Assembly: GCF_001434895.1 (NCBI RefSeq)
Contig: NZ_AZEE01000027.1
Coordinates: 384,538 to 448,537, forward strand
Source of the DNA: Secundilactobacillus odoratitofui DSM 19909 = JCM 15043
GTDB lineage: Bacteria; Bacillota; Bacilli; Lactobacillales; Lactobacillaceae
Length of the DNA: 64,000 nt
Direction of reading: 5' to 3'
Numbering within the stretch: position 1 is the first letter of the stretch; every line of letters starts with the position of its first letter. A model generated the notes under the pieces. It was given only the letters and a program-made list of their open reading frames with translations. It ran no database searches and had not been told where the DNA came from. The translations under genes and the position numbers were made by a program. Positions 1 to 64,000 of the stretch are shown in pieces.

Positions 1-119
1 ACATCCGTATAGAAAAACAATAAATAAGTGGTCATCACTTGAAAGACTAAGTTATCGGCTGCATCGCTTAACCCATAACTGATTCGTTCAGGCCACTTTG
101 TTTGCCAAGCCTGTTTCAA
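1..119 (-). CDS. GPH-family sugar:cation symporter, N-terminal fragment
   Basis: First 39 residues of a membrane transporter that runs off the left edge. The minus strand read from a TTG at 119 gives the motif ERISYGLSDAADNL followed by the start of a first membrane helix (MTTYLLFFYTD). This is the usual opening of glycoside-pentoside-hexuronide:cation symporters (MelB-like), which import sugars or glycosides with H+ or Na+. The TTG start is chosen because GGTGA lies six bases upstream and an in-frame TGA just before it. It begins 15 bases after the stop of the YagU-like gene, so the two may be cotranscribed. The substrate cannot be told from this fragment. Confidence 0.7.
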   Translation of the reverse strand, partial: MKQAWQTKWPERISYGLSDAADNLVFQVMTTYLLFFYTD

Positions 120-134
120 AACTGGTCACCAACT

Positions 135-632
135 TTATTTTGAATTGGTAAGTTCGTGATAGAGTTCATCACTGATAATGTGATTCGTCCACATCCAGGC
201 CATGTGACCCAACGCTTCTGAAAAATGTTCTTCGGCTGGTTGATCCTTAGCACTTGGGACAGTCTGCATCGCAGGCATGATACCGAGATGAAATGCCCCC
301 CACACGCCCAAACCAAATAAGGTTCCTTGAGCCGTCCGAATACTTGGCGCATAGTGACCAGCCACGCTATACAGCACGCCAAACGTTGTTGAAAACCCAA
401 AGTGAATCAAATAGCTTACCCAAGGTAACTTCTCACCCGAATAGGTGTACGTTGCATGGGTCACCGCAGCTGGCACCCCAGCCTGTTCAAGTAACCGCTG
501 AGGCGGATTAGTCTGGTTTCGAGCTGCCGTTCGCGGTGGTAAGATGTTCTCCCAGCCGAGTTTAACGAGTCCCGACACCACACCTGCAGCTGTACCAGCA
601 ATAATTGCTGCTTTTAAATTAACTTGTGCCAT
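135..632 (-). CDS. YagU-like DUF1440 membrane protein
   Basis: 165-residue protein resembling the YagU/DUF1440 family of small inner-membrane proteins, linked in E. coli to acid resistance. It shows several hydrophobic stretches: near residues 5-25 (AAIIAGTAAGVVSGLVKLGW), one in the middle (YLIHFGFSTTFGVLYSVAGH) and a Gly-rich one (TLFGLGVWGAFHLGIMP), then a His/Trp-rich tail (GHMAWMWTNHIISDELYHEL). The start is one of two adjacent ATGs at 635 and 632; the second sits seven bases after AAGGGGG and is preferred. Family assignment rests on overall pattern, and the molecular function is unknown. It lies just upstream of the truncated symporter gene. Confidence 0.75.
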   Translation of the reverse strand: MAQVNLKAAIIAGTAAGVVSGLVKLGWENILPPRTAARNQTNPPQRLLEQAGVPAAVTHATYTYSGEKLPWVSYLIHFGFSTTFGVLYSVAGHYAPSIRTAQGTLFGLGVWGAFHLGIMPAMQTVPSAKDQPAEEHFSEALGHMAWMWTNHIISDELYHELTNSK

Positions 633-760
633 CATGCATCCCCCTTTATTATTTACGCTTTCTAGCATACCAGTTGTGGACAATTTAGTTTAGTCGAAAG
701 TCTTGTTATTTACCTCACAACTCAAAAATTCATCGGTACCGTTACTCAACTTGCTGTTAA

Positions 761-798
761 AAAACGGTCGCAGCCAAAATTTCGGCTACAACCGTTTT
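761..798 (-). terminator. Terminator after glpK
   Basis: Imperfect hairpin: AAAACGGT at 761-768 pairs with ACCGTTTT at 791-798, with a second helix AGCC/GGCT inside. On the minus strand it is followed by a T run, which fits a rho-independent terminator about 25 bases after the glycerol kinase stop. Confidence 0.75.
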
Positions 799-823
799 AT
801 TCGTGATCAAGCACCACCATCAC

Positions 824-2338
824 TTAATGTTTAACTTTAAACGCCCGCGTCGCGTCAATTGCAACGTGCCAGCCATCGTACAGACGCTGACGCTTCTCTT
901 CTGCCATGTCGGGTTCAAACGTTCGTCCTGCTGCGTGGATCTGGGTAACTTCATCTAAATTCTGCCAGTAACCAACTGCTAGTCCAGCGCAAATGGCGGC
1001 ACCCAGTGCAGTAGTCTCCTCTTCGCTAGAACGAATGATTGGCAAGTTCAAAATGTCAGCTTGGAATTGCATCAAGTATCGATTTCGGGATGCACCGCCA
1101 TCAGCTAGCACCTCCATGACTGGCATTTCGGTATCCTGCCGCATTGTTTCGATGATATCGCGAGTCTGATAAGCAATGGACTGCAAAGTGGCCTTCACAA
1201 AATCACTGCGATTCGTACCACGAGTCAACCCAAATACTGCACCCCGTGCATCTTGATCCCAGTATGGTGCACCCAACCCGTTAAAGGCGGGCACCACATA
1301 GACCTCATCATTATTGGTTGAAGCCATCGCAACTTGTCGAGATTGAGGCACGTTATCAATGATCTTCATGCTCTCATGGAGCCAGTTCACCGCAGTTCCG
1401 GCGACGAAAATTGACCCTTCGAGAGCGTAAGTCATGTGACCGTCCAAGTCATAGGCAATCGTCGTTAACAGTTTATGATCAGAAAATTGTGGCTTCGACC
1501 CAGTATTCATCATAATAAAGGCGCCGTCGCCATAGGTATTTTTAACTTCACCAGATTTAAACGCCATTTGACCAATTAGGGCGGCCTGTTGGTCACCGAC
1601 TAACCCACAAATTGGCACTTCAACCCCGTAAAACTGGTAATTTTTAGTCGTGCCGTACACCTCTGAACACGAACGAATCTCAGGTAGTAGTTGCTTCGGA
1701 ATATTCAGCAATTTTAAAATTTCATCATCCCAGTTTAAATCATGAATGTTAAACATCATGGTTCGACTGGCATTGGTGTAATCAGTAATGTGTAGCTGAC
1801 CGTCTGATAGCTTCCAGGTCAACCAGCTATCGATGGTTCCCATCAACAGCTCGCCTTTTTCGGCCCGTTCTTGCGCGCCAGGAACGTTATCTAACAACCA
1901 CCGCACCTTAGTTGCTGAGAAGTAAGAATCAATCACGAGACCCGTATGCTCATGAATGAGTTCCTCATAACCATCTGCCACCATCTGCTTAGCAATGGGC
2001 GCAGTCTGTTTAGATAACCAGCCAATCGCATGGTAAATTGGTTGACCGGTTTTTTTATCCCAAATCACCGTGGTTTCACGTTGACTCGAAATACCAATAC
2101 CATCAATGTATTCCGGGTGCACCCCAGCATCGATCAGCGCAGTCGCAATAACCGACTGCACTGAATTCCAGATTTCGTTGGCATCCTGTTCAACCCAACC
2201 GTTGTGCGGATAATATTGTGGGAAAGTCTTTTGGCTCTCAATCACCTTGCGTCCCGAATGGTCAAACAGCATTGCCCGTGTAACGGACGTACCTTGGTCA
2301 ATTGCGAGAATATAATGTTCCGGCTCCTTCATTGCCAT
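824..2338 (-). CDS. glpK: Glycerol kinase
   Basis: 504-residue FGGY-family kinase that phosphorylates glycerol to glycerol 3-phosphate with ATP in the cytoplasm. Visible are the N-terminal phosphate-binding loop ([10 protein letters not shown], residues 14-23), glycerol contacts (RE at 87-88, the Trp in AIGW, Tyr in DSYFS, Asp in GDQQAAL) and the C-terminal FGGY signature ([16 protein letters not shown]). Length is normal. The start ATG at 2338 follows GGAGG at a rather long distance of about 12 bases. An odd point is the motif YQFYG around residue 235, where HPr-phosphorylated Firmicute enzymes usually carry a histidine. No glpD or glpF lies next to it; the neighbours are unrelated. A cre site lies just upstream. 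Confidence 0.95.
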
Positions 2339-2368
2339 ATCGATTCAATACCTCCAGCTTTGTGATTA

Positions 2369-2382
2369 CGAAAACGTTTTCA
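2369..2382. promoter_or_regulatory. cre site (CcpA operator) upstream of glpK
   Basis: CGAAAACGTTTTCA at 2369-2382 (TGAAAACGTTTTCG on the glpK strand) matches the catabolite-responsive element consensus TGWAANCGNTNWCA at 13 of 14 positions and is nearly palindromic. On the minus strand a likely promoter, TTGTGA and TAGTTT with a 17-base spacer, ends just upstream of it. CcpA bound here would block initiation, as expected for a glycerol gene under glucose repression. Confidence 0.75.
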
Positions 2383-2461
2383 AAACTAGCTTTACTTTAT
2401 CACATTCACAAAGTACATGTCATTAACGAGCGTTTAAATTTTACTTAAGCATCTGGTGATA

Positions 2462-2548
2462 TTGACATAATATCGATGTGATTTATATTAAAGAATCAAT
2501 GCCAACTACTGAAATTTGCTTGACTTAGACCTCAGTTTAAGTGATATC
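2462..2548 (+). promoter_or_regulatory. Two candidate promoters for the acetyltransferase gene
   Basis: TTGACA at 2462-2467 and TATATT at 2484-2489 are separated by 16 bases. A second pair, TTGACT at 2520-2525 and GATATC at 2543-2548, is 17 bases apart and nearer the gene. Either could drive the gene starting at 2573. Confidence 0.5.
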
Positions 2549-2572
2549 TTTAAACTTGAAAGGACTGGTTAG

Positions 2573-3136
2573 ATGTCTTCTGAATTAGAGAAACTCATTG
2601 CTGGAGAATGGTACTGTTTTACTGATGAAGCGGTCGCTGCAAGAAAAGCCCGTGCAGCAAAGCTTTGTCAGGAATTCAACGCCATTCCCGCAACACAACC
2701 GGAAAAACAAACCGAAAAGGTACAAGAAATTTTTGGCAGTTATGGTGAAAACATTTCCGTTCAAGCCAACTTTAACTGTGATTACGGCAAAAATATTCAC
2801 GTTGGTCACGATTTCTTAAGTAACTACAATTTAACGATTCTTGATATAGCGCCCGTCAACATTGGCAATAATGTGATGATTGGACCTAACTGTGGTATCT
2901 ATACTGTCAACCACCCCATGACGGCTAAAGGACGTCGTCAATACCTGGCACAAGCAAAACCCGTAACGATTGGCAACGATGTGTGGTTCGGTGGCTCTGT
3001 CACCGTATTACCTGGCGTTACGATCGGTAACAATGTAGTCGTTGCTGCCGGTGCAGTCGTCACTCACGATGTGCCAGACAATACGCTCGTTGCTGGTGTG
3101 CCGGCTAAGGCTATTCGGCAGTTGACGGAGGAGTAA
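2573..3136 (+). CDS. Maltose/galactoside O-acetyltransferase family protein
   Basis: 187-residue left-handed beta-helix acetyltransferase of the Maa/LacA/NodL group, which moves acetyl from acetyl-CoA to a sugar hydroxyl. The N-terminal Maa segment (residues 5-60, beginning EKLIAGEWYCF) precedes hexapeptide repeats such as IGNNVMIGPNCGIY. The catalytic histidine is in YTVNHPM, and the usual end VAGVPAKAIRQL is present. Length is typical. The ATG at 2573 follows GAAAGGA at good spacing. It is a single gene with its own promoters and ends in the HPE hairpin shared with the convergent small gene. The true acceptor sugar cannot be deduced. Confidence 0.9.
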   Translation: MSSELEKLIAGEWYCFTDEAVAARKARAAKLCQEFNAIPATQPEKQTEKVQEIFGSYGENISVQANFNCDYGKNIHVGHDFLSNYNLTILDIAPVNIGNNVMIGPNCGIYTVNHPMTAKGRRQYLAQAKPVTIGNDVWFGGSVTVLPGVTIGNNVVVAAGAVVTHDVPDNTLVAGVPAKAIRQLTEE

Positions 3137-3173
3137 GATTAGTTGCGGCGCTTTGCCATTATCTAGTCGAAAC

Positions 3174-3285
3174 GCGAAAAATGAAACAGCACCCGGCCGT
3201 ATAACAACGCCCACCATAAAAACCAAGTTCGGGTTTTTATGGTGGGCGTTATTATACTCTGGGTGCTACCCGTTTCATTTTTTGC
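3174..3285. repeat. HPE hairpin element, copy 1
   Basis: Long hairpin between convergent genes. Outer helix H1: 14 bases at 3174-3187 pair with 3272-3285, with one G-T wobble. Helix H2: AGCACCC 3188-3194 with GGGTGCT 3261-3267. A 4-base bulge ACCC lies at 3268-3271. The internal loop is GGCCG 3195-3199 opposite CTCT 3257-3260. Helix H3 begins TATAA/TTATA and is capped by the loop AAGTTCG. It can end transcription in both directions. It shares the internal loop and bulge with copies at 7.2, 28.7 and 62.5 kb. A 15-base flank at 3157-3171 recurs exactly at 23419-23433. Confidence 0.85.
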
Positions 3286-3286
3286 T

Positions 3287-3544
3287 CTATCTCTTTATCT
3301 TCACCCGCACATCAGCTGGTTTATCCGTGTCCGTTGGGTGGAGTTCTTCTTGATAGTCAAAATCTGCTTTTTGGAAATAGTTCTTTACTTCCGCGTTAAC
3401 GGTTTCGAGGCTCCGCGTATCATTGTCCTGTTGCTTGATCAACAATGTATATTCGTTGGCGTCTTCGTCAGCGTTTTCAAATTCGTAGATCACTGCTACC
3501 GTGTTCAGAATCTCTTGAATTAACTGTCGTTCTGTCATTGCCAT
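3287..3544 (-). CDS. Small acidic protein of unknown function
   Basis: 85-residue soluble protein with no recognised domain; it is acidic in the middle and ends in a basic tail (VRVKIKR). The pattern suggests an N-terminal helix (ERQLIQEILNTVAVIYEFE) and a mixed C-terminal part. AGAGGT nine bases before the ATG at 3544 supports the start. It stands alone, convergent with the acetyltransferase gene, and its stop codon lies two bases beyond the HPE hairpin. A CopY/BlaI-like box lies 30 bases upstream. I do not recognise the family. Confidence 0.75.
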   Translation of the reverse strand: MAMTERQLIQEILNTVAVIYEFENADEDANEYTLLIKQQDNDTRSLETVNAEVKNYFQKADFDYQEELHPTDTDKPADVRVKIKR

Positions 3545-3568
3545 TTTTTCTACCTCTATTTAAATTTA

Positions 3569-3587
3569 GTTACATTACAAATGTAAC
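3569..3587. promoter_or_regulatory. Inverted repeat containing a CopY/BlaI-type box
   Basis: GTTACATT and AATGTAAC flank a 3-base spacer in a perfect inverted repeat. Offset inside it, TACAAATGTA at 3576-3585 matches TACAnnTGTA, the box bound by CopY and related BlaI/MecI repressors. It lies between the divergent small gene (start 3544) and the amidotransferase (start 3694). Confidence 0.45.
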
Positions 3588-3693
3588 GCTGATTGCTCCG
3601 AATGTTAAGTCAGCCGCGTGCAACAATTGCTTTTTGCGCCGATATCTGCTAACGTTGTCTCATCATAATCACATAATTTAAGGGGGAATTGTT

Positions 3694-4431
3694 TTGCGAC
3701 CACGAATCGCTTTACCGGCTGATACACTTGCCGAAGCTACTAATATCATAAATGAACGCAACGCTGCGTTCGCACCACGCCCCGCCATCGAAGCCGTCGT
3801 GAAGGCCGGTGGTGTCCCCGTTATTTTTCCCAGTGTCGATCCAAAGGACGTTACCGATTACATGGATCTGTTCGACGGCGTTGCCTTTTTAGGCGGCTAT
3901 GACGTTGACCCCACCTTCTACGGTGAAGAACCTCGTGAAAAGCTAGGTGTTACATATCGAAAACGCGATTTGTTTGAAATTGAATTATTGAAACAGTCAG
4001 TCGCCAAAGGTAAAGCCATTTTCGGCATCTGCCGTGGGCTTCAGTTAATCAACATCGGCCTTGGCGGTACCGTTTACCAAGATCTCTCACAAAACCCGCA
4101 TGCCACCTTGAAGCACTCTCAGGAGGCGGCTGGTAATATGCCTTCTCATCACGTATCGGTCGCACCGGATAGTCGGTTGTTCAAGATTGTCGGTGAACGA
4201 CCTTACGTTAACTCTCGACACCACGAAGCCATTAAGGACGTTGCACCAAGCTTACAAATCACCGCTCGTGCAGATGATCAAGTTGTTGAAGCAGTGGAAT
4301 CAATTGATAATGATCAAATTCTGGCCGTACAATGGCATCCTGAAAACATGTACAAGCACCACGACGACTCAAAGGCACTCTTTGCGGATTTAGTTGCCCG
4401 CAGTCTCAAAGTTGCCCAGCGAACACGTTAA
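3694..4431 (+). CDS. Class I glutamine amidotransferase, PuuD-like gamma-glutamyl hydrolase
   Basis: 245-residue peptidase C26 family protein. Relatives hydrolyse gamma-glutamyl-gamma-aminobutyrate or similar gamma-glutamyl amides in the cytoplasm. The nucleophile Cys113 sits in FGICRGLQ, and the His-Glu pair is in AVQWHPE near residue 226. GGYDVDP at 67-73 is the family's oxyanion region. The start is TTG at 3694, seven bases after AGGGGG. It is a single gene ending in a strong two-way terminator. The exact substrate is uncertain; polyamine genes are not nearby. Confidence 0.88.
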   Translation: MRPRIALPADTLAEATNIINERNAAFAPRPAIEAVVKAGGVPVIFPSVDPKDVTDYMDLFDGVAFLGGYDVDPTFYGEEPREKLGVTYRKRDLFEIELLKQSVAKGKAIFGICRGLQLINIGLGGTVYQDLSQNPHATLKHSQEAAGNMPSHHVSVAPDSRLFKIVGERPYVNSRHHEAIKDVAPSLQITARADDQVVEAVESIDNDQILAVQWHPENMYKHHDDSKALFADLVARSLKVAQRTR

Positions 4432-4435
4432 TCAA

Positions 4436-4482
4436 TTAAGGCACTGTCACGTCACAGCAATTGTGAGGTAACAGTGCCTTAA
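4436..4482. terminator. Bidirectional terminator
   Basis: TAAGGCACTGT near 4437 pairs with ACAGTGCCTTA at 4471-4481, with an inner helix TCACA/TGTGA. It serves the amidotransferase gene and the convergent hydrolase gene. Confidence 0.85.
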
Positions 4483-4483
4483 T

Positions 4484-5356
4484 TTATTTAAACATTTGCT
4501 GTAATCGATGAAAAACTTGGTGGCTTTCAGGTAGCCCGTGCCACAGCAAAAAATCGTGCAGCATGTTTTTAAGTTCATGTACGTCGACTTGCGTACCATC
4601 CGCCTGTTTCAATTTTTCCGCCAATATCTGGTGATCCGGCAATAATAGTTCAGTAGTCCCATACCACAAACTAATTTCACCCAGATGATCAAGTTCGCCG
4701 TTAATTGGACTCACGAGCGGATCTTCTAACACTAAATTACCAGCATAGTTAGCCGCCACCGTGCGCATGGCCTGAAGTGGTAACTCAGGATCACCTTGAT
4801 TTCGTGCCTCAATTTCTGGATCTCGCATGGCCAAGTCTGCCCACGGTGAAATCAGAAGTGTTCCCTTCGGCATCGGTAACTGCTTAGCACGCAATTGTTG
4901 CAGCAATACTAAAGCGAGCCCCGCCCCTGAAGAATCGCCCAGCCAATAAAAGTAATCATCGGGATACGCAAGTTGTAACTCTTGATAAGCTTCAAGCGCT
5001 GCCGGCACTGTTTGGACTGCCGTACTCTCCGGTGCCAGCGGAAAATCAACCATTGTTGCAGTGGCACCCAATTTATCCGCAATCAGTTCCATCCACTGAC
5101 GGTGACTCTCAGTTGTGGGAACAGTGTAGGCACCACCATGAAAAATAACCACGTGCTGATGTGTTGGTTCGGTTGGCATTAATGTCACCAAGCGACTATT
5201 TGGCAGCGGCACTGTCCGGACCTGGTCGGGTTGTTTAAATTTACCCGGTGCCAATTCATCCGTGCGCCTGCCAGGATGTAAAAAACTAGTCGCCACCTGC
5301 TGCTTTAGACGACTGCGTTTCGTCTTAAATAAGAGCCAATCTCCGCGTAAACTCAT
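4484..5356 (-). CDS. Alpha/beta hydrolase (HSL-type esterase)
   Basis: 290-residue alpha/beta-hydrolase-3 protein, probably a cytoplasmic carboxylesterase. It has the HGGAY oxyanion motif (HVVIFHGGAY), the nucleophile elbow GDSSGAG, an acid residue region near LLLPDHQ and a C-terminal histidine in NMLHDFLLWHGLP. The ATG at 5356 is preferred: AGGAGG precedes it by 12 bases and it follows the upstream stop by seven bases. A longer reading frame exists but would overlap the preceding gene. It forms a two-gene operon with the NAD(P)-binding protein. The natural ester is unknown. Confidence 0.85.
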   Translation of the reverse strand: MSLRGDWLLFKTKRSRLKQQVATSFLHPGRRTDELAPGKFKQPDQVRTVPLPNSRLVTLMPTEPTHQHVVIFHGGAYTVPTTESHRQWMELIADKLGATATMVDFPLAPESTAVQTVPAALEAYQELQLAYPDDYFYWLGDSSGAGLALVLLQQLRAKQLPMPKGTLLISPWADLAMRDPEIEARNQGDPELPLQAMRTVAANYAGNLVLEDPLVSPINGELDHLGEISLWYGTTELLLPDHQILAEKLKQADGTQVDVHELKNMLHDFLLWHGLPESHQVFHRLQQMFK

Positions 5357-5363
5357 TGCTTTG

Positions 5364-6014
5364 CTAATCCTCCTGATTCCGAACAGTAAACCGTTCTCGT
5401 CGATGCTGCGGCGCTTCGATCTCATCTAAGATAGCAAGCGCCATATTGCCGTTTGATAATTCTGATTTGCCAGCCGAATCAAACATGATTTCATCAGTAC
5501 CCATCACGTACCCAGTAGTTGGACCAGGGCCAAAATTACGTTGTGGGGAAATGGCGACCCAATCCACATTATCGATCATTTGTAGAAAATGATATTCGTA
5601 GGTCTGGTTTAGCGGTACACCAATCCAGTCTTCATGTCCCGGTGTTTTTAGTAATTGATCTAACAAGCGCTTGCCATCGGGCATCTTTAGACTAGCAGCG
5701 CCGATAATCAAAACCAAACGTGTAGTTGTCGTCCGCAAATCATGAACCAGCTTGGTCAGTAAATCGAGGTGCAGATAGGCAATCGGTGACCCCATCGGTA
5801 CCGCAAAGGCATCGACAACAACATCAAAATCCGTTAATTCAGCCGCTGTGAGTTCAAAAGCGTCCTTAACGAGTAAACTGGCGTCGTCACCCAACACCGC
5901 CTGGCCCTTTTCTGCGTTGCGGACAATCGCCGTTGGCTGATGACCACGCTTGAGCGCTTCTTGATAGACTGCCGAACCCGTTTTACCATTTCCGCCAATA
6001 ATCCCGATTTTCAT
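5364..6014 (-). CDS. NAD(P)-binding Rossmann protein (atypical SDR)
   Basis: 216-residue protein beginning MKIGIIGGNGKTG, a GxxGxxG dinucleotide-binding loop typical of the NmrA/YwnB-like atypical short-chain dehydrogenases. Mid-protein motifs (DFDVVVDAFAVPMGSP, LVLIIGAASL) fit the same fold. Such proteins act as NAD(P)H-dependent reductases or redox sensors. The ATG at 6014 has AAAGGA at good distance; an upstream TTG in frame would bury that site. It is the first gene of an operon with the esterase. A cre-like site lies in its promoter region. Confidence 0.82.
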   Translation of the reverse strand: MKIGIIGGNGKTGSAVYQEALKRGHQPTAIVRNAEKGQAVLGDDASLLVKDAFELTAAELTDFDVVVDAFAVPMGSPIAYLHLDLLTKLVHDLRTTTTRLVLIIGAASLKMPDGKRLLDQLLKTPGHEDWIGVPLNQTYEYHFLQMIDNVDWVAISPQRNFGPGPTTGYVMGTDEIMFDSAGKSELSNGNMALAILDEIEAPQHRRERFTVRNQED

Positions 6015-6051
6015 GCTGATCAGTCCTTTCAAAACTAAATTGTTGCAATTA

Positions 6052-6065
6052 TTATAGCGCTTTCA
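6052..6065. promoter_or_regulatory. Possible cre site
   Basis: On the minus strand the 14-mer reads TGAAAGCGCTATAA, one mismatch from the cre consensus TGWAANCGNTNWCA. It is 38 bases upstream of the NAD(P)-binding protein start, where CcpA could control the two-gene operon. Confidence 0.4.
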
Positions 6066-6180
6066 AACTTTAAACTAAAGCAAAGCACAACCACCGGCGT
6101 GCTCAAATATACACCTTGGCCCCAACTGCGTTACAATAGTTATCAGAGATTTCATTTAATCGACACAAGGAGGCTTTCCG

Positions 6181-6978
6181 ATGCAGCAAACCAATCAACG
6201 ATTACTAAAGATGGACCATGGCTACAACTTCCGTGAACTGGGTGGCTACCAAACTGCCGACGGTCACACAGTCAAGTGGCAGCGTGTGATCCGCACGGCA
6301 ACCCTCGCCTTTCTATCAAAACAAGATCAACAATCACTGGTTGACTATGGCGTTAACGTCGATATTGATTTCCGGTCTAACGCCGAAGTCGCCAAGTCCC
6401 CGGACCTCATTCCTGCGTCAATCAGTTACCACCATCTGCCCGTTTTTCCAGAGGATCAGACCGAAGTTTCAAAATCTGAGGCTGAAATAAAAGCAGAACT
6501 CGCTAAACGCGAGGAAAATGGCTATCAACATATGCTGGATACTTATCAGGAAATGATTACAACTAGCCAATCACATCAGGCTTACCAAGCCTTCTTTGCA
6601 GCCTTGCTTGCCAACACGAGTGACAAGCAAACGCTACTTTTCCATTGCACAGCTGGTAAAGACCGTACTGGTATGGGCGCTGTTTTCCTACTATCGGCAC
6701 TTGGTGTACCTCATGAACTCATTAAACAAGATTATCTACTTACCAACGAAGCACTGTCACCACTTATTACAGATCGGTTAACCAAAGCTCAAAATGAAGG
6801 GATTACGGGAACAACTCTCGAATCAATCAAGGCCCTGATGACCGTTTCAAGTGACTATTTTGATACAGCGATGGCTGCTGTTAAGGCACAGTACGGCGAT
6901 ATGGCCCACTTTTTGACGGATGCCTTGGCGCTGTCAGATCAGGACATTGCTGATTTGAAGCAACTTTACCTTGATTGA
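6181..6978 (+). CDS. Tyrosine/serine protein phosphatase
   Basis: 265-residue Y_phosphatase3-family protein with the P-loop HCTAGKDRTG (about residues 155-164), holding the catalytic Cys and Arg. The N-terminal NFRELGGY and DFRSNAE motifs are also typical. These enzymes remove phosphate from phosphotyrosine, phosphoserine or phosphoinositides. The first ATG has AAGGAGG seven bases upstream. No signal peptide is seen, so it is probably cytoplasmic. It is a single gene followed by the repeat-rich region at 7.0-7.28 kb. Confidence 0.9.
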   Translation: MQQTNQRLLKMDHGYNFRELGGYQTADGHTVKWQRVIRTATLAFLSKQDQQSLVDYGVNVDIDFRSNAEVAKSPDLIPASISYHHLPVFPEDQTEVSKSEAEIKAELAKREENGYQHMLDTYQEMITTSQSHQAYQAFFAALLANTSDKQTLLFHCTAGKDRTGMGAVFLLSALGVPHELIKQDYLLTNEALSPLITDRLTKAQNEGITGTTLESIKALMTVSSDYFDTAMAAVKAQYGDMAHFLTDALALSDQDIADLKQLYLD

Positions 6979-7012
6979 GTGGCTTGGATAGGTATATACT
7001 GGCTAATTATTT

Positions 7013-7228
7013 GTTCAGAATATTCACCTCTCTGATTTTACATTGACTAAACCCCAGATAGGCTTCCTGACTTCGTCGGGTCGTGCGACAAAGGTCAACA
7101 CCCGGCCGTGTAGACAACTTAATCAAATATTCAAGTTCAGAATATTCGCTTTTCTAATTTTACATTGACTAAACCTGCGACAAAAATCAACGACCGGCCA
7201 TGTAAGCAACATCTTCAAATATTCAAGT
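7013..7228 (+). repeat. Partial tandem duplication carrying HPE half-copies
   Basis: Two imperfect units follow each other, 7013-7134 and 7135-7228. Each starts GTTCAGAATATTC, contains TTTTACATTGACTAAACC, then GCGACAAA, a CCGGCCR motif and AAATATTCAA. The first unit has about 28 extra bases (7055-7084). The left HPE arm at 7085-7134 lacks its right partner, so it is a broken copy. The second unit leads into the complete copy at 7179-7280. No gene lies in 6979-7305. Confidence 0.75.
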
Positions 7229-7280
7229 TCAGAATATTCGAAGATGTTGCTTACACTCTGGTCGTTAACCGATTTTTGTC
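7179..7280. repeat. HPE hairpin element, copy 2
   Basis: H1: GACAAAAATC 7179-7188 pairs perfectly with GATTTTTGTC 7271-7280. H2: AACGACC 7189-7195 with GGTCGTT 7260-7266. Bulge AACC 7267-7270. Internal loop GGCCA 7196-7200 opposite CTCT 7256-7259. H3 starts TGTA/TACA and is capped by AAGTTCA. It lies only 25 bases upstream of the hydrolase start at 7306, so it sits in that gene's leader unless a promoter hides inside it. Confidence 0.85.
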
Positions 7281-7305
7281 TCACTCTAAATAATAGGAGA
7301 CCGCA

Positions 7306-8235
7306 TTGAAAAAATCACTTTTAAAACTTGGTTTACCCCTGACTGCTGTTGCAGCTGGGACACTTTACATGAGCAACAAACTCTTTGACATTGCATTTAA
7401 ACGCGTGAAAGAAGTACCAGCAACTTCCGAAGAAAAGCAAAAGTATGCTGACCAGTACTACGCGTACGTCGACTGGTTTCGCCACATTCCCCAAGAAACT
7501 TGGTACCTCAACGAACACGACCCTAAGAAACGCTTAGTTGCAACGTTTATCCAGCACCCTGATCACCTCAAAAAAACCGTTGTTATTTCTCACGGCTATA
7601 AAGGTAATCGCGAAACGATGGCCAACTATGCCAAAATGTTTTATGACATGGGCTATAACGTGTTGCTTCCCGATGATCGCGCCCACGGTGATAGCGCCGG
7701 CGAATATATCAGCTTTGGTTGGTTAGACCGATTAGACTACCTTAGTTGGATCAATAAGCTATTGGCCGTCAAAGGTGAAGACGAACGAATCTTGCTCTTC
7801 GGCGTTAGCATGGGTGGCGCTACCATGGAAATGCTGTCAGGCGAAAACTTACCGACTCAGGTCAAAGCCATCATCGCTGACTGCGGTTACTCCAGCATCA
7901 AAGAAGAGCTGATTTACCTCCTAAAGGAACAATATCACCTGCCAGAATATCCGTTTGAGCCAATGGTCAGCACGATTAATCGTCAACGCTTAGGCTACTA
8001 TCTCGGTGACGTTTCATCTAAAACACAGTTGGCTAAGAATCGTCGGCCAATTTTATTCATCCATGGCGGTAAGGATACCTACGTTCCCGTCCACATGGCC
8101 TACGAAAACTATCGGGCAACCAAAGCACCAAAACAGCTTTGGATCGTCAAAAATGCGACCCACGCCGAAAGCTTCTGGTATAACCCCGAAGCGTACAAGC
8201 AACGCGTCACATCATTCCTAAAAACTTATTTTTGA
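7306..8235 (+). CDS. Membrane-anchored alpha/beta hydrolase
   Basis: 309-residue protein with an N-terminal hydrophobic anchor (residues 5-23) and an alpha/beta hydrolase domain. The nucleophile elbow is GVSMGGA, the oxyanion region ISHGYKGN, and the catalytic His lies in NATHAESFWYNPE near the C-terminus. It resembles the YqkD/S9-like hydrolases of Gram-positive bacteria, which face the outside of the membrane. The start is TTG at 7306 with AGGAG seven bases before. There is no room for a normal promoter between the HPE hairpin (ends 7280) and this start. Substrate unknown. Confidence 0.85.
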   Translation: MKKSLLKLGLPLTAVAAGTLYMSNKLFDIAFKRVKEVPATSEEKQKYADQYYAYVDWFRHIPQETWYLNEHDPKKRLVATFIQHPDHLKKTVVISHGYKGNRETMANYAKMFYDMGYNVLLPDDRAHGDSAGEYISFGWLDRLDYLSWINKLLAVKGEDERILLFGVSMGGATMEMLSGENLPTQVKAIIADCGYSSIKEELIYLLKEQYHLPEYPFEPMVSTINRQRLGYYLGDVSSKTQLAKNRRPILFIHGGKDTYVPVHMAYENYRATKAPKQLWIVKNATHAESFWYNPEAYKQRVTSFLKTYF

Positions 8236-8289
8236 GATAAGTTCACAAATATAGCAATCGTCGTTCACATTTTTATCACATCTAGTTGG

Positions 8290-8540
8290 TATATTTAAAG
8301 CATAGCAAAGGCAACTTGCTATAAGCTTCAACGAAGTACCAACCTTACTTCCTTGATTAATTAGTTTCTCCCCCCTAGAGACTAATTAAATTGCTTGCAT
8401 GAAGGATCATCCTCCTCCCCTAGATCCGATTGATGCACCACTTCGATTGCTTACCCCCTTAGGTGATCGAAGTATCCAAACTCGAAGTTGTACTTCGATT
8501 TCTCATATATAAAAAGCCAACTCGTCGGAGTTGGCTTTTT
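8290..8540 (+). ncRNA. Candidate small RNA with three C-rich hairpin loops
   Basis: An extended -10 (TGGTATATT, TATATT at 8290-8295) precedes about 240 bases that end in a strong terminator at 8511-8540. Hairpins in order: TAGCAA/TTGCTA at 8303-8321; TTAATTAGT/ACTAATTAA at 8357-8389 with loop CCCCCTA; GGATC/GATCC at 8404-8427 with a loop holding CCTCCTCCCC; ACTTCGAT/ATCGAAGT at 8440-8473 with loop ACCCCC; TCGAAGT/ACTTCGA at 8482-8498. C-rich loops that can pair with ribosome binding sites are typical of Gram-positive regulatory RNAs such as RsaA, RsaE and LhrC. I do not match it to a named RNA. It fills the gap 8236-8655 together with two terminators. Confidence 0.65.
8511..8540 (+). terminator. 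Terminator of the small RNA
   Basis: AAAAAGCCAACTC pairs with GAGTTGGCTTTTT around the loop GTCG. It has a perfect GC-rich stem and a T run. Confidence 0.9.
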
Positions 8541-8579
8541 ATATGGATTGGGAAACGCTACTTTTTAAACTCAAGCGAA

Positions 8580-8616
8580 AACGCCGTCGGTCCCAAACTC
8601 TGGAACTGACGGCGTT
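8580..8616 (-). terminator. Terminator after guaC
   Basis: AACGCCGTC at 8580-8588 pairs with GACGGCGTT at 8608-8616, 40 bases beyond the guaC stop on the minus strand. The two-gene purA-guaC transcript probably ends here. Confidence 0.7.
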
Positions 8617-8655
8617 ATTCGTTACATAAAAATTTCTAATCGAAGCTCATCAGTC

Positions 8656-9642
8656 TTAGTAAGAATCGCCGTTCATCACGGAATTCTTGACGACCACGTA
8701 ATCGACAAGTCGAATATCCATCAACTTGCGCCCCCCGGCGTAGGAAATGGAACTTTGTAAATCTTCCTTCATCTCTTCAAGAGTGTCAGCAATATCGCCA
8801 CGATAAGGGACTAACATTTGTTTACCCTCAACGTTTCGGTACGCACCCTTTTGCGTTTCGGAGGCAGAGCCCCAGTATTGCTTAAAGGTTTTACCGTCAA
8901 TTTTAATCATACTGCCTGGTGACTGTAAGTGCCCAGCCATCAAGGACCCAATCATGACCATGCTGGCACCAAAGCGAATTGATTTGGCAATGTCGCCGTT
9001 ATAACGGATACCGCCATCAGCAATGATTGGTTTTTTCGCAGCTTTAGCACACAGACGAATAGCAGCTAACTGCCAACCACCCGTACCAAACCCAGTTTTA
9101 AGTTTAGTAATGCAGGCCTTGCCAGGTCCAATGCCGACCTTAGTCGCATCAGCACCGGCATTCTCTAATTCACGGACTGCTTCAGGTGTACCAACGTTCC
9201 CAGCAATCACGAAACTATCAGGCAGATTTTGTTTGATGTGTTGAATCATGCGAATCACAGAGTTCGAGTGACCATGGGCAATATCAATTGTGATATATTC
9301 AGGCACGTCTTTAGCCGCTGCTAATTCGTTAATGAAATCAAGTTCATCTTGTTTAACGCCAACACTAATCGAAGCAAACAAGCCTTGTTCATGCATCATT
9401 TTAACAAAATCATGTCGCGTTTCTGGTTGGAAACGGTGCATCACATAAAAGTAATCATTCTGTGCAAGCCAAATGGCAAGTTCATCGTTAATGACCGTCT
9501 CCATGTTAGCTGGCACAACCGGAATCTTAAAGGTCCGTGGGCCAAACTTAACGGAAGTATCAGCCTCAGAACGACTGTCGATGATGCACTTATTAGGGAC
9601 TAGTTGGATATCTTCGTAGTCAAATACTTCTGGGTTCATCAT
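8656..9642 (-). CDS. guaC: GMP reductase
   Basis: 328-residue IMPDH/GMPR-family enzyme that converts GMP to IMP with NADPH, feeding guanine nucleotides back toward AMP. It has the loop [20 protein letters not shown] with the catalytic cysteine and the phosphate-binding segment [23 protein letters not shown] domains are absent, as expected for GMP reductase rather than IMP dehydrogenase. The ATG at 9642 is eight bases after GGAG; an earlier in-frame ATG is too close to it. It lies 12 bases after purA, and the two enzymes act in sequence: GMP to IMP to adenylosuccinate. Confidence 0.93.
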
Positions 9643-9654
9643 TAACATTACTCC

Positions 9655-10953
9655 TTACTTTGCGTCGGTATCTTGCCAAGCGTCAATTAAGACGTTGGTT
9701 TGTGTCCGATCTGGGCCAACTGAGAACGTTGCAATATCAACACCAACGAGTTCAGCTAAACGTTTCACGTAGTTTTGGGCGTTAACAGGTAAATCTTCAA
9801 ACTGCTTAACGCCAGTGATATCTTCATCCCAACCTGGGAATTCTTCATAAACTGGTTTGCAGTTATTCAATTCCTTAAGGCTAGCTGGGTAATGATAAAT
9901 GGTTTTACCATCAAGCTCATAAGCCGTTGCAATCTTCAAAGTCTTGAGTCCGGTTAAAACGTCTAAACAGTTCAGTGAAAGATGCGTTAAACCAGAAACA
10001 CGTTTAGCGTGACGCATCACGACTGTATCAAACCAGCCAATTCGGCGTGGTCGCTTCGTAACAGTGCCATATTCATGACCTGCTTCACGGATAAAGTCGC
10101 CCGTTTCGTCGTTTAATTCAGTTGGGAATGGGCCGTCGCCAACTCGTGATGTGTAAGCCTTACATGCCCCAACAACTTCGTCAATCTTAGAAGGGCCGAC
10201 ACCATTACCGATTGTAACGCCCCCAGCAACAGGGTTCGAACTCGTCACAAATGGGTAGGTGCCGTGGTCGATATCCAGCATGACACCTTGCGCGCCTTCG
10301 AATAAGACGTGCTTGCCAGCATCGATGGCATCATTAATAACAACTGACGTATCAGTCACATAATCCTTCAATTCTTGACCGTAGTTATAGTAAGTTTCAA
10401 AAATTTCGTCAAATTGAAGTGGCTCATGATCGTACAACTTCGTGATTAACTGATTCTTTTCAGTTAAGTTTTGACGGAGCTTTTCTTCAAACGTATCCTT
10501 CTCTAATAAATCAGCAACCCGGATACCGATTCGTTCGGCTTTATCCATGTAAGCTGGTCCAATACCCTTGTTGGTAGTCCCAATCTTAGCTGACTTTGCT
10601 TGTTCTTGTAATTGATCAATGAGGATGTGATAAGGCAAAATAACGTGTGCCCGGTTCGAAATTCGTAAATTATCGGTTGGAACATTACGATCGTGTAAGT
10701 AGTGAAGTTCTTCCACTAATGACTTAGGGTTAAGAACCACACCATTACCGATTACGCTTAACTTGTCTGAGTAGAAGATCCCAGATGGAATTAAGTGTAA
10801 CTTATATGTTTCACCTTTAAAGACAATGGTATGACCGGCGTTGTCGCCGCCTTGGTAACGCGCAACAACATCCGCTTGCTTGCTCAAAAAGTCGGTAATC
10901 TTACCTTTACCTTCGTCGCCCCATTGGCTTCCTACTACTACTATCGATGACAT
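9655..10953 (-). CDS. purA: Adenylosuccinate synthetase
   Basis: 432-residue enzyme joining IMP and aspartate with GTP to make adenylosuccinate, the first step from IMP to AMP. The P-loop [12 protein letters not shown] is at residues 8-19; [18 protein letters not shown] and the GTP-binding C-terminal region are present. Length is the family norm. GAGGTG precedes the ATG. It is first in the purA-guaC operon and divergent from purB; PurR-type boxes lie in the shared intergenic region. Confidence 0.97.
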
Positions 10954-11045
10954 TAGAACACCTCATATCTAAAAATTGCTAAGCTGTTAAACACGAACAA
11001 CCCAGCAATTAACATTCTACCAATTTCAAATCACCAATGCAAGCT

Positions 11046-11090
11046 AAAATACGAATATTTTGAATGGTATAGGAATTAATGTTCTTAAAT
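11046..11090. promoter_or_regulatory. Candidate PurR box pair between purA and purB
   Basis: ACGAATATT at 11051-11059 and the inverted ATGTTCT at 11079-11085 resemble two opposed PurBoxes (core CGAAC). The motif AATTAATGTTC recurs at 11213-11224 with TTCG. These positions are inside the 305-base gap 10954-11258, which holds no gene. The match is partial: CGAATAT and TTCTT differ from the best core at one base each. Confidence 0.45.
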
Positions 11091-11212
11091 GTAAGCAATT
11101 AGACTAATATCATAACTAATATACAAATTGTAAGCAAATTGTGTTTTCAATCTACTATACAGGGACACTCATAATATGTTATTATTTTAGAGGAAATTCA
11201 ACCAAGAATTTC

Positions 11213-11230
11213 AATTAATGTTCGTAATTT
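11213..11230. promoter_or_regulatory. Candidate PurBox near the purB start
   Basis: AATTAATGTTCGTAATTT reads ATTACGAACATT on the other strand and contains the full CGAACAT PurBox core. It repeats 11 bases of the site at 11074-11084 and lies 29 bases upstream of the purB ATG. Confidence 0.5.
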
Positions 11231-11258
11231 GACGATAAAATCAGAAATGAGGATGAAG

Positions 11259-12554
11259 ATGCTCGAAAGATATACACGTCCAGAAATGGCAAAGATTTGG
11301 TCACTTCATAACCAATACCAATCATGGTTGGAAGTTGAGATTGCAGTTGATGAAGCCTGGGCTAAGCTGGGGGTTGTTCCCCAGGCCGACGTTGATCTGA
11401 TCAACGCTAACGCCACCTTCGATGAAAACCGCATCGCCGAAATCGAGGCTGTAACGCATCACGACGTTGTCGCCTTCACACGAGACGTTTCCGAATCACT
11501 TGGTGAAGAACGCAAGTGGATCCACTATGGTATGACGAGTACTGACGTTGTTGACACCGCTCAAGGCTACCGTCTTAAGCAGGCTAACGAATTGTTACGA
11601 GCAGATTTACTTCATTTAAAAGAAGTTATTAAAAAACAGGCACTTAAGTATAAAGATACGGTCATGATTGGCCGAACCCACGGTGTTCAAGCTGAACCAA
11701 CGACGTTTGGCTTAAAATTGGCCCGCTGGTATTCAGAAGTTAACCGGGATATTGAACGTTTCGATGCTGCCGCTGCTGAAGTTGAAGCTGGCAAAATCAG
11801 TGGTGCCGTTGGAACTTTCGCAAACGTGCCACCTTTCGTTGAAGAGTACGTGTGCGAAAAGTTAGGCTTGCGGGCCCAAGAAATCACTAGTCAGGTCTTA
11901 CCGCGCGACTTGCACGCTAATTACATCGCAACCTTGGCTTTAATTGGCACGAGTCTAGAGGAATTCGCCACTGAGATTCGAGCACTGCAGCGTTCTGAAA
12001 TCCATGAAGTAGAAGAACATTTCAACAAGGGCCAAAAAGGGTCATCCGCTATGCCACATAAGCGTAACCCCATCGGCTCTGAAAACATCACTGGATTGGC
12101 CCGTGTCCTGCGTGGCCACGTCCAAACCGCCTATGAAGATGTGTCACTATGGCACGAACGTGATATTTCACATTCATCTGCCGAACGCATCATTTTACCT
12201 GATACGACAGCAACCCTGGACTACATGCTGAACCGTTTCAGTCGCATCGTTGAAAACTTAACGGTTTTCCCTGAGCGCATGAAGCACAACATGACGTTAA
12301 CTTACGGCTTGATTTATAGCCAACGCGTGTTGCTTAAGTTAATCGACAGCGGTTTAACTCGTGAAACAGCCTACGACTTGGTACAGCCATTAACCGCTCG
12401 TGCCTGGGACGAAGGCTTACAATTCCGACCACTTGTTGAGGGTAACGAGACCATCATGTCACACCTTTCTCAAGCTGATATCGATGACGCGTTTGACTAC
12501 CACTACCACATCCGTCACGTTGACGAAATTTTCGACCGGATCGGTTTAAAATAA
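11259..12554 (+). CDS. purB: Adenylosuccinate lyase
   Basis: 431-residue fumarase/aspartase-superfamily enzyme. It splits adenylosuccinate to AMP and fumarate and also acts on SAICAR in IMP synthesis. The signature GSSAMPHKRNP is present, with TSTDVVDTAQ and GRTHGVQAEPTTFG as the other conserved regions. The ATG before LERYTRPEMAK at 11259 is preferred because GAGGA lies five bases upstream; an earlier TTG in frame lacks a ribosome site. It is divergent from purA, so both AMP-branch enzymes share one regulatory region. Confidence 0.96.
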   Translation: MLERYTRPEMAKIWSLHNQYQSWLEVEIAVDEAWAKLGVVPQADVDLINANATFDENRIAEIEAVTHHDVVAFTRDVSESLGEERKWIHYGMTSTDVVDTAQGYRLKQANELLRADLLHLKEVIKKQALKYKDTVMIGRTHGVQAEPTTFGLKLARWYSEVNRDIERFDAAAAEVEAGKISGAVGTFANVPPFVEEYVCEKLGLRAQEITSQVLPRDLHANYIATLALIGTSLEEFATEIRALQRSEIHEVEEHFNKGQKGSSAMPHKRNPIGSENITGLARVLRGHVQTAYEDVSLWHERDISHSSAERIILPDTTATLDYMLNRFSRIVENLTVFPERMKHNMTLTYGLIYSQRVLLKLIDSGLTRETAYDLVQPLTARAWDEGLQFRPLVEGNETIMSHLSQADIDDAFDYHYHIRHVDEIFDRIGLK

Positions 12555-12569
12555 CTTAATAGGTCACAC

Positions 12570-12610
12570 AAAAGGAGCTCACGCCAGTTACATTGGCATG
12601 AGTTCCTTTT
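12570..12610. terminator. Bidirectional terminator between purB and the ABC permease
   Basis: AAAAGGA at 12570-12576 pairs with TCCTTTT at 12604-12610, with inner helices CTCA/TGAG and GCCA/TGGC. T runs occur on both strands. Confidence 0.8.
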
Positions 12611-12630
12611 AATGTGGTTAATTGTAGCGC

Positions 12631-15348
12631 TTAATCCACCGACTTCAACGCTTCTAACATATCCACGCTTTGAATCTTGTGGTTCATCATCACCATGATC
12701 ACCAGCGAGAAAAGCACGGTTAATCCGACCGAAATGCCGACGTTTAGCCAGGTCAACCCTGGTGCCACCATCGCAGTTGACGGTGGCAGTAACCCCATAA
12801 TGTAGGCGTGAAAGGCGTACCCGACACCCACACCAACGAGGATCCCGACCCCAGTCAAAATATTAGTTTCACGATAAATATACATCAGAACTTCTTTTGG
12901 ATAGAAACCTAGCACTTTCAGGGTTGAAAGTTCCCGAACCCGTTCTGACACATTGATATTTGTTAACGTATAAAGTACTACCAGTGACAGTAAGGAAGCA
13001 CTTAAGACCAACACCAAAATTAAGTTGTTGAGGTTACTCAAAATATTAGTAATCGTTTGTTTAGCATCTTGTGACCGGACCGTTTGAACGGCCGCTTCGT
13101 GCTGATTAAACTGCTTTGCAAAATCATTAACCTTGCTCGTTGTTGATTTCTTCAAGCTGACTAGGTAAGCATTCATGGTTGCTGCGTGACCATAAACTTT
13201 CGTGTAGTACGTTTGATTCATGTAGACATCGTGACCGGCATACATTGTCGTAATACCTGCCACTTTAATTTGATGAGCAGTACCATCGGTATCCTTAAGT
13301 TTAAAGGTATCGCCCACCGAAACACCCTGTAATTTGGCTAATTTTTGGGAAACAATCGCGCCATGATTAGATAGCTGACTTCGTTTACCAGATGAAACGT
13401 CCCGTAATTTGATGTATTGATCTAACTGCGAAGGTGTTTTAGGGACCATCAGTGACACCGACTCACGCGAATCTGAATTAGCAGTAGTTGCATAAACGTT
13501 CTCAAAATAAACGGCCGTTTGCCGCTTAACAGTCGAAGCATCAGTCACTGATTGCTGAGCCTTTTTCACCGCCGTTTGAGTCGCGTTCGGATTATACACT
13601 GCCACCAAATCATACTGACTAATTTGACTAAACTGGCGATTGACGATGGTATTCAGTGAGTCCCGAATACCAAAGCCAGTAATCATCAACGCAGTCGCAC
13701 CGGCCACGCCAATAATGGTCATTAACATTCGACCCTTGTACCGAAACAGATTGCGGGCAGTCACCTTATACGAAAAACTTAATTTGCGCCAAATTGGTGT
13801 GACGCGTTCAAGTAGAATGCGTGAACCACTCACTGGTGCCTTAGGCAACATCAGTTCAGCTGGCACTAACTTAAGTGATTGCCTTGCCGCTAACCAAGAT
13901 GCTAGCACTGTGGAAAGAAGCGCTAGCAGCAATCCCAATCCGACCAGGCCTGGATGTAGGGCTAACTTTAACGTGCTGAAATTAAAGTTGGCCGTATACG
14001 CCCGAAAAATGATTCGAGGCAAAGTTACAAGTCCTAGGTAGCTCCCAATGATTGTCCCAGTAAGCGCAGTTCCCACACTATAAATCAAGAACTCGCGCAT
14101 CACTTCACCCTTGGTATATCCTAAGGCACGCAGCGTTCCCATCTCAATCCGCTTTTCTTCAACCATTCGTCTCATGGTTGTAAAACAAACCAGGATTGCA
14201 ATCAAGAAGAAAAAGGCTGGGAATGACTTACCAAGTGCGTCGATTCGTGAAGCGTCTTCACCATAGTTGTTATAGCCATCATTGTAGTTGTTTCGACTCT
14301 CGATATTTAGAGTCACGTCGTCTAACGTTGCCTTTTGTGCACGAGCGTCCGCAACTTTTGACTTAGCCGTCGTTAACGCCGTCTGCTTTGTCTTTAACGC
14401 CTTTTTTTGTGCAGTAAGCTTTTGTTGTTGCGTCTTCAATTGCGTTAAAGCCGTCGAACTGTTAGCCGCTTGGGCTTGTTTAAGTTGTGCCGTTAGTTGT
14501 GTTTGGGCCGTTGTTAGTCGCTTTGTTGCAGCTGTCAGGGCGCGCTCATTACGTTGAATTTGCGCCTCAGCAGTTGAAATTTCATCATTTAAATCATTTC
14601 GTAAGCTTGTCACCCTGGCACAATTTCGTCGATTGAGCGTCTTTTGCAACTTATCCGTGAGCGTTGCGGCATGGTGCTCATAAGCCGTTGAATATGCCTC
14701 ACCCTTAGTTTTCGTGAAGGCTAATCGAGCAACGTTTGGCTTCGTACTTTTAAAAGCCGATGCCTTGACATACGCAAAACCATATAGGCTACCATTACCA
14801 AGACTGGTGCTCCCTAACTTATCCTTTTTTAAATACTCAGTTGAGGTCGCGAATCCGACAATGGTGTACGTTTTGTGATTCAAACCACTTGTTTTGCCAG
14901 CTTTACCAGTTGCTAAAGTAATCGTATCCCCTAGCCGGTAACGGCCTCGCAGCTGGTTACTCAACACGATCTGGTCATCAGTCTTAGCTTGGTGCCCCTT
15001 TGTCAGAGTCATTTGCGATAACTTGTCAGGATTGCTTTGAATTCGAAGTGCGTGTGAACTATTTTTGATCACCATATCAGTGGTGTGACCAAATTCAACC
15101 GTTTTAATGCCGTCCAAGTTTTGAATTGTTGAACGATCCTTTGCATTTAAGGCAACTGTTGAGCTAACCTCAGCGTCGGCCAGATGTTCGGCCGTATAGG
15201 CTTGCTGCGCGGTGTGTCGCATATTGGGGCCAGTTGCATTTAAGCCAATTAAAACGAAAACGCCTAGCATCAGTAACGCCGAGACCGAGATAAACCGCGC
15301 CCGTGACATCTTAAATTCACGAGCAATATTTTTAGATAACATTTTCAT
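12631..15348 (-). CDS. ABC transporter permease, double FtsX domain
   Basis: 905-residue membrane protein of the MacB/FtsX superfamily, with one N-terminal membrane helix (FISVSALLMLGVFVLIGLNA), a large outside region and two FtsX blocks. A coiled coil rich in Gln, Ala and Lys lies near residues 245-335 (for example LKTQQQKLTAQKKALKTKQ). The C-terminal block ends VDMLEALKSVD. Such large permeases export or pull out lipids, peptides or antibiotics rather than import nutrients. The ATG at 15348 is 11 bases after the ATPase stop, with a weak site (GGTAGG). It pairs with the ATPase upstream and probably with the divergent TetR regulator. Cargo unknown. Confidence 0.88.
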   Translation of the reverse strand: MKMLSKNIAREFKMSRARFISVSALLMLGVFVLIGLNATGPNMRHTAQQAYTAEHLADAEVSSTVALNAKDRSTIQNLDGIKTVEFGHTTDMVIKNSSHALRIQSNPDKLSQMTLTKGHQAKTDDQIVLSNQLRGRYRLGDTITLATGKAGKTSGLNHKTYTIVGFATSTEYLKKDKLGSTSLGNGSLYGFAYVKASAFKSTKPNVARLAFTKTKGEAYSTAYEHHAATLTDKLQKTLNRRNCARVTSLRNDLNDEISTAEAQIQRNERALTAATKRLTTAQTQLTAQLKQAQAANSSTALTQLKTQQQKLTAQKKALKTKQTALTTAKSKVADARAQKATLDDVTLNIESRNNYNDGYNNYGEDASRIDALGKSFPAFFFLIAILVCFTTMRRMVEEKRIEMGTLRALGYTKGEVMREFLIYSVGTALTGTIIGSYLGLVTLPRIIFRAYTANFNFSTLKLALHPGLVGLGLLLALLSTVLASWLAARQSLKLVPAELMLPKAPVSGSRILLERVTPIWRKLSFSYKVTARNLFRYKGRMLMTIIGVAGATALMITGFGIRDSLNTIVNRQFSQISQYDLVAVYNPNATQTAVKKAQQSVTDASTVKRQTAVYFENVYATTANSDSRESVSLMVPKTPSQLDQYIKLRDVSSGKRSQLSNHGAIVSQKLAKLQGVSVGDTFKLKDTDGTAHQIKVAGITTMYAGHDVYMNQTYYTKVYGHAATMNAYLVSLKKSTTSKVNDFAKQFNQHEAAVQTVRSQDAKQTITNILSNLNNLILVLVLSASLLSLVVLYTLTNINVSERVRELSTLKVLGFYPKEVLMYIYRETNILTGVGILVGVGVGYAFHAYIMGLLPPSTAMVAPGLTWLNVGISVGLTVLFSLVIMVMMNHKIQSVDMLEALKSVD

Positions 15349-15358
15349 CGTCGTTCGC

Positions 15359-16063
15359 CTACCATTCAAGTTCTGCCACTGGTGTTGGCCGATTATTATG
15401 AGTGTCAGCCTTAACACGACCATCCGCAATTTCAATCACATGATCTGCCATCGGGCGAATCATCGAGTTGTGCGTCACGATAATCACATTCTTACCGGAA
15501 TTTCTCGTAAAATCCTGAAAGAGCTGGAGAATTTTCTTACCAGTCTTGTAGTCAAGCGCCCCAGTCGGTTCATCAGCCAGCAATAAATCCGGGTTTTTAG
15601 CAATCGCTCTCGCAATGGCAACCCGTTGCTGTTCGCCACCGGATAACTGAGCGGGAAAACTTTGTGTTCGGTCTGATAACCCGACCGCCGTTAACGCCTC
15701 ATCAGCTGCCATTGCGTGATCAGCAATTTCAGAGGCTAACTCAACGTTCTCCGCAGTCGTTAAATTTTGAACGAGATTATAAAATTGAAATACAAACCCA
15801 ACCTGTTTACGTCGATAAGTCGTTAAGCCTCTAGCATCGAGTTCACCCAATTCAACACCATTTACAATTACCGAGCCACTTGTCAGCGGATCCATACCTC
15901 CAAGTACGTTTAATAGCGTTGATTTGCCCGCACCTGATGCACCTAAGATGATGGTTAGTTCGCCTGGTGCAATCTCAAAGCTAATATTCTTGTTTGCAGT
16001 TACCGCATTAGCCCCCGTGCCGTAGGTTTTGGTCTCATTTTTAACGGAAATAAAATTAGTCAT
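15359..16063 (-). CDS. ABC transporter ATPase, MacB/LolD type
   Basis: 234-residue nucleotide-binding subunit with Walker [10 protein letters not shown], signature [14 protein letters not shown], Walker [13 protein letters not shown] and an H-loop in VTHN. It powers the FtsX-type permease encoded immediately downstream. GGAGGGAGAAGG precedes the ATG. Divergent from the TetR gene, with an inverted repeat between them. Confidence 0.93.
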
Positions 16064-16087
16064 TGCCTTCTCCCTCCAAACGATTAA

Positions 16088-16124
16088 TAATGAACAACGT
16101 GTTAATTAAATTACTCGTTCATTA
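16088..16124. promoter_or_regulatory. Inverted repeat, candidate TetR operator
   Basis: TAATGAAC at 16088-16095 and GTTCATTA at 16117-16124 form a perfect inverted repeat with a 21-base gap containing the self-complementary TTAATTAA. It sits in the 130-base space between the ABC operon and the divergent TetR gene. Confidence 0.5.
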
Positions 16125-16193
16125 AACCACATCACTTACTTTTTTCTATGCACAAAATCACTGAAAAGTGTTTAGTAAACTTAGGAGGTCCAC

Positions 16194-16805
16194 ATGACAA
16201 CCCATGAAGAACAGGTTGCGCAAACACACGCGGCCATAATTGACGCACTCGTAACTGTCGGCAAGACTAAACCACTCAACCGCATCACCATTAGTGACAT
16301 TACAAGGACCAGTGGCATCAGTCGTGGCACTTTTTACCTCCACTATCTCGATAAGGATGATTTGATCAACCAGCTCACAGATCAATTTATTGACCGTCTT
16401 CAAACGTTGTTAGATGAAGAGATGCACGGCGCAATGGCTTATCAAAACCTCGTTACTGGTCAGCCATACCCAGTTGTGATTGACGTCCTTGATCTCGTCG
16501 CAGCAAATAAGCCCCTGCTTCGCTTTTTACTGGGGGTTAACGGTGATCCTGCTCTATACAGGCACATCATCGAAATTCTGCAATCTGCCATTCTGGCCGA
16601 GCTTTCCAACGTTAAAGGTCGGCCAAACTTTCGCAAGGATATTCCGCAATCCTACGCGTTAAGCCTTGTCACCAACGCCATCATGTCAATCGTCACCACC
16701 TGGCTGATGGGTGATGACACTCTAGATAAGCAGGCGGTCGCAGCCATCATCATGCGAACATTGTACTTATCGCCATATGAAATACTTGGTATCGAACGGC
16801 AATAG
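16194..16805 (+). CDS. TetR/AcrR-family regulator
   Basis: 203-residue one-component repressor. The N-terminal helix-turn-helix is clear (ITISDITRTSGISRGTFYLHYLDKDDLI, split here as ITISDITRTSGISR and GTFYLHYLDKDDLI), followed by a helical ligand-binding part with no recognisable signature. TAGGAGG precedes the ATG. By position it most likely controls the divergent two-gene ABC exporter, with the inverted repeat at 16088-16124 as operator. The inducer is unknown. Confidence 0.88.
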   Translation: MTTHEEQVAQTHAAIIDALVTVGKTKPLNRITISDITRTSGISRGTFYLHYLDKDDLINQLTDQFIDRLQTLLDEEMHGAMAYQNLVTGQPYPVVIDVLDLVAANKPLLRFLLGVNGDPALYRHIIEILQSAILAELSNVKGRPNFRKDIPQSYALSLVTNAIMSIVTTWLMGDDTLDKQAVAAIIMRTLYLSPYEILGIERQ

Positions 16806-16921
16806 TATCAACTCACAAACTATTTATCATCTTATCAATCAAATTCGAAAATCGGCCCCAATTCTATTTCCTATTTGCTATACTTGAAGTAGTAGCAATG
16901 TTTACGAAAGCAGGCTAGATT

Positions 16922-18046
16922 ATGGGTGGTAACGCCGTCTATTATTTTTTAATGCAGGTCTTTTTCACACTGGGATTCACCGTTGTCTTCCAGCACTTGT
17001 TTCAGACCTCTGAAAAACGTTTGATGAAGCATCATTGGCTGCAACGTTCGCAACTCGAACTTTACGTGGCACTGTTTGTTTGCTTCACTGTCGTGTTACT
17101 GCGAGCTTTTTCGTTCCACCTTACTGGCCAGGTCTATTGGGTTTTGATGAACTTACACCTCATCACGATCAATTACAGCGCTGTGATGCTGGAATCACCA
17201 TTTAGCTTTGCCTTAGTCACGGTTGCCTCTGCCATCGTATTGGCAAGCACCGGCGTTCTATCTTCGACCATTGCTTGGGTAATTTTCGCAGCGGTCATGC
17301 TCTTACTTTTCTTCCAACACCTACGCATTCGCCAATTTGATCAACACCCTGCACTATATTTGATCTACCCGAGTATCTTAGGCGCGCTCGTCTGGTTCGG
17401 TGTCACAACCATTTTTGGCAGTCAATACTACTTAACTTGGCCACAGACGTTTATGCTCATGGTGAGTTACACCATCTCGATTATTGCAGCGATGCTTTAT
17501 ACCCTTCAGGTCCACCATGCCAGCCAACTCAACTCAAAGTTCGCACGGGCTGCTAAATACGACCGGTTAACTGGTTTTAAAAATTGGAATGCCTTTCGAA
17601 ATGATATTGAGAGTCGATTTTCAAAAATCAAATCGCCGACAAACTTAATTATTGCGACGTTTGATATTGACCACTTTAAGCAAATTAATGATCAACACGG
17701 TCACTTAGCAGGTAACCAGGCTCTCATTGCATTGACGGACAACCTAAGCGCCTTTTTGGCCACGACTGATTTAACTTATAGTTGCTATCGGACCGGGGGC
17801 GAAGAATTTACGATTTTGTTCGAAAATTCGACACTCCCGCAAGTACAAACCCTATGTCATCAGTGGCAGCAACAAGTTCGCGAATTACGTGTCCGCTATG
17901 CACAAGCTGATATTCATCTCACCGTGTCGATTGGGCTGACTCAAAGCCGGCCACACGATCGCAATGCAACCGCCGCTTTTCAACGTGCCGACAAAAACCT
18001 TTATCAGTCAAAAAACAATGGCCGTGACCAACTCACGACCAGTTAG
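16922..18046 (+). CDS. Membrane diguanylate cyclase (GGDEF), first of a tandem pair
   Basis: 374-residue protein with about six membrane helices in residues 1-200 and a GGDEF domain after residue 210. The active-site motif is RTGGEEF (GGEEF at 292-296), a form known in active cyclases. The metal-binding FDIDHFKQIND is intact. The usual LTGLxNR segment reads LTGFKNWNAF, with Trp in place of the common Arg. No RxxD inhibitory site precedes GGEEF. It would make cyclic di-GMP from two GTP. A second gene of the same length follows after 16 bases, suggesting duplication. No EAL or PilZ gene is in the window. Confidence 0.9.
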   Translation: MGGNAVYYFLMQVFFTLGFTVVFQHLFQTSEKRLMKHHWLQRSQLELYVALFVCFTVVLLRAFSFHLTGQVYWVLMNLHLITINYSAVMLESPFSFALVTVASAIVLASTGVLSSTIAWVIFAAVMLLLFFQHLRIRQFDQHPALYLIYPSILGALVWFGVTTIFGSQYYLTWPQTFMLMVSYTISIIAAMLYTLQVHHASQLNSKFARAAKYDRLTGFKNWNAFRNDIESRFSKIKSPTNLIIATFDIDHFKQINDQHGHLAGNQALIALTDNLSAFLATTDLTYSCYRTGGEEFTILFENSTLPQVQTLCHQWQQQVRELRVRYAQADIHLTVSIGLTQSRPHDRNATAAFQRADKNLYQSKNNGRDQLTTS

Positions 18047-18062
18047 AAAGGAGAACCCCAAC

Positions 18063-19187
18063 ATGCTACTTTATTGGATTGGTTTTTACATCACGATAGC
18101 AACCTGCATGTTATTGGGGTTCATCATGCTGTTCCAACGTCTCTTGTATCAAACCCGGCAATACGGTATTCGACATCATTTGCTTAAACTTGACCGTCTG
18201 GAAATTGCGGTGGTTACAATGTCAGCCCTTTCGCTACTGATTTTGAGATTAGCTGCAACACCCAGTCTGCCGAACATGGGGTTTTGGTTCGCCATCAACC
18301 TCCAATTGTTAGTGTTGATCTATAGCTGTCTTCATCTCAAAACACTAATGAGTTACATTGTCCTCACGCTTGTCAGTTTTATTTGCTTTGTGACCACGGG
18401 TAACTTAGGCATTCTGCTCTTCATGGAAGTCTTTCTCATGATTTTGGCGGTGATTGCGCTGCCTGAATTCATTCAGCTGTCAGCCAAGTACACCCTGCTC
18501 TTCCACTTAGCTATGACCGTTTTGATTGGGACAATCTTCTGGTTTACCCTGCAGCTTTTATCAATTACCACGGTACACGTCACGATTACAATGATTGCGA
18601 CTTTTATTGTTGCGTCAGTTTTTGCGCAACTCTACAACCGCTTCGCAAGTAGCGATAGCCAGCCAAATGAAACACTCGCGTACGCCGCTTACCATGACGC
18701 ACTGACCAGTGTGAAGAACTGGTCGGCTTTTCGTGACGAATTCAACCGAAGCTTCACAGCCAACGCCTCAACCGGATTGGTCATTGCGACGCTTGATATT
18801 GACCATTTCAAAGCCATTAATGATCAATATGGTCATTTAGTTGGTAATCAAGTACTCGTGGTGTTTGCCAATACCATGATTGAGGCACTTCGGCCATATC
18901 ACTTCGATAACTATTTTTATCGGACCGGCGGCGAAGAGTTCAGCATCATTTTCCCAAGAACTGATTTAGCCACTGCCAACATGATTTGCGACGTTTGCCA
19001 GGCTCAGATTCGACAACTTAAAATTCCGTTGCAGGGCAATATTATCTCACTCACAGCGTCAATTGGCCTCACCGAGAAACAAGCCCATGATCGTGATGCC
19101 ACGGCCACTTTCCAACGTGCCGACCACTACTTATATTTATCAAAACAGCACGGTCGCAACCGAACAACCAACACAGAATTTTGCTAA
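18063..19187 (+). CDS. Membrane diguanylate cyclase (GGDEF), second of a tandem pair
   Basis: 374-residue protein with about six N-terminal membrane helices and a C-terminal GGDEF domain: LTSVKNWSAF, LDIDHFKAIND and RTGGEEF. As in its neighbour, NW replaces the common NR and no RxxD site is visible. The ATG at 18063 has AAAGGAG nine bases before it; an upstream in-frame ATG would overlap the first cyclase and lacks a site. Same length, layout and motifs as the preceding gene point to a tandem duplication that has since diverged, mostly in the membrane sensor half. The two form an operon ended by the terminator at 19190-19242. Confidence 0.9.
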   Translation: MLLYWIGFYITIATCMLLGFIMLFQRLLYQTRQYGIRHHLLKLDRLEIAVVTMSALSLLILRLAATPSLPNMGFWFAINLQLLVLIYSCLHLKTLMSYIVLTLVSFICFVTTGNLGILLFMEVFLMILAVIALPEFIQLSAKYTLLFHLAMTVLIGTIFWFTLQLLSITTVHVTITMIATFIVASVFAQLYNRFASSDSQPNETLAYAAYHDALTSVKNWSAFRDEFNRSFTANASTGLVIATLDIDHFKAINDQYGHLVGNQVLVVFANTMIEALRPYHFDNYFYRTGGEEFSIIFPRTDLATANMICDVCQAQIRQLKIPLQGNIISLTASIGLTEKQAHDRDATATFQRADHYLYLSKQHGRNRTTNTEFC

Positions 19188-19189
19188 TG

Positions 19190-19242
19190 AAAAACGTGCC
19201 AATCGATCCTCAATAACTTGAAGACTGATTGGCACGTTTTTT
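19190..19242. terminator. Bidirectional terminator
   Basis: AAAAACGTGCCAATC at 19190-19204 pairs with GATTGGCACGTTTTTT at 19227-19242. It serves the cyclase pair and the convergent nhaC-like gene. Confidence 0.9.
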
Positions 19243-19248
19243 GACACG

Positions 19249-20652
19249 TTATTGCGTAACTGTTTTTGTGACTGTCATCTTTTTTAGACCGATACCCGTG
19301 TAGCCACTTAAGATTGAAAAAACGGGCGATAGTAAACTAAAGAAACAAAATGGCAGGAAGGCTAACGTACTAACACCAAGCGTACCGGCCGCAAAGGAAC
19401 TGGCCACACCCCATGGTACTAAGTAGTTAATCACGGTGCCACCATCTTCCAACACTCGACTAAGGGCAAGGTTATCAAGGCCGTGATCGTTAAATGCCTT
19501 TTTAAACGCCTTACCAGGCAAAATAGTGGAGAGGTACTGCTCGCCAACAAACAAGTTAACCGCAATACCACCTAAGACGCCGGCCGTAACAAGGTCGCCA
19601 TTACGGTGAAGCCGTTTGGTTAAGGGCTGCATTGCAATTTGAATTAAATCGAATTTCATTAACAAGCCACCCAACGACAAGGTCATAATAATCAATGATA
19701 CAGTACCCATCATGGACGTGATCCCACCACGACTTAACAGCGCATCGACCGCCTGATTACCAGTGTGTGAGACGAACCCCGACTCCATCATGGTAACCAG
19801 CGGCTTAACTTTCATCGTTGGTTGTTCAATAAAGATCATCACAACGGCAATCGCAATGTTTAACAGTAGCGTCGCAATCGCCGGAATTTTTAAGAAGGCA
19901 CACACGAACATGACGATGATTGGTAGGGCCGCCCACCAACTGATGGTAAAGTGGGTTGTCAACACGTTAACGGTCGTTTGAACCTTGCCTAACGCGTCTC
20001 CGCTGGCCGTACCGTAGCCCAAAATAGCGTACAAGGTCAGCGATACTAAGAACGCTGGAATCGTCGACCACATCAGATTTTTAATGTGTTTAAACAAATC
20101 AGCACCAGCAATCGCTGAAGCTAGGTTCGTTGAATCAGACAGTGGCGAGGTTTTATCGCCAAAGATGGCACCAGATATGATTGCACCGGCCACTAACGCT
20201 GGATTTAAACTCATCGTCGTGCCCATCCCAAATAACGCAATACCAACCGTGGAGATCGTGGTAAAGGCACTCCCAATTGAGGTCCCAATCAATGCGCAGA
20301 CCAAGAATACTGATGGCACAAACCACTGCACGCTCAACAGCTTAAACCCCGCTACCATCAGTGATGGAATAATCCCAGCTGCAATCCAAACACTAATCAG
20401 TACCCCAATCAAAATAAAGATAAAGAGTGGCACGATTCCCGTTGTTACACCCTCTGTAATGCCTTGATGAATTGCATCCCAGGAAAAGTGACGAATCTTC
20501 GCCCATAAAATAACCAGCGCAATCACCAGTAAAACTGGAATCTGTGGGCTAATGCCAAACCCAATCACGCCAACCCCCATTACAACTAACATCATCAGTA
20601 AAACCGCAATTGCTTCACCGAATTTAACTTGCTTTTGTTTTCCCATCGTCAT
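19249..20652 (-). CDS. NhaC-family antiporter under a tyrosine T-box
   Basis: 467-residue polytopic protein of the NhaC Na+/H+ antiporter family, with about 11-12 membrane helices and the conserved segment GAIFGDKTSPLSDSTNLAS in the middle. A T-box leader with a TAC specifier precedes it, which means expression rises when charged tRNA-Tyr is scarce. From comparative work on T-boxes, NhaC-like genes (YheL) under tyrosine control have been proposed to be tyrosine transporters, and that is the more likely role here than plain sodium export. AAGGGATG precedes the first ATG; a second ATG two codons on is also possible. Confidence 0.88.
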   Translation of the reverse strand: MTMGKQKQVKFGEAIAVLLMMLVVMGVGVIGFGISPQIPVLLVIALVILWAKIRHFSWDAIHQGITEGVTTGIVPLFIFILIGVLISVWIAAGIIPSLMVAGFKLLSVQWFVPSVFLVCALIGTSIGSAFTTISTVGIALFGMGTTMSLNPALVAGAIISGAIFGDKTSPLSDSTNLASAIAGADLFKHIKNLMWSTIPAFLVSLTLYAILGYGTASGDALGKVQTTVNVLTTHFTISWWAALPIIVMFVCAFLKIPAIATLLLNIAIAVVMIFIEQPTMKVKPLVTMMESGFVSHTGNQAVDALLSRGGITSMMGTVSLIIMTLSLGGLLMKFDLIQIAMQPLTKRLHRNGDLVTAGVLGGIAVNLFVGEQYLSTILPGKAFKKAFNDHGLDNLALSRVLEDGGTVINYLVPWGVASSFAAGTLGVSTLAFLPFCFFSLLSPVFSILSGYTGIGLKKMTVTKTVTQ

Positions 20653-20666
20653 TCATCCCTTCAATC

Positions 20667-20894
20667 AAAAAATCGCCCCTGCTACGTTCAAATAACGCAA
20701 CAGGGACGATTGGACTAACCGTGGTACCACCCAGCTTAGGCGCACTACACGCCTCACTCACTAGATGATAACGGTTCTAGTTATTCTCCGATGGTGCACC
20801 TCAGTAATTCACGTGTTAGCCCTGATCGGTTCGCAGCAACCACCGACTTCCTGACACCCAGACTAGACGCTACTTAAGGTGAAGTGCAATTAGT
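20667..20894 (-). promoter_or_regulatory. T-box leader, tyrosine specifier (TAC)
   Basis: Minus-strand leader. The T-box sequence GGGTGGTACCACGG is at 20732-20719, and the competing terminator (GTCCCTGTTGCG with CGTAGCAGGGGC) ends in six Ts at 20672-20667. Stem I has the AGTA of the loop E motif on its 5' side and GAA on the 3' side. One base after GAA comes TAC at 20806-20804. The methionine leader at 55.4-55.7 kb has ATG at exactly the same offset, which supports the reading. The promoter is TTGCAC 20929-20924 and TACCAT 20906-20901, 17-base spacer. It controls the NhaC-like gene. Confidence 0.88.
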
Positions 20895-20971
20895 AAGTGT
20901 ATGGTAGCATACATTAGTTTGCGGTGCAAGCAACGCAATAACGCTTAAATAATGGTGAGACTGATTTCAGA

Positions 20972-20999
20972 TTGCAAAATCAAGATAATTCGCTAAAAT
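20972..20999 (+). promoter_or_regulatory. Promoter of the small membrane protein gene
   Basis: TTGCAA 20972-20977 and TAAAAT 20994-20999 with a 16-base spacer, 49 bases before the TTG start at 21048. Confidence 0.5.
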
Positions 21000-21047
21000 G
21001 GACGTATGTCTATGAACGAAAAATGAGCCACTAAAAGGAGCGATTTT

Positions 21048-21437
21048 TTGACACATCGAACAAAATGGCAACTGATTTCAACCCTCATCTACATTGTCTT
21101 TGTAATTGCCGCCGTAGTCTTTAAATTCCTGGATCCAGCTAGAATTGGCATTGCTTGGACCATTTTTTGGTACGTTGCCGTTGCCGGTTTCATGTACTAC
21201 TTCTACTTCAAGAACATGGCCTATCAAGAAGTAATCTACTACGCGCACCAATTCCATCTCACACAACGGGATTTAGAGGAAATGGTGCCTGACCGTAAGA
21301 AGACTGCTGAGGTGCCTAATCCGGAGCATCCCAACATCTTAAGTCCGCTCATTCAAGTACCTTTAGCGGTTACGAATCCGCTGACGGATATTTTAGAAGC
21401 ACGGGCTAAAGAAGAGGACGTTGCACCATTTAAATAA
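21048..21437 (+). CDS. Two-helix membrane protein of unknown function
   Basis: 129-residue protein. Two membrane helices are clear (LISTLIYIVFVIAAVVFKF near residues 8-26 and IAWTIFWYVAVAGFMYYFYF near 35-54), followed by a soluble tail of about 75 residues with LTQRDLEEMVPDRKKT and a Pro-rich middle. I do not recognise the family. The start is TTG at 21048, seven bases after AAAGGAG. It is a single gene divergent from the T-box transporter and ends in a strong terminator. Confidence 0.72.
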   Translation: MTHRTKWQLISTLIYIVFVIAAVVFKFLDPARIGIAWTIFWYVAVAGFMYYFYFKNMAYQEVIYYAHQFHLTQRDLEEMVPDRKKTAEVPNPEHPNILSPLIQVPLAVTNPLTDILEARAKEEDVAPFK

Positions 21438-21451
21438 TATGAACCCGAAAG

Positions 21452-21491
21452 TTAAAAGACGCGTTCACCGTTTTGGTGGCGCGTCTTTTAA
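21452..21491. terminator. Terminator
   Basis: TTAAAAGACGCG at 21452-21463 pairs with CGCGTCTTTTAA at 21480-21491, with CACC/GGTG inside. Confidence 0.88.
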
Positions 21492-21533
21492 TTGATTTAA
21501 ATGTCGTTTTTACGTTCACACTGTCGTTGATGA

Positions 21534-21645
21534 CCACTACCACTACGACGAACAGTCTTGACCCGTTGCTGCGGGACCAGTTTCAGCCGTTCCCACAGCT
21601 ACCACCCGCGAACCAAGCGACTGGCGGCCAAAGGCGGCATCCTGC
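21534..21645. repeat. MPR palindromic repeat, rearranged remnant (copy A)
   Basis: Contains the left flank CACTACCACTACG seen at 55.85 kb and the core GCGGGACCAGTTTCAGCC. It then runs directly into an inverted end (TTCCCACAGCTACCACC and GGCCAAAGGCGG) that matches the opposite end of other copies. The two core blocks face each other and the inner hairpins are missing, so this looks like a head-to-head recombinant or deletion product. Confidence 0.55.
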
Positions 21646-21657
21646 TCACAAAGTAAT

Positions 21658-22524
21658 TTATTTACGACCATCATAACTCTGAGACTGCTTCAACCAGGCT
21701 TCATTTTGTGGGTCAGGTCCAACCCGTTTGCCTTGATCCAACTGTACAATGGCCTGCATCTCATCTTCGTCTAAACCAAACGCAAAGATATCACGGTTCT
21801 GCTTCACGCGGTCTTCATGAATTGACTTAGGAATCACAACTTCTTCGCGTTGGATGTGCCATCTTAAGATAACTTGAGCAGGTGTGACATCATGCGCAGC
21901 CGCAATTTTGGTAATCACTGGATCATCGAGCGCATTGTTCCTGCCGCCACCGAGTGGACTCCAGGCTTCATGTTGAATACCCTGTGATTCCAAGTAAGCG
22001 TGCAGCGCTGTTTGCTGGAAGTATGGGTGGGTTTCGATTTGGTCGACCATAGGCTTAATATCAGTTTGTTGCATGAGGTCTTCAAGTTGATTTTGTTCAA
22101 AGTTAGAAACACCGATGTTTTTAATTTTGCCTGCCTTATAAAGGTCTTCCATAGCTCGCCAAGTATCCACGTATCCTGGTGCTGGCCAGTGAATGAGATA
22201 AAGGTCAAGGTAATCCAGGCCTAAACGATCGAGGGTTGCCTGAAATTCTTGCTTTGTCTCGTCATAACCACGGACATTATTCCAAATTTTGGACGTGACA
22301 AATAGGTCTTCGCGCTTAAGGCCACTTTCACGAATCGCTTCGCCAACCCACTGTTCGTTACCGTAGTATGCAGCGGTATCAATGTGACGGTAGCCAGCTG
22401 CTAATGCCCACTTGATTGAATTTTTAACATCCTGTGCGTTATCAACTTGAAACACGCCTAAACCTAATTGTGGAATCGTGTTACCATTGGCTAACGGAAT
22501 TTGAGGAATATCATTATGCATCAT
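21658..22524 (-). CDS. Aldo/keto reductase
   Basis: 288-residue NADPH-dependent AKR5-type reductase (2,5-diketo-D-gluconate reductase group). It has a full catalytic set: Asp in GYRHIDTAAYYGNE (with the Tyr), Lys in FVTSKIWN and His in DLYLIHWP. IPKSIHEDRVKQN is the cofactor-binding end. Such enzymes reduce aldehydes, keto-sugars or methylglyoxal. The ATG at 22524 follows AAAGGTGG. Single gene. Confidence 0.92.
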   Translation of the reverse strand: MMHNDIPQIPLANGNTIPQLGLGVFQVDNAQDVKNSIKWALAAGYRHIDTAAYYGNEQWVGEAIRESGLKREDLFVTSKIWNNVRGYDETKQEFQATLDRLGLDYLDLYLIHWPAPGYVDTWRAMEDLYKAGKIKNIGVSNFEQNQLEDLMQQTDIKPMVDQIETHPYFQQTALHAYLESQGIQHEAWSPLGGGRNNALDDPVITKIAAAHDVTPAQVILRWHIQREEVVIPKSIHEDRVKQNRDIFAFGLDEDEMQAIVQLDQGKRVGPDPQNEAWLKQSQSYDGRK

Positions 22525-22597
22525 AAAACCCACCTTTCAGTTTTGTTCTCCAGGTCCATTTTACCACAGTGAGCAGTTAGTTAAATTCACGCCATAT

Positions 22598-22626
22598 TTT
22601 ACAAAACCGCAAAAAAATAGTAAAAT
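22598..22626 (+). promoter_or_regulatory. Promoter of the Ser-rich anchored protein gene
   Basis: TTTACA 22598-22603 and TAAAAT 22621-22626 with a 17-base spacer, about 80 bases before the GTG start at 22707. Confidence 0.5.
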
Positions 22627-22706
22627 CTAGTCCTAAATGAGTTAAAATGGTTTACAGTAGTATCCACTGGCAGGCTCGCTTGTTCTTGATATTGGAGGGT
22701 ATTTAC

Positions 22707-23408
22707 GTGAATAATCAAGAACCGCAATCGCGCATGCAGCGCTACAACTTCAACACCGACAACAACCCATCGCCTAACCGGAAACGGCCGAAGAAGCCAC
22801 ATCGGATTCGACAGATTCTGATTAGTTTCTTCGTCACATTGGTTTTAATTATTGGTGTTGGTGTGTGGCTTGCTAACCGCTCGACAAAAGTCGAAAATGG
22901 TACCGAGAGTACCGAACAAACTGTTAAAGATAGTAGCTCAAGTGATAGTAACAATTCGGACTCCAGCAGTGATTCAGAGTCCGATTCAACCGACTCAGAC
23001 ACCACGAGTTCTAACGATGATCAACAAAGTGGCGCAACGTATGGTGATTCGGGGATTACCCAATCACAACGCAGCTCTTTGCAAAGTTCGATTAATCAGG
23101 AATCAGACGCAACCGTTAAGAACAGCGAGCAAAAGAAGTTAGACGACACGAAGTCAAAATCATCGACAAACACGTCGTCTAGCTCCGCCAATACTACTTC
23201 TAATTCATCAGACTCATCTTCCAAGGAAACCGACAATAGCAACAACTCCGATTCCATTACCTTTAGTCAGTCTCATTCCTTCTCTTCCGTCAGTGACGCC
23301 AAGAGTTGGGCCCAAGCCACGAAATCGCAATGGCTAAAGGATGGCTATTCTACCTATACGATTACTTCCGACGCACAAGGCAACTACGTGTTAAAGTTCG
23401 TGAAGTAA
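22707..23408 (+). CDS. Membrane-anchored Ser/Asp-rich protein
   Basis: 233-residue type II membrane protein: basic cytoplasmic N-terminus (NRKRPKKPHRIRQ), one membrane helix (ILISFFVTLVLIIGVGVWLA), a long Ser/Asp/Asn/Thr-rich linker and a compact C-terminal domain of about 45 residues (VSDAKSWAQATKSQWL, then YVLKFVK). The linker probably spans the cell wall. The GTG at 22707 is chosen because GGAGGG lies seven bases before it; the longer frame has no such site. Function unknown; the C-terminal domain may bind or sense something outside the membrane. Confidence 0.78.
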   Translation: MNNQEPQSRMQRYNFNTDNNPSPNRKRPKKPHRIRQILISFFVTLVLIIGVGVWLANRSTKVENGTESTEQTVKDSSSSDSNNSDSSSDSESDSTDSDTTSSNDDQQSGATYGDSGITQSQRSSLQSSINQESDATVKNSEQKKLDDTKSKSSTNTSSSSANTTSNSSDSSSKETDNSNNSDSITFSQSHSFSSVSDAKSWAQATKSQWLKDGYSTYTITSDAQGNYVLKFVK

Positions 23409-23440
23409 ACGAGTCGCACATTATCTAGTCGAACTTGATC

Positions 23441-23490
23441 AAAAACCGCGTTTGGTACATCTCAACTGAGATGTATCAGACGCGGTTTTT
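23441..23490. terminator. Bidirectional terminator with an HPE-like flank
   Basis: AAAAACCGCGT at 23441-23451 pairs with ACGCGGTTTTT at 23480-23490, with TACATCTCA/GAGATGTA inside. The 15-base CATTATCTAGTCGAA at 23419-23433 is identical to the flank of HPE copy 1, but the GGCCR/YTCT internal loop is missing, so it may be a derived or simplified member. Confidence 0.8.
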
Positions 23491-23497
23491 GAGTGGC

Positions 23498-24373
23498 TTA
23501 ATGTTGTTTAAAATTCAATTGCATAATTAAAAGGGCCACGATAATGAGTGAACCACCAATCAGTAAATTACTTGTAAACGGCTCAAAGCCCAAAACAACC
23601 GAAAAAATGCTACCAAACATCGACTCAGTCATCAATATCACTCCAGCTGGAACCGGATCGGTGTATCGCTGACCAACAATCTGAAGGGTTTGGGCGCCGA
23701 ATGACGATAAGATCCCCAGTACAATCACTGGCCATAACCCAGCCTGCCAGTTAATTACACCATACGTGGCATGTTCAAACAGTAGTGACCAGATCAGGCC
23801 AAACGTCCCCTGCGTTAATCCCAACATAAATGATAAGCTGAGCGGGCTGGTACTCGTGGTTCGCATGCTAAAATAAACGATTTGTAACGCGTAGAAAAAA
23901 GCCGAAATAATTGTTAATAGATCCCCGATGTGCAACGTAAACCCATGCTGTAACACGTTGGTTAAAAACATCATGCCCACCATAGCAATCAAAATGGCAA
24001 CGTAACTCTTCAACTCTGGTCGACGGTGAAACAATACCCAAACGATGAAGGGAATCATCACAACGTAAATTGCTGTTAAAAAGGCGTTATTGGATGGTGT
24101 CGTGGACTTTAACCCCCAGGTTTGAAACTGGTAGCCTAAGAAGTTGATAAAACCGGCTGTTAACCCAATCCGAAAGTCCACTCCCGTCATTTTAAAAATG
24201 GCTTTATGAAAAAAGATAAATGCTAGCCCGGCGTAAACAAAGCCACGAATGGCGTTGATTAAGCCAGCTTGCATATGGGCGTTGGTAGCCATCTTGGAAA
24301 AAATATAACCAGCACCCCAAATAATGGCGGCTAATAACAGCATTAAATTAGCCCGTGTTTTTGTGACCCGCAT
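23498..24373 (-). CDS. DMT-superfamily (EamA) transporter
   Basis: 291-residue protein with ten predicted membrane helices in two EamA halves, starting ANLMLLLAAIIWGAGYIFSK and with the second half's GAQTLQIVGQRYTDP motif. Family members export or import amino acids and other small metabolites. GGAG lies eight bases before the ATG. Single gene between two terminators. Substrate unknown. Confidence 0.87.
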   Translation of the reverse strand: MRVTKTRANLMLLLAAIIWGAGYIFSKMATNAHMQAGLINAIRGFVYAGLAFIFFHKAIFKMTGVDFRIGLTAGFINFLGYQFQTWGLKSTTPSNNAFLTAIYVVMIPFIVWVLFHRRPELKSYVAILIAMVGMMFLTNVLQHGFTLHIGDLLTIISAFFYALQIVYFSMRTTSTSPLSLSFMLGLTQGTFGLIWSLLFEHATYGVINWQAGLWPVIVLGILSSFGAQTLQIVGQRYTDPVPAGVILMTESMFGSIFSVVLGFEPFTSNLLIGGSLIIVALLIMQLNFKQH

Positions 24374-24417
24374 AAATTTTTCTCCGTATCTTTATTGATT
24401 CAGTTCGTCACAACATT

Positions 24418-24461
24418 AAAAAATCTGCCGAATTCGATTTTCTGGAATTCAACAGATTTTA
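24418..24461 (-). terminator. Terminator after the M20 peptidase gene
   Basis: AAAAAATCTG and CAGATTTT flank an inner helix GAATTC/GAATTC. It lies downstream of the M20 gene on the minus strand. Confidence 0.75.
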
Positions 24462-24526
24462 GCGAATCGTGACTTTATTTAATTAACTCACACATGATAG
24501 CTAAGGTAGCCTACCAGCACGTTACC

Positions 24527-25681
24527 CTAGTCTTCTTCGAAGAACGCTAACGCCAGTTGCTGATAAAGCCGCGTGGCATTCAAGAACTGTGGCAAATCAA
24601 CGTACTCGTCAGATTCATGTGACGTATCAGTTCCTGGACCATAAACGATACTGGTAAAGTTACCCTTGGCCCGTAGGAATTCAGCGCCATCGTTAGCACC
24701 ACCAGAACCAACTGGTGTCACTTTTTCACCAGTAATTTGGTGACCGATTTTTTGCGCTAATTTCACTAACGGTGCATCTGGACGGCCTGGAATGGCCTCC
24801 TCTGGGTAGCTATAGGTTAACGTAAGGTTGAACCCAGGACGGTCGTTTAGTTTAGCAACGAGGCCCTCCAAGGCATCGTAGATCACTTGATTAGGATAAG
24901 CCGGAATCGTCCGCATGTTAGCTGACAACCGTGCTTTAGCTGGAATACTGTTGATCTGCTCACCACCACTGATCAAGTCCACGTTGTGCAATAAGCCGCC
25001 CAAAACAGGGTCAACCTTATCAAACTGCTTCATCAGTTCGTTGACTTCGTTATAATAGACCATCACGTTGTCAATGGCGTTGATACCCTTTTCTGGTCGA
25101 GCACTGTGCGATGCCTTCCCAATTGAATCCAAGTGATAATCAATGACGCCACGCGCCGTATACGTAATTTTATCCAAGCCACTTGGTTCAGCAATCACCA
25201 AACCATCGAGGTTATCGGCATAACCAGCATCCGTTAGTTGAGCCGCACCGTACTCGCCAGTTTCTTCACCAACTGTGGCTAAAAGTCGAATAGAGCCCTT
25301 CAATGGTTCACCACTTTCAAGCAGTTCCAACATGGCAATCGTGGCTGCTGCTAAGCCACTCTTCATGTCTGACGCACCCCGGCCGTACAAGTTATCGCCT
25401 TCAACTTCACCACCAAATGGATCGTGATGCCAAGCTGATAAGTCACCTGGATCAACCACGTCTTCGTGACCAGAAAGGCCCAAACGCTTGCCTTCGTCAT
25501 TACCAATCGTAACAATCAGGTTGTCGCGGCCAGGTGCGAAGGTTAAATATTCGACTTTAGCGCGGTCGCCGTATGGTTCAAATAGTGACGCAATGTACGC
25601 TGCCACTTCGGCCTCGTTATCATTGACAGATTTAATCTGAATTAACTTTTGTAAAATTGCAATTTTTGCTTTATCTTCCAC
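24527..25681 (-). CDS. M20-family deacylase/desuccinylase (ArgE/DapE type)
   Basis: 384-residue zinc hydrolase of the ArgE/DapE group, which cleaves N-acyl amino acids or small peptides in the cytoplasm. It has the metal-binding GHEDVVDPGD, GRGASDMKSGLAA and the catalytic Glu pair in GEETGEYG. The lid/dimerisation domain is around residues 170-285. The start is GTG at 25681, seven bases after AGGTGG. A true DapE role is possible but there are no dap genes nearby. It differs from the two M20 proteins in the methionine operon. Confidence 0.88.
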   Translation of the reverse strand: MEDKAKIAILQKLIQIKSVNDNEAEVAAYIASLFEPYGDRAKVEYLTFAPGRDNLIVTIGNDEGKRLGLSGHEDVVDPGDLSAWHHDPFGGEVEGDNLYGRGASDMKSGLAAATIAMLELLESGEPLKGSIRLLATVGEETGEYGAAQLTDAGYADNLDGLVIAEPSGLDKITYTARGVIDYHLDSIGKASHSARPEKGINAIDNVMVYYNEVNELMKQFDKVDPVLGGLLHNVDLISGGEQINSIPAKARLSANMRTIPAYPNQVIYDALEGLVAKLNDRPGFNLTLTYSYPEEAIPGRPDAPLVKLAQKIGHQITGEKVTPVGSGGANDGAEFLRAKGNFTSIVYGPGTDTSHESDEYVDLPQFLNATRLYQQLALAFFEED

Positions 25682-25812
25682 GTTATTCCCACCTTAAACA
25701 TCATTTAAGAACAGCATACTCCCCGATTAGATAAGAATGCAATGTGGAAAATAAATGATTTTTTAATTTTTGAGTTATAATATAAGAAAGTCTGTTCAAG
25801 GAGCGTGACAAT

Positions 25813-26322
25813 ATGCAAATTAATGTGCCTATCGAAAACGGCTATTTACCGGATATTTATGGTAAATTTGCGCCAGCAGAATACCGAATCGACGACGGTC
25901 CAGTGCGGTCATTTCCAATCGCAATCACTGACGCACCAGGTGGAACTAAAACCTTTGCAGTAACAATGATTGATCACGACGCTATTCCAGTTGGTGGTTT
26001 CACTTGGATCCATTGGGTAGCGGCTAACCTGCCTGGTGACCTGACCGAGATTCCCGAAAATGCAAGTCAAAGTGGTGCCGTAGACATGACCTATGGCAAA
26101 AATTCTACGGCGGGTGGTTTAGTCCAAAATCAAAATCCACAGACTAATCAACACTACACTGGCCCTCTACCGCCAGACAAAGATCACCGCTACACCGTCA
26201 CGGTTTACGCTTTAGATGCGCAGTTACCACTTCAGGACGGTTTTTGGCTTAATCAACTACACGATGCCATGAACGGGCACATTCTTGCCGAAGCAACTCA
26301 AATTGTTTTAAGCCGCGCATAA
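25813..26322 (+). CDS. YbhB/YbcL-family PEBP protein
   Basis: 169-residue phosphatidylethanolamine-binding-protein fold (Raf-kinase-inhibitor-like). Typical motifs are MIDHDAIPVGGFTWIHWVAANLP and GPLPPDKDHRYTVTVYALD (each a run with the conserved Asp-His and His residues of the anion pocket). The cellular role of bacterial PEBPs is poorly known. The ATG follows AAGGAG. A likely -10 TATAAT is at 25776-25781. The USP gene starts 22 bases after its stop, so the two are probably cotranscribed. Confidence 0.9.
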   Translation: MQINVPIENGYLPDIYGKFAPAEYRIDDGPVRSFPIAITDAPGGTKTFAVTMIDHDAIPVGGFTWIHWVAANLPGDLTEIPENASQSGAVDMTYGKNSTAGGLVQNQNPQTNQHYTGPLPPDKDHRYTVTVYALDAQLPLQDGFWLNQLHDAMNGHILAEATQIVLSRA

Positions 26323-26344
26323 GCGCATCAGAAGGAGAATTCAC

Positions 26345-26848
26345 ATGTTAAAATACCAATCAGTGGTCGTGCCACTTGATACGTCCCAGTTTGCGGAACT
26401 AGCACTGGCCAAAGCAGTCGCTGTTGCGAAACGTAACAGCGCTCACCTAGACTTATTAAGTGTCATCGACACCCATCAAACCAACTACTACGGTGGCCTT
26501 GCCAATGGCGATATCGTCAACAAGTTAGTTCAAGACGCAACCGAATACCTGGCAGAATTAGCAGATCAAATTAAAACCAACGACGGCCTGACCGATATCA
26601 GCACCCACATTCGGTTTGGCAATCCCAAGACAGTGATCTCACTCGAATTTGTTAAAGATCACCACAACGATTTAGTAATGATGGGCGCCACTGGTATGAA
26701 TACATTAGAGCGGATGATGACTGGATCCGTTACTGACTTTGTCACCCGAAATGCCAAGTGTGATGTTCTGGTTGTTCGAACCAATCTCGAAAACGTGCCT
26801 GGCGGTAAAATTGAAAGTCCGTTTCGAACGAGTATGAACGCAGAATAA
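26345..26848 (+). CDS. Universal stress protein
   Basis: 167-residue UspA-fold protein. It starts with the strand YQSVVVPLDTSQFAELAL and has the ATP-binding type motif GATGMNTLERMMTGSVTDFV, so it is probably of the nucleotide-binding subgroup. AAGGAG precedes the ATG. Follows the PEBP gene in a short operon and ends at the terminator 26982-27018. The C-terminal tail beyond residue 150 is longer than usual and hydrophilic. Confidence 0.92.
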   Translation: MLKYQSVVVPLDTSQFAELALAKAVAVAKRNSAHLDLLSVIDTHQTNYYGGLANGDIVNKLVQDATEYLAELADQIKTNDGLTDISTHIRFGNPKTVISLEFVKDHHNDLVMMGATGMNTLERMMTGSVTDFVTRNAKCDVLVVRTNLENVPGGKIESPFRTSMNAE

Positions 26849-26981
26849 TTGACGTCTCGCCATCTGTACTTTGCCTTCGGGTATGACATTGTTAGCCCGT
26901 TGACTAAATGCGCGTGGACGTTGACCTGGTCACGCCCATCAGCGTGACACTTCAGTGCAACTGATATCATTAATTGACAAT

Positions 26982-27018
26982 AAAGCGGTACTCGCCGTGA
27001 TTGGCAGGCCGCTTTTTT
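26982..27018 (+). terminator. Terminator after the USP gene
   Basis: AAAGCGG at 26982-26988 pairs with CCGCTTTTTT at 27009-27018. It is short and GC-rich with a clear T run. Confidence 0.75.
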
Positions 27019-27058
27019 GCACACTCAATATCGCATAAACTACTTAAGGGGGAAGCCT

Positions 27059-28669
27059 ATGGCACAACCGAAGTTTAAAAAAATCACCCTATTCCAGCTA
27101 ATCATGTTGGCACTGGGGTCACTCATTGGTTCCGGCTGGCTATTCGGCTCATGGGAAGCCACGAAAATTGCCGGACCAGCCGCCATTATTTCATGGGTGA
27201 TTGGGGGCTTAGTCATTGGTTCTATTGCCTATGACTACGTTGAAATTGGCGCAATGTTTCCAGAATCTGGCGGGATGAGTAAGTACGCCCAGTATTCTCA
27301 TGGCTCGCTGCTCGGCTTCATCGCCGCCTGGGCCAACTGGGTCTCGTTGATCACACTGATTCCGATTGAAGCCGTTGCGGCCGTTCAATACATGAGTACC
27401 TGGCCATGGTCGTGGGCCAAGTGGACGCATCGCTTTTTAAGTAATGGTGTGATTACAACAACCGGCCTATTCGTTGTATTTGGCTTTATTATCGTCTTTA
27501 CCCTACTGAATTTTTGGTCGGTCACGATTTTGACGCACTTTACGAGTCTGATTTCAGTTTTCAAAATCGGGATCCCAATTCTTACCATTGTGATGCTCAC
27601 TATGTCAGGTTTTCACCCAGGCAACTATGGACATTCACTGCACGAGTTCATGCCATATGGCTCAGCGCCAATTTTCACCGCGACTTCAGCAGCTGGTATT
27701 ATTTTCTCATTTGACGCCTTCCAAACCGTGATCAACATGGGTGGCGAAATTGAGCATCCTAAGAAAAATATCGGCCGTGGGATTACGATTTCACTCCTGA
27801 TCAGCGGCATTCTCTACGTCATTTTACAAAGTACCTTTATTACTGCCATTCCACCTAAGATGATTGCCGCCACTGGCTGGCACGGTATCGTATTCAACTC
27901 GCCATTTGCTGATATGGCCATCCTGCTTGGCATTCACTGGCTATCCGTGCTTTTATACATGGACGCCTTTGTCTCGCCATTTGGGACCGGCGTTTCCTTC
28001 GTCGCTAATACCGCACGGGCACTCTTTGCCATGGAGGGTAACCGTCACGTGCCACACTTCCTGGGTAAAATTAACCTCAAATATGGCATCCCACGAGCAG
28101 CGATGCTGGTTAATACGCTTCTCAGTATGGTCATGGTTTCCGTTTTCCGGTCATGGGCCGTCTTGGCGACCGTGCTCTCCACCGCCACCCTCATTGCCTA
28201 TTTGACAGGGCCGGTAACAGCCATTTCGTTACGGAAAATGGGGCCCAATTTGTTCCGACCAATTCGCTTGAAGTGGCTTTCCTGGATGGCACCACTCTCA
28301 TTCGTACTAGCCTCGCTAGCAACCTACTGGGCGATGTGGCCGACCACGGTACAAGTCATTTTAATTATTCTATTGGGCCTGCCGTTTTACTTTTACTACG
28401 AATGGAAAACCAATTTCGTATCGACCAAGGCAGCTTTTAAAGCGAGTGGTTGGATGATTGGTTATCTGATTTTCATTTCAATTATGTCTTACATCGGTAG
28501 CCACCAATTCAACGGTCAAAACTGGTTACCATATCCGCTGGATTTTGTCGTGATCATCGTTGTCTCACTCCTGTTCTACTATTGGGGAATCAAGAGCTAC
28601 GTTGTGACCGAAGATTTTCATAAAGCGGAAAAACTAAATCAAGCTGCGAAGAAACTTGCAGACGAGTAA
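27059..28669 (+). CDS. APC-family amino acid permease
   Basis: 536-residue transporter with 12 or more membrane helices. The first helix carries the substrate-binding motif GSLIGSGWLFGSW, and helix 6 has IIFSFDAFQTVINMGGEIEHPKKN, as in amino acid/polyamine/organocation permeases. It probably imports an amino acid by proton symport. The ATG at 27059 follows AAGGGGG at seven bases. Single gene; HPE copy 3 follows directly after its stop. Specificity cannot be read. Confidence 0.9.
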   Translation: MAQPKFKKITLFQLIMLALGSLIGSGWLFGSWEATKIAGPAAIISWVIGGLVIGSIAYDYVEIGAMFPESGGMSKYAQYSHGSLLGFIAAWANWVSLITLIPIEAVAAVQYMSTWPWSWAKWTHRFLSNGVITTTGLFVVFGFIIVFTLLNFWSVTILTHFTSLISVFKIGIPILTIVMLTMSGFHPGNYGHSLHEFMPYGSAPIFTATSAAGIIFSFDAFQTVINMGGEIEHPKKNIGRGITISLLISGILYVILQSTFITAIPPKMIAATGWHGIVFNSPFADMAILLGIHWLSVLLYMDAFVSPFGTGVSFVANTARALFAMEGNRHVPHFLGKINLKYGIPRAAMLVNTLLSMVMVSVFRSWAVLATVLSTATLIAYLTGPVTAISLRKMGPNLFRPIRLKWLSWMAPLSFVLASLATYWAMWPTTVQVILIILLGLPFYFYYEWKTNFVSTKAAFKASGWMIGYLIFISIMSYIGSHQFNGQNWLPYPLDFVVIIVVSLLFYYWGIKSYVVTEDFHKAEKLNQAAKKLADE

Positions 28670-28680
28670 AACCTTTAAAA

Positions 28681-28877
28681 GGTGAGTGGGCAGAAAATCG
28701 TTTAGGTCCCAGAATATAAGAAGACCAGCCCGTGGATTCCTGGTTTTGGAATCTACGGGCTGGTCTTTTTATATGGCCGGGACCTGATTTTTTGCGCACG
28801 TTTAGACCAGATAACAGTCCTGAGTTAAAGTGAAATTTTTTACTCACTTCGAGTTAAGAAATAAATTCGATACTTAC
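28681..28877 (-). repeat. HPE hairpin element, copy 3, with extended flank
   Basis: On the minus strand: H1 GCAAAAAATC/GATTTTCTGC (28795-28786 with 28699-28690), H2 AGGTCCC/GGGACCT (28785-28779 with 28710-28704), bulge AAAC (28703-28700), internal loop GGCCA opposite TTCT. The 197-base stretch aligns over its whole length with the opposite-strand copy at 62375-62565, including a flank that contains AACTCGAAGTGAGT. Part of H3 differs between the two copies by paired changes. It follows the permease stop by 11 bases and may serve as its terminator. Confidence 0.85.
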
Positions 28878-29096
28878 CAATATGGACTTTTTTCCCAGTC
28901 CCCTTTTGAAGTTTCGGGCATTCATATGTCAATTATGCTCAATTAATTGCAACTAATGTTCTTTTCGAAAACTGATGTCTTAAAAAAGCTAGTCTTTAAA
29001 AGTAACTAAATTAATTTAACGTGATTCGTTTGCCTGAATAACGCACATTGTTTCAACATTTTAAGCGAATTTAATTTCATTTCAAAGAATTATTAT
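28878..29096. other. AT-rich intergenic stretch
   Basis: Between HPE copy 3 and the AraC stop codon. I see no reading frame, strong hairpin or operator here, only AT-rich sequence with scattered promoter-like hexamers. Confidence 0.5.
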
Positions 29097-29972
29097 TCAT
29101 TTGTTTGAGAGTCGTTTGATAACTTGCCGCTGATACTTGCTTGGTGTGAGACCCGACCACTTTTTAAACTGCTTGCTAAAGTTAGACACACTACTGGCAC
29201 CCATAATCGTGGCAACCTTTTCAATTGAAAATTCAGGCGATCCTAGCAGCGCCCTAGCCTTGCGGTACTTTTGCTCTTCGATAAAGTGAAGCGGCGTCAC
29301 CCCATACACTTTTTTAAAGGTGCGGTGGCCATATCCACTACTAATTCCTAGCGCTTCACAGATTTCGCCAAACGAAAACTCTGGAATTTTACCCTGTTCA
29401 ATTTTTTCTTCAATGGCAGTCGCAATTTGACGACTGATTTCAATTTCTCGATCTGAGAACTGATCATCCGTTAACTGCTTACTTTCAAAGTTAGCCATGA
29501 GACCGTCTAAAAAATTCAACAGTGACATCTGTAGCTTAACCTTTAACCGTTCCCGACTTAAATGAACGGCGCGACTATCGCGTAACATCTGTTGTACCGT
29601 TGAAATGGCTAGCTGTGCCACTGTCGTTTCACGCGAAAATACCTGATTAGTCAATTTATTAATGCTCATTCTAAGGTCCAAACTGCCACTATTAAAGCGA
29701 AACGTCACGTAACTCATTGGTTCGCTGCGATCATTATTATGTAGTGCGTGAGTCATGCCTGGCGCAACGATCATTACATCACCCGGATGGCAGACATACG
29801 TTGCCACACCTTTAATCTCAATTGCTTGACTGCCTTCAAGCACACCAATCACTTCAAACGCCCGGTGTGTTTGTTCTGAGAGCGTCCATTCTCCCGAAAC
29901 AGTTCGCTGAAGTCCACCAAATAAATACAAATTCGATTCAATCACGGGAATTGAGGTAAATTGCTCTTCCAT
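29097..29972 (-). CDS. AraC-family transcription regulator
   Basis: 291-residue regulator with an N-terminal cupin-type sensor (cupin pattern around AIEIKGVATYVCHPGDVMIV) and a C-terminal pair of helix-turn-helices ending SVSNFSKQFKKWSGLTPSKYQRQ. This layout is typical of regulators of sugar use. The ATG at 29972 follows GGAGG by 12 bases; nearby ATG and GTG codons are too close to it. Its promoter is at 30044-30072. No catabolic gene is adjacent: the next gene is a USP across an 785-base gap, so it is an orphan here. Confidence 0.9.
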   Translation of the reverse strand: MEEQFTSIPVIESNLYLFGGLQRTVSGEWTLSEQTHRAFEVIGVLEGSQAIEIKGVATYVCHPGDVMIVAPGMTHALHNNDRSEPMSYVTFRFNSGSLDLRMSINKLTNQVFSRETTVAQLAISTVQQMLRDSRAVHLSRERLKVKLQMSLLNFLDGLMANFESKQLTDDQFSDREIEISRQIATAIEEKIEQGKIPEFSFGEICEALGISSGYGHRTFKKVYGVTPLHFIEEQKYRKARALLGSPEFSIEKVATIMGASSVSNFSKQFKKWSGLTPSKYQRQVIKRLSNK

Positions 29973-30019
29973 GATAGCCACCATCCTCCAAAGGATCAAT
30001 TTCATCCAAATCATGTTAT

Positions 30020-30040
30020 GTTATAACGTTTTGTTATAAC
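30020..30040. promoter_or_regulatory. Direct repeat of a palindrome, candidate AraC autoregulatory site
   Basis: GTTATAAC occurs at 30020-30027 and again at 30033-30040, 13 bases apart. Each unit is itself a perfect palindrome. They lie just downstream of the araC-type promoter. Confidence 0.45.
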
Positions 30041-30043
30041 CCT

Positions 30044-30072
30044 ATAATATGCAATATTTATTCAGCCGTCAA
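30044..30072 (-). promoter_or_regulatory. Promoter of the AraC-family gene
   Basis: On the minus strand TTGACG (30072-30067) and TATTAT (30049-30044) are separated by 17 bases. Confidence 0.65.
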
Positions 30073-30280
30073 TCTTTTGTTTACAATCGTAACCTTTAAT
30101 CAATACTATAATCATACATATATTTAAATAAGTATTATAATTTCAATTTATAAATGGCGTTGACGGTTATCTAAAGCAAATATTCACAAGGCTTGAGCAA
30201 ATCAATATAATTCAGATTGGAATGGGAATGCAGTAGTTACTACATAGATGACGCTAAAACCGCTATCGCTCAGCCTTCGG

Positions 30281-30441
30281 CCAGCGGTGGTTGGGACCTG
30301 AAGTGGGGACCGGGTCGAGCCAAGGTCTCGCCCCTCGCATTTGAGCCTCACCCAGGACCGTTGTGAGTCTCAAACGTCGTCCCGTGATATCAGGAAAAGC
30401 ACCTGACATCACCGCCACCACAGGTCCCCAACCACCGCTGG
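30281..30441 (+). repeat. MPR palindromic repeat, copy B
   Basis: Outer stem: 20 bases at 30281-30300 pair with 30421-30441, broken only by one bulged C. Core GTGGGGACCGGGTCGAGCC at 30303-30321. First inner hairpin TTTGAG/CTCAAA (30340-30345, 30369-30374) with CTCAC/GTGAG inside. Second inner hairpin GTGAT-TCAGG/CCTGA-ATCAC (30384-30412). Flanks CCTTCGG and GGCGCTACGG are shared with copies D and F. It occupies the centre of the gene-free region 29973-30757; the rest of that gap shows no gene. Confidence 0.8.
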
Positions 30442-30713
30442 CGCTACGGCTTTACATAGTTTAAAACTGACATGTTACGTTGTTCATCCGTATTAATTTG
30501 AGGTTAGTAGACAATTTTCTTCACTGAACTGATAAGCTAATCTATTCCAGGTAATCACGACAACATTACTCGCTTCAATTTTGATTATTCTAATTTGACA
30601 GCTAAGTTAACGACAGATAATTGAGTATCGTCCTTACTCACCAAATTGATACAATTTCCATCGTGAACATTCACAACAACCGTAGTCGGAAGTCTCAACA
30701 ATTTTTTTCGCAT

Positions 30714-30746
30714 TAAAAAACCACACAGAAATCTGTGTGGCCTTTT
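30714..30746 (-). terminator. Terminator after the second USP gene
   Basis: CCACACAGA/TCTGTGTGG perfect stem with a two-base loop and a six-T run on the minus strand, 12 bases past the stop at 30758. Confidence 0.85.
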
Positions 30747-30757
30747 ATCATGAGTTT

Positions 30758-31201
30758 CTAGCGAATAACAAGTACTGACACTGGCGAATACTTCGCCATA
30801 TACGCTGCTTGAGACCCAAATCGCTTACGGAATCCGGTCTTGGCAAGAGAACCAATGACCAACAAATCAGGGTTAACTTCTGGAATAATCTCCTTAATGA
30901 TCGTCTCGCCGGGATCACCCTCAGAAACAATTGCGTTCACATTTTGGATACCAAATTGCTTCGCTAAGTTAACGTAACCCAAAATATGCTTCTCAAGCTC
31001 ATCTCGTTGACCATGCACAAAGTCCTTACTCAGTGCCTGATAGACGTTCATGCCCTCAGATTCAAGAATTGACGTAATCGTCAATTCAGCCTGATCCGCT
31101 TTCGCACGGTTCATGGCGTACCGAAATGCCAATTGAGCATCCGGCGAATCATCGACCCCCACCAAGATGTGCTTAAACTTCTTTGGATCAAATTCTCCCA
31201 T
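30758..31201 (-). CDS. Universal stress protein
   Basis: 147-residue UspA-fold protein: KHILVGVDDSPDAQLAFRYA at the start and a C-terminal GSLAKTGFRKRFGSQAAYM region where ATP-binding members carry GxxGxxxxxxxGS; here Gly-Ser occurs as FGSQA. Subgroup by ATP binding is therefore unsure. AAGGAG precedes the ATG. It lies downstream of the third diguanylate cyclase on the same strand with a 78-base gap. Confidence 0.9.
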   Translation of the reverse strand: MGEFDPKKFKHILVGVDDSPDAQLAFRYAMNRAKADQAELTITSILESEGMNVYQALSKDFVHGQRDELEKHILGYVNLAKQFGIQNVNAIVSEGDPGETIIKEIIPEVNPDLLVIGSLAKTGFRKRFGSQAAYMAKYSPVSVLVIR

Positions 31202-31278
31202 CTCAAGTCGCTCCTTTGTGCTACAAACTCAAATGCTAGGTATGACGAACTTTGACTTCTTTTCTATTGTACCAAACC

Positions 31279-32394
31279 TCAAATCATCTCATCAACTGTA
31301 ATCTGGTCACGACCGTTACGCTTGGATTTGTACAACAGGTGGTCTGCGCGTTTAAACATCGTCATTGCACCCGCATCCGTTTGTCGTTTAACACTCACAC
31401 CAATTGAAACAGTGATGCTAAAGTGACCGCCATCAACCGAGCTGACACCAAGTTGTCGAATCGTTGTTTGAACATCACGGGCCAGCTGATAGGTCTCTGC
31501 TGGTTGCGTTTCAGGCAGTAAAATCGTAAACTCTTCGCCACCGGTCCGATATAACCTTGCGTCGGGCATCCACTTGGCGAGTTGTTCTTCGACGTGATTC
31601 GTCATTTGAATTAAAACGGCATTCCCTACCAGGTGTCCGTACGTGTCGTTAATTTGTTTAAAATTATCAACATCCATCGCAATCAACCCAAGCACTTGAT
31701 TGGTGGCAAAATACTGCGCCAAATCGTTTCTAAAACTCAGCCAGTTTCTAGCGTGTGTAAGGTCATCAAACTGCACGTTACGCGCATCTCTGATCTGGAC
31801 TAAATGCTCTCGTCTTAGTAACAGCATGTAGCCATACGATACCACAGTCACGATTAAATAGACGATGTACATCGCCACAACGTCATTAAACGCTAATGAC
31901 TGGGCAGCTTGCATTAAAAGCCAAGCAACCAGTCCCAAAAGCGCCTTACCACTTAAAATTGTTTTGGGATATCGGTCAAATGGAAAAAAATAGTGCCGTT
32001 CAACCAGCAACGCAGCAATTGCAACCACCAATAGTATGCATAACCAGAGGCTGTACACACCCAAAATAACCGCAAACAGCAGTGCAGCAATCCCAACTGC
32101 TAACATAATGTTGAGTCTGGTCTTTAATGCATCAGCATAACTTAGCATCATAATCAGCAAAAAGTTGATCCACATGAGCTGAATAATGTGACTTGGTGCA
32201 ACCTTAGCCAGTGTCAAAACGCCACTGGCAACCAGAATAAAGTAAATCGTATAAATTAACTCAGTTCGCCAGGGCTTATCATTAGTGCCCTCAATGTCTA
32301 AATCCAGCACATGCATGAGACGCTGGAGGACGCCAATAAAGCCAATGTTCAAAAAACTCAGTAACCCAATTGAAGCAATCATGACCGTCCCCAA
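31279..32394 (-). CDS. Membrane diguanylate cyclase (GGDEF), third copy
   Basis: 371-residue protein with several N-terminal membrane helices and a GGDEF domain: LTHARNWLSF, MDVDNFKQIND and RTGGEEF. Layout, length and the NW substitution match the tandem pair at 16.9-19.2 kb. No RxxD inhibitory site is visible before GGEEF. The start is TTG at 32394, nine bases after GGAGGAGG; an ATG four codons on has a weaker GGGGA. It would make cyclic di-GMP; no degrading EAL or HD-GYP protein is seen in this window. Confidence 0.9.
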   Translation of the reverse strand: MGTVMIASIGLLSFLNIGFIGVLQRLMHVLDLDIEGTNDKPWRTELIYTIYFILVASGVLTLAKVAPSHIIQLMWINFLLIMMLSYADALKTRLNIMLAVGIAALLFAVILGVYSLWLCILLVVAIAALLVERHYFFPFDRYPKTILSGKALLGLVAWLLMQAAQSLAFNDVVAMYIVYLIVTVVSYGYMLLLRREHLVQIRDARNVQFDDLTHARNWLSFRNDLAQYFATNQVLGLIAMDVDNFKQINDTYGHLVGNAVLIQMTNHVEEQLAKWMPDARLYRTGGEEFTILLPETQPAETYQLARDVQTTIRQLGVSSVDGGHFSITVSIGVSVKRQTDAGAMTMFKRADHLLYKSKRNGRDQITVDEMI

Positions 32395-32423
32395 TTCAAC
32401 ACGCCTCCTCCATTAATGTTACT

Positions 32424-33842
32424 TTAATTATACTTTGTTCGATACCACTGGTAAACGTCTTTAGCCGTTTGGAGTGGTAAATACCGGACTTCAACCATTT
32501 CTTTACCGTCACCATGTCGGATATTGACCTGTAAGTGGCATAATCCAACCCGCCGCATCCAGTATGTCTGTTCAATCGTCACTGATTGAATACACCGTTT
32601 AGGCACAATGGTCGTATCACGTTGAAAATGATGACCAGTTTGTAGAACCAATAATTGATGATCTAATCGTTTCACACCCATATAACGGCCGGCATACCAA
32701 CCCATTATGAGGGCAATTGGAAGTAATAGTAAACTCAACCACCCCCAAGGTCGTAACCAATACACCAGTGGGATGATTGGAATCAAACTCAGTAGGACTG
32801 CATTGCGCATCAAACGATATTTTCCTGCTACTGTAAGCCGAGTTAACGCTGGTAGTTTAGCTGGCACCCAACTCACAAACTGATTGACGATTGCCACTCT
32901 ACTCTGATCAATCACGGGTAGCATGACTAGGTTGTCCTGATCCTCTTCCTTAGCGGCACTGGAAACGAGGACTAACTGAACGGATATCAAGCCTAACAGT
33001 TGTCGCAATACCGTTTGTCTCATTACAACCGCCTGAATTCGACTCTCTGAAGCGGTGATCGTATTACGCTGAAAAAAGCCCTTTTCTGTGTGGAGTCGAT
33101 CACCTTTTTTCGTGAGAATGAAGTGATAGTAACGTTGCACAATCGTCAAATAACTGACCAATAAACCGGCAATAATCAGCAAAACCGCTAAACCGACAAT
33201 TACGAGCACACCAAAGTGCAGCACAACGTTAATTGTTTCATCCATCACTGACTTGGACACTAAATCATCCAGCTTACCGTATAACCACAGTAAGCCCAGT
33301 AAGATTGGAATGATGCCCATCGAGGTCAATGCGTAAGTATTTAGATCAGACCAACTGATTTGATAACGATTATCAACGACTTCAGGTACTTCATCACTAA
33401 GTGGCTGTTCACCGTTGACCAACAGTTGTAGTTGGTCAACCACGTGCTGACTCACAACGGGCAAAACTGCTTCAGCCTGATCATGGGACTGTCCCGCCGT
33501 TTCGAGCTGAACGGATACCGCGTGAAACGGCTTTAGGAAAAGCCACTGCTGTAGTTGCAACGTCTGAATCCGATTATAGGGGACGTGGCGCTGCTTTCGA
33601 AAGATAACGCCGGTATAAATTGTAATGGCCTGGTCCCCGATCTCGTAGCGGTACCACCAATACTTAAACACCGCAAAAAGCAAGATTACCAATAAAATAA
33701 TGACCACCACCATGGCCGTCTCATTCCACTCACCGTGATCGGTAAAGAGCGACAGCAAAATAATGATAAACCAACTAATAATGTACCGGCCCCAGAAAAC
33801 TAAAATAGCCAGTGGGTGAAGATGTCGCTTAGTCGTCTTCAT
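32424..33842 (-). CDS. YdbT-like PH-domain membrane protein
   Basis: 472-residue protein of the YdbT/bPH_2 group, with three bacterial PH-like segments (for example HVPYNRIQTLQLQQW, ASESRIQAVVMRQTVL, TIVPKRCIQSVTIEQTYW) between pairs of membrane helices. In Bacillus, YdbS and YdbT together protect against certain antimicrobial compounds. It starts 14 bases inside the end of the YdbS-like gene with GGAGG before two ATGs (33845 and 33842), so translation is coupled. Confidence 0.87.
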   Translation of the reverse strand: MKTTKRHLHPLAILVFWGRYIISWFIIILLSLFTDHGEWNETAMVVVIILLVILLFAVFKYWWYRYEIGDQAITIYTGVIFRKQRHVPYNRIQTLQLQQWLFLKPFHAVSVQLETAGQSHDQAEAVLPVVSQHVVDQLQLLVNGEQPLSDEVPEVVDNRYQISWSDLNTYALTSMGIIPILLGLLWLYGKLDDLVSKSVMDETINVVLHFGVLVIVGLAVLLIIAGLLVSYLTIVQRYYHFILTKKGDRLHTEKGFFQRNTITASESRIQAVVMRQTVLRQLLGLISVQLVLVSSAAKEEDQDNLVMLPVIDQSRVAIVNQFVSWVPAKLPALTRLTVAGKYRLMRNAVLLSLIPIIPLVYWLRPWGWLSLLLLPIALIMGWYAGRYMGVKRLDHQLLVLQTGHHFQRDTTIVPKRCIQSVTIEQTYWMRRVGLCHLQVNIRHGDGKEMVEVRYLPLQTAKDVYQWYRTKYN

Positions 33843-34302
33843 CATTAGCCTCCATTGCAAGGGCCATAATCTGCTGTTTCAATTGATCAGCCGTTGCCAG
33901 TGTTACTGATTCGATTTTATGCGTCGTTGCGGCGGTTTCAATATTAACGGTCTGTAAATGTTGCCATTGTAGAATTGGCCCAGCTTCAAGGGTTACATTT
34001 TGAATTCTAGAAATTGGAATCGCCGTGAGTTCATGGAAAAAGAACCCCGATTCGATTTCAACTGATTGTGCCATGATTCGGTAACGCCAAAATCGATATC
34101 GATACGGCACGATTGCCAGCTCAACAATGGTGGTCAAGATAGTCAGCACGGCCAGGCTCACCCCTAGCCAAGACCACCAGTGCCAAAAATGAATGGCTAA
34201 TTGTAGCCCTGCACTAATGAGTAACCCAAAGATTAGCGTCCCTGCAGCGCTAATTCGCCACACTGTTTTAATCTGTTGTGGTAATGCATCACCTTTAATC
34301 AT
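33829..34302 (-). CDS. YdbS-like PH-domain membrane protein
   Basis: 157-residue protein with two membrane helices (residues 17-37 and 42-64) followed by one bPH_2 domain with the usual motif HELTAIPISRIQNVTLEAGP. First gene of an overlapping pair with the YdbT-like protein, the standard arrangement in Firmicutes. AGGGGA precedes the ATG. They probably form a complex in the membrane. Confidence 0.87.
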   Translation of the reverse strand: MIKGDALPQQIKTVWRISAAGTLIFGLLISAGLQLAIHFWHWWSWLGVSLAVLTILTTIVELAIVPYRYRFWRYRIMAQSVEIESGFFFHELTAIPISRIQNVTLEAGPILQWQHLQTVNIETAATTHKIESVTLATADQLKQQIMALAMEANDEDD

Positions 34303-34435
34303 TTATCTTCCCCTTAAAGTTTGATGTTTTAAGTCTAACTGATTTCCGACCGAAAACAAAGGGCGCTGGTTTCAGCAATCAATCCGCAAATGTTTCAACA
34401 AACGATGCACCCGCAAGTAACTATCAGCAAACAAA

Positions 34436-34478
34436 GAAAAGCCGCCTTAAGGTTTAAAACTAAACCTTTAAGTCGGCT
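34436..34478 (-). terminator. Terminator after the flippase gene
   Basis: AGCCG and CGGCT enclose TTAAGGTTT/AAACCTTTAA. T-rich on the minus strand, 34 bases past the stop at 34512. Confidence 0.75.
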
Positions 34479-34511
34479 GATAGCAAACGGTTGAAATCCG
34501 ATTATTCTGAG

Positions 34512-36119
34512 TTATTTAAAATGTTTATATCTAAAGTACTTATACCCAACGTTGCGATTAAAGACTGCCTGAGACAGCCCCAAGCGATTGGCAGCAGTTA
34601 AGTAGACAAATAGGGCGACTAAGCCAAAGATGGCGGCGTAAACCAACGCCCCGAGTTTTGAAGTCGGTAATATGAAACGGTGCAGCTCGCTTGAAACGAG
34701 GATTGCCACCGCAAAGTAAACCGCGTTCGTCAACCAGAGCTTACCTAATTGACCAAATTGAACACCAAACTCACGTCCCACTCGATGTAAGCAAAGGTAG
34801 CAGATTAGACCAAAGGAAACTGAGGTCGCTAAAATAGCCCCAAAGCCTTGCAGCCAAGCAACTAGTGGATACTGAATCACTGCTTTAACGGCAAGTCCGA
34901 TCAGCAGGTAATTCATAGCCTTCTTGCTGTAATGTAACGCCTGTAAAATGGTCAAGCTATTAATCGCCATACCAAGTACCAAGCTTTGCAAGATATTCCA
35001 GAACAAGTACTCGCCACCTAAGCGACTAAACGAGAAAAATATCCCATTTGTTTCATAAGCCAGTGCAGCTAAAATCGTTACGGCTGGCAATAACGCATAA
35101 CTCAGTAATTTTAAATTCTGTAAAACCAGTTCACTGACACGCTGGCGCCCTTCACCCCGTGCACTTGCTAAAATTGGCAATGAGGATTCTGCCATAGCGA
35201 TTGCCAGGGATACGATCACAGTCGTAATTTTGGTGGGATTTGCCGAAAAAAGCGTGTACAGATACTGAATCGCATTCGCCGACAAATGAGTCGTTGACTG
35301 AACAATTTGTTTAAAGAACAGCTGATCGACCAGCTGACTCAACGTGATACCTGACCCAACGATGACAAATGGTACTGATTCATAGGCAATCAGAGCCAAA
35401 ATGTGCTTTAAGCTTTCCGGTGCTAATGGCTCACTTTGTTGGGCAGCCAACCGATACTCATGGCGCTGCTTACGGTAATAAAGGCCTAAGTAAATGTAGC
35501 TGGCAATCGCCCCCACAACTGCGCCGAGCACACTGTAATACACAGCGACAACGTAGCTAATATGAAAGACTTCGATGATTAAGTAGGTCGACACCAGGAT
35601 CATAATAACTCGAATGAACTGTTCCCAGAGTTGTGAGACACCAAACGGTTTTAAATCTTGGTTACCTTGAAACCAACCACGCAAAATGCTCATTGAAGGC
35701 AAAATAACGATGGCAGGCACCAGCACTCGAATCGCCGTTGTAGCGTGGCTAATCGACACCACCGGGCTATTCCGCGCAATCAGTGGCGCTAAGCCAAAAA
35801 GTAAGACGCCACACACAACACCGGAAGCGAGCATCACCATAAACCCAACCTTGGTCAGTCGTTTAGCGTTTAAAAAGCGGTTTTCACCATTATAAAAGGC
35901 AACCCGTCGAGCAATCGCCGACGGAAAGCCCGCCGTACCCAATGAGATAAACAAGGCATAGGGCGTATAAGCAGTATTGAACAGCGCCTGCGCAACACTT
36001 TGACGCTGTGGGTTACCCATCATGTAAAGCCAAGGAATCAGGTATAAAATTCCCAACACGCGAGAAAAAATACTCCCGAACGATAGCCAAAAGGAACCCG
36101 ACATTAATTTTTTATTCAC
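34512..36119 (-). CDS. MOP-superfamily lipid flippase (SpoVB/YtgP-like)
   Basis: 535-residue protein with about 14 membrane helices, beginning SGSFWLSFGSIFSRVLGILY, characteristic of the polysaccharide-transport/MurJ-like branch (YtgP, SpoVB). Such proteins flip lipid-linked cell-wall or polysaccharide precursors across the membrane. The GTG at 36119 has GGGAG eight bases before. No glycosyltransferase cluster is adjacent, which favours a general cell-wall role over a dedicated capsule role. Confidence 0.88.
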   Translation of the reverse strand: MNKKLMSGSFWLSFGSIFSRVLGILYLIPWLYMMGNPQRQSVAQALFNTAYTPYALFISLGTAGFPSAIARRVAFYNGENRFLNAKRLTKVGFMVMLASGVVCGVLLFGLAPLIARNSPVVSISHATTAIRVLVPAIVILPSMSILRGWFQGNQDLKPFGVSQLWEQFIRVIMILVSTYLIIEVFHISYVVAVYYSVLGAVVGAIASYIYLGLYYRKQRHEYRLAAQQSEPLAPESLKHILALIAYESVPFVIVGSGITLSQLVDQLFFKQIVQSTTHLSANAIQYLYTLFSANPTKITTVIVSLAIAMAESSLPILASARGEGRQRVSELVLQNLKLLSYALLPAVTILAALAYETNGIFFSFSRLGGEYLFWNILQSLVLGMAINSLTILQALHYSKKAMNYLLIGLAVKAVIQYPLVAWLQGFGAILATSVSFGLICYLCLHRVGREFGVQFGQLGKLWLTNAVYFAVAILVSSELHRFILPTSKLGALVYAAIFGLVALFVYLTAANRLGLSQAVFNRNVGYKYFRYKHFK

Positions 36120-36204
36120 AGTAGTTCTCCCAGTCAATTCCGTTATCTTACTATGATAGCACCTTTAGCAGTTGACCCCAACTAAATATTGAGGTGACGA
36201 AAAA

Positions 36205-36270
36205 CCCAAAAATCAAACAGGCAACTCACAGATTCCCAATGCCTGGAATCAGCGAGTTGCCTGATTTTGA
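36205..36270 (-). terminator. Terminator after the MFS gene
   Basis: CAGGCAACTC near 36218-36227 pairs with GAGTTGCCTG at 36254-36263; GATTCC/GGAATC forms an inner helix. T-rich on the minus strand. Confidence 0.75.
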
Positions 36271-36331
36271 TAACTGTTATTCAATTATTGATTGAGCTTA
36301 TAGAAAATCAATCTAACTCAATCAATCTATT

Positions 36332-37522
36332 TTATTCAGACACCTTTGCTTGGTTAACTTTACCATTCCGAATGGCGCGATTTAGCACAATAATCAATCC
36401 TAGTGCAATCAACGCATAAATCGCTGAACCCAGACTGATTTTGTCAACACCAACCACCCCAACTAAGATGGAAGCTGTTGCTGACCCTAATGAAATTCCA
36501 AAGTTAAAGAAAATTGAGCTCAGTGAAGAAGCCAAGACCATCGATTGTGGATAATCCCGCTCGGCCGTGTTTAAGAAGTGTAGTTGAATTGGTGAATTCA
36601 GCAACGTCACAATCAAACTTAGGATCAAAACGATGCCAAACCCAATTACTTTACTATGCAAACCAACCGGTAACAGCACCAGTAAGACGATGTCTGCGAT
36701 ATAGTACTTTGGCATCTTATTAAGTCCACCATTTTCAGCGATGTAGCCTGACCAGCGGTTACTCAAAATGCTCATAATCCCAATCACAAATAACAGGATG
36801 TTCAAGCTCCCGGTGCTGAAGCCCATCCCCGTTGTTAATAATGGTCGAATATAGGTATAGTATGCGTACATCGTGGCCGCCGTAAACATCACTAGAATAA
36901 TCGCAATATAAATTCTTGGATCCTTTAATAGGCTTAACTGACCGCCAATTGACCCCTGCACCTGCTTAACGTTGCGGGGTAAAATCCAAATCAACAAAAT
37001 AAAAATAATGATGGTAATGACGGATACCGCAAAAAAAGCGTAACGCCAACCATACGTCGTACTAATCGTTGTCCCAATCGGCACACCAAAGACGGAAGCA
37101 ATACTGAATCCAGCAAAGATCCACGAAACCAATCCAGCCCGCTTCTGAATTGGTGCAATCACGGTCGCAAACGTCATGACCAACGAGATAATGGCGCCGG
37201 AAACACTCGCCGAGATGATCCGTGACAGCATCATGAACCAATAATTAGTCGCAACACCACTTAAGGTATTACCGACCAAGAAGATGGCAATCAAAGCCAA
37301 GAGTGTTTTACGGCGGTTAAACTTACTCGTTAAAACGGTGATGAATGGCGTACTAATTGCATAAACTGTCGCAAAAATCGTGACTAAATACCCCACGGCC
37401 GCAATCGATACGTGTAAATGGTTGGCAATATCGGACAAGATTCCGACTACCATGAATTCATTACACCCAAGCATAAACGCAACCAACACGAACATAGTTG
37501 CCTGTAAACGATACTTACTCAA
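36332..37522 (-). CDS. MFS efflux transporter (AraJ/DHA1 type)
   Basis: 396-residue major facilitator protein with 12 membrane helices. It has the opening FMLGCNEFMVVGILSDIA typical of the AraJ/YdhP drug or sugar efflux group and the conserved loop SKFNRRKTLL between helices 2 and 3. The start is TTG at 37522, six bases after GGGAGG; a longer frame lacks a site. Single gene. Substrate unknown. Confidence 0.87.
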   Translation of the reverse strand: MSKYRLQATMFVLVAFMLGCNEFMVVGILSDIANHLHVSIAAVGYLVTIFATVYAISTPFITVLTSKFNRRKTLLALIAIFLVGNTLSGVATNYWFMMLSRIISASVSGAIISLVMTFATVIAPIQKRAGLVSWIFAGFSIASVFGVPIGTTISTTYGWRYAFFAVSVITIIIFILLIWILPRNVKQVQGSIGGQLSLLKDPRIYIAIILVMFTAATMYAYYTYIRPLLTTGMGFSTGSLNILLFVIGIMSILSNRWSGYIAENGGLNKMPKYYIADIVLLVLLPVGLHSKVIGFGIVLILSLIVTLLNSPIQLHFLNTAERDYPQSMVLASSLSSIFFNFGISLGSATASILVGVVGVDKISLGSAIYALIALGLIIVLNRAIRNGKVNQAKVSE

Positions 37523-37627
37523 AACAATCCTCCCTGTTAACATAAACCGAATTTCACTGTTAGTAGCGTACACTATTTTTCACAAGTGCGCTAACACACA
37601 ACACTTTTGTCAAATTAATTGCCAAAT

Positions 37628-37679
37628 AAAAAAGCGTCAGAAGTGGCTTTTACGGATAAAAGCTTACTTCGACGCTGTT
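37628..37679 (-). terminator. Terminator after nrdG
   Basis: AGCGTC and GACGCT enclose GAAGT/ACTTC and CTTTT/AAAAG. It ends in TTTTTT on the minus strand. Confidence 0.8.
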
Positions 37680-37757
37680 TCATTGTGAAAGATTCATTTA
37701 TTTTGAAGTCACTTGCCAGAACGTGGCGTGACTTGAATCATCGCTAGTTGTAAGAAT

Positions 37758-38345
37758 CTACTTAACCAGTTTATCCCAGATTACAACTTCGCCTGACTGC
37801 AGTGAAGCCGGTACGTTAATAATCCGTTGGTTACCACTGCCACGGAACTGTAGAGTTAGGTCCATCTGAGCTTGTAAGAAACGCCCATCAACTAAGATAT
37901 CTAGTAAGGACAGTAATTCTTGCTTGTCCTCTGATTCTTGTTTCAGTTCATCCCATGTATAACCCGTCCAACTCCAGATATCTTTGTCGTGACCGAATTC
38001 TTCACGCACTCGTCGACACAGTTTCAAGCAAACCTGGGTGTTTAAGAATGGCTCACCACCCAGTAGCGTTAGCCCCTGAACGTAAGACTGACTTAAATCG
38101 TCGATAATCTGGTCTTCTAATTCTTGCGTGTAAGGTGTCCCAAAGTGGAAGTTTTGGGCAACTTTGTTGTAGCAACCGGGGCAGCTGAACTTGCAGCCAC
38201 TCACATACAAGCTACAACGAACACCCTCGCCATCAACAAAATTAAAGGGCTTATAACTGGCGATGCGTTGCTCACTGAGGTCATCCGCCAGCCACTCTTG
38301 TGGTTGTGGATTCTTCGGTAATCTTGGTTCCTTTTTGGTTGGCAT
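37758..38345 (-). CDS. nrdG: Anaerobic ribonucleotide reductase activating protein
   Basis: 195-residue radical-SAM enzyme with the cluster motif CKFSCPGCYN and SAM-binding LLGGEPFLN. It makes the glycyl radical on NrdD under anaerobic conditions. Its N-terminal extension (KKEPRLPKNPQPQEWLADD) is common in lactobacilli. It lies 28 bases downstream of nrdD in the same operon. Confidence 0.95.
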   Translation of the reverse strand: MPTKKEPRLPKNPQPQEWLADDLSEQRIASYKPFNFVDGEGVRCSLYVSGCKFSCPGCYNKVAQNFHFGTPYTQELEDQIIDDLSQSYVQGLTLLGGEPFLNTQVCLKLCRRVREEFGHDKDIWSWTGYTWDELKQESEDKQELLSLLDILVDGRFLQAQMDLTLQFRGSGNQRIINVPASLQSGEVVIWDKLVK

Positions 38346-38373
38346 TTCACATCACCTTTATTTTTTCTGTTAA

Positions 38374-40572
38374 TTACTGTCGTGCAATATCGTTACTGTC
38401 GTTGCCTAAGCTCATGTGCTTGACCCGACTAGCAATTTCAACGTGACGACCGTGCACCATTGGTCGTTGGTTAGGGTTCCCTAAGTAACCACACGTCCGC
38501 TTAACCACGTCACAGGTTGCTGGATTATGATTACCACATTGTGGGCACTCGAAGCCACGGGCCGTTGGTTTAAATTCACCCTTGAAGCCACATTCGAAAC
38601 ATTGATCGATTGGTGTGTTGGTGCCTAGATAGCCGATTCGATCATAAGCGTAGTCCCAAACGGCCTCAAGTGCCTTCGGGTTTTGCTTCAAATTAGGATA
38701 TTCGCAGTAGTGAATAAAGCCACCAGCACTATATGGCGGGTATTCCTTTTCGAAGTCGATTTTTTCAAACGGAGTTGGCGCTTTACGAACGTCATAGTGG
38801 AAACTGTTGGTATAGTATTCCTTGTCCGTTACGTCCTTAATCCGGCCGAACTTCTTGATATCAGCTTGGCAGAAAGTGTTCGTTAAGCTTTCAGCTGGAG
38901 TTGCGTAAACGCTGAAATGGTACCCATACTCGTCTTCCCAGTCTTGACAGCTATTGTATAGCTTCTTAACAACATCGACGGTAAACTGCTTAGCAGCCGG
39001 GTTGTGTTCCCAAGTTGGCCCGAAGAATACCGTGCCAACTTCATAAAGGCCAATATAGCCGAGTGAGACCGTTGCACGCTTATTCTTGAACAGTTCATCA
39101 ACACTCTCATCGGGCTTTAGTCGTTTGCCAAAGGCGCCATACTGGTACAGAATCGGCGCGTTTTGGGGTGTGGCTTGTTTGGCGCGGTTAACCTTAAATA
39201 CTAACGCTTCCTTGCAGATAGCTAAGCGTTCCTTTAAAATAGCCCAGAATTTATCCTGATTGCCCTTTGACTCTAAGGCAATTCTCGGCAAGTTAAGTGT
39301 CACAACACCGAGGTTCATTCGACCGGCGTTCACTTCTTGGCCGTTTTCATCTTTCCAGCCCTGCAAGAAGCTACGACAGCCCATTGGTGCTTTGAAGGAG
39401 CCAGTCAACTCAACTAATTTATCGTACATTAAAACGTCAGGGTACATCCGTTTAGTGGCACACTCAACGGCCAGCTGCTTAATGTCGTAATTCGGGTCCT
39501 CTGGCTTTAAGTTCAAGCCCCGTTTGATGGTAAAGACTAACTTAGGAAAAATAGCGGTCCGTTTTTCCTTACCGAGTCCTTCAATACGAACGTTCAAAAT
39601 GGCTTTTTGAATTTCACGTTCAACCCAGTTAGTGCCTAAACCAAAGCCCAGCGTGGTAAACGGTGTTTGGCCCTGTGATGAATACAGGGTGTTGATCTCA
39701 TACTCGAGTGCTTGCATAGCATCATCGATATCTTTAATGGTCTTTTGCTTAGCAAAGGCTGCTTGGCGTTTTTCACCATCAATCCAATTTTGTGCATCGA
39801 TCAAGTGCTTTTCGTAGTTCTTCATCGCAAACGGCGCCAATAACTCATCAACGCGATCAGCTGAACAGCCACCGTATTGGCTTGACGCCACGTTTGCAAT
39901 AATCTGTGACATCTGAGCGGTCGCCGTTTGAATTGAGTGAGGTGGTTCAACTTCAGCATTACCAATCTTGAAGCCGTGATTAAGCATTTCTTTGAAGTCG
40001 ATCAGACAACAGTTCGTCATTGGACTGTATGGTTGGTAGTCTAAATCATGCCAGTGAATATCGCCCTTTAAGTGCGCATTAGCAACCTTGGGGGGCAACA
40101 TCTTTAACCCCATCGCCTTAGCCACAGTGCCTGCGGTCAAATCACGTTGTGTGTTAAAAACGTTACTATCCTTATTAGCGTTTTCGTTCACAACCGTGGC
40201 ATCTTTTTTCAATAACTTTTGAATCGTGAAATTGATGTCGGTTGCTTGGTTACGTTTCAAATCCTTTTGGGCCCGGTAATTAATGTAGGCTTGGGCCCAC
40301 TCTAACTGCTGGCGTTCCATTAATTCGTGTTCCACGATGCTTTGAATTTCATAAATTTTGACATCGTCCTTAAACCGACTGCTAATTTCGTCGAGAACGG
40401 CCACCATCACATCTTCAATGTCTTGATGGTCTGCTTCGGTTAACTCTGTATCAACTGACTTGGCAGCTCGAACGATTGCGCGTTCAATTTTAGTCGCATC
40501 AAATTTTACGTTTCGGCCATCACGCTTCACAACTGTAAGCGTTTCGATGGTTAATTCTTTAGGCTCTTGCAT
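38374..40572 (-). CDS. nrdD: Anaerobic ribonucleoside-triphosphate reductase
   Basis: 732-residue class III reductase that makes dNTPs without oxygen. Visible are the N-terminal ATP-cone (VVKRDGRNVKFDATKIERAI), the active-site region with SSQYGGCS, four zinc cysteines near the end (CFECGF, CPQCG) and the glycyl-radical motif TCGYLG. The ATG at 40572 is preceded by AAGGGAAG about 11 bases away. Two NrdR boxes lie upstream. Confidence 0.96.
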   Translation of the reverse strand: MQEPKELTIETLTVVKRDGRNVKFDATKIERAIVRAAKSVDTELTEADHQDIEDVMVAVLDEISSRFKDDVKIYEIQSIVEHELMERQQLEWAQAYINYRAQKDLKRNQATDINFTIQKLLKKDATVVNENANKDSNVFNTQRDLTAGTVAKAMGLKMLPPKVANAHLKGDIHWHDLDYQPYSPMTNCCLIDFKEMLNHGFKIGNAEVEPPHSIQTATAQMSQIIANVASSQYGGCSADRVDELLAPFAMKNYEKHLIDAQNWIDGEKRQAAFAKQKTIKDIDDAMQALEYEINTLYSSQGQTPFTTLGFGLGTNWVEREIQKAILNVRIEGLGKEKRTAIFPKLVFTIKRGLNLKPEDPNYDIKQLAVECATKRMYPDVLMYDKLVELTGSFKAPMGCRSFLQGWKDENGQEVNAGRMNLGVVTLNLPRIALESKGNQDKFWAILKERLAICKEALVFKVNRAKQATPQNAPILYQYGAFGKRLKPDESVDELFKNKRATVSLGYIGLYEVGTVFFGPTWEHNPAAKQFTVDVVKKLYNSCQDWEDEYGYHFSVYATPAESLTNTFCQADIKKFGRIKDVTDKEYYTNSFHYDVRKAPTPFEKIDFEKEYPPYSAGGFIHYCEYPNLKQNPKALEAVWDYAYDRIGYLGTNTPIDQCFECGFKGEFKPTARGFECPQCGNHNPATCDVVKRTCGYLGNPNQRPMVHGRHVEIASRVKHMSLGNDSNDIARQ

Positions 40573-40637
40573 ATAATCAACTTCCCTTCGATCTATGTAC
40601 AATATCTACATGATATAGAGATTTAGTCCGTCTGACA

Positions 40638-40653
40638 ACCATATATTGTGTGC
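40638..40653. promoter_or_regulatory. NrdR box 1
   Basis: ACCATATATTGTGTGC (ACACAATATATGGT on the other strand) resembles the NrdR consensus ACACwATATATwGTGT. About 41 bases centre to centre from box 2, which is four helical turns. Confidence 0.7.
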
Positions 40654-40678
40654 AATTTGAAAGAATTTTGAATTATAA

Positions 40679-40694
40679 CCACAATATATAGTAG
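40679..40694. promoter_or_regulatory. NrdR box 2
   Basis: CCACAATATATAGTAG matches the NrdR core ACAATATATAGT. With box 1 it forms the paired arrangement needed for repression of nrdDG. Confidence 0.72.
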
Positions 40695-40855
40695 GCGTCG
40701 TTGACATATTCCGGAATCATGTCCAGCTCAAGAATTAAGGGAATGCCCTATATTTTGTTTTTAGGGCTGGTAACTCTAAGTGTTTTCTCAGGGTCGCTAG
40801 ACCAATTTTAGATACAATAAAGTCAGTTGAATTCTTTTAAGGGGCGAATAACAAC

Positions 40856-42184
40856 ATGAACACACAAAAACTCAGCATCAAGGACCATTTTGTCATTGGT
40901 ATGATGCTCTTTGGCCTATTTTTTGGGGCCGGTAACTTAATTTTTCCAGTCTTTGTGGGTCAACAAGCGGGGACCCAGTTCTGGCCGGCATTAATTGGTT
41001 TTTTGGTATCAGGCGTTGGTTTACCGTTACTGGGCGTGACCGCAATTGGGCTCACACGTACCGATGGCGTCTTTCACCTGGCTGAAAAGGTCGGCCGCTT
41101 CTATGCCTTTGGTTTTACGATTCTCCTTTACCTCTGCATCGGTCCACTTTTTGCGTTGCCACGACTCGCTTCCATCTCCTATGAAGTCGGTTTACAACCG
41201 TTTGTTGGATCAGCGCATCAGACCAGTGGACTATTAGTTTATTCCATCTTGTTTTTCTTGATTGCGTGGTTATTTGCGCGCAAACCAAGTCAAATTATGG
41301 TCTACGTTGGTAAAATTCTGACACCGGCTTTTCTGATTTTATTAGCCGCCATCCTGATTATGGTGGTCATTAAACCAATGGGTAACGGGGGCGCAGCCGT
41401 TGGTGACTACGCTAAAGTACCACTAGTCACTGGCTTTACGGCCGGTTACTCGACGATGGATGCCCTAGCCGCACTGGCCTTTGGCATCATTGTGGTCAAC
41501 GCAATCAAGGCATTGGGAGTGTCTGAACCCAAACGAATTGCCAATGATACGATTCGTGCTGGTAGTCTGGCGGTCTTTTTGATGGCCATTATTTATGGAC
41601 TCCTGGCATTGCTAGGTCGAAACGCGCTCAGCGTCTTTGCTCGCGCAAAGAACGGTGGTCCGGTTTTGGCAAACGTTGCCCACGCCTACTTTGGTAGCTT
41701 CGGTAACGTCTTACTCGCGTTATTGGTTATCATCGCATGCCTCAAGACTGCGATTGGTCTCATTACAGCGTTTGGTGATACCTTTAAGGAACTTTTCCCA
41801 CGAGTGCCATATGGCGCACTGATTGCCTTCGCTAGTGCAGTGCCGCTCATTTTTGCTAATGTTGGTTTAGACCGACTATTGGCCTTCTCGACGCCAATTC
41901 TCTACTTTATTTATCCGTTGGCCATTACATTAATTCTAACTGCGCTGCTTACGCCGATGCTTGGAGATTCGCGCTGGTTATTCGGGACCGTCACCATTTT
42001 CACACTCATTCCAGCATTACTCGATGGTCTGAATGCCATGCCAGCTAGCCTACACACTGGTATCGTAGCGTCACTATTAAACCTAGGGCAATTTCTACCT
42101 GGCTTTAGCTTCGGGTTAGGCTGGACGGTACCTGCCTTAGTTGGGTTAGTGATTGGTTGGGTGCTCAGTCAAGTACGTCATTAA
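40856..42184 (+). CDS. brnQ: Branched-chain amino acid carrier
   Basis: 442-residue LIVCS-family symporter with 12 membrane helices. It starts with the signature FGLFFGAGNLIFPVFVGQQAG and imports leucine, isoleucine and valine with Na+ or H+. AAGGGG precedes the ATG. Upstream, GCCCT/AGGGC forms a modest hairpin near 40745-40768 but I see no T-box. It ends at a strong two-way terminator. Confidence 0.94.
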   Translation: MNTQKLSIKDHFVIGMMLFGLFFGAGNLIFPVFVGQQAGTQFWPALIGFLVSGVGLPLLGVTAIGLTRTDGVFHLAEKVGRFYAFGFTILLYLCIGPLFALPRLASISYEVGLQPFVGSAHQTSGLLVYSILFFLIAWLFARKPSQIMVYVGKILTPAFLILLAAILIMVVIKPMGNGGAAVGDYAKVPLVTGFTAGYSTMDALAALAFGIIVVNAIKALGVSEPKRIANDTIRAGSLAVFLMAIIYGLLALLGRNALSVFARAKNGGPVLANVAHAYFGSFGNVLLALLVIIACLKTAIGLITAFGDTFKELFPRVPYGALIAFASAVPLIFANVGLDRLLAFSTPILYFIYPLAITLILTALLTPMLGDSRWLFGTVTIFTLIPALLDGLNAMPASLHTGIVASLLNLGQFLPGFSFGLGWTVPALVGLVIGWVLSQVRH

Positions 42185-42230
42185 TTCTAATCACCATTAA
42201 ATCAATCAAACCGATTGTTAGTTAAATCAT

Positions 42231-42278
42231 AAAACAGGCGCTCACCGCGATGTATAACGTGCGGTGAGCGCCTGTTTT
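42231..42278. terminator. Bidirectional terminator
   Basis: AAAACAGGCGCTCACCGC at 42231-42248 pairs perfectly with GCGGTGAGCGCCTGTTTT at 42261-42278. Confidence 0.92.
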
Positions 42279-42286
42279 AGCTTTAA

Positions 42287-42382
42287 TTATTTAAGATATT
42301 TTGCAAAAAAATCGTTTAATTTATCAAACGGAATTAAATCAACTCGGTCATATAGATCGACGTGACCGGCACCTGGCACCTA
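42287..42382 (-). pseudogene. C-terminal remnant of an alpha/beta hydrolase
   Basis: The minus strand encodes about 31 residues, with GAGHVDLYDR then LIPFDKLNDFF, ending in TAA at 42287-42289. This is the usual tail of small alpha/beta hydrolases, with the catalytic His in GAGH. There is no start, nucleophile or upstream body: the frame breaks near 42382, right after the DUF2255 gene region. It is best read as what is left after deletion of a hydrolase gene that once stood beside DUF2255 and LysR genes. Confidence 0.6.
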
Positions 42383-42406
42383 ATATCATTACTGTCGTCA
42401 TAAGTT

Positions 42407-42814
42407 TTATTTCCTTTCGCTTCTAGGCAATACTTGCATTGTCGTACTTCTTGGGCCGTTCGCTAACATCGGCAATAGGTACGGGCTATTGCCATACTTC
42501 AATTGGTAAGCCTGATCAATTTGTCGATTTAAAGTCTCATTTTCCACGCATTTGAACGTCGTCAGATAATTTTGACCAGCAATTGTAATCTTGCCGCTTC
42601 CTTGTGTCACCGCTGAACGATACCACCGTGATTTTTGACCGTGCCAGGCTCGAATATATAACTGGCCGTCAACCACTACGGACCAGATCCACGTTGGCGT
42701 TCCGAAAGTTTTCCCATCTTCATAGAAGGGCGACACTCGCAAATCATCCGCAACGCGAAACTGTTGCGCTTGACTTGCAGACCAATTCAGTTGATGTTTT
42801 CCCTCTTCAATCAT
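42407..42814 (-). CDS. DUF2255 family protein
   Basis: 135-residue protein with the pattern FRVADDLRVSPFYEDGKTFGTPTWIW and YIRAWHGQKSRWYRSA, typical of DUF2255 proteins, related in shape to flavin-dependent F420-like beta-barrels. Function unknown. GGAGGAAA precedes the ATG. It is divergent from a LysR regulator, which probably controls it; downstream is only the tail of a deleted hydrolase. In related genomes these are often found next to small oxidoreductases and hydrolases. Confidence 0.78.
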   Translation of the reverse strand: MIEEGKHQLNWSASQAQQFRVADDLRVSPFYEDGKTFGTPTWIWSVVVDGQLYIRAWHGQKSRWYRSAVTQGSGKITIAGQNYLTTFKCVENETLNRQIDQAYQLKYGNSPYLLPMLANGPRSTTMQVLPRSERK

Positions 42815-42867
42815 GCTGTTTCCTCCACTTGATTAACGATTACATTCGATATGGTTAGCATACTGCT

Positions 42868-42916
42868 TGACTGATATCATGTCTAATATCTATAATTAAT
42901 ATATTGATATACAAAA
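42868..42916. promoter_or_regulatory. Possible LysR-type binding region
   Basis: The divergent promoter region holds several ATATC/GATAT half sites (GATATC near 42874, AATATC near 42886, TTGATATAC near 42904), with T-N11-A spacing as in LysR boxes. AT richness makes this weak. Confidence 0.35.
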
Positions 42917-42935
42917 TAGCTATATAAGAGGCGAT

Positions 42936-43814
42936 ATGATGGAACTTCGAGTGCTCAGGTACTTTCAAACCGTTGTGCAACAGCGAAATATTAGTCAGGC
43001 TGCTGCCAAATTACACGTTTCTCAACCAACCATTTCTAGACAATTGCGCGATTTGGAAGCCGAACTAGGAACTACCTTGTTAGAACGTGGCAGTCGTGCC
43101 ATTACGTTAACTGAAAGTGGCGAATATTTCTATCACCAAGTTGAACAGATTCTGGCGTTAGCTGATAAGACGGTTGATAACCTTTATAATCAAAACGACA
43201 TTCAGGGGTCATTTGTGATCGGTGCCGCTGAAGCAAAGTCGTTTTTAAACGTTGCCCATGCGTTAGCCCATGTGCAACAAGACTATCCTAAAATCCAAGC
43301 TAAAATCTTTAGTACCAACGCTGATGAAGTCCGTACAAACTTAAAAAGTGGCGTTTTCGATTTTGGTGTGGTCATGGAACCAGCAATCAAAACCGACTAC
43401 GATTTTATCCACCTACCTGGTGAAAGTCGCTGGGGCTTGCTCGTGCCTAACCGTTCACCACTGGCACAACAAGATCACGTCACTTTGGCTGACTTGCAGC
43501 AGCAAAAGCTGATTATTTCTCACCAAAGTGGCATGCAAGACCTCTTACAGGACTGGTTTGGCGACAGCTTTTCGCAAATTCAAGTTGTTGCGACCTACAA
43601 CTTACTGTATAATGCGTCGCTCCTAGTCTCAGCCGGTGTCGGTGCTGCACTTTGCCTCGATGGCATCGTTAACACCAACCAGTCTGATCTGGTTTTTGTA
43701 CCACTTACACCCCGTCAAACTGCCGGATCTAGTTTAGTTTGGTTGAAACACCAGCATTTATCAACTGCAGCAGAGACTTTTTTGAAACAGCTTAAAAGTG
43801 ATTTAACCATGTAA
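42936..43814 (+). CDS. LysR-family transcription regulator
   Basis: 292-residue regulator with an N-terminal winged helix (RNISQAAAKLHVSQPTISRQL) and a C-terminal periplasmic-binding-like effector domain (from about residue 90). GAGGCG precedes the ATG. It is divergent from the DUF2255 gene, the classical arrangement for its target. The effector is unknown. Confidence 0.93.
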   Translation: MMELRVLRYFQTVVQQRNISQAAAKLHVSQPTISRQLRDLEAELGTTLLERGSRAITLTESGEYFYHQVEQILALADKTVDNLYNQNDIQGSFVIGAAEAKSFLNVAHALAHVQQDYPKIQAKIFSTNADEVRTNLKSGVFDFGVVMEPAIKTDYDFIHLPGESRWGLLVPNRSPLAQQDHVTLADLQQQKLIISHQSGMQDLLQDWFGDSFSQIQVVATYNLLYNASLLVSAGVGAALCLDGIVNTNQSDLVFVPLTPRQTAGSSLVWLKHQHLSTAAETFLKQLKSDLTM

Positions 43815-43859
43815 AAAATTGATTTATTCGCTCAAGATTACTTTAAAAGTACTGAAACA

Positions 43860-43899
43860 AAAAAAACGCATCACAGCGCTAAGCGTCGTGATGCGTTTT
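43860..43899. terminator. Bidirectional terminator
   Basis: AAAACGCATCAC pairs with GTGATGCGTTTT, with CGCT/AGCG inside. Shared by the LysR and LysM genes. Confidence 0.88.
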
Positions 43900-43935
43900 G
43901 GGATTGATCGAAATTAATTGGTTAAGGGCGGTTGT

Positions 43936-44586
43936 TTAGTAACCCCAAGCACCTAAACCTTGTGAGTTGTACAATGAAACGGCCGCGTTAACTTGGCTCG
44001 TTACATCGCCACTACTAATGTGCATGTTTTGGAATAAACCATATGCACCACTAGTACTGTTCACAATTGATGAGTTCCAACCAGATTCACGGGTGATGAT
44101 AGCATTCCAAGTTGAAGCTGAAACACCAGTCCGTGAAGCCATTTGGTTCAAGACGTAGCTCTTCATGTTGCTACCAGTGTAGCTGCTTGATGAGCCGGTC
44201 GTTGAACTCGTGGTTGAAGCAGTATTGTTTGAAGTTGTTGCCTGACTGCTTGCAGCTTGGTTGCTATAACCTGAAGTTGATTGTGAAGCAGTCGTTGATT
44301 GACTAGTAGTTGCTGGTGTCGTAGATGCAGCAGCAGTAGTTGTTGAGCTAGTCGTTGAGCCATCAGGAATCGTCAACTTTTCGCCAACCAAGATTAAGTG
44401 GTTGCTGATGTTGTTTGCGTTTTCGATGGCGTTAATGGTCGTGTTGAACGTTTGCGAGATCTTCCATACTGAATCGCCTGACTTAACGGTGTAAGTCGTG
44501 GAAGCACTTGCGCCAGTTGCGCTTGCGAAGAATAAGCCAACGGCGGCTGCAGATGTTGCTAAAATTGTAGTAACGAATTTTTTCAA
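43936..44586 (-). CDS. Secreted LysM protein with transglycosylase-like domain
   Basis: 216-residue exported protein. A signal peptide (residues 1-28, cut after ASA) is followed by one LysM domain (TYTVKSGDSVWKISQTFN to KLTIP), a Ser/Thr/Ala/Gln-rich linker and a C-terminal lysozyme-like domain. That domain has TRESGWN with the probable catalytic Glu, GAYGLFQ and a terminal GAWGY. This is the layout of abundant exoproteins of lactobacilli that bind and trim peptidoglycan. The gap 44587-44920 upstream holds only its leader. Confidence 0.9.
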   Translation of the reverse strand: MKKFVTTILATSAAAVGLFFASATGASASTTYTVKSGDSVWKISQTFNTTINAIENANNISNHLILVGEKLTIPDGSTTSSTTTAAASTTPATTSQSTTASQSTSGYSNQAASSQATTSNNTASTTSSTTGSSSSYTGSNMKSYVLNQMASRTGVSASTWNAIITRESGWNSSIVNSTSGAYGLFQNMHISSGDVTSQVNAAVSLYNSQGLGAWGY

Positions 44587-44920
44587 GTAAATACACTCCT
44601 ATAACTTTAAACCTAAACGGTCTGTCAATGTGTCGATCCGATCAATCAACACGACAAAGTCTACAGGCTAGGTATTACTCTGACGTATCACACAATTTAA
44701 GAACACAAGTCGAACTGCAACAATAAACTCGTTTTCTGTAATAATTGTAATATTGCTGTCTCACACAATTGTTGTGTACAAATTCGGTCACGTCGAGTAC
44801 GAAACCGGTTTATTAAAGATTATCGACCCGAACATGAGATTAAATATATTACTAAATTTCAGCTTTCAGAAACATGATATTTCGCTAAAATTGTGAGGAT
44901 TTTGACTGATTTAACTCATT
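44587..44920. other. Upstream region of the LysM gene
   Basis: 334 bases without a gene. ACACAATTGTTGTGT at 44763-44777 is a perfect inverted repeat, and CACACAATT recurs near 44689. A TGTAAT pair near 44737-44751 resembles a WalR box but the spacing is three bases instead of five. The sequence nearest the gene can fold weakly and may be a long leader of a highly expressed exoprotein. Confidence 0.45.
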
Positions 44921-46153
44921 TTAGCCGTTTTCTGCCTTTTGAAGGCGTCGTTTTTCAGCACGTTGCTGTGCTGCCACCCGATTTTTTTTAAGGATATGCC
45001 ACTGTGGTCGACCGATAAAGATGCCGAATGGCGGTACTTTATAGCAAAACCAAGCCACTGCGAAGGAAAAGCCAATGACAAATAAATAACCAACGGGTAG
45101 AGCAATGAAAAACACCCAATCTGGTGCATGGACAATCGTCAGAAATCGGCTTAAGACATTTAAGCCAAGGGTTTGATCAAGGTAAATCCCAAAACTGATG
45201 ATTGCGCCATTTTTAATGAAGGTCTCAAGCCATGGCCAAATACCGTGTTCACGCCAATACGCGTATGCCTTACCAATCCAGAATACCAGGATAATCATCA
45301 TCGTATCGTAAACTAACATATATGGTTGGTGTGGCGAAACCGCTGCGCCACCATCAAGGCCCAAAAACGACTCGTTATAACTTAGATAGTAAGGAATCGT
45401 CCCCAATCCAAGTAAAATTGTGACGGGGGCAATTAACTTAATGTGTCCTTGAATCCACCCCGTCACATCGTCATAGTGCAGCATCGCGTACGTACCAAAG
45501 ATAAAGTAGAACTGATAAGTGAAGACGTTAACGCCATAATTTGAAAACCACCAGAGCCAATTTGAACGATCGACGTGTGGTAATCCGTATTTAATGATAA
45601 ACATCAACACCAACTGAATCGTAAAGCTAATCCCTAAAATCCAGTTATGCTTTTTCGGCAAGGCCTTAAACAACTTCACAATAAATGGGAATAGTAGGTA
45701 AAGTTGCAGTGTGATCAAAATATAGTATAGGTAAAAACGGTCACCGTGGATAATAGCATCCCAATAAGTTTGCGAAAACACTGAGAGGTTAGCCAAGTGC
45801 GAATCAGAAAAAATCATCATTGCAAGTAACAGGAAAAAATTCCACAGTAAATACGGCCAACCAGAGCCTGCAAGCCGCTTCTTAAAGAACGTTGGCCAAT
45901 CGTTTCGGTTATAGTAACTTAGGGTCAACACTAGGCCAGTCATAAACATGAAGCCCATTCGGGTAAAGTGCAACATTAAGTGGGTTGAGACTAAAGTCAT
46001 GTGTGCCCAACCAGTTGCGTCGGTCATACGATTAGCGAAGGCGGTGGTTGTGTGATTTAACAACACCCCAAAGATGAAGAAAATTCGCATAAAGTCCACC
46101 TCATAAAGGTGTCGACGCTTCTTAGGCTTGGTTGAGACAGCTGATGATTGCAA
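44921..46153 (-). CDS. Acyltransferase 3 family membrane protein
   Basis: 410-residue protein with about ten membrane helices. It opens YEVDFMRIFFIFGVLLNHTT, the usual acyltransferase-3 start with its catalytic His-like motif, and has a charged C-terminal tail. Relatives O-acetylate peptidoglycan, teichoic acids or exopolysaccharides. The start is TTG at 46153, nine bases after GGAG. Single gene; the target glycan is unknown. Confidence 0.87.
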   Translation of the reverse strand: MQSSAVSTKPKKRRHLYEVDFMRIFFIFGVLLNHTTTAFANRMTDATGWAHMTLVSTHLMLHFTRMGFMFMTGLVLTLSYYNRNDWPTFFKKRLAGSGWPYLLWNFFLLLAMMIFSDSHLANLSVFSQTYWDAIIHGDRFYLYYILITLQLYLLFPFIVKLFKALPKKHNWILGISFTIQLVLMFIIKYGLPHVDRSNWLWWFSNYGVNVFTYQFYFIFGTYAMLHYDDVTGWIQGHIKLIAPVTILLGLGTIPYYLSYNESFLGLDGGAAVSPHQPYMLVYDTMMIILVFWIGKAYAYWREHGIWPWLETFIKNGAIISFGIYLDQTLGLNVLSRFLTIVHAPDWVFFIALPVGYLFVIGFSFAVAWFCYKVPPFGIFIGRPQWHILKKNRVAAQQRAEKRRLQKAENG

Positions 46154-46302
46154 CGTTTATCACTCCGATCAAAGATAGTTAATTGAATTATTCTATCAAG
46201 ACTAACTTAAATCGGACTTAAGTATTGGCGTGCTTTGGCACATAATCGTGTAATTGCTGTTTTTATTATTAACCAACCATTGGGGATGCCACTGCCACTC
46301 CA

Positions 46303-46470
46303 GGTAACGCCCTTTTTCGGTTACTGTGGGACCAGCTTCAGCCACGAAAAACACGTGTCTTCCGCTTCGTCTGTGAGCCTTCACAAACCGAAGTCTCACA
46401 AACGCCCAGTTCGAGTAAGCGGCAAACCGCTAACTCGAACTTGTCACTGCAACCGAAAAAGCACGTTACC
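46303..46470 (+). repeat. MPR palindromic repeat, copy C
   Basis: Outer stem: GGTAACG and CTTTTTCGGTT (46303-46322) pair with AACCGAAAAAG and CGTTACC (46451-46470) around a 2-by-2 mismatch. Core ACTGTGGGACCAGCTTCAGCC at 46323-46343. First inner hairpin TGTGAG/CTCACA (46372-46400). Second inner hairpin AGTTCGAGT/ACTCGAACT (46408-46441) with AGCGG/CCGCT inside, followed by TCACTGC. Right flank CTTCCGTTCTCGTTAC is close to that of copy G. Lies in the gene-free stretch 46154-46850. Confidence 0.82.
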
Positions 46471-46581
46471 TTCCGTTCTCGTTACTACGCTGTAAAGTTC
46501 ATCATTAGTATCATTCTTGAATCACTCTCAAGAAATAATGTTGCACTAGCCTTTGCCTCGTACGTTAGCCGTAGCGCCAGA

Positions 46582-46742
46582 AGCCAATTGTTTGTCGGGT
46601 AGCAGTGACTAGTACCACTTTGTGCGTAGCGCTTAGTGGTACTGGACGTTTCTGAGACTCGTGAATTTCGAGGCTCAGAGACGAGACGGAAAACGCGAAG
46701 CGGTTGAAGTCGGTCCCACAGCTACCAGGCAAACAATTGGCT
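46582..46742 (-). repeat. MPR palindromic repeat, copy D
   Basis: Inverted relative to copies B, C and G. Outer stem AGCCAATTGTTTG/CAAACAATTGGCT plus GGTAGC/GCTACC (46582-46603 with 46721-46742). Inner hairpins AGTACCACT/AGTGGTACT (46611-46643) and TCTGAG/CTCAGA (46651-46679). Core GGTCCCACA at 46712-46720. Flanks CCGTAGCGCC and GGCCGAAG match copy F. Copies C and D stand about 110 bases apart in opposite orientation. Confidence 0.82.
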
Positions 46743-46783
46743 GGTGGCCGAAGACGGAATCATCCCACGCTCTGGCATATACA

Positions 46784-46820
46784 AATAGAACGATACCCCA
46801 AAAAGGCATCGTCCTATTTT
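46784..46820 (-). terminator. Terminator after the proline iminopeptidase gene
   Basis: AATAGAACGAT at 46784-46794 pairs with ATCGTCCTATT at 46808-46818, one mismatch, about 30 bases past the stop codon. Confidence 0.65.
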
Positions 46821-46850
46821 TAAATATTTAGCAGCTTCCTGAATCACACT

Positions 46851-47729
46851 TTAATCATTTGATTTCAACCAATGATCCAACACCGAGATGAATTCATCGT
46901 GTTGATCAAGCAAAGCTAAATGCCGACTATTCGCAAATAAATGCCACTTAGCACCCGGAATATGATCATAAACTGACTTAGCAATCAGCGGTGTGCACAG
47001 GTCATCGGTTCCATTAGTCACTAGCACTGGCACGTGAATTTTGTGTAGATCATCCGTGACGTCAAAGTCACTGATCGTCCCATTTTCGGTAAATTCATTA
47101 GGCCCTTCCGCTATCAAGCTAGCGCGCTTACCGTTAGTTGGCCGCCGCAATGGTTCTGGCGAATTTTCATCGGGATCATCCCAGCAATAGCGCTCCATAT
47201 AACGGTCGTTGGCTGCTAAGTACTTAGGCCCACTAAAGTTACCCGTTCGTTCAGCCTCAGCAATCGCAGTCCGATCTTCATAACTTAAATAAGAAATTAA
47301 ACGGTGTTGCTCTTGCGTCCAAAGTTTAATTGAGGCTGGTGAGCCGTCAATCATCACACTTTTAATCCCCTTTGGATCATATTGCGTGAGATAAAACATT
47401 TCGAGCATACCGCCCCACGATTGACCCAGCATATGTACTTGGTCAAGGTGAAGATATTGGCGCAGTGCAATTAACTCATCTGCCCAAGTTTCCTTGACAT
47501 AAACGCTCTCATCTTCTGGCAGCGATGACTTACCGCAACCCACTTGATCATACATAATCAATTGTCGACCCGTATTAGCATAGTCATCCATCAATTCAAA
47601 GTAATTATGAGATGAACCTGGTCCGCCATGAATGAGTAAGAGTGGTGCTTGACCTGGTTGTGCCTCGCCCACAATTCGATAATAGGTTTGGTAGCCGCGA
47701 AATGGCATATAACCTTCTTCAATTTTCAT
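46851..47729 (-). CDS. pepI: Proline iminopeptidase / proline-type peptidase
   Basis: 292-residue alpha/beta hydrolase of peptidase family S33, releasing N-terminal proline from peptides in the cytoplasm. It has LLLIHGGPGSSHNYF (oxyanion), nucleophile elbow GQSWGG, Asp in VTNGTDDLCTP and His in FANSRHLALLDQ. Length is typical of PepI of lactic acid bacteria; the prolinase PepR is a close alternative. Single gene. Confidence 0.88.
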   Translation of the reverse strand: MKIEEGYMPFRGYQTYYRIVGEAQPGQAPLLLIHGGPGSSHNYFELMDDYANTGRQLIMYDQVGCGKSSLPEDESVYVKETWADELIALRQYLHLDQVHMLGQSWGGMLEMFYLTQYDPKGIKSVMIDGSPASIKLWTQEQHRLISYLSYEDRTAIAEAERTGNFSGPKYLAANDRYMERYCWDDPDENSPEPLRRPTNGKRASLIAEGPNEFTENGTISDFDVTDDLHKIHVPVLVTNGTDDLCTPLIAKSVYDHIPGAKWHLFANSRHLALLDQHDEFISVLDHWLKSND

Positions 47730-47808
47730 AAATCAATAACTCCCTTCCACAACGTTACTTAAATTGTACGCCTTGTCGCAGAGATTGAGCGACTAGATTA
47801 ATAAGTTC

Positions 47809-47837
47809 TTGCAAGTATTTAACGGAAGCGTTAGAAT
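47809..47837 (+). promoter_or_regulatory. Promoter of the GNAT-B3/B4-MarR operon
   Basis: TTGCAA 47809-47814 and TAGAAT 47832-47837 with a 17-base spacer. Confidence 0.65.
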
Positions 47838-47851
47838 GAAATCAATTATTA

Positions 47852-47865
47852 GTTGCAATTGCAAC
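47852..47865. promoter_or_regulatory. Palindrome, candidate MarR operator
   Basis: GTTGCAATTGCAAC is a perfect 14-base palindrome lying just after the predicted transcription start of an operon whose last gene encodes a MarR-family protein. The position fits autorepression. Confidence 0.5.
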
Positions 47866-47895
47866 AAGCAACTTTTTGAAGGAGTGAAGCTATTT

Positions 47896-48417
47896 ATGAC
47901 AGATAAGTTAGTTCAGTTATCGATTGCGGATTTAACAGCATTACAAGCTATCAGCCGTGAGACGTTTGCTGACACCTTTGGTAAGTACAATACCCCAGAG
48001 GACCTACAGCGGTACCTTGATAGTGCCTACAGTGATTCTCAATTGACGAGTGAACTTAACAATGAAAATTCAAGTTTTTACGCGTTATATCATGACAATC
48101 AAATCGTGGGTTACACCAAGCTCAATATTGATGACGCTCAGAGCGAAGTGCAAGGCCCAGATGCACTAGAAGTTGAACGAATCTACATCCGACCAGCCTT
48201 TAAACGCATGGGCTTTGGTCGTCAACTCATGGATTACGCCATTAAAAGTGGCTTTCAGCTTAACAAAAAGCGGGTCTGGTTAGGCGTTTGGGAACGCAAC
48301 CACGCGGCCCAGAAGTTCTACGAAAGTTTTGGTTTTGTGCCCTTTGATGATCACGTATTTACCCTGGGACAGTCACGACAACGCGATATTTTAATGAACA
48401 AAATTTTAAAAAAATAA
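47896..48417 (+). CDS. GNAT-family N-acetyltransferase
   Basis: 173-residue acetyltransferase with the acetyl-CoA loop RPAFKRMGFGRQLMDYAI (Q/RxxGxG/A form) and the C-terminal VWERNHAAQKFYESFGF, close to spermidine/spermine or RimI-like GNATs. The ATG at 47896 follows GGAG by 11 bases; a longer frame would cover the palindrome and promoter. First gene of a three-gene operon (19-base gap to the next). Substrate unknown. Confidence 0.88.
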   Translation: MTDKLVQLSIADLTALQAISRETFADTFGKYNTPEDLQRYLDSAYSDSQLTSELNNENSSFYALYHDNQIVGYTKLNIDDAQSEVQGPDALEVERIYIRPAFKRMGFGRQLMDYAIKSGFQLNKKRVWLGVWERNHAAQKFYESFGFVPFDDHVFTLGQSRQRDILMNKILKK

Positions 48418-48436
48418 TTAATAAGGACGTGAGCAT

Positions 48437-49129
48437 ATGACAGCATTAGTTGTAGATTCAGCATTTTGGGACTTATTTCCAGATGCCCAAATTAGTATCT
48501 TAGTCGCCCATGGTTTAGATAACAGCGTGGATGAGTCACAAGACCCACACTACCAAGCGATACTCGACGAAGCCATGAAGCAGTCTCATCAGTACCTCAC
48601 CGAAGACACCTTCCGTGATAACGCCGTTGTGAGCCAGTGGCGTGATGCTTATAGTAAATTCAAGAAGAAAAAGGGTGCCCGTTCTTCAATTGAAGCATTG
48701 CTAAAGCGTGTTGATCAGGGCAAGCAGTTGTCGCCAATCAATCCACTTGTCGACGTCTATAACAGTATTTCACTCACCTATGGCGTGCCTTGTGGTGGCG
48801 AAGACTTAGCGACTATTGACGGTTCAATGCACTTAGGTGTTGCTGAAGGTGGCGAACCATTTAAGCCTCTAGGCGCAGATGAAGACGAACCTGCTTTACC
48901 TGGCGAAGTAATTTACTATGATAAAATCGGTGCGATTTGCCGCTGCTTCAACTGGCGTGATGGCGAACGAACCATGTTAACTGAAAAGACCACAGACGCT
49001 ATTTTAGTTATCGAAGCGATTAATGCTGAACAACGCGAACGTCAAACCGAAGCTGTCGCTGAGTTAAAAGCCCGTTTGAAGACTGAATTTGGCGTAGATG
49101 CCGAAATCAGTAACTTTACCGCCGAATGA
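48437..49129 (+). CDS. B3/B4 domain protein
   Basis: 230-residue stand-alone B3/B4 domain, the fold found in the beta subunit of phenylalanyl-tRNA synthetase, with motifs RSSIEALLKRV, YNSISLTYGVPCGGEDL and GEVIYYDKIGAICRCFNWRD. In the synthetase this domain edits mischarged tRNA; the role of free copies is not established. AAGGAC precedes the ATG. Its stop overlaps the MarR start (ATGA). Confidence 0.88.
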   Translation: MTALVVDSAFWDLFPDAQISILVAHGLDNSVDESQDPHYQAILDEAMKQSHQYLTEDTFRDNAVVSQWRDAYSKFKKKKGARSSIEALLKRVDQGKQLSPINPLVDVYNSISLTYGVPCGGEDLATIDGSMHLGVAEGGEPFKPLGADEDEPALPGEVIYYDKIGAICRCFNWRDGERTMLTEKTTDAILVIEAINAEQRERQTEAVAELKARLKTEFGVDAEISNFTAE

Positions 49130-49605
49130 TAGAAAGCGTGATGCACATGCCGGGAGATGATCCTTTGCGAGCAATCGGTGTCATTGCTAAGGCCTTAGAT
49201 GGCATTGCTAACATTGAATTTAAACAGTTTGATTTAACCCGCGGCCAATACATGTACCTGAGCCGAATTTGTGAAGAACCTGGCTTGACACAAACGCAAC
49301 TGGGTGAACGTATCAAAGTAGATCGCGCTACGGCTACCCGGGCAATTCAGCAACTTGAAGCGCACGGTTTTATCCGTCGTGAAAATGACGATCAAGATCG
49401 GAAGCAAAAACACGTTTGGCCAACCGAAAAAGCCAATCAAGTTTACCCGCGAATTCGTGCGGAAAATGAGCATTCTACCCAGATTGCGTTGCAGGGCTTC
49501 TCAGCAACTGAACAACAACAAGTTAAACAACTCCTGCTACGCATGCAGCAAAATGTTAGCGATAACTGGGACTTTGTAAAACGAGGTGGCGTTCGAAAGT
49601 ATTAG
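49126..49605 (+). CDS. MarR-family regulator
   Basis: 159-residue winged-helix regulator with LTQTQLGERIKVDRATATRAIQ and the wing DDQDRKQKHVWPTEKA. The first ATG at 49126 overlaps the stop of the B3/B4 gene; an ATG at 49141 with AGAAAG upstream is a possible second start. Last gene of the operon and likely its repressor. Confidence 0.9.
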   Translation: MIESVMHMPGDDPLRAIGVIAKALDGIANIEFKQFDLTRGQYMYLSRICEEPGLTQTQLGERIKVDRATATRAIQQLEAHGFIRRENDDQDRKQKHVWPTEKANQVYPRIRAENEHSTQIALQGFSATEQQQVKQLLLRMQQNVSDNWDFVKRGGVRKY

Positions 49606-49642
49606 GCATCAAACCAGTTAATGGTTATTCAATCACTAAATC

Positions 49643-49679
49643 AACGTCGTGAATTTCTTCGGATTTCACGGCGTTTTTT
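49643..49679 (+). terminator. Terminator after the MarR gene
   Basis: AACG-CGTGAA pairs with TTCACG-CGTT around the loop TTTCTTCGGA, followed by Ts. Confidence 0.8.
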
Positions 49680-49726
49680 AACGTAACTGAACTTTAACAT
49701 TGAGCTTTCATTTTGCCTCCGGCTCC

Positions 49727-49823
49727 CGGTAAGGGTGGACTTGCTGTGGGGCCGGTTCGAGCCAAAAAGCGGTCTCGAACCACGAAGTTGCCCAGTCGTT
49801 TCACTGCATGTCCACCCTTACCG
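49727..49823 (+). repeat. MPR palindromic repeat, copy E (short form)
   Basis: Outer stem of 14 perfect pairs: CGGTAAGGGTGGAC 49727-49740 with GTCCACCCTTACCG 49810-49823. Core TGTGGGGCCGGTTCGAGCC at 49745-49763, then CCCAGT and TCACTGC, but both long inner hairpins are missing. Part of the gene-free stretch 49606-50118. Confidence 0.78.
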
Positions 49824-49970
49824 TCCGCACTACGGGTAACATTGCACAACCATTCTCCAAGACAATCGAAACCGTCAGCTACCTAAATAATAACTACACC
49901 GGTTAAAGTTTTTTGGTATTTTTTGCTACATCGGCAACCTAATTATTTCACCCAGTACGTGAGCCGTAGC

Positions 49971-50033
49971 GCCTCCAGTCAGTTTTGGGGCGGGTAGCAG
50001 TGACTGGTACCCGCCCCAAAACTGACTGGAGGC
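49971..50033 (-). repeat. MPR palindromic repeat, copy F (minimal form)
   Basis: A perfect 26-bp stem (49971-49996 with 50008-50033) around an 11-base loop that keeps only the AGTCACTGC-type motif. On the minus strand the flanks are CCTTCGGCC and GGCGCTACGG, as in copies B and D. It is the longest perfect stem in the window. Confidence 0.82.
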
Positions 50034-50055
50034 CGAAGGTGGACGATAAAAACCT

Positions 50056-50098
50056 AAAAAAACTAGCTCAACGATTTTAAGTCGTGAGCTAGTTTTTT
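50056..50098 (-). terminator. Terminator of the methionine operon
   Basis: AAACTAGCTCAACGA pairs with TCGTGAGCTAGTTT (one mismatch), with long A/T runs on both sides. It lies 20 bases past the metQ stop. Confidence 0.88.
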
Positions 50099-50118
50099 AA
50101 TGTCACTTACGGTTTAAC

Positions 50119-50967
50119 TTAGAACTTAACGTCCCAAGCTGAACGTTCGATTTCACCATATGCTTTAGTGATGGCCTTCTTAACGGCCTTAGTTTGGTAT
50201 GCTTTAACAACATCTTTGTAAGCTTGTTTGTTCTTGTTCTTCTTAGTTGCGGCAATAATGTTGAAGTATTGTGCGTTCGTCTTGTTCAGTGGTTCAGTGA
50301 AGATAGTGTACTTGCTAGGAACTTTAGCAGCAAGGGCAAAACCACCGTTAACGATTGCGGCATCAACACTTGATAATTGACGAGCAGTCTGGTTTGAATC
50401 GATTGGGGTAATCTTGAAGTGCTTAGGGTTTGAAGTAATGTCAGTTGGTGTTGGCGTTGCGACCTTGTTGTTCAACTTGATCAAACCAGCAGTTTGTAAC
50501 AATTCAAGTGAACGCGCTTGGTTAGCAGCATCGTTATCAATCACAATGGTGGCACCGTTCTTCAAATCTTTGACGCTCTTAACCTTTTGTGAGTACAAAC
50601 GAAGTGGTGTGACGATCGTGTTACCAATTGAAACGATGGTACTCTTAGGATACGTCTTGTTCCAAACGTTTAAGTATTGTTGTGTTTGAAAAGCGTTCAA
50701 ATCAATTTCGCCGTTTTGAAGTGCCTTGTTAGGTTGTACATAATCGGTGAAGTCTTTGAATTCAATGTTAACGTTGTACTTGTCTTTAGCGGTCTTCTTG
50801 ATAACTTTCCAAATTGCTTCGTCACCCTTAGATGGTGCAACTCGACCAACGGTAACGGTCTGAGCAGCCTTCTTACCGCCCAATGAACCGCCAAAGCTGA
50901 AGAATCCAGCAATCACAATCACAACAACAACGATAATTCCAATAAGCCATTTCGTAGAACGTTTCAT
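50119..50967 (-). CDS. metQ: MetQ/NlpA-family methionine-binding protein
   Basis: 282-residue substrate-binding protein of the D/L-methionine ABC importer, with the family pattern VKSVKDLKNGATIVIDND and ITPIDSNQTARQLSSVDAAI. The N-terminal hydrophobic segment (WLIGIIVVVVIVIAGFFSFG) lacks the lipobox cysteine that most NlpA/MetQ proteins use, so this one seems to be held by an uncleaved or ordinary signal helix. Last gene of the T-box-controlled met operon, 19 bases after an M20 peptidase gene. Confidence 0.9.
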   Translation of the reverse strand: MKRSTKWLIGIIVVVVIVIAGFFSFGGSLGGKKAAQTVTVGRVAPSKGDEAIWKVIKKTAKDKYNVNIEFKDFTDYVQPNKALQNGEIDLNAFQTQQYLNVWNKTYPKSTIVSIGNTIVTPLRLYSQKVKSVKDLKNGATIVIDNDAANQARSLELLQTAGLIKLNNKVATPTPTDITSNPKHFKITPIDSNQTARQLSSVDAAIVNGGFALAAKVPSKYTIFTEPLNKTNAQYFNIIAATKKNKNKQAYKDVVKAYQTKAVKKAITKAYGEIERSAWDVKF

Positions 50968-50986
50968 AATAATATTCCCCTATTCT

Positions 50987-52138
50987 TTAGTTAAAATAAT
51001 TGCTAACAATGGTTTTATAAGTGTCAATGATACTCAAGTAACTACTGATGGTCGTGTACTCATCCGTTTGATGAACCACCGTTTCCTCGTCGGGTCCCAA
51101 CACGATAACATCCATATTAGGGTTACTCTTCGTGAAGACGCTGGCATCGGTCGCACCGTTATAGGTCTTAAGATCAACGTCACGACCTTCAAAGTTAGCC
51201 TTTACTGAAGTTAACGCCAATTGAACGAACCGTGATTGCGGGTCAGTTTCAACTGGATGCCAACTATGAATAACTTTAAATTCCAACTGATAATCCGTCG
51301 TCTTATTGATTTCAGCGACCTTAGCTTCAATGGCATCCACTACATGCTGGTTATCAAATGCCAGCGTTGGTCGAATGTTACCATACAATTCGGCGTATTC
51401 CGGAATGATGTTAACCTGATCACCACCCTTAATGAGGGTCACACTGTGTTGGACTTTACCCAAGTAGTCATCAACTGGCGCTTGATCAAACAAGTGTGCC
51501 TCGGCATCGATGTAGGCGTTCAGTCCCGAAATTGCGTTTATCCCTAATTGTGGGGTAGAACTATGGGTTGATTTCCCGTGAGAAATGATTTCGTAGTTAA
51601 AACTACCTGAGTGCGCGTAGACCACGTTACCATTTGACGACTCACCGACTACCATGGCGTTAACATCCTTAGCAATGCCCTGATCGTTCAACCGGTTAGC
51701 GCCTGGTGTCCCAAACTCCTCGCCGGCAGTTGCAATGAAGCGCACCGTGCCGGGAATTGAGACGCCCTCTTTTACCAACTCAATCAAAGTCAATATCTGA
51801 GCAGCTAAGCCGCTTTTCATGTCAGCGGCGCCCCGACCATACAGCCGGTCACCCACAATTTCTGCACCAAACGGATCATGTTGCCACTGTTCCGGTCTTG
51901 GAATCGTCACCGTATCTTGATGCCCCGTCAACACCAAAACATCATCCGTTTGTTTGTCACCAATCTCAGCAACTAGGTTAGCGCGACGATCACCAAACGA
52001 ATCGATGTGATAGCTGATGCCAGCTTGATCAAACAATTTACCAATGTATTGTGCAACTTCAATTTCATTGCCGTTTGGCGTATGAATCTTCAATAAATCT
52101 GTCAGTACTTTGAGTCTTGCTTCCTTTGATTCACTCAT
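50987..52138 (-). CDS. M20-family peptidase/deacylase in the met operon
   Basis: 383-residue ArgE/DapE-type zinc hydrolase with LTGHQDTV, GRGAADMKSGLAA and ATAGEEFGTPGA. It lies between metI and metQ in a methionine-controlled operon, so a substrate such as N-acyl-methionine or a methionine dipeptide is likely (inference from position). AAGG precedes the ATG. It is similar in length to the M20 protein at 24.5 kb. Confidence 0.87.
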   Translation of the reverse strand: MSESKEARLKVLTDLLKIHTPNGNEIEVAQYIGKLFDQAGISYHIDSFGDRRANLVAEIGDKQTDDVLVLTGHQDTVTIPRPEQWQHDPFGAEIVGDRLYGRGAADMKSGLAAQILTLIELVKEGVSIPGTVRFIATAGEEFGTPGANRLNDQGIAKDVNAMVVGESSNGNVVYAHSGSFNYEIISHGKSTHSSTPQLGINAISGLNAYIDAEAHLFDQAPVDDYLGKVQHSVTLIKGGDQVNIIPEYAELYGNIRPTLAFDNQHVVDAIEAKVAEINKTTDYQLEFKVIHSWHPVETDPQSRFVQLALTSVKANFEGRDVDLKTYNGATDASVFTKSNPNMDVIVLGPDEETVVHQTDEYTTISSYLSIIDTYKTIVSNYFN

Positions 52139-52163
52139 AACACAAGTGCTTCCTTTCTCAAAA

Positions 52164-52862
52164 TTAACGACTTGAATGGCTGGTTGCCTTGGCTAATAAA
52201 TCACCACATAGTTGTACGACAACCACTAGAATCAAGACTAGGAACGTGGCCACAAACGTGACGTCGTTCGAAAATTGATTGTATCCGTAAGCAATTGCGG
52301 TGTTCCCAAGGCCACCACCACCAATGGCACCAGCCATGGCAGTCAACCCAATTAAACTAATCAACGTGACGGTTGTGACCCGAATCAATTCGGAACTGGC
52401 CTCGCGAAGATAAACATCAAAAATCAAATCAGTGGTTGTTGCCCCAACTGACTGAGCCGCTTCGATTTTGCCTCGATCCACACCAGCGATAGCGGCCTGA
52501 ACCTGACGCGCATAAAACGGAAAGACCCCTAATGATAATGGCACCAGTGCCGCGGTCGGGCCAATTTGCGTCCCAACGATTGATTGAGTAACCGGCGCGA
52601 TAAAGGCCAATAAGATGATAAATGGAACCGCCCGGAAAAGCGACACCACTTTATCAAAGAAGTTGAACCAGAAACGGTTCTCTGCAATACCGCGCTTATC
52701 CGTCAACACTAGGCCAACGCCAAAGATCAACCCTAAAATACCACCGAAAATTGCGGCCCAAAACGTCATGTATAGCGTTTGGCCAATTGATGTTAACCAG
52801 CCATTTTGACCGAACCAGCCTAAGTGAACCACGTTAGGTAAGTTTTTTGCGAACCATGTCAT
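52164..52862 (-). CDS. metI: Methionine ABC transporter permease
   Basis: 232-residue permease with five membrane helices and the EAA-like loop (EAAQSVGATTTDLIF). The Gly-rich MAGAIGGGGLGNTAI is typical of MetI. Its ATG overlaps the last base of the metN stop, so the two are coupled. Works with MetN and MetQ. Confidence 0.94.
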   Translation of the reverse strand: MTWFAKNLPNVVHLGWFGQNGWLTSIGQTLYMTFWAAIFGGILGLIFGVGLVLTDKRGIAENRFWFNFFDKVVSLFRAVPFIILLAFIAPVTQSIVGTQIGPTAALVPLSLGVFPFYARQVQAAIAGVDRGKIEAAQSVGATTTDLIFDVYLREASSELIRVTTVTLISLIGLTAMAGAIGGGGLGNTAIAYGYNQFSNDVTFVATFLVLILVVVVQLCGDLLAKATSHSSR

Positions 52863-53947
52863 TAGCCAATCACCTCTCTTGAATTAAACTCTTCAACGTC
52901 GACGCCGCTATCCCGTAAGTACTTCACAGCGGCTTGTCGATCAGCTGTACTGCCTTTTAACGTGACGAACAAGGTACCAACTGGCGTCTCGCGCAACTCA
53001 TCAACGTTACCAAAAATGATGCTAACTTCAACGCTGAAATCCTTGTATAATTTGGCGGCAATTGGTTCAACAACTACCCGCCCCGTATAAGTTAGGTGCG
53101 CCAATTCCCATTCTTCATGGTTAACGTTTTGAATGGCGTCTCGATCCAGCAAATGAATCGCCTTGTTCAACTCACCATCCGTACCGATCAGCTCCTTAGT
53201 AAGCTGCTGCTTTGGATGAGTAAAGACATCGACGAGATCTCCACGTTCGATTACTTCACCCTCACTCATCACAGCGATCTTATCAGCAATTTGCTTCACA
53301 GCTTCCATTTGGTGAGTAATGAGCACAATCGTTAAGTTCAACTCGCTGTTTAGTTTCTTGAGTAGATCCAAAATTTGAACCGTACTGTTCGGATCCAGTG
53401 CAGAAGTGGCCTCATCAGAAATCAAGATTTCAGGATCGTTGGCTAACGCTCTGGCAATAGCTACTCGTTGCTGTTGACCACCCGATAGTTGAGCCGGATA
53501 GAAGTCCTTGCGATCCTCCAAGCCAACTAATTTTAGTAGTCGTTCCGCTTGAGCAGTAACTTCAGCGGGCTTCTTCTTGCTGTGTTTTAAAGCAAACTCA
53601 ACGTTTCTAATCACCGTTTTTTCTTCTAACAAATTAAAGTGTTGAAAAATCATGCCGATGTTACGTCGCTTCGTTCGCAATTCCGTCGCGCCAATTTGTT
53701 TGGCTTGACCGTCCTTGGCCTTTTCAAAGAACACTTCGCCATTGACCACCACTTTACCGGCAGTTGGCATTTGCAGTAAGTTGATGACGCGCACCAAGGT
53801 TGATTTCCCGGCACCTGAATAACCAACTACACCGTAGATATCGCCCTTCTCGACTTCGAGCGAGACGTCTTTGACCGCCTGCACAGTCGCACCGGCTTGG
53901 TCGAACGAGACATCAATATGCTCTAAACTAATTACCTTTTCTACCAT
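52862..53947 (-). CDS. metN: Methionine ABC transporter ATPase
   Basis: 361-residue ATPase with Walker A GYSGAGKST, signature [15 protein letters not shown], Walker B ILISDEATSALD and a C-terminal NIL domain (from about residue 265), which binds methionine and inhibits transport when the cell is full. Lies between the large M20 gene and metI in the met operon. Confidence 0.95.
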   Translation of the reverse strand: MVEKVISLEHIDVSFDQAGATVQAVKDVSLEVEKGDIYGVVGYSGAGKSTLVRVINLLQMPTAGKVVVNGEVFFEKAKDGQAKQIGATELRTKRRNIGMIFQHFNLLEEKTVIRNVEFALKHSKKKPAEVTAQAERLLKLVGLEDRKDFYPAQLSGGQQQRVAIARALANDPEILISDEATSALDPNSTVQILDLLKKLNSELNLTIVLITHQMEAVKQIADKIAVMSEGEVIERGDLVDVFTHPKQQLTKELIGTDGELNKAIHLLDRDAIQNVNHEEWELAHLTYTGRVVVEPIAAKLYKDFSVEVSIIFGNVDELRETPVGTLFVTLKGSTADRQAAVKYLRDSGVDVEEFNSREVIG

Positions 53948-53978
53948 TATTTACTACACCTCATTACTCTCATTTAAG

Positions 53979-55352
53979 TTACCGTGCTGCACCAGAAAGT
54001 CTAACTTGCTGATGAAGGCTTTCAAAAAATTGTTCTAAGAAATCGATTCCTTGTAGATAATCACTTTCATAAACGTTTTCGTTTGGCGCATGTGGTCCAG
54101 AAGCCGCATGACTAATGCCAAAAGCGGCGATAGGTGCATTGAGATAGTGGTTAAATTCCCAGGCAGGACCTGTTCCGGCTGATGTTGGCAACACCTCAAC
54201 TTGATCTTCACCACCGTAGACACTTTCGGCCGTCTGAATCAATTCCTTGATGATTGGTGCGTCCATATCAGAGCGATATGGCGTAACACCCATAGTGAAC
54301 TCAACCTTGATATCATCAAAACCATTTTTAACGAGTTGTGCTTTGACCTTTTTGGCAATGTCTTCAGGAACTTGGCCCGGCACCAACCGTGCGTCGAATT
54401 TCGCCACGCCGTGCTTTGGTAACACCGTTTTAACGCTCTCACCTTCATAGCCACCGCTAATGCCCTCAATGTTTAGGCTTGGTTCAAATAAGTAGGCTTC
54501 CTTGATGGCATCCAAATCATCGCCCTGTAAGAAGGGATAGGCTAATTGATACTTGTCAGATAATTCAGCTGGTGAAAAATTCATTTTACGCGCCAGTGAT
54601 TTGGCTCGTTCGCTAGGCGCCTCAACACCATCATAGAAACCATCGATGGCAATTTTGCCGTCTTGCTTCAAACTTGCAATACCCTGAAGCAAGTGCCAAA
54701 TTGCACCGTCTACAATTGCCGCGTTAGAAGAATGGAGATCACTGTTAGCTGAATCAGTCGATAGTTCAAAACAACTGATGCCCTTATTGCCACCGGTAAT
54801 CCGAAATTGTCCAAGTTCGTTTTTTGCACCGGATTCCCATACGATCAAATCGGTACTGAACAACTCAGCGTACTTTTTGAAGTAGGTCTCCAAACCCTGA
54901 CTGGCAATTTCTTCAGCGCCCTCAACCAAAAACTTGATGTGAACGGGTGGCTGACCATTTTCATCAATATAATTCTTAAGTGCTGTAAGTCGAACAAATA
55001 AGTCGCCCTTACAATCTGCAATCCCGCGAGCAATCAACTTGCCATCCTTACGAGTCAACGTCCAGGGATCTGATTCCCAAAGATCATACGGTTCAGCTGG
55101 CTGAACATCATAGTGGTTATAGAACAAAACCGTCGTTTGATTACGAGCCGCATCTTTAGCAGGAAAGTCAGCAAATACCAATGGGTACTTTTCATCGGTA
55201 AAAATCTGTGCTTGACCGCCAAGTGATTCAAACGTTGTTTTCAGAAATTCAGCTGTTTCGGGAATGTTTTGATACTGTGCCGAAACAGAACTGAGGTGAA
55301 TGTACTCAGCTAATTTTTCCTGAAATGTTTCAATGTTGGTCTGTTTGCTCAT
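53979..55352 (-). CDS. M20-family dipeptidase, first gene of the met operon
   Basis: 457-residue zinc peptidase of the long M20 type (ArgE/carnosinase-like), with LFYNHYDVQPAEP, ARGIADCKGD and the catalytic Glu pair in EGAEEIASQG. The C-terminal TSAGTGPAWEFNHY and SHAASGPHAPNE complete the metal site. It probably splits dipeptides in the cytoplasm; being first behind a methionine T-box suggests methionine-containing peptides (inference). AAAGGAC precedes the ATG. Confidence 0.88.
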   Translation of the reverse strand: MSKQTNIETFQEKLAEYIHLSSVSAQYQNIPETAEFLKTTFESLGGQAQIFTDEKYPLVFADFPAKDAARNQTTVLFYNHYDVQPAEPYDLWESDPWTLTRKDGKLIARGIADCKGDLFVRLTALKNYIDENGQPPVHIKFLVEGAEEIASQGLETYFKKYAELFSTDLIVWESGAKNELGQFRITGGNKGISCFELSTDSANSDLHSSNAAIVDGAIWHLLQGIASLKQDGKIAIDGFYDGVEAPSERAKSLARKMNFSPAELSDKYQLAYPFLQGDDLDAIKEAYLFEPSLNIEGISGGYEGESVKTVLPKHGVAKFDARLVPGQVPEDIAKKVKAQLVKNGFDDIKVEFTMGVTPYRSDMDAPIIKELIQTAESVYGGEDQVEVLPTSAGTGPAWEFNHYLNAPIAAFGISHAASGPHAPNENVYESDYLQGIDFLEQFFESLHQQVRLSGAAR

Positions 55353-55395
55353 AGTCTGATGTCCTTTCTGTTGTCCGTCTTTTTATCGTTGTACG

Positions 55396-55711
55396 AAAAA
55401 AAGCATCTCCGTCTCTTCTCATTTAGAAAAGGACGAAAATGCTTTCGCGTTACCACCTTAGTTCGAATACCCCTCACGAGATATTCCTCGATGGGTACAA
55501 CTAACGACGGTAATTAAGTACTTACTAGTTAGTGCATACCCTTGCTCTATAACGGGAGTTCCCGCCACAACTTTGCAACTGCTCAGCTGTGGAGCGATCA
55601 TCAAGGCCATATTCAGTCGCAGATTGACGTAACCTCTCACCAAATGGTTACTCTCTTGGGACAATCAAAGGACTTACTCACCTTGTCGCTACGTTCGTAT
55701 TTAACAACTTG
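55396..55711 (-). promoter_or_regulatory. T-box leader, methionine specifier (ATG)
   Basis: Minus-strand leader. T-box core GGTGGTAACGCG at 55457-55446. The terminator (GCATTTTCGTCC with GACGGAGATGC) ends in seven Ts at 55402-55396. In Stem I, AGTA opposes GAA and the specifier ATG follows one base after GAA at 55610-55608. The promoter is TTGACT 55746-55741 and CATACT 55723-55718, 17-base spacer. It fits the metNIQ genes downstream. It takes up most of the first half of the gene-free stretch 55353-56227. Confidence 0.9.
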
Positions 55712-55867
55712 ATGATAAGTATGAGACTTGGGTGAGTAAAAGTCAAGCATAATTTAATTTTAATGCAATTATCCGGTACAATTGCTAGTTTATGTGGCTT
55801 TTTTGAATTGTTCATTAATTATAATGGTACATTCTACGATTCCTCAACACGGTCACTACCACTACGT

Positions 55868-56036
55868 GCTAGCGGCTTTTTCCAGCTATGTGGGACCGGC
55901 TTCAGCCACGTAGAACCACGTGTCTTACGCCTCGTTGCTGAGCCCCACCCAGCCCGTGGGTCTCAGCAACGTCCAGTACCACTAAACGCATCGCGTTAAG
56001 TGGTACTTTTCACTGCAGCTGGAAAAAGCCGCTAGC
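55868..56036 (+). repeat. MPR palindromic repeat, copy G (full form)
   Basis: Outer stem of 20 perfect pairs, 55868-55887 with 56017-56036, T-rich in the middle of its left arm. Core TGTGGGACCGGCTTCAGCC at 55889-55907. First inner hairpin TTGCTGAG/CTCAGCAA (55935-55969) with CCCAC/GTGGG inside. Then CGTCC and the second inner hairpin AGTACCACT/AGTGGTACT (55975-56007) with AACGC/GCGTT inside, then TCACTGC. Left flank CACTACCACTACG and right flank CTTCGTTATCGTTAC. Confidence 0.85.
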
Positions 56037-56165
56037 CCTTCGTTATCGTTACATTCAGGAGAATTTTTAAATAACAAAATTTCAAAAACGATATCATTAT
56101 CAACTATTCTACTGATTTATCTGCTTAATATAACTTTGATTAATCGAACTGACAAAATTTTCCAC

Positions 56166-56203
56166 AAAAAAACACCAGCTCCAATCAGGAATTGATGTTT
56201 TTA
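56166..56203 (-). terminator. Probable terminator of the envelope operon
   Basis: AAAAACATCAATTCC on the minus strand pairs imperfectly with GGAGCTGGTGTTTTT. 25 bases past the stop of the last zinc-ribbon gene. Confidence 0.5.
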
Positions 56204-56227
56204 ATCGTTTTGTTGTTTATTTGTAAA

Positions 56228-57109
56228 TTAGAATAAATCACCAAGACTAGAAATTGCACTTGCACCTAAGATACTGAGTAATAACGTGTACAAAATGACC
56301 CCGGCAATACCCATTACAATCAGTCCAACAAGGTAGGCATACACACGATCAAAATTGTTGGTTGGGTGTGCTCTAAAAATTAAAGCCACAAATGAAATTG
56401 AATTCATGATGCCATAAAAGCCCACACAAATTGCAACCAAAGGAATGGCGAATGAACCTAAAATCGACAGGATGAAGCCCACTGCTAAGACCATTAAGCC
56501 AAGACTTGATATGTGATAATAGCGGGTCATATCTTCCATATAGTTGGCAGTTTTATCACCCAAAAAGCCACGGGTAACTAAGTGGGTCATGCTATACGTA
56601 AAGAACGCCGTAATAATTGTTAGGATGAGTACACCCATAAACATGCCAAACCCCACTCGACCTTGAACACTGTCGGTGTTGGTAAAGTTAGCGATATCAG
56701 AGAAAATACCACCTGCCAGATGAATCTCGACCATTAGTAAGGTCAACGCCAACAATAATGAGCCAGTTAATAATGAGACTAGGCCAAAGTATTTGTGGAA
56801 TGGCACATCGATATCTGAAGGATGCTTCACACCGTGTACGAGGTAAGCCCAATAGTTCTTAGCGTACGCAGTTGTTTGTTCCATTGTCGGATTGGGTTGT
56901 GCTGATTGATTAAACGACTGTTGGTTGTTTTGCGCAAAATTAGGTTGTTGGTTTGTGTTATCAAACTGAGCTTGGCTAGGGCCAAACTGAGGTTGAACCG
57001 GCTGTGTGCCACCACCATTGGTTGCTTGAACTTGTGGGATTTGGAAGCCACAGTAGGTACAAAACTTAGAGTTGGCTGGAATTTCTTTTTGACAATTTGG
57101 ACATTTCAT
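56228..57109 (-). CDS. Zinc-ribbon multi-spanning membrane protein
   Basis: 293-residue protein. The N-terminal zinc ribbon (CPNCQKEIPANSKFCTYCGF, residues 3-22) is followed by a Gln/Asn-rich linker to about residue 75 and then five membrane helices. I do not recognise a catalytic site. It is the last gene of a four-gene operon, 14 bases after another zinc-ribbon protein, and may be a membrane partner of it. Function unknown. Confidence 0.82.
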   Translation of the reverse strand: MKCPNCQKEIPANSKFCTYCGFQIPQVQATNGGGTQPVQPQFGPSQAQFDNTNQQPNFAQNNQQSFNQSAQPNPTMEQTTAYAKNYWAYLVHGVKHPSDIDVPFHKYFGLVSLLTGSLLLALTLLMVEIHLAGGIFSDIANFTNTDSVQGRVGFGMFMGVLILTIITAFFTYSMTHLVTRGFLGDKTANYMEDMTRYYHISSLGLMVLAVGFILSILGSFAIPLVAICVGFYGIMNSISFVALIFRAHPTNNFDRVYAYLVGLIVMGIAGVILYTLLLSILGASAISSLGDLF

Positions 57110-57123
57110 AATTGGTCGCTCCC

Positions 57124-58143
57124 TTAGTTAGTTTCAGTGATAGCTGTCTGGTTGTAAGTTCTGGTCCCTGAGGTTGGCAATACATCCTTGCTATGGTCAG
57201 GCCCCACAAACTTATAACCCACGATGGTGTAATTGGACGTCTTTTCCTTCACCGAGTAAGTATAATCATTGACGTTACCATGATAAGTTGCCACCATGTC
57301 GCGTAGATCCTGTTGAGTGGTATTGGGCAGCTTCTTAAAACTTTTAGCATTGCTGGTACGTTGCGCTGCAACCTGGGTCTTTAAAGCACTGGCTGTATGG
57401 TTTTGATAGACCACCGTGCCACCGATGATGGCTAAGATAACAACAACGATTCCAGCGATGATTGCAATTTGTTTCGTCCGTTTGCCATTGGCCGCTTTTT
57501 TGACCTGTTCAGCAGCTTGCATCCCCGGTAACTTAGCCTGCAATTGTCGCATCTGTTCACTGGCGTCTTTATAGCCAGCAAAATTATTCAGATCAACTAA
57601 CGCACTTCGCAAATCAGCAGACCGTTGTGCTTGATTAGCTCGTGTTAACGCAGTTTGATAGGCCTGCTCGTAATTTTGAGCCTGCGCTTGTTGCTGATTT
57701 TGTGCCACAGCATTTTGAACAAGTTGTAGCTTTTGGGCTGCATCCTGGTAGTTACCAAGTTGCGTAAACTCAGTCCCTGCACGCTGTAAATCACCATGTG
57801 TGAACGCGTTCATCGCATCATCATATAGCTGTTTTCGCTGAGCTTCTTGATTCTGCTTCTCCTGCTCATCAGCAATTGCTTGATTAGCTACGGCTTTTTC
57901 CTGAGCATCCTCATAGTCGCCAAGTTGTGAGAACAGCATGGCAGCTTGTCGTGCATTACCCTTATCAGCCATTTCAACAGCTTGGTGATAAAGTGCTTGT
58001 TGCCGAACTTTCGTCTTCTGAGCTTCAGCCGCTTGTACCTGTTCTTTGACACTGGCTAAGTTGGCCCCGCAATTTTTACAAAAGTCAGCCGACATTGCGT
58101 TTTCCGTACCACAATTAGGGCAGAACAATTTAACGTTATCCAT
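57124..58143 (-). CDS. Zinc-ribbon protein with helical repeats and one membrane helix
   Basis: 339-residue protein: zinc ribbon (CPNC and CKNC, residues 8-30), then Ala/Gln-rich helical repeats to about residue 215 with the recurring pattern FxxLGxYxDA (QLGDYEDA, QLGNYQDA, FAGYKDA). One membrane helix (IAIIAGIVVVILAIIGGTVVY) and a C-terminal outside domain of about 90 residues follow. The layout recalls TcaA/YvbJ-like envelope proteins. The ATG at 58143 follows GGGGGAG by seven bases. Third gene of the operon, 13 bases after the PDZ gene. Confidence 0.82.
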   Translation of the reverse strand: MDNVKLFCPNCGTENAMSADFCKNCGANLASVKEQVQAAEAQKTKVRQQALYHQAVEMADKGNARQAAMLFSQLGDYEDAQEKAVANQAIADEQEKQNQEAQRKQLYDDAMNAFTHGDLQRAGTEFTQLGNYQDAAQKLQLVQNAVAQNQQQAQAQNYEQAYQTALTRANQAQRSADLRSALVDLNNFAGYKDASEQMRQLQAKLPGMQAAEQVKKAANGKRTKQIAIIAGIVVVILAIIGGTVVYQNHTASALKTQVAAQRTSNAKSFKKLPNTTQQDLRDMVATYHGNVNDYTYSVKEKTSNYTIVGYKFVGPDHSKDVLPTSGTRTYNQTAITETN

Positions 58144-58156
58144 ATTCAATCTCCCC

Positions 58157-59383
58157 CTAATATTCCACTAATGTGATATCAGTAGTCTTTAAATGGCCAC
58201 TCTTAGTGACGTAATCAACAGTCACAGTATCACCATCACTGTAATCACTCGTAATTTGATCAATACTATCTTCCGTCCCAACGGTGTAGTCATCAATTCG
58301 GCAAATGACATCGCCGACTTCCAAATCACTGTCACTAATTGAACTGTCGTCTTCAATGCTAGTAATGACCATCCCAATTTCCTTGTCATTATTACGTTGA
58401 CGGATACTATAACCGCTAGCACCGAAATCAATATCGGTATCAGTATCACCATCTGGGTTCTTGAAATCTTGCATACTGTTGGTATTAACGTCATTGTGGG
58501 AAAGGTTCAACTTCACGTTGTGAGTGGAACCGTCCTTCATCTTAACCGTTGCAGTTGACCCCAGTGGAATCTGCTTCATCGCGTTGTCCATGCTATCATT
58601 GCCAAGCACTGATGATTTAACGGGGTAGTTATTGATTCCGACAATGACGTTACTGTCATCCCAACCACCGTCATCAACAGTTGACAATCCCGCCTTACTT
58701 GCCGGACCGCCATCCATTTCATCAATTAAAATCACACCGGCACCATAAGGTAAGTCCCCACGGAGTGCACCAAGTGATGGGTATGCGCCCGTTGAAGCAG
58801 CTTTGGCTAACGCATTAGCCTTCGCCGTCTTCTTTTGAATCAGCGTAGAAGTTTCTCCCGCTAACGATTGCAGTCCTGCAACAGACACGTTCAAGCCGAC
58901 TGCATCTTTTTGGTTATAGTAGGTGTCGCTTAAGTCAGTCAATGAAGTGACAGAAGCTTTAGATTCATCCGGAAAATTAGACTTGTTCTTTAAATCATTT
59001 AATTTCTTTTCAGTCTTTTGTGCCAAACTGTGTTGTTTAGCAAGCTGGGTATCATTTGCAGATGCCAGTTGTGTTTTAGCTTTTTTGATCAAAGCCTCTA
59101 AATCTTTACGATTCAGCTGTTTTTTAAGCTGAGCATCCGTTGTCTTATCACCAGTTCCCGGCAGCTTATCCTGCAACTGCTTAGCAGCACCAGTGTTAGC
59201 CAGCGGATTATAGAGTACTAATTGTCGTGCTTCTTTGAGGTCGCTCGCAAAAGCCTTTTTAGTTTGTTGATGTTGATAAAATAAGAAGCCACCAGCAGCC
59301 ACCACGATAACAACAAGTGCAGGAATCCCCCACTTTAAGAAACCGTGTTTAGCCGACTGACGTTTTTGTGATCGATTTGCCAT
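58157..59383 (-). CDS. Membrane-anchored protein with two PDZ-like domains
   Basis: 408-residue protein: basic start, one membrane helix (residues 13-31, GFLKWGIPALVVIVVAAGGFLFY), a charged helical region, then two PDZ-like domains at about 205-300 (GAGVILIDEMDGGPASKAGL) and 315-408 (GMVITSIEDDSSISDSDLEV). No protease domain is present, so it is a binding or scaffold protein outside the membrane. Second gene of the operon, 23 bases after the beta-lactamase-like gene. Confidence 0.83.
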   Translation of the reverse strand: MANRSQKRQSAKHGFLKWGIPALVVIVVAAGGFLFYQHQQTKKAFASDLKEARQLVLYNPLANTGAAKQLQDKLPGTGDKTTDAQLKKQLNRKDLEALIKKAKTQLASANDTQLAKQHSLAQKTEKKLNDLKNKSNFPDESKASVTSLTDLSDTYYNQKDAVGLNVSVAGLQSLAGETSTLIQKKTAKANALAKAASTGAYPSLGALRGDLPYGAGVILIDEMDGGPASKAGLSTVDDGGWDDSNVIVGINNYPVKSSVLGNDSMDNAMKQIPLGSTATVKMKDGSTHNVKLNLSHNDVNTNSMQDFKNPDGDTDTDIDFGASGYSIRQRNNDKEIGMVITSIEDDSSISDSDLEVGDVICRIDDYTVGTEDSIDQITSDYSDGDTVTVDYVTKSGHLKTTDITLVEY

Positions 59384-59406
59384 AGTGTTTCCTCCCCTAA
59401 CTTAAA

Positions 59407-60507
59407 CTACTGTTGTCCCATCCAACGCGTCACATTGGCACCTAAACGTGCAATTGCCGCAACTTGACTGTCGGTTTGCTCCTGCGTCGCATTATGTGGC
59501 GTTTGACCATCACCATCAAGTTCAATCAATGCAGCAACCGCGAAGACATGACCCTGATACTTGATAATCGCCATGTCATTTTCGATACCACGATAGTTAG
59601 ACTCACCGCTCTTGTTCCAGCAAACTGCCCCCTCAGGTAATTGGGCTGGTAACTTGGTGCGGTTTTCAGTCTTCAGCATTGGTGCTAACATCGCTTGATC
59701 CGTTGTCGCATCAATCACTTGTCCCTGATAAATTGATAACAAGGTCTGAACTGCTTCCCAAGCGTTGATTCGGTTCGCCTTGCCGTTAGAAATGTTGGAA
59801 ATATCCATCATCTTCCGCTCAAGACTGGTGTAGTGGGTTGGCCCGACGACTTTCGCAATCGTCTGGTTAACACCACTGAATCCCCCAAGTTTGTCAATTA
59901 AAACGTTGGTGGCAATGTTGTCACTCTTTTCAATCATCAGTGTGACCAATTGTCGCAGTGTGTACTGCGTGCCAACCTTTTTATGTAACAAGATACCTGA
60001 ACCAGACACTTTGTCCGCTTGCCGAAGCGTGTACGTATCGTTCGCGTGAATCAGGCCCCGTTTTAACGCCTGATAATAGCGAATTAAAATGAAGAGCTTG
60101 ATTGTCGACGCCGATGATTGTGCACGACCAGGTGACCAATTTGTCATATAGGCTTGATGACCACCATCAAGCGAGGCCACTGCCACGGTCCATTTAGCAG
60201 GCCCATGAGTCCCCGGTACTAGACCGCGCATCGACTGATTGATCACGCTAACCAATCCCGCTGAGCTGTCTGACCCAACCCATTCGTGAGTTGTCCCTGT
60301 GGTCGTTGCCCTCAGCGTTGGCACGTGTACGTACTGCTGTGGGGCAGCGCGCTTCCTCGGTGTTGCTGCGGTACTGCTATTCTTGCTAGCTACTTGCGAC
60401 GTCGTACTTGAGTGCGACGTCTTCGACTGACTCGTTGTTTGCCCACAACCAACGAGGAGCACTGACGCAAGTAACACTGTTCCCAGTAAATAAGACTTTC
60501 TTCCCAT
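59407..60507 (-). CDS. Class A beta-lactamase-like serine hydrolase lipoprotein
   Basis: 366-residue lipoprotein with a lipobox at LLVGC (signal residues 1-20), a Ser/Thr-rich linker and a penicillin-binding fold. All three motifs are present: STIK (SxxK with catalytic Ser), SDN (EKSDNIATN) and KSG (WNKSGES). It may be a true beta-lactamase or a D,D-peptidase-like cell-wall enzyme; a clear Glu166 of the omega loop is not obvious to me. First gene of a four-gene operon with PDZ and zinc-ribbon proteins. The ATG at 60507 has only a weak GGATGG. Confidence 0.85.
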   Translation of the reverse strand: MGRKSYLLGTVLLASVLLVGCGQTTSQSKTSHSSTTSQVASKNSSTAATPRKRAAPQQYVHVPTLRATTTGTTHEWVGSDSSAGLVSVINQSMRGLVPGTHGPAKWTVAVASLDGGHQAYMTNWSPGRAQSSASTIKLFILIRYYQALKRGLIHANDTYTLRQADKVSGSGILLHKKVGTQYTLRQLVTLMIEKSDNIATNVLIDKLGGFSGVNQTIAKVVGPTHYTSLERKMMDISNISNGKANRINAWEAVQTLLSIYQGQVIDATTDQAMLAPMLKTENRTKLPAQLPEGAVCWNKSGESNYRGIENDMAIIKYQGHVFAVAALIELDGDGQTPHNATQEQTDSQVAAIARLGANVTRWMGQQ

Positions 60508-60720
60508 AATTGCGCCATCCAAACTTATAAGCTTATTATTCTATGCTAGCATACCCAATAATCTTAATAAATACTTAATTATGCCAAAATTTAAAAAATG
60601 TTGTTAACAAATCATTTGTGCGAAATAGTGTCGTTTTACGTGGCATTTAAAGCAGATGAATCTCGCCATTATCCCGCCAGCATCGTGGTTTCGTAATTAA
60701 AGCGAACAACCAAATTAACT

Positions 60721-60740
60721 ATTTAGATAATTTTCTAAAT
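60721..60740. promoter_or_regulatory. SdpR-type operator 1
   Basis: ATTTAGA-N6-TCTAAAT, a perfect inverted repeat overlapping the upstream side of the promoter. Identical half sites recur at 60775-60794, 54 bases away. Confidence 0.75.
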
Positions 60741-60766
60741 TGTTCAACAAATCTCGGCTGACATGG

Positions 60767-60772
60767 TATAAT
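60767..60772 (+). promoter_or_regulatory. Extended -10 promoter of the sdpRI pair
   Basis: TGGTATAAT (TATAAT at 60767-60772) with a weak -35 TTCAAC 18 bases upstream. It lies between the two operators. The rest of the gap 60508-60811 is AT-rich with no gene. Confidence 0.7.
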
Positions 60773-60774
60773 CT

Positions 60775-60794
60775 ATTTAGAGAAATGTCTAAAT
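60775..60794. promoter_or_regulatory. SdpR-type operator 2
   Basis: ATTTAGA-N6-TCTAAAT with the same half sites and spacing as operator 1. It covers the transcription start region. Confidence 0.75.
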
Positions 60795-60811
60795 AGAAAG
60801 CAGATGATGTC

Positions 60812-61102
60812 ATGGCCATGAACCAAACGCTGAAGGCAATTTCCGACCCAGTCCGCCGGCAAATTTTAGAGTTGCTAAAAGCCAAGTCTTATTCAGCCGG
60901 GGAGATTGCAGGCCAATTCGATCTCAGTCAAGCTACCGTTTCTTATCACCTCAAGTTATTAAAACAAGCAAGCTTAATTAGTGAGCATAAGCAAAAAAAC
61001 TTCATTTATTATGAGTTGAACGCCAGTGTCTTTGAAGAAGTTCTGACTTGGATTTATGGATTAGGAATTGGGGGTAACGACCATGACAAAGCACATCACT
61101 AA
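60812..61102 (+). CDS. ArsR-family autorepressor (SdpR-like)
   Basis: 96-residue winged-helix protein (YSAGEIAGQFDLSQATVSYHLKLLKQ) without metal-binding cysteines, as in SdpR of Bacillus. It overlaps the SdpI-like gene by 20 bases and is preceded by two identical operators. The ATG at 60812 has no strong ribosome site; an ATG two codons on is an alternative. It probably represses its own two-gene operon. Confidence 0.88.
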   Translation: MAMNQTLKAISDPVRRQILELLKAKSYSAGEIAGQFDLSQATVSYHLKLLKQASLISEHKQKNFIYYELNASVFEEVLTWIYGLGIGGNDHDKAHH

Positions 61103-61715
61103 AACACTCATCATTAGTACCATTATTATCTTGTTACCTATCATATATGGTGTGGTTTATTACCAACAACTACCCGCAGCAATGGTCACACACTGGGGAT
61201 TTAACAACACCCCCAATGGCTGGATGCCTAAAATCGCTGCTGTTTATGGCATTCCAATTGGCATGATGCTGTTACAGTGGTTGATTGTCGGCCTCACTCA
61301 GTTCGGCGTGAAACGTTCAGGCGGAGCGCCACGTATGGAACGAATCGTTTACTGGTTGATTCCCGTTATCACGGTGGTTTTGTACTTAACGACCATTCAA
61401 GCCAACCTAGGGACGGCCGTGGACATCCGTCGGGTTGCAATGCTACTAGTTGCTGGTATCTTCATCCTAATGGGCAATTACCTACCAACTGTTCCGGGGA
61501 ACAGTTATCATTGGGGCATCAAAAAATCAAAAGGACGGCCAGAGCTGAACGCCATCATCAGTCGTAAATTAGCTCATGCCATGGTCATCAGCGGTCTGCT
61601 GTGCCTATTGAGCATTTTCTTTAGCGTGTGGGTATCCACAGTTGCCGTCATCATCGCAATTGGTTGGGTAATCGGCGTTTCAATTTATAGCATGCGTCTT
61701 CAATCTCGCCGTTAG
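61083..61715 (+). CDS. SdpI/DUF1648 family membrane protein
   Basis: 210-residue protein with six membrane helices. The first outside loop has MVTHWGFNNTPNGWMPK, typical of DUF1648, and the third part WGIKKSKGRPELNA is a weakened form of the SdpI signature. In Bacillus, SdpI gives immunity to the SDP toxin and relays a signal to SdpR. No sdpABC toxin genes are nearby. The ATG at 61083 follows GGGGG; it starts inside the end of the regulator gene. Confidence 0.86.
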   Translation: MTKHITKTLIISTIIILLPIIYGVVYYQQLPAAMVTHWGFNNTPNGWMPKIAAVYGIPIGMMLLQWLIVGLTQFGVKRSGGAPRMERIVYWLIPVITVVLYLTTIQANLGTAVDIRRVAMLLVAGIFILMGNYLPTVPGNSYHWGIKKSKGRPELNAIISRKLAHAMVISGLLCLLSIFFSVWVSTVAVIIAIGWVIGVSIYSMRLQSRR

Positions 61716-61792
61716 CCGTGCCAAACATGACGCTACCGCGAGTCGCTCACATTTGATTTAAAACCTCTTACCACAGCAAAGGACTGATTATC

Positions 61793-62341
61793 TTGAACGT
61801 GTTACTCATCAATGGCTACACTCCTCACCCAGATGCTGGTGGCAAGCTGACACAGGCATTAGTCGACCTCAGCAAGACCACGCTGAGTACCCACCACCAG
61901 GTCAAACTCTCCAACGTACTTGACTACGATCTCACCGAAGAGTACGAAAAATTCAAATGGGCGGACACGGTTTTACTGTACTTTCCGCTCTACTGGTACG
62001 CTGTTCCTTGGGGGCTAAAGCGTTACCTGGATGATGTTTTAGCCAAGCACCGCTTTTATGACGCAGACCAACAAGGCAGACCAGTACCGCTAATGATGGG
62101 TAAACACTTTGGCTACGTTACAACGCTAGCAGCCGTTGAGGCGACTTACCAACCGGGTAATCCACTCACTAACGGTCTAAGCGTTGCAGATTTACTCCAA
62201 CCGCTCACGGTTACATTTCGCTACTGTGGCATCGACCAACACCCGAATTTTTCAAACTGTGTGTTTTATGACGTTTATACGCCGAAGCATGTCGAAGATG
62301 CTAAATTAGCGTTGACCCACGCGTTACATCAGCTAGATTGA
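61793..62341 (+). CDS. NAD(P)H-dependent flavodoxin-like oxidoreductase
   Basis: 182-residue flavodoxin-fold protein of the MdaB/KefF type. It starts VLLINGYTPHPDAGGKL, with ADTVLLYFPLYWYAVPWGLKRYLDD and GKHFGYVTTLAA as FMN-binding regions. Such enzymes reduce quinones or other acceptors with two electrons. The start is TTG at 61793, nine bases after AAGGA. Single gene; HPE copy 4 lies right behind it. Confidence 0.9.
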   Translation: MNVLLINGYTPHPDAGGKLTQALVDLSKTTLSTHHQVKLSNVLDYDLTEEYEKFKWADTVLLYFPLYWYAVPWGLKRYLDDVLAKHRFYDADQQGRPVPLMMGKHFGYVTTLAAVEATYQPGNPLTNGLSVADLLQPLTVTFRYCGIDQHPNFSNCVFYDVYTPKHVEDAKLALTHALHQLD

Positions 62342-62374
62342 GTGAAACAAAGAGGCTGGAAAAAATTATATTGA

Positions 62375-62565
62375 TAAGCATCGAATTAATTTCTTAACTC
62401 GAAGTGAGTTAAACATTTCACTTTATCTCAAGTCTGTTATCTAGCCTAATCGTGCACCAAAACTCAGGTCCCGGCCATATAAAACAACGGCCCGTAGATT
62501 CCAAAACCAGGAATCCACGGGCCGTTGTTTTATATTCTGGGACCTAAACGAGTTTTTGCCCACTC
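62375..62565 (+). repeat. HPE hairpin element, copy 4, with extended flank
   Basis: H1 AAAACTC/GAGTTTT (62459-62465, 62550-62556). H2 AGGTCCC 62466-62472 with GGGACCT 62539-62545. Bulge AAAC 62546-62549. Internal loop GGCCA 62473-62477 opposite TTCT 62535-62538. H3 starts TATAAA/TTTATA and is capped by a 7-base loop. Its reverse complement aligns with 28681-28877 along the whole length. It lies between the reductase stop and the amidase stop (convergent genes) and could terminate both. Confidence 0.87.
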
Positions 62566-62585
62566 TCTCCACTTGCATTAAACCG

Positions 62586-63641
62586 CTAAATCGTATTTTC
62601 ACCTGGCTGCCACTCGTTCTTTTCATCAAATGGCCGTGCAGTCTGTTTTGAAATAAAACTAAAGTACCGAATATCTGAACCCCAGTCAGCTGGATCACCA
62701 TACGAGAGTGACCGCAGATCTCGGTTATCGTAAGTAAAGGCGTACAACATCTTTTGTTTGATATCATAGCCAGCTGTGTACTGTGTCCAAGCAACCAACG
62801 TGTCATCACCTTCGCCAATTCGAAGTGACCCTTTTGGCGTATTCACCGCCGTTAATAATTGGTAGGCCTGATTTAATGCTTCATCATCATTGACTTCAAC
62901 GGACATTAGCTTCGACATGGCGGCGCGCAGAAATCTTGACTCCGGCTTGTAATCGGCTGGTATTCCAACGAGGCCACTGGTTGGCTCACTTAACTTAATT
63001 TGAGCAATTGGTTCAGCAACGTCGTATGAATAGGTCCGTTTGGTTGTCCGTTCCAGCCACGTTTTCAAATTGTTCAGGTGCCAATCGAAAGTAGGCGCAT
63101 TGGTGAAGACACCAAGTGGATTTTCAAAAATTTGAAAGCCGTTTTCCACGGACGGTTCAATCACAATTGACCGGCCAGTTTCGTCATGCATCACACAATG
63201 TTGCGGTACGGACATGCCCATCATCGGTCCGGGCTCGGTTGTGATACCAATATCACGACCCAGATTGACTTTAATATCATCTAAGGACTTGTAGTGGGTC
63301 AAAATCCAAGTACACAGTTCTTCACCACGAATCGCCGTTTTGCCACTTGCCTTAATCACTTCAGTTGGGACGTAACGATAGAAATGATCAAAGTAAAAGG
63401 TGCCGCCGCACAAGCCGTACTCGTTAATACCGTCTAAAAACACAGGGGCGTGATGAATATCCTTGGCCCAAACAATGCCCATCACATTTCGTTCACTCGC
63501 AAACGGTGTGTAAGCATTTACGAAGGTATATCCCTTCGGCAGTTTTACACCGGCATACTCAAAGTGCTGTTCAAAGTCCTGCGTCCGAGCCCAATAGGGG
63601 TTGCCCTGCCGACTAATAAGTTCAATTCCTGTACAAGCCAT
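62586..63641 (-). CDS. Choloylglycine-hydrolase-family amidase (Ntn hydrolase)
   Basis: 351-residue linear amide C-N hydrolase of the bile-salt-hydrolase/penicillin-V-acylase family. The nucleophile should be the Cys in MACTG; Arg in ARTQDFE and the asparagines and aspartates of NEYGLCGGTFYF and FTNAPTFDWH fit the family. Unusually, Ala lies between Met1 and the Cys, so two residues must be removed to free the N-terminal nucleophile. AAAGGAG precedes the ATG. Whether it prefers bile salts, penicillin V or acyl-homoserine lactones cannot be told. The DUF606 gene lies 23 bases upstream in the same direction. Confidence 0.88.
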   Translation of the reverse strand: MACTGIELISRQGNPYWARTQDFEQHFEYAGVKLPKGYTFVNAYTPFASERNVMGIVWAKDIHHAPVFLDGINEYGLCGGTFYFDHFYRYVPTEVIKASGKTAIRGEELCTWILTHYKSLDDIKVNLGRDIGITTEPGPMMGMSVPQHCVMHDETGRSIVIEPSVENGFQIFENPLGVFTNAPTFDWHLNNLKTWLERTTKRTYSYDVAEPIAQIKLSEPTSGLVGIPADYKPESRFLRAAMSKLMSVEVNDDEALNQAYQLLTAVNTPKGSLRIGEGDDTLVAWTQYTAGYDIKQKMLYAFTYDNRDLRSLSYGDPADWGSDIRYFSFISKQTARPFDEKNEWQPGENTI

Positions 63642-63664
63642 TTGGAAGCTCCTTTCAAGTTCAG

Positions 63665-64000
63665 TTAATTACTGAGTTCATTCACGTCAATGCGTTTTTT
63701 GGCTGATGGAATCATGGCAACACCGGCACCAATCAATGCAACCAACGCACCAAGAATGGTGACCATGTATACTTGAGCGCCTAATTGCGGAATCAATAAA
63801 TCAATTAAAATCGAACCAATCAACTGGCCAGCGGTTGAGGCTAGCCCGAGCAAGAGTAGCCCCAAGCCACGTACTAATAATGCCATCAAAGCAATTGAAA
63901 GTAGTCCGAGCGGTCCACCTAAGTACATCCACCAAACTGTTGGTAAGTGGAAGGTTGCCGTTCCCATCATAATTCGAACAATTAACATAATACCTAAAAT
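63665..64000 (-). CDS. DUF606/YdcZ-type DMT transporter, cut by the right edge
   Basis: C-terminal 111 residues of a membrane protein whose reading frame is still open at the window end. The segment WWMYLGGPLGLLSIALMALL followed by STAGQLIGSILIDLL is typical of the small DUF606 (YdcZ) transporters of the drug/metabolite superfamily. At least three helices are visible. Probably cotranscribed with the amidase downstream; cargo unknown. Confidence 0.75.
   Translation of the reverse strand: MLGIMLIVRIMMGTATFHLPTVWWMYLGGPLGLLSIALMALLVRGLGLLLLGLASTAGQLIGSILIDLLIPQLGAQVYMVTILGALVALIGAGVAMIPSAKKRIDVNELSN

Follow-up and report, generated by a model that had tools for sequence, protein, structure and literature searches.

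A family of structures of about 130 bases, absent from Rfam, occurs in lactobacilli and some other Bacilli, for the most part directly behind the stop codons of genes that are unrelated to one another. We met it as four hairpins in a 64,000-nt window (the whole stretch of DNA that was analysed) of the Secundilactobacillus odoratitofui genome. Its copies keep one architecture while their helices covary, show mismatches that differ in kind between the strands, usually adjoin a gene end in sense, recur at orthologous genes and have close relatives at unlinked genes. The reading we prefer, with a probability of about 0.5, is that the family is a dispersed mRNA 3'-end element that would stand in for terminators and be bound by a putative factor.

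Four hairpins of one plan in the window

The sequence-only reading of the window had described four hairpins with a common plan, at 3.2, 7.2, 28.7 and 62.5 kb, and we found all of them. The four bulges (ACCC, AACC, AAAC and AAAC), the H2 arms (AGCACCC, AACGACC, AGGTCCC and AGGTCCC) and the internal loop of GGCC opposite TCT are in the sequence as it gave them, and the copy at 28.7 kb is oriented opposite to the other three. The plan stood but the size did not, as the element extends over about 130 bp instead of 112 (Table 1). The strand used at 3.2 kb had to be reversed: taking it at face value was ruled out by the neighbouring genes together with the mismatch asymmetry, which select the other strand. 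That account also overlooked the lock to stop codons, the strand specificity and the dozens of further copies.

As DNA, the four hairpins are more stable than their dinucleotide shuffles by 10.6 to 13.1 s.d., and 0/200 shuffles fold as well; for RNA of either strand, z ranges from -10.0 to -13.4. In RNA a smaller CC/T loop is possible, since the GG of GGCC and the CT of TCT can pair. The family model R2, trained on 26 diverse copies taken in mRNA sense, gave nine rows in the window. The four hairpins score 118-130 bits, three rows are their antisense echoes (36-46 bits), and the remaining two are weak and partial, with E 0.08 and 0.69. The first three bases of copy 1 (3289-3287, TAG) are the stop codon of an 85-aa ORF, 3287-3544(-), for which a Pfam search gave no match. 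Copy 2 is the exception among the four, as the gene list shows no end next to it in sense; its neighbours, 6181-6978 and 7306-8235, are both on the + strand.

Other structures were seen in the window. A weak match to the family model R1 at 36191-36305(-) (26.5 bits, E 0.015) is absent from the R2 rows at E ≤ 1 and is possibly a degenerate copy of the element. A near-perfect inverted repeat at 49971-50033, with 31-nt arms and 1 nt between them, is unmatched by either family model. Two T-box leader matches lie at 55426-55698(-), with 92.2 bits just under the Rfam gathering score of 93, and at 20699-20893(-), with 67.7 bits well under it.

Table 1. Copies of the element in the window, with the parts of copy 1
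Feature	Position	Strand	Remark
Element copy 1	3158..3289	-	R2 129.7 bits
Copy 1, H1 5' arm, 14 nt	3272..3285	-	pairs with 3174-3187
Copy 1, 4-nt bulge	3268..3271	-	GGGT in mRNA sense, ACCC on + strand
Copy 1, H2 5' arm, 7 nt	3261..3267	-	pairs with 3188-3194
Copy 1, internal loop, 3-nt side	3258..3260	-	AGA in mRNA sense
Copy 1, H3	3199..3257	-	arms 3232-3257 and 3199-3224; 7-nt apical loop 3225-3231
Copy 1, internal loop, 4-nt side	3195..3198	-	GGCC
Copy 1, GTTT tail	3170..3173	-	immediately 3' of H1 3' arm
Element copy 2	7159..7288	-	R2 match
Partial extra copy (one arm and tail) beside copy 2	7080..7158, approximate	-	by eye
Element copy 3	28682..28815	+	12 nt past stop of 27017-28669(+), amino acid permease family
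Element copy 4	62436..62567	-	18 nt past stop of 62586-63641(-), choloylglycine hydrolase family

A fixed architecture

The dimensions of the element were read from fixed anchors in 138 of 156 copies. It consists of a 14-bp helix H1, a 4-nt bulge, a 7-bp helix H2, a 3 x 4 internal loop, a long helix H3 with a 7-nt apical loop, and a GTTT tail. These 138 were retained for pairing (at least 9/14 in H1 and at least 5/7 in H2). In mRNA sense the bulge is GTTT in 54 and GGTT in 47 (G[GT]TT in 101/138), and the tail is GTTT in 98/138 and GTTA in 11/138, followed by mixed sequence. The 3-nt side of the internal loop reads AGA in 91, GAG in 15 and GGA in 15 copies, and the 4-nt side GGCC in 82, TGCA in 13 and CGGA in 10 (n = 138). 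In the 79 copies where it can be read, the apical loop resembles NGRNYTT, and column information in the alignment gives A-GA-GYG for the 5' end of the element.

The pair AGA/GGCC is usual in the host genus (46/73) and in the Lentilactobacillus-type genus g14 (32/35), and GGA/TGCA, GAG/CGGA, GTG/AATA and others are found elsewhere. Loop and bulge had been described as constant against changing helices, with random change in the loop, or its absence from most relatives, named as the mark of an ordinary terminator family. We found that the 3 x 4 size of the loop is kept (134/138) while its letters do change and are clade-specific, so the internal loop was dropped as a defining signature; between genera, the bulge and the tail vary less than the loop letters. 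Four copies (L042, L059, L110 and L117) have no internal loop and are perfect palindromes in which one loop side is rewritten as the complement of the other. In two copies of the host genome (L007 and L008), a 30-bp insert lies between a conserved CTAAA and CGTGCGCC, and a similar stretch stands beside window copy 2.

The plan extends to other families of the order. With helix and bulge lengths left free and fitted for pairing, 20 loci from these families, out of 26 drawn from genomes picked for having matches, gave a GTTT bulge in 14 and GTTT directly after H1 in 14. In seven copies from outside the order, fitted likewise, the bulge is GTTT-like, the helices are slightly shorter and 4/7 are without the GTTT tail.

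Positions 4-7 of H1 are rich in mismatches, with 129/552 in Lactobacillaceae versus 58/1380 elsewhere in H1. A purine.purine mismatch at these positions occurs in 72/138 Lactobacillaceae copies and in 47/47 units of other families, and position 5 is G.A in 45/47 of the latter. The 47 units were kept from 63, which include spurious second units, by a filter that used bulge and tail; given this filter, bulge and tail counts for other families were taken only from the 20 fitted loci or from an unfiltered set of 40.

Covariation and the selected strand

The claim that the helices covary was borne out, as we found strong covariation around helices of fixed length with conserved unpaired parts. Across 100 distinct rows, in an alignment that was fitted to the model and hence favours structure, 93.4% of cells are paired, versus 64.4% when shuffled and at most 45.1% when slid, and both partners have changed in 42/45 pairs. 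When 3' arms were exchanged among the 40 clusters of the set selected for pairing as above, H1 pairing fell from 92.7% to a mean of 63.0% (at most 68.2%) and H2 pairing from 96.4% to a mean of 61.3% (at most 70.0%).

The mismatches differ between the strands. In gene sense, Lactobacillaceae copies have 192 G.U versus 36 A.C; counted per cluster, G.U exceeds A.C in 24 versus 4 of 40, with 12 ties (sign test p 9e-5), and 28 Lactobacillaceae representatives give 21 versus 6. The G.U excess is absent from the 47 units of other families (25 versus 23; clusters 4 versus 3, with 4 ties). Purine.purine mismatches outnumber pyrimidine.pyrimidine ones by 178 to 30 in Lactobacillaceae and by 171 to 4 in other families, and outside H1 positions 4-7 this excess persists (60 versus 25 and 63 versus 4, respectively). 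All these counts compare mismatch kinds only, and those for H3 use copies with at least 80% Watson-Crick pairs there. Strand-symmetric change at the DNA level should yield neither excess. Hence, the gene-sense strand appears to be the selected strand.

RNA is the simplest reading of what carries the structure, and we infer it over single-stranded DNA, which is possible. In DNA, G.T is also a mild mismatch, so the strand test is compatible with a single-stranded-DNA element.

Position at stop codons

With simple ORF calls, 88/119 copies lie in sense to the adjoining gene end. Counted in R1 orientation, with the 3' end of the element facing the end of the oppositely oriented gene, these are 36/52 in the host, 20/30 in a genome of another genus (G238) and 32/37 in others. 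For the remaining 31/119, which include window copy 2, no gene end in sense was called; for two of these no call of either kind was made.

Stop codons were sought in the 150 nt that precede the element and in its first 25 nt. Of 119 copies examined, 83 have an ORF of 100 codons or more, and in 56 of these the stop is located -6 to +10 nt from where the element starts. In 16 different copies the G that ends a TAG stop also opens the element (position -1), with TA|GAG as the common junction. TAG accounts for 27/83 stops, for 11/67 outside the -1 class and for 11/51 among window genes; the TAG excess over window genes is confined to the -1 class.

The same position was found beyond the family. 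Among 40 loci from two other families of the order (G418 and G397; G353, G562, G482 and G486), an unfiltered set in which a few first units are spurious, 25 have an ORF (80 codons or more) whose end is no more than 150 nt away; the stop lies between -1 and +7 in 16 of them and at -1 in seven. Outside the order, 4/7 copies read come no more than 7 nt after an ORF of 100 codons or longer. Two of the copies read are on plasmids. The one from Lentilactobacillus kefiri (L347) abuts a PTS subunit IIA gene, a database-annotated CDS with the same stop-codon junction, and the one from Lactiplantibacillus plantarum (L346) has no listed gene end adjoining it in a gene table that is incomplete there.

We considered a specific gene class at the elements and rejected it, as the adjoining genes look mixed by eye from their C-termini; the Pfam run covered eight window genes.

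Copy number and hosts

No family of Rfam (release 15) reaches its gathering score on the window hairpins, eleven loci from other genera and families gave no match at E ≤ 0.1, and in a permissive search the hairpins drew sub-threshold microRNA models only. The sequence-only reading had proposed comparison with Rfam and a covariance-model search; the former places the element outside Rfam, and the latter finds the same plan across Lactobacillaceae genera and in other families.

In the host genome, a DNA similarity search gave 47 rows including echoes and fragments, and R1 gave 99 rows at E ≤ 1 and 87 at E ≤ 0.001. Less 24 overlapping echoes, the 87 rows mark at least 63 distinct places, a lower bound as 150 of 517 candidates were scored. 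The places are spread unevenly, with 4/63 on contig C5 (680 kb) versus 34/63 on contig C4 (598 kb).

At E ≤ 0.001 every one of the 15 genomes in the genus, that of the host among them, has between 1 and 121 rows; at E ≤ 1e-5 the genome with the single row drops out. In the family, R1 matches 93/301 genomes and 20/40 genera at E ≤ 1e-5 (11 candidates scored per genome). With R2, matches were found in 106/395 genomes and 32/80 genera of the order (8 candidates scored per genome) and in 12/398 genomes and 9/146 genera of the class, three of the 12 being within the order. Twenty genomes picked for having matches hold 2 to 112 rows each. Among the matches listed, the strict core pattern is hosted by Secundilactobacillus, Lentilactobacillus, Paucilactobacillus and Levilactobacillus.

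Contig C1 of G238 (2.51 Mb) has 71 rows including echoes, of which all but two (93,881 and 2,376,193) fall between 360 kb and 2.19 Mb; copies look depleted outside this range. A replication-strand bias was looked for by eye in G238, and no pattern was seen.

Relation to terminators

For 29 host genes with the element, we compared 49 orthologous or similar 3' ends from three species of the genus. The element is at that stop in 12/49 (including a degenerate one and a remnant that was spotted by eye), and 37/49 are element-free at the stop, two of them with an element nearby but elsewhere (L174 and L177). An intrinsic terminator lies within 170 nt in 25 of the 37 element-free ends. After the element tail, a terminator follows in 22/107 copies versus 25/107 in an antisense control and 3/107 in a coding control; a stricter scan gave 21/129 copies and 1/129 for the coding control. 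Hence, with terminators at most element-free ends and none in excess after elements, the element stands in the terminator's place.

A dedicated second terminator behind the element had been suspected by eye in Lentilactobacillus and was rejected, as the sense count is no higher than the antisense one. Hairpins of the type GAGGCTGGGACAAAA ... TTTTGTCCCAGCCTC with T-runs recur after elements in g14 (L099, L102, L146 and others).

The element lies at gene ends in sense orientation, as an intrinsic terminator does, and H1 has an A-rich 5' arm and a U-rich 3' arm in many copies. The T-run in the 3' arm of H1 is at least 5 in 25/138 copies, at least 4 in 70/138 and below 4 in 68/138, and the tail is not U-rich. 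The view that these are more than plain hairpins agrees with the covarying helices of fixed length and the conserved unpaired parts; the element may still have a terminator-like role.

Inheritance, dispersal and duplication

Five gene pairs from different species of the genus carry the element at the same stop with differing arms, and across genera, between G000 and G238, two clear orthologous pairs with the element show 66% and 68% identity. Copies at unlinked host genes are up to 89% identical over about 220 bp. Hence, the family also disperses. By eye, no clear target-site duplication was seen at the ends of similar host copies.

Extra copies of one arm and the tail follow many elements. 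Full units also occur in tandem, five after one gene in genome G003 (L207:274-950) and several among the loci from other families. Such extra arms and tandems are expected of hairpin slippage or unit-wise amplification.

Comparison with known repeats and RNAs

The integron attC is an imperfect palindrome at gene 3' ends, in which structure is kept, sequence is variable and bulges matter; its ends are RYYYAAC and GTTRRRY. The tail and the 5' end of the element are not of this form, and the element is at ordinary chromosomal genes while attC is in cassettes. ERIC and BOX are, like the element, dispersed structured repeats between genes, in different hosts, and we know of no stop-codon lock in either. 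The L17 downstream element is tied to one gene, and it gave no Rfam match on the window hairpins.

The last of these is a structured RNA of Lactobacillales and Listeria (PMC2864571, consulted in part), which going by its name is located downstream of a gene, as the element is. ERIC and BOX are named in the part used of a study of stem-loop repeats (PMC2267715). The same source describes Efa-1, a 163-bp repeat with 65 copies in E. faecalis that forms two adjacent stem-loops (Petrillo et al. 2008). Efa-1 and related repeats there are likewise multi-copy intergenic stem-loops in Firmicutes; in the part of that paper used, a stop-codon lock, the strand and an architecture across families are not described. 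By description rather than by sequence, Efa-1 differs in its two stem-loops from the one long hairpin seen here, and on the same footing it could be an enterococcal form of the element.

Compared by description from extracts of their sources, three further groups share some of these traits. The repeats bcr1-bcr18 of Bacillus cereus are dispersed, as here, and often transcribed in UTRs, bcr3 goes with a longer mRNA half-life, and their mobility is linked to a TTTAT motif (PMC3446304, PMC6542083). MRSC-65-2, with over 20,000 representatives in diverse phyla, is one long covarying stem often present in dozens of copies per genome, as here, and is marked by a repeated UYCCGG (PMC11109978). REP elements are palindromes of 20-40 bp tagged GTAG or CGTC (PMC3733652), versus about 130 bp for the element. 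In the portions consulted of Petrillo 2008, Kristoffersen 2012, a B. cereus mobilome paper, Weinberg 2010, a 2024 survey of 50 genomes and a terminator paper, we recognised no description of the stop-codon lock or of this architecture.

Discussion

We propose that RNA in the sense of the gene would begin to fold at the stop codon or a few bases past it, into one long hairpin of set measure: a 14-bp helix, often with purine-purine mismatches at 4-7, a G[GU]UU bulge, a 7-bp helix, a 3 x 4 loop, a helix of about 25 bp, a 7-nt loop and a GUUU tail. In the place of an ordinary intrinsic terminator, it would most likely terminate transcription and shield the 3' end, although termination or protection, like RNA itself as the carrier, is suggested here by sequence comparison. 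The constant unpaired parts (bulge, tail and loop) may be recognised by a putative trans-acting factor. Copies would spread within genomes and could then be inherited at the same gene.

Folded single-stranded DNA might instead be the substrate of a recombinase or HUH transposase, with the element inserted at gene ends like attC or REP. Such mobility would accommodate the dispersed, similar copies at unlinked genes, the tandem full units, the plasmid copies, the constant bulge and tail and the junction shared by 16 different copies; we nevertheless think it unlikely, as orientation and stop-codon lock would need a reason, the element is at the same gene in different species and its termini are unlike those of attC. 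We regard as improbable an ordinary intrinsic terminator family in which common descent has conserved extra sequence. Its helices would have kept their fixed lengths and their bulge across families despite changed arms, its T-run would be shorter than 4 in about half of the copies (68/138) and its tail would be conserved beyond any U-run, even if the location after stops, the lack of an excess of second terminators behind copies and the A-rich and U-rich arms of H1 are what it would lead one to expect.

Template switching is another way in which arms can become complementary, as shown by the perfect-palindrome copies, where the sequence of one loop side complements that of the other. A functionless, decaying palindromic repeat whose arms are kept complementary by such quasi-palindrome correction would explain them, as well as the partial duplicated arms. 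Correction of this kind should erase loops and bulges, yet the loop is kept in 134/138 copies, and a strand asymmetry of mismatches would not be expected from correction at the DNA level, so we regard this explanation as very improbable.

The mRNA 3'-end element that we prefer has a wider version, which we hold to be less likely than not. The family would then be an uncatalogued RNA class found across the Bacilli, a 3'-end module welded to stop codons; a dedicated RNA-binding factor would act on it as translation terminates or shortly afterwards, and its copying route would have stop codons in sense as the target.

If the proposal is true, a large structured RNA family would exist outside Rfam at the mRNA 3' ends of lactobacilli and their relatives, and it would point to an undiscovered RNA-binding factor. 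With sixty-odd natural copies in one genome that have different arms and the same plan, it would be directly testable. The family would also be a natural experiment in how structured elements colonise the ends of genes without breaking them.
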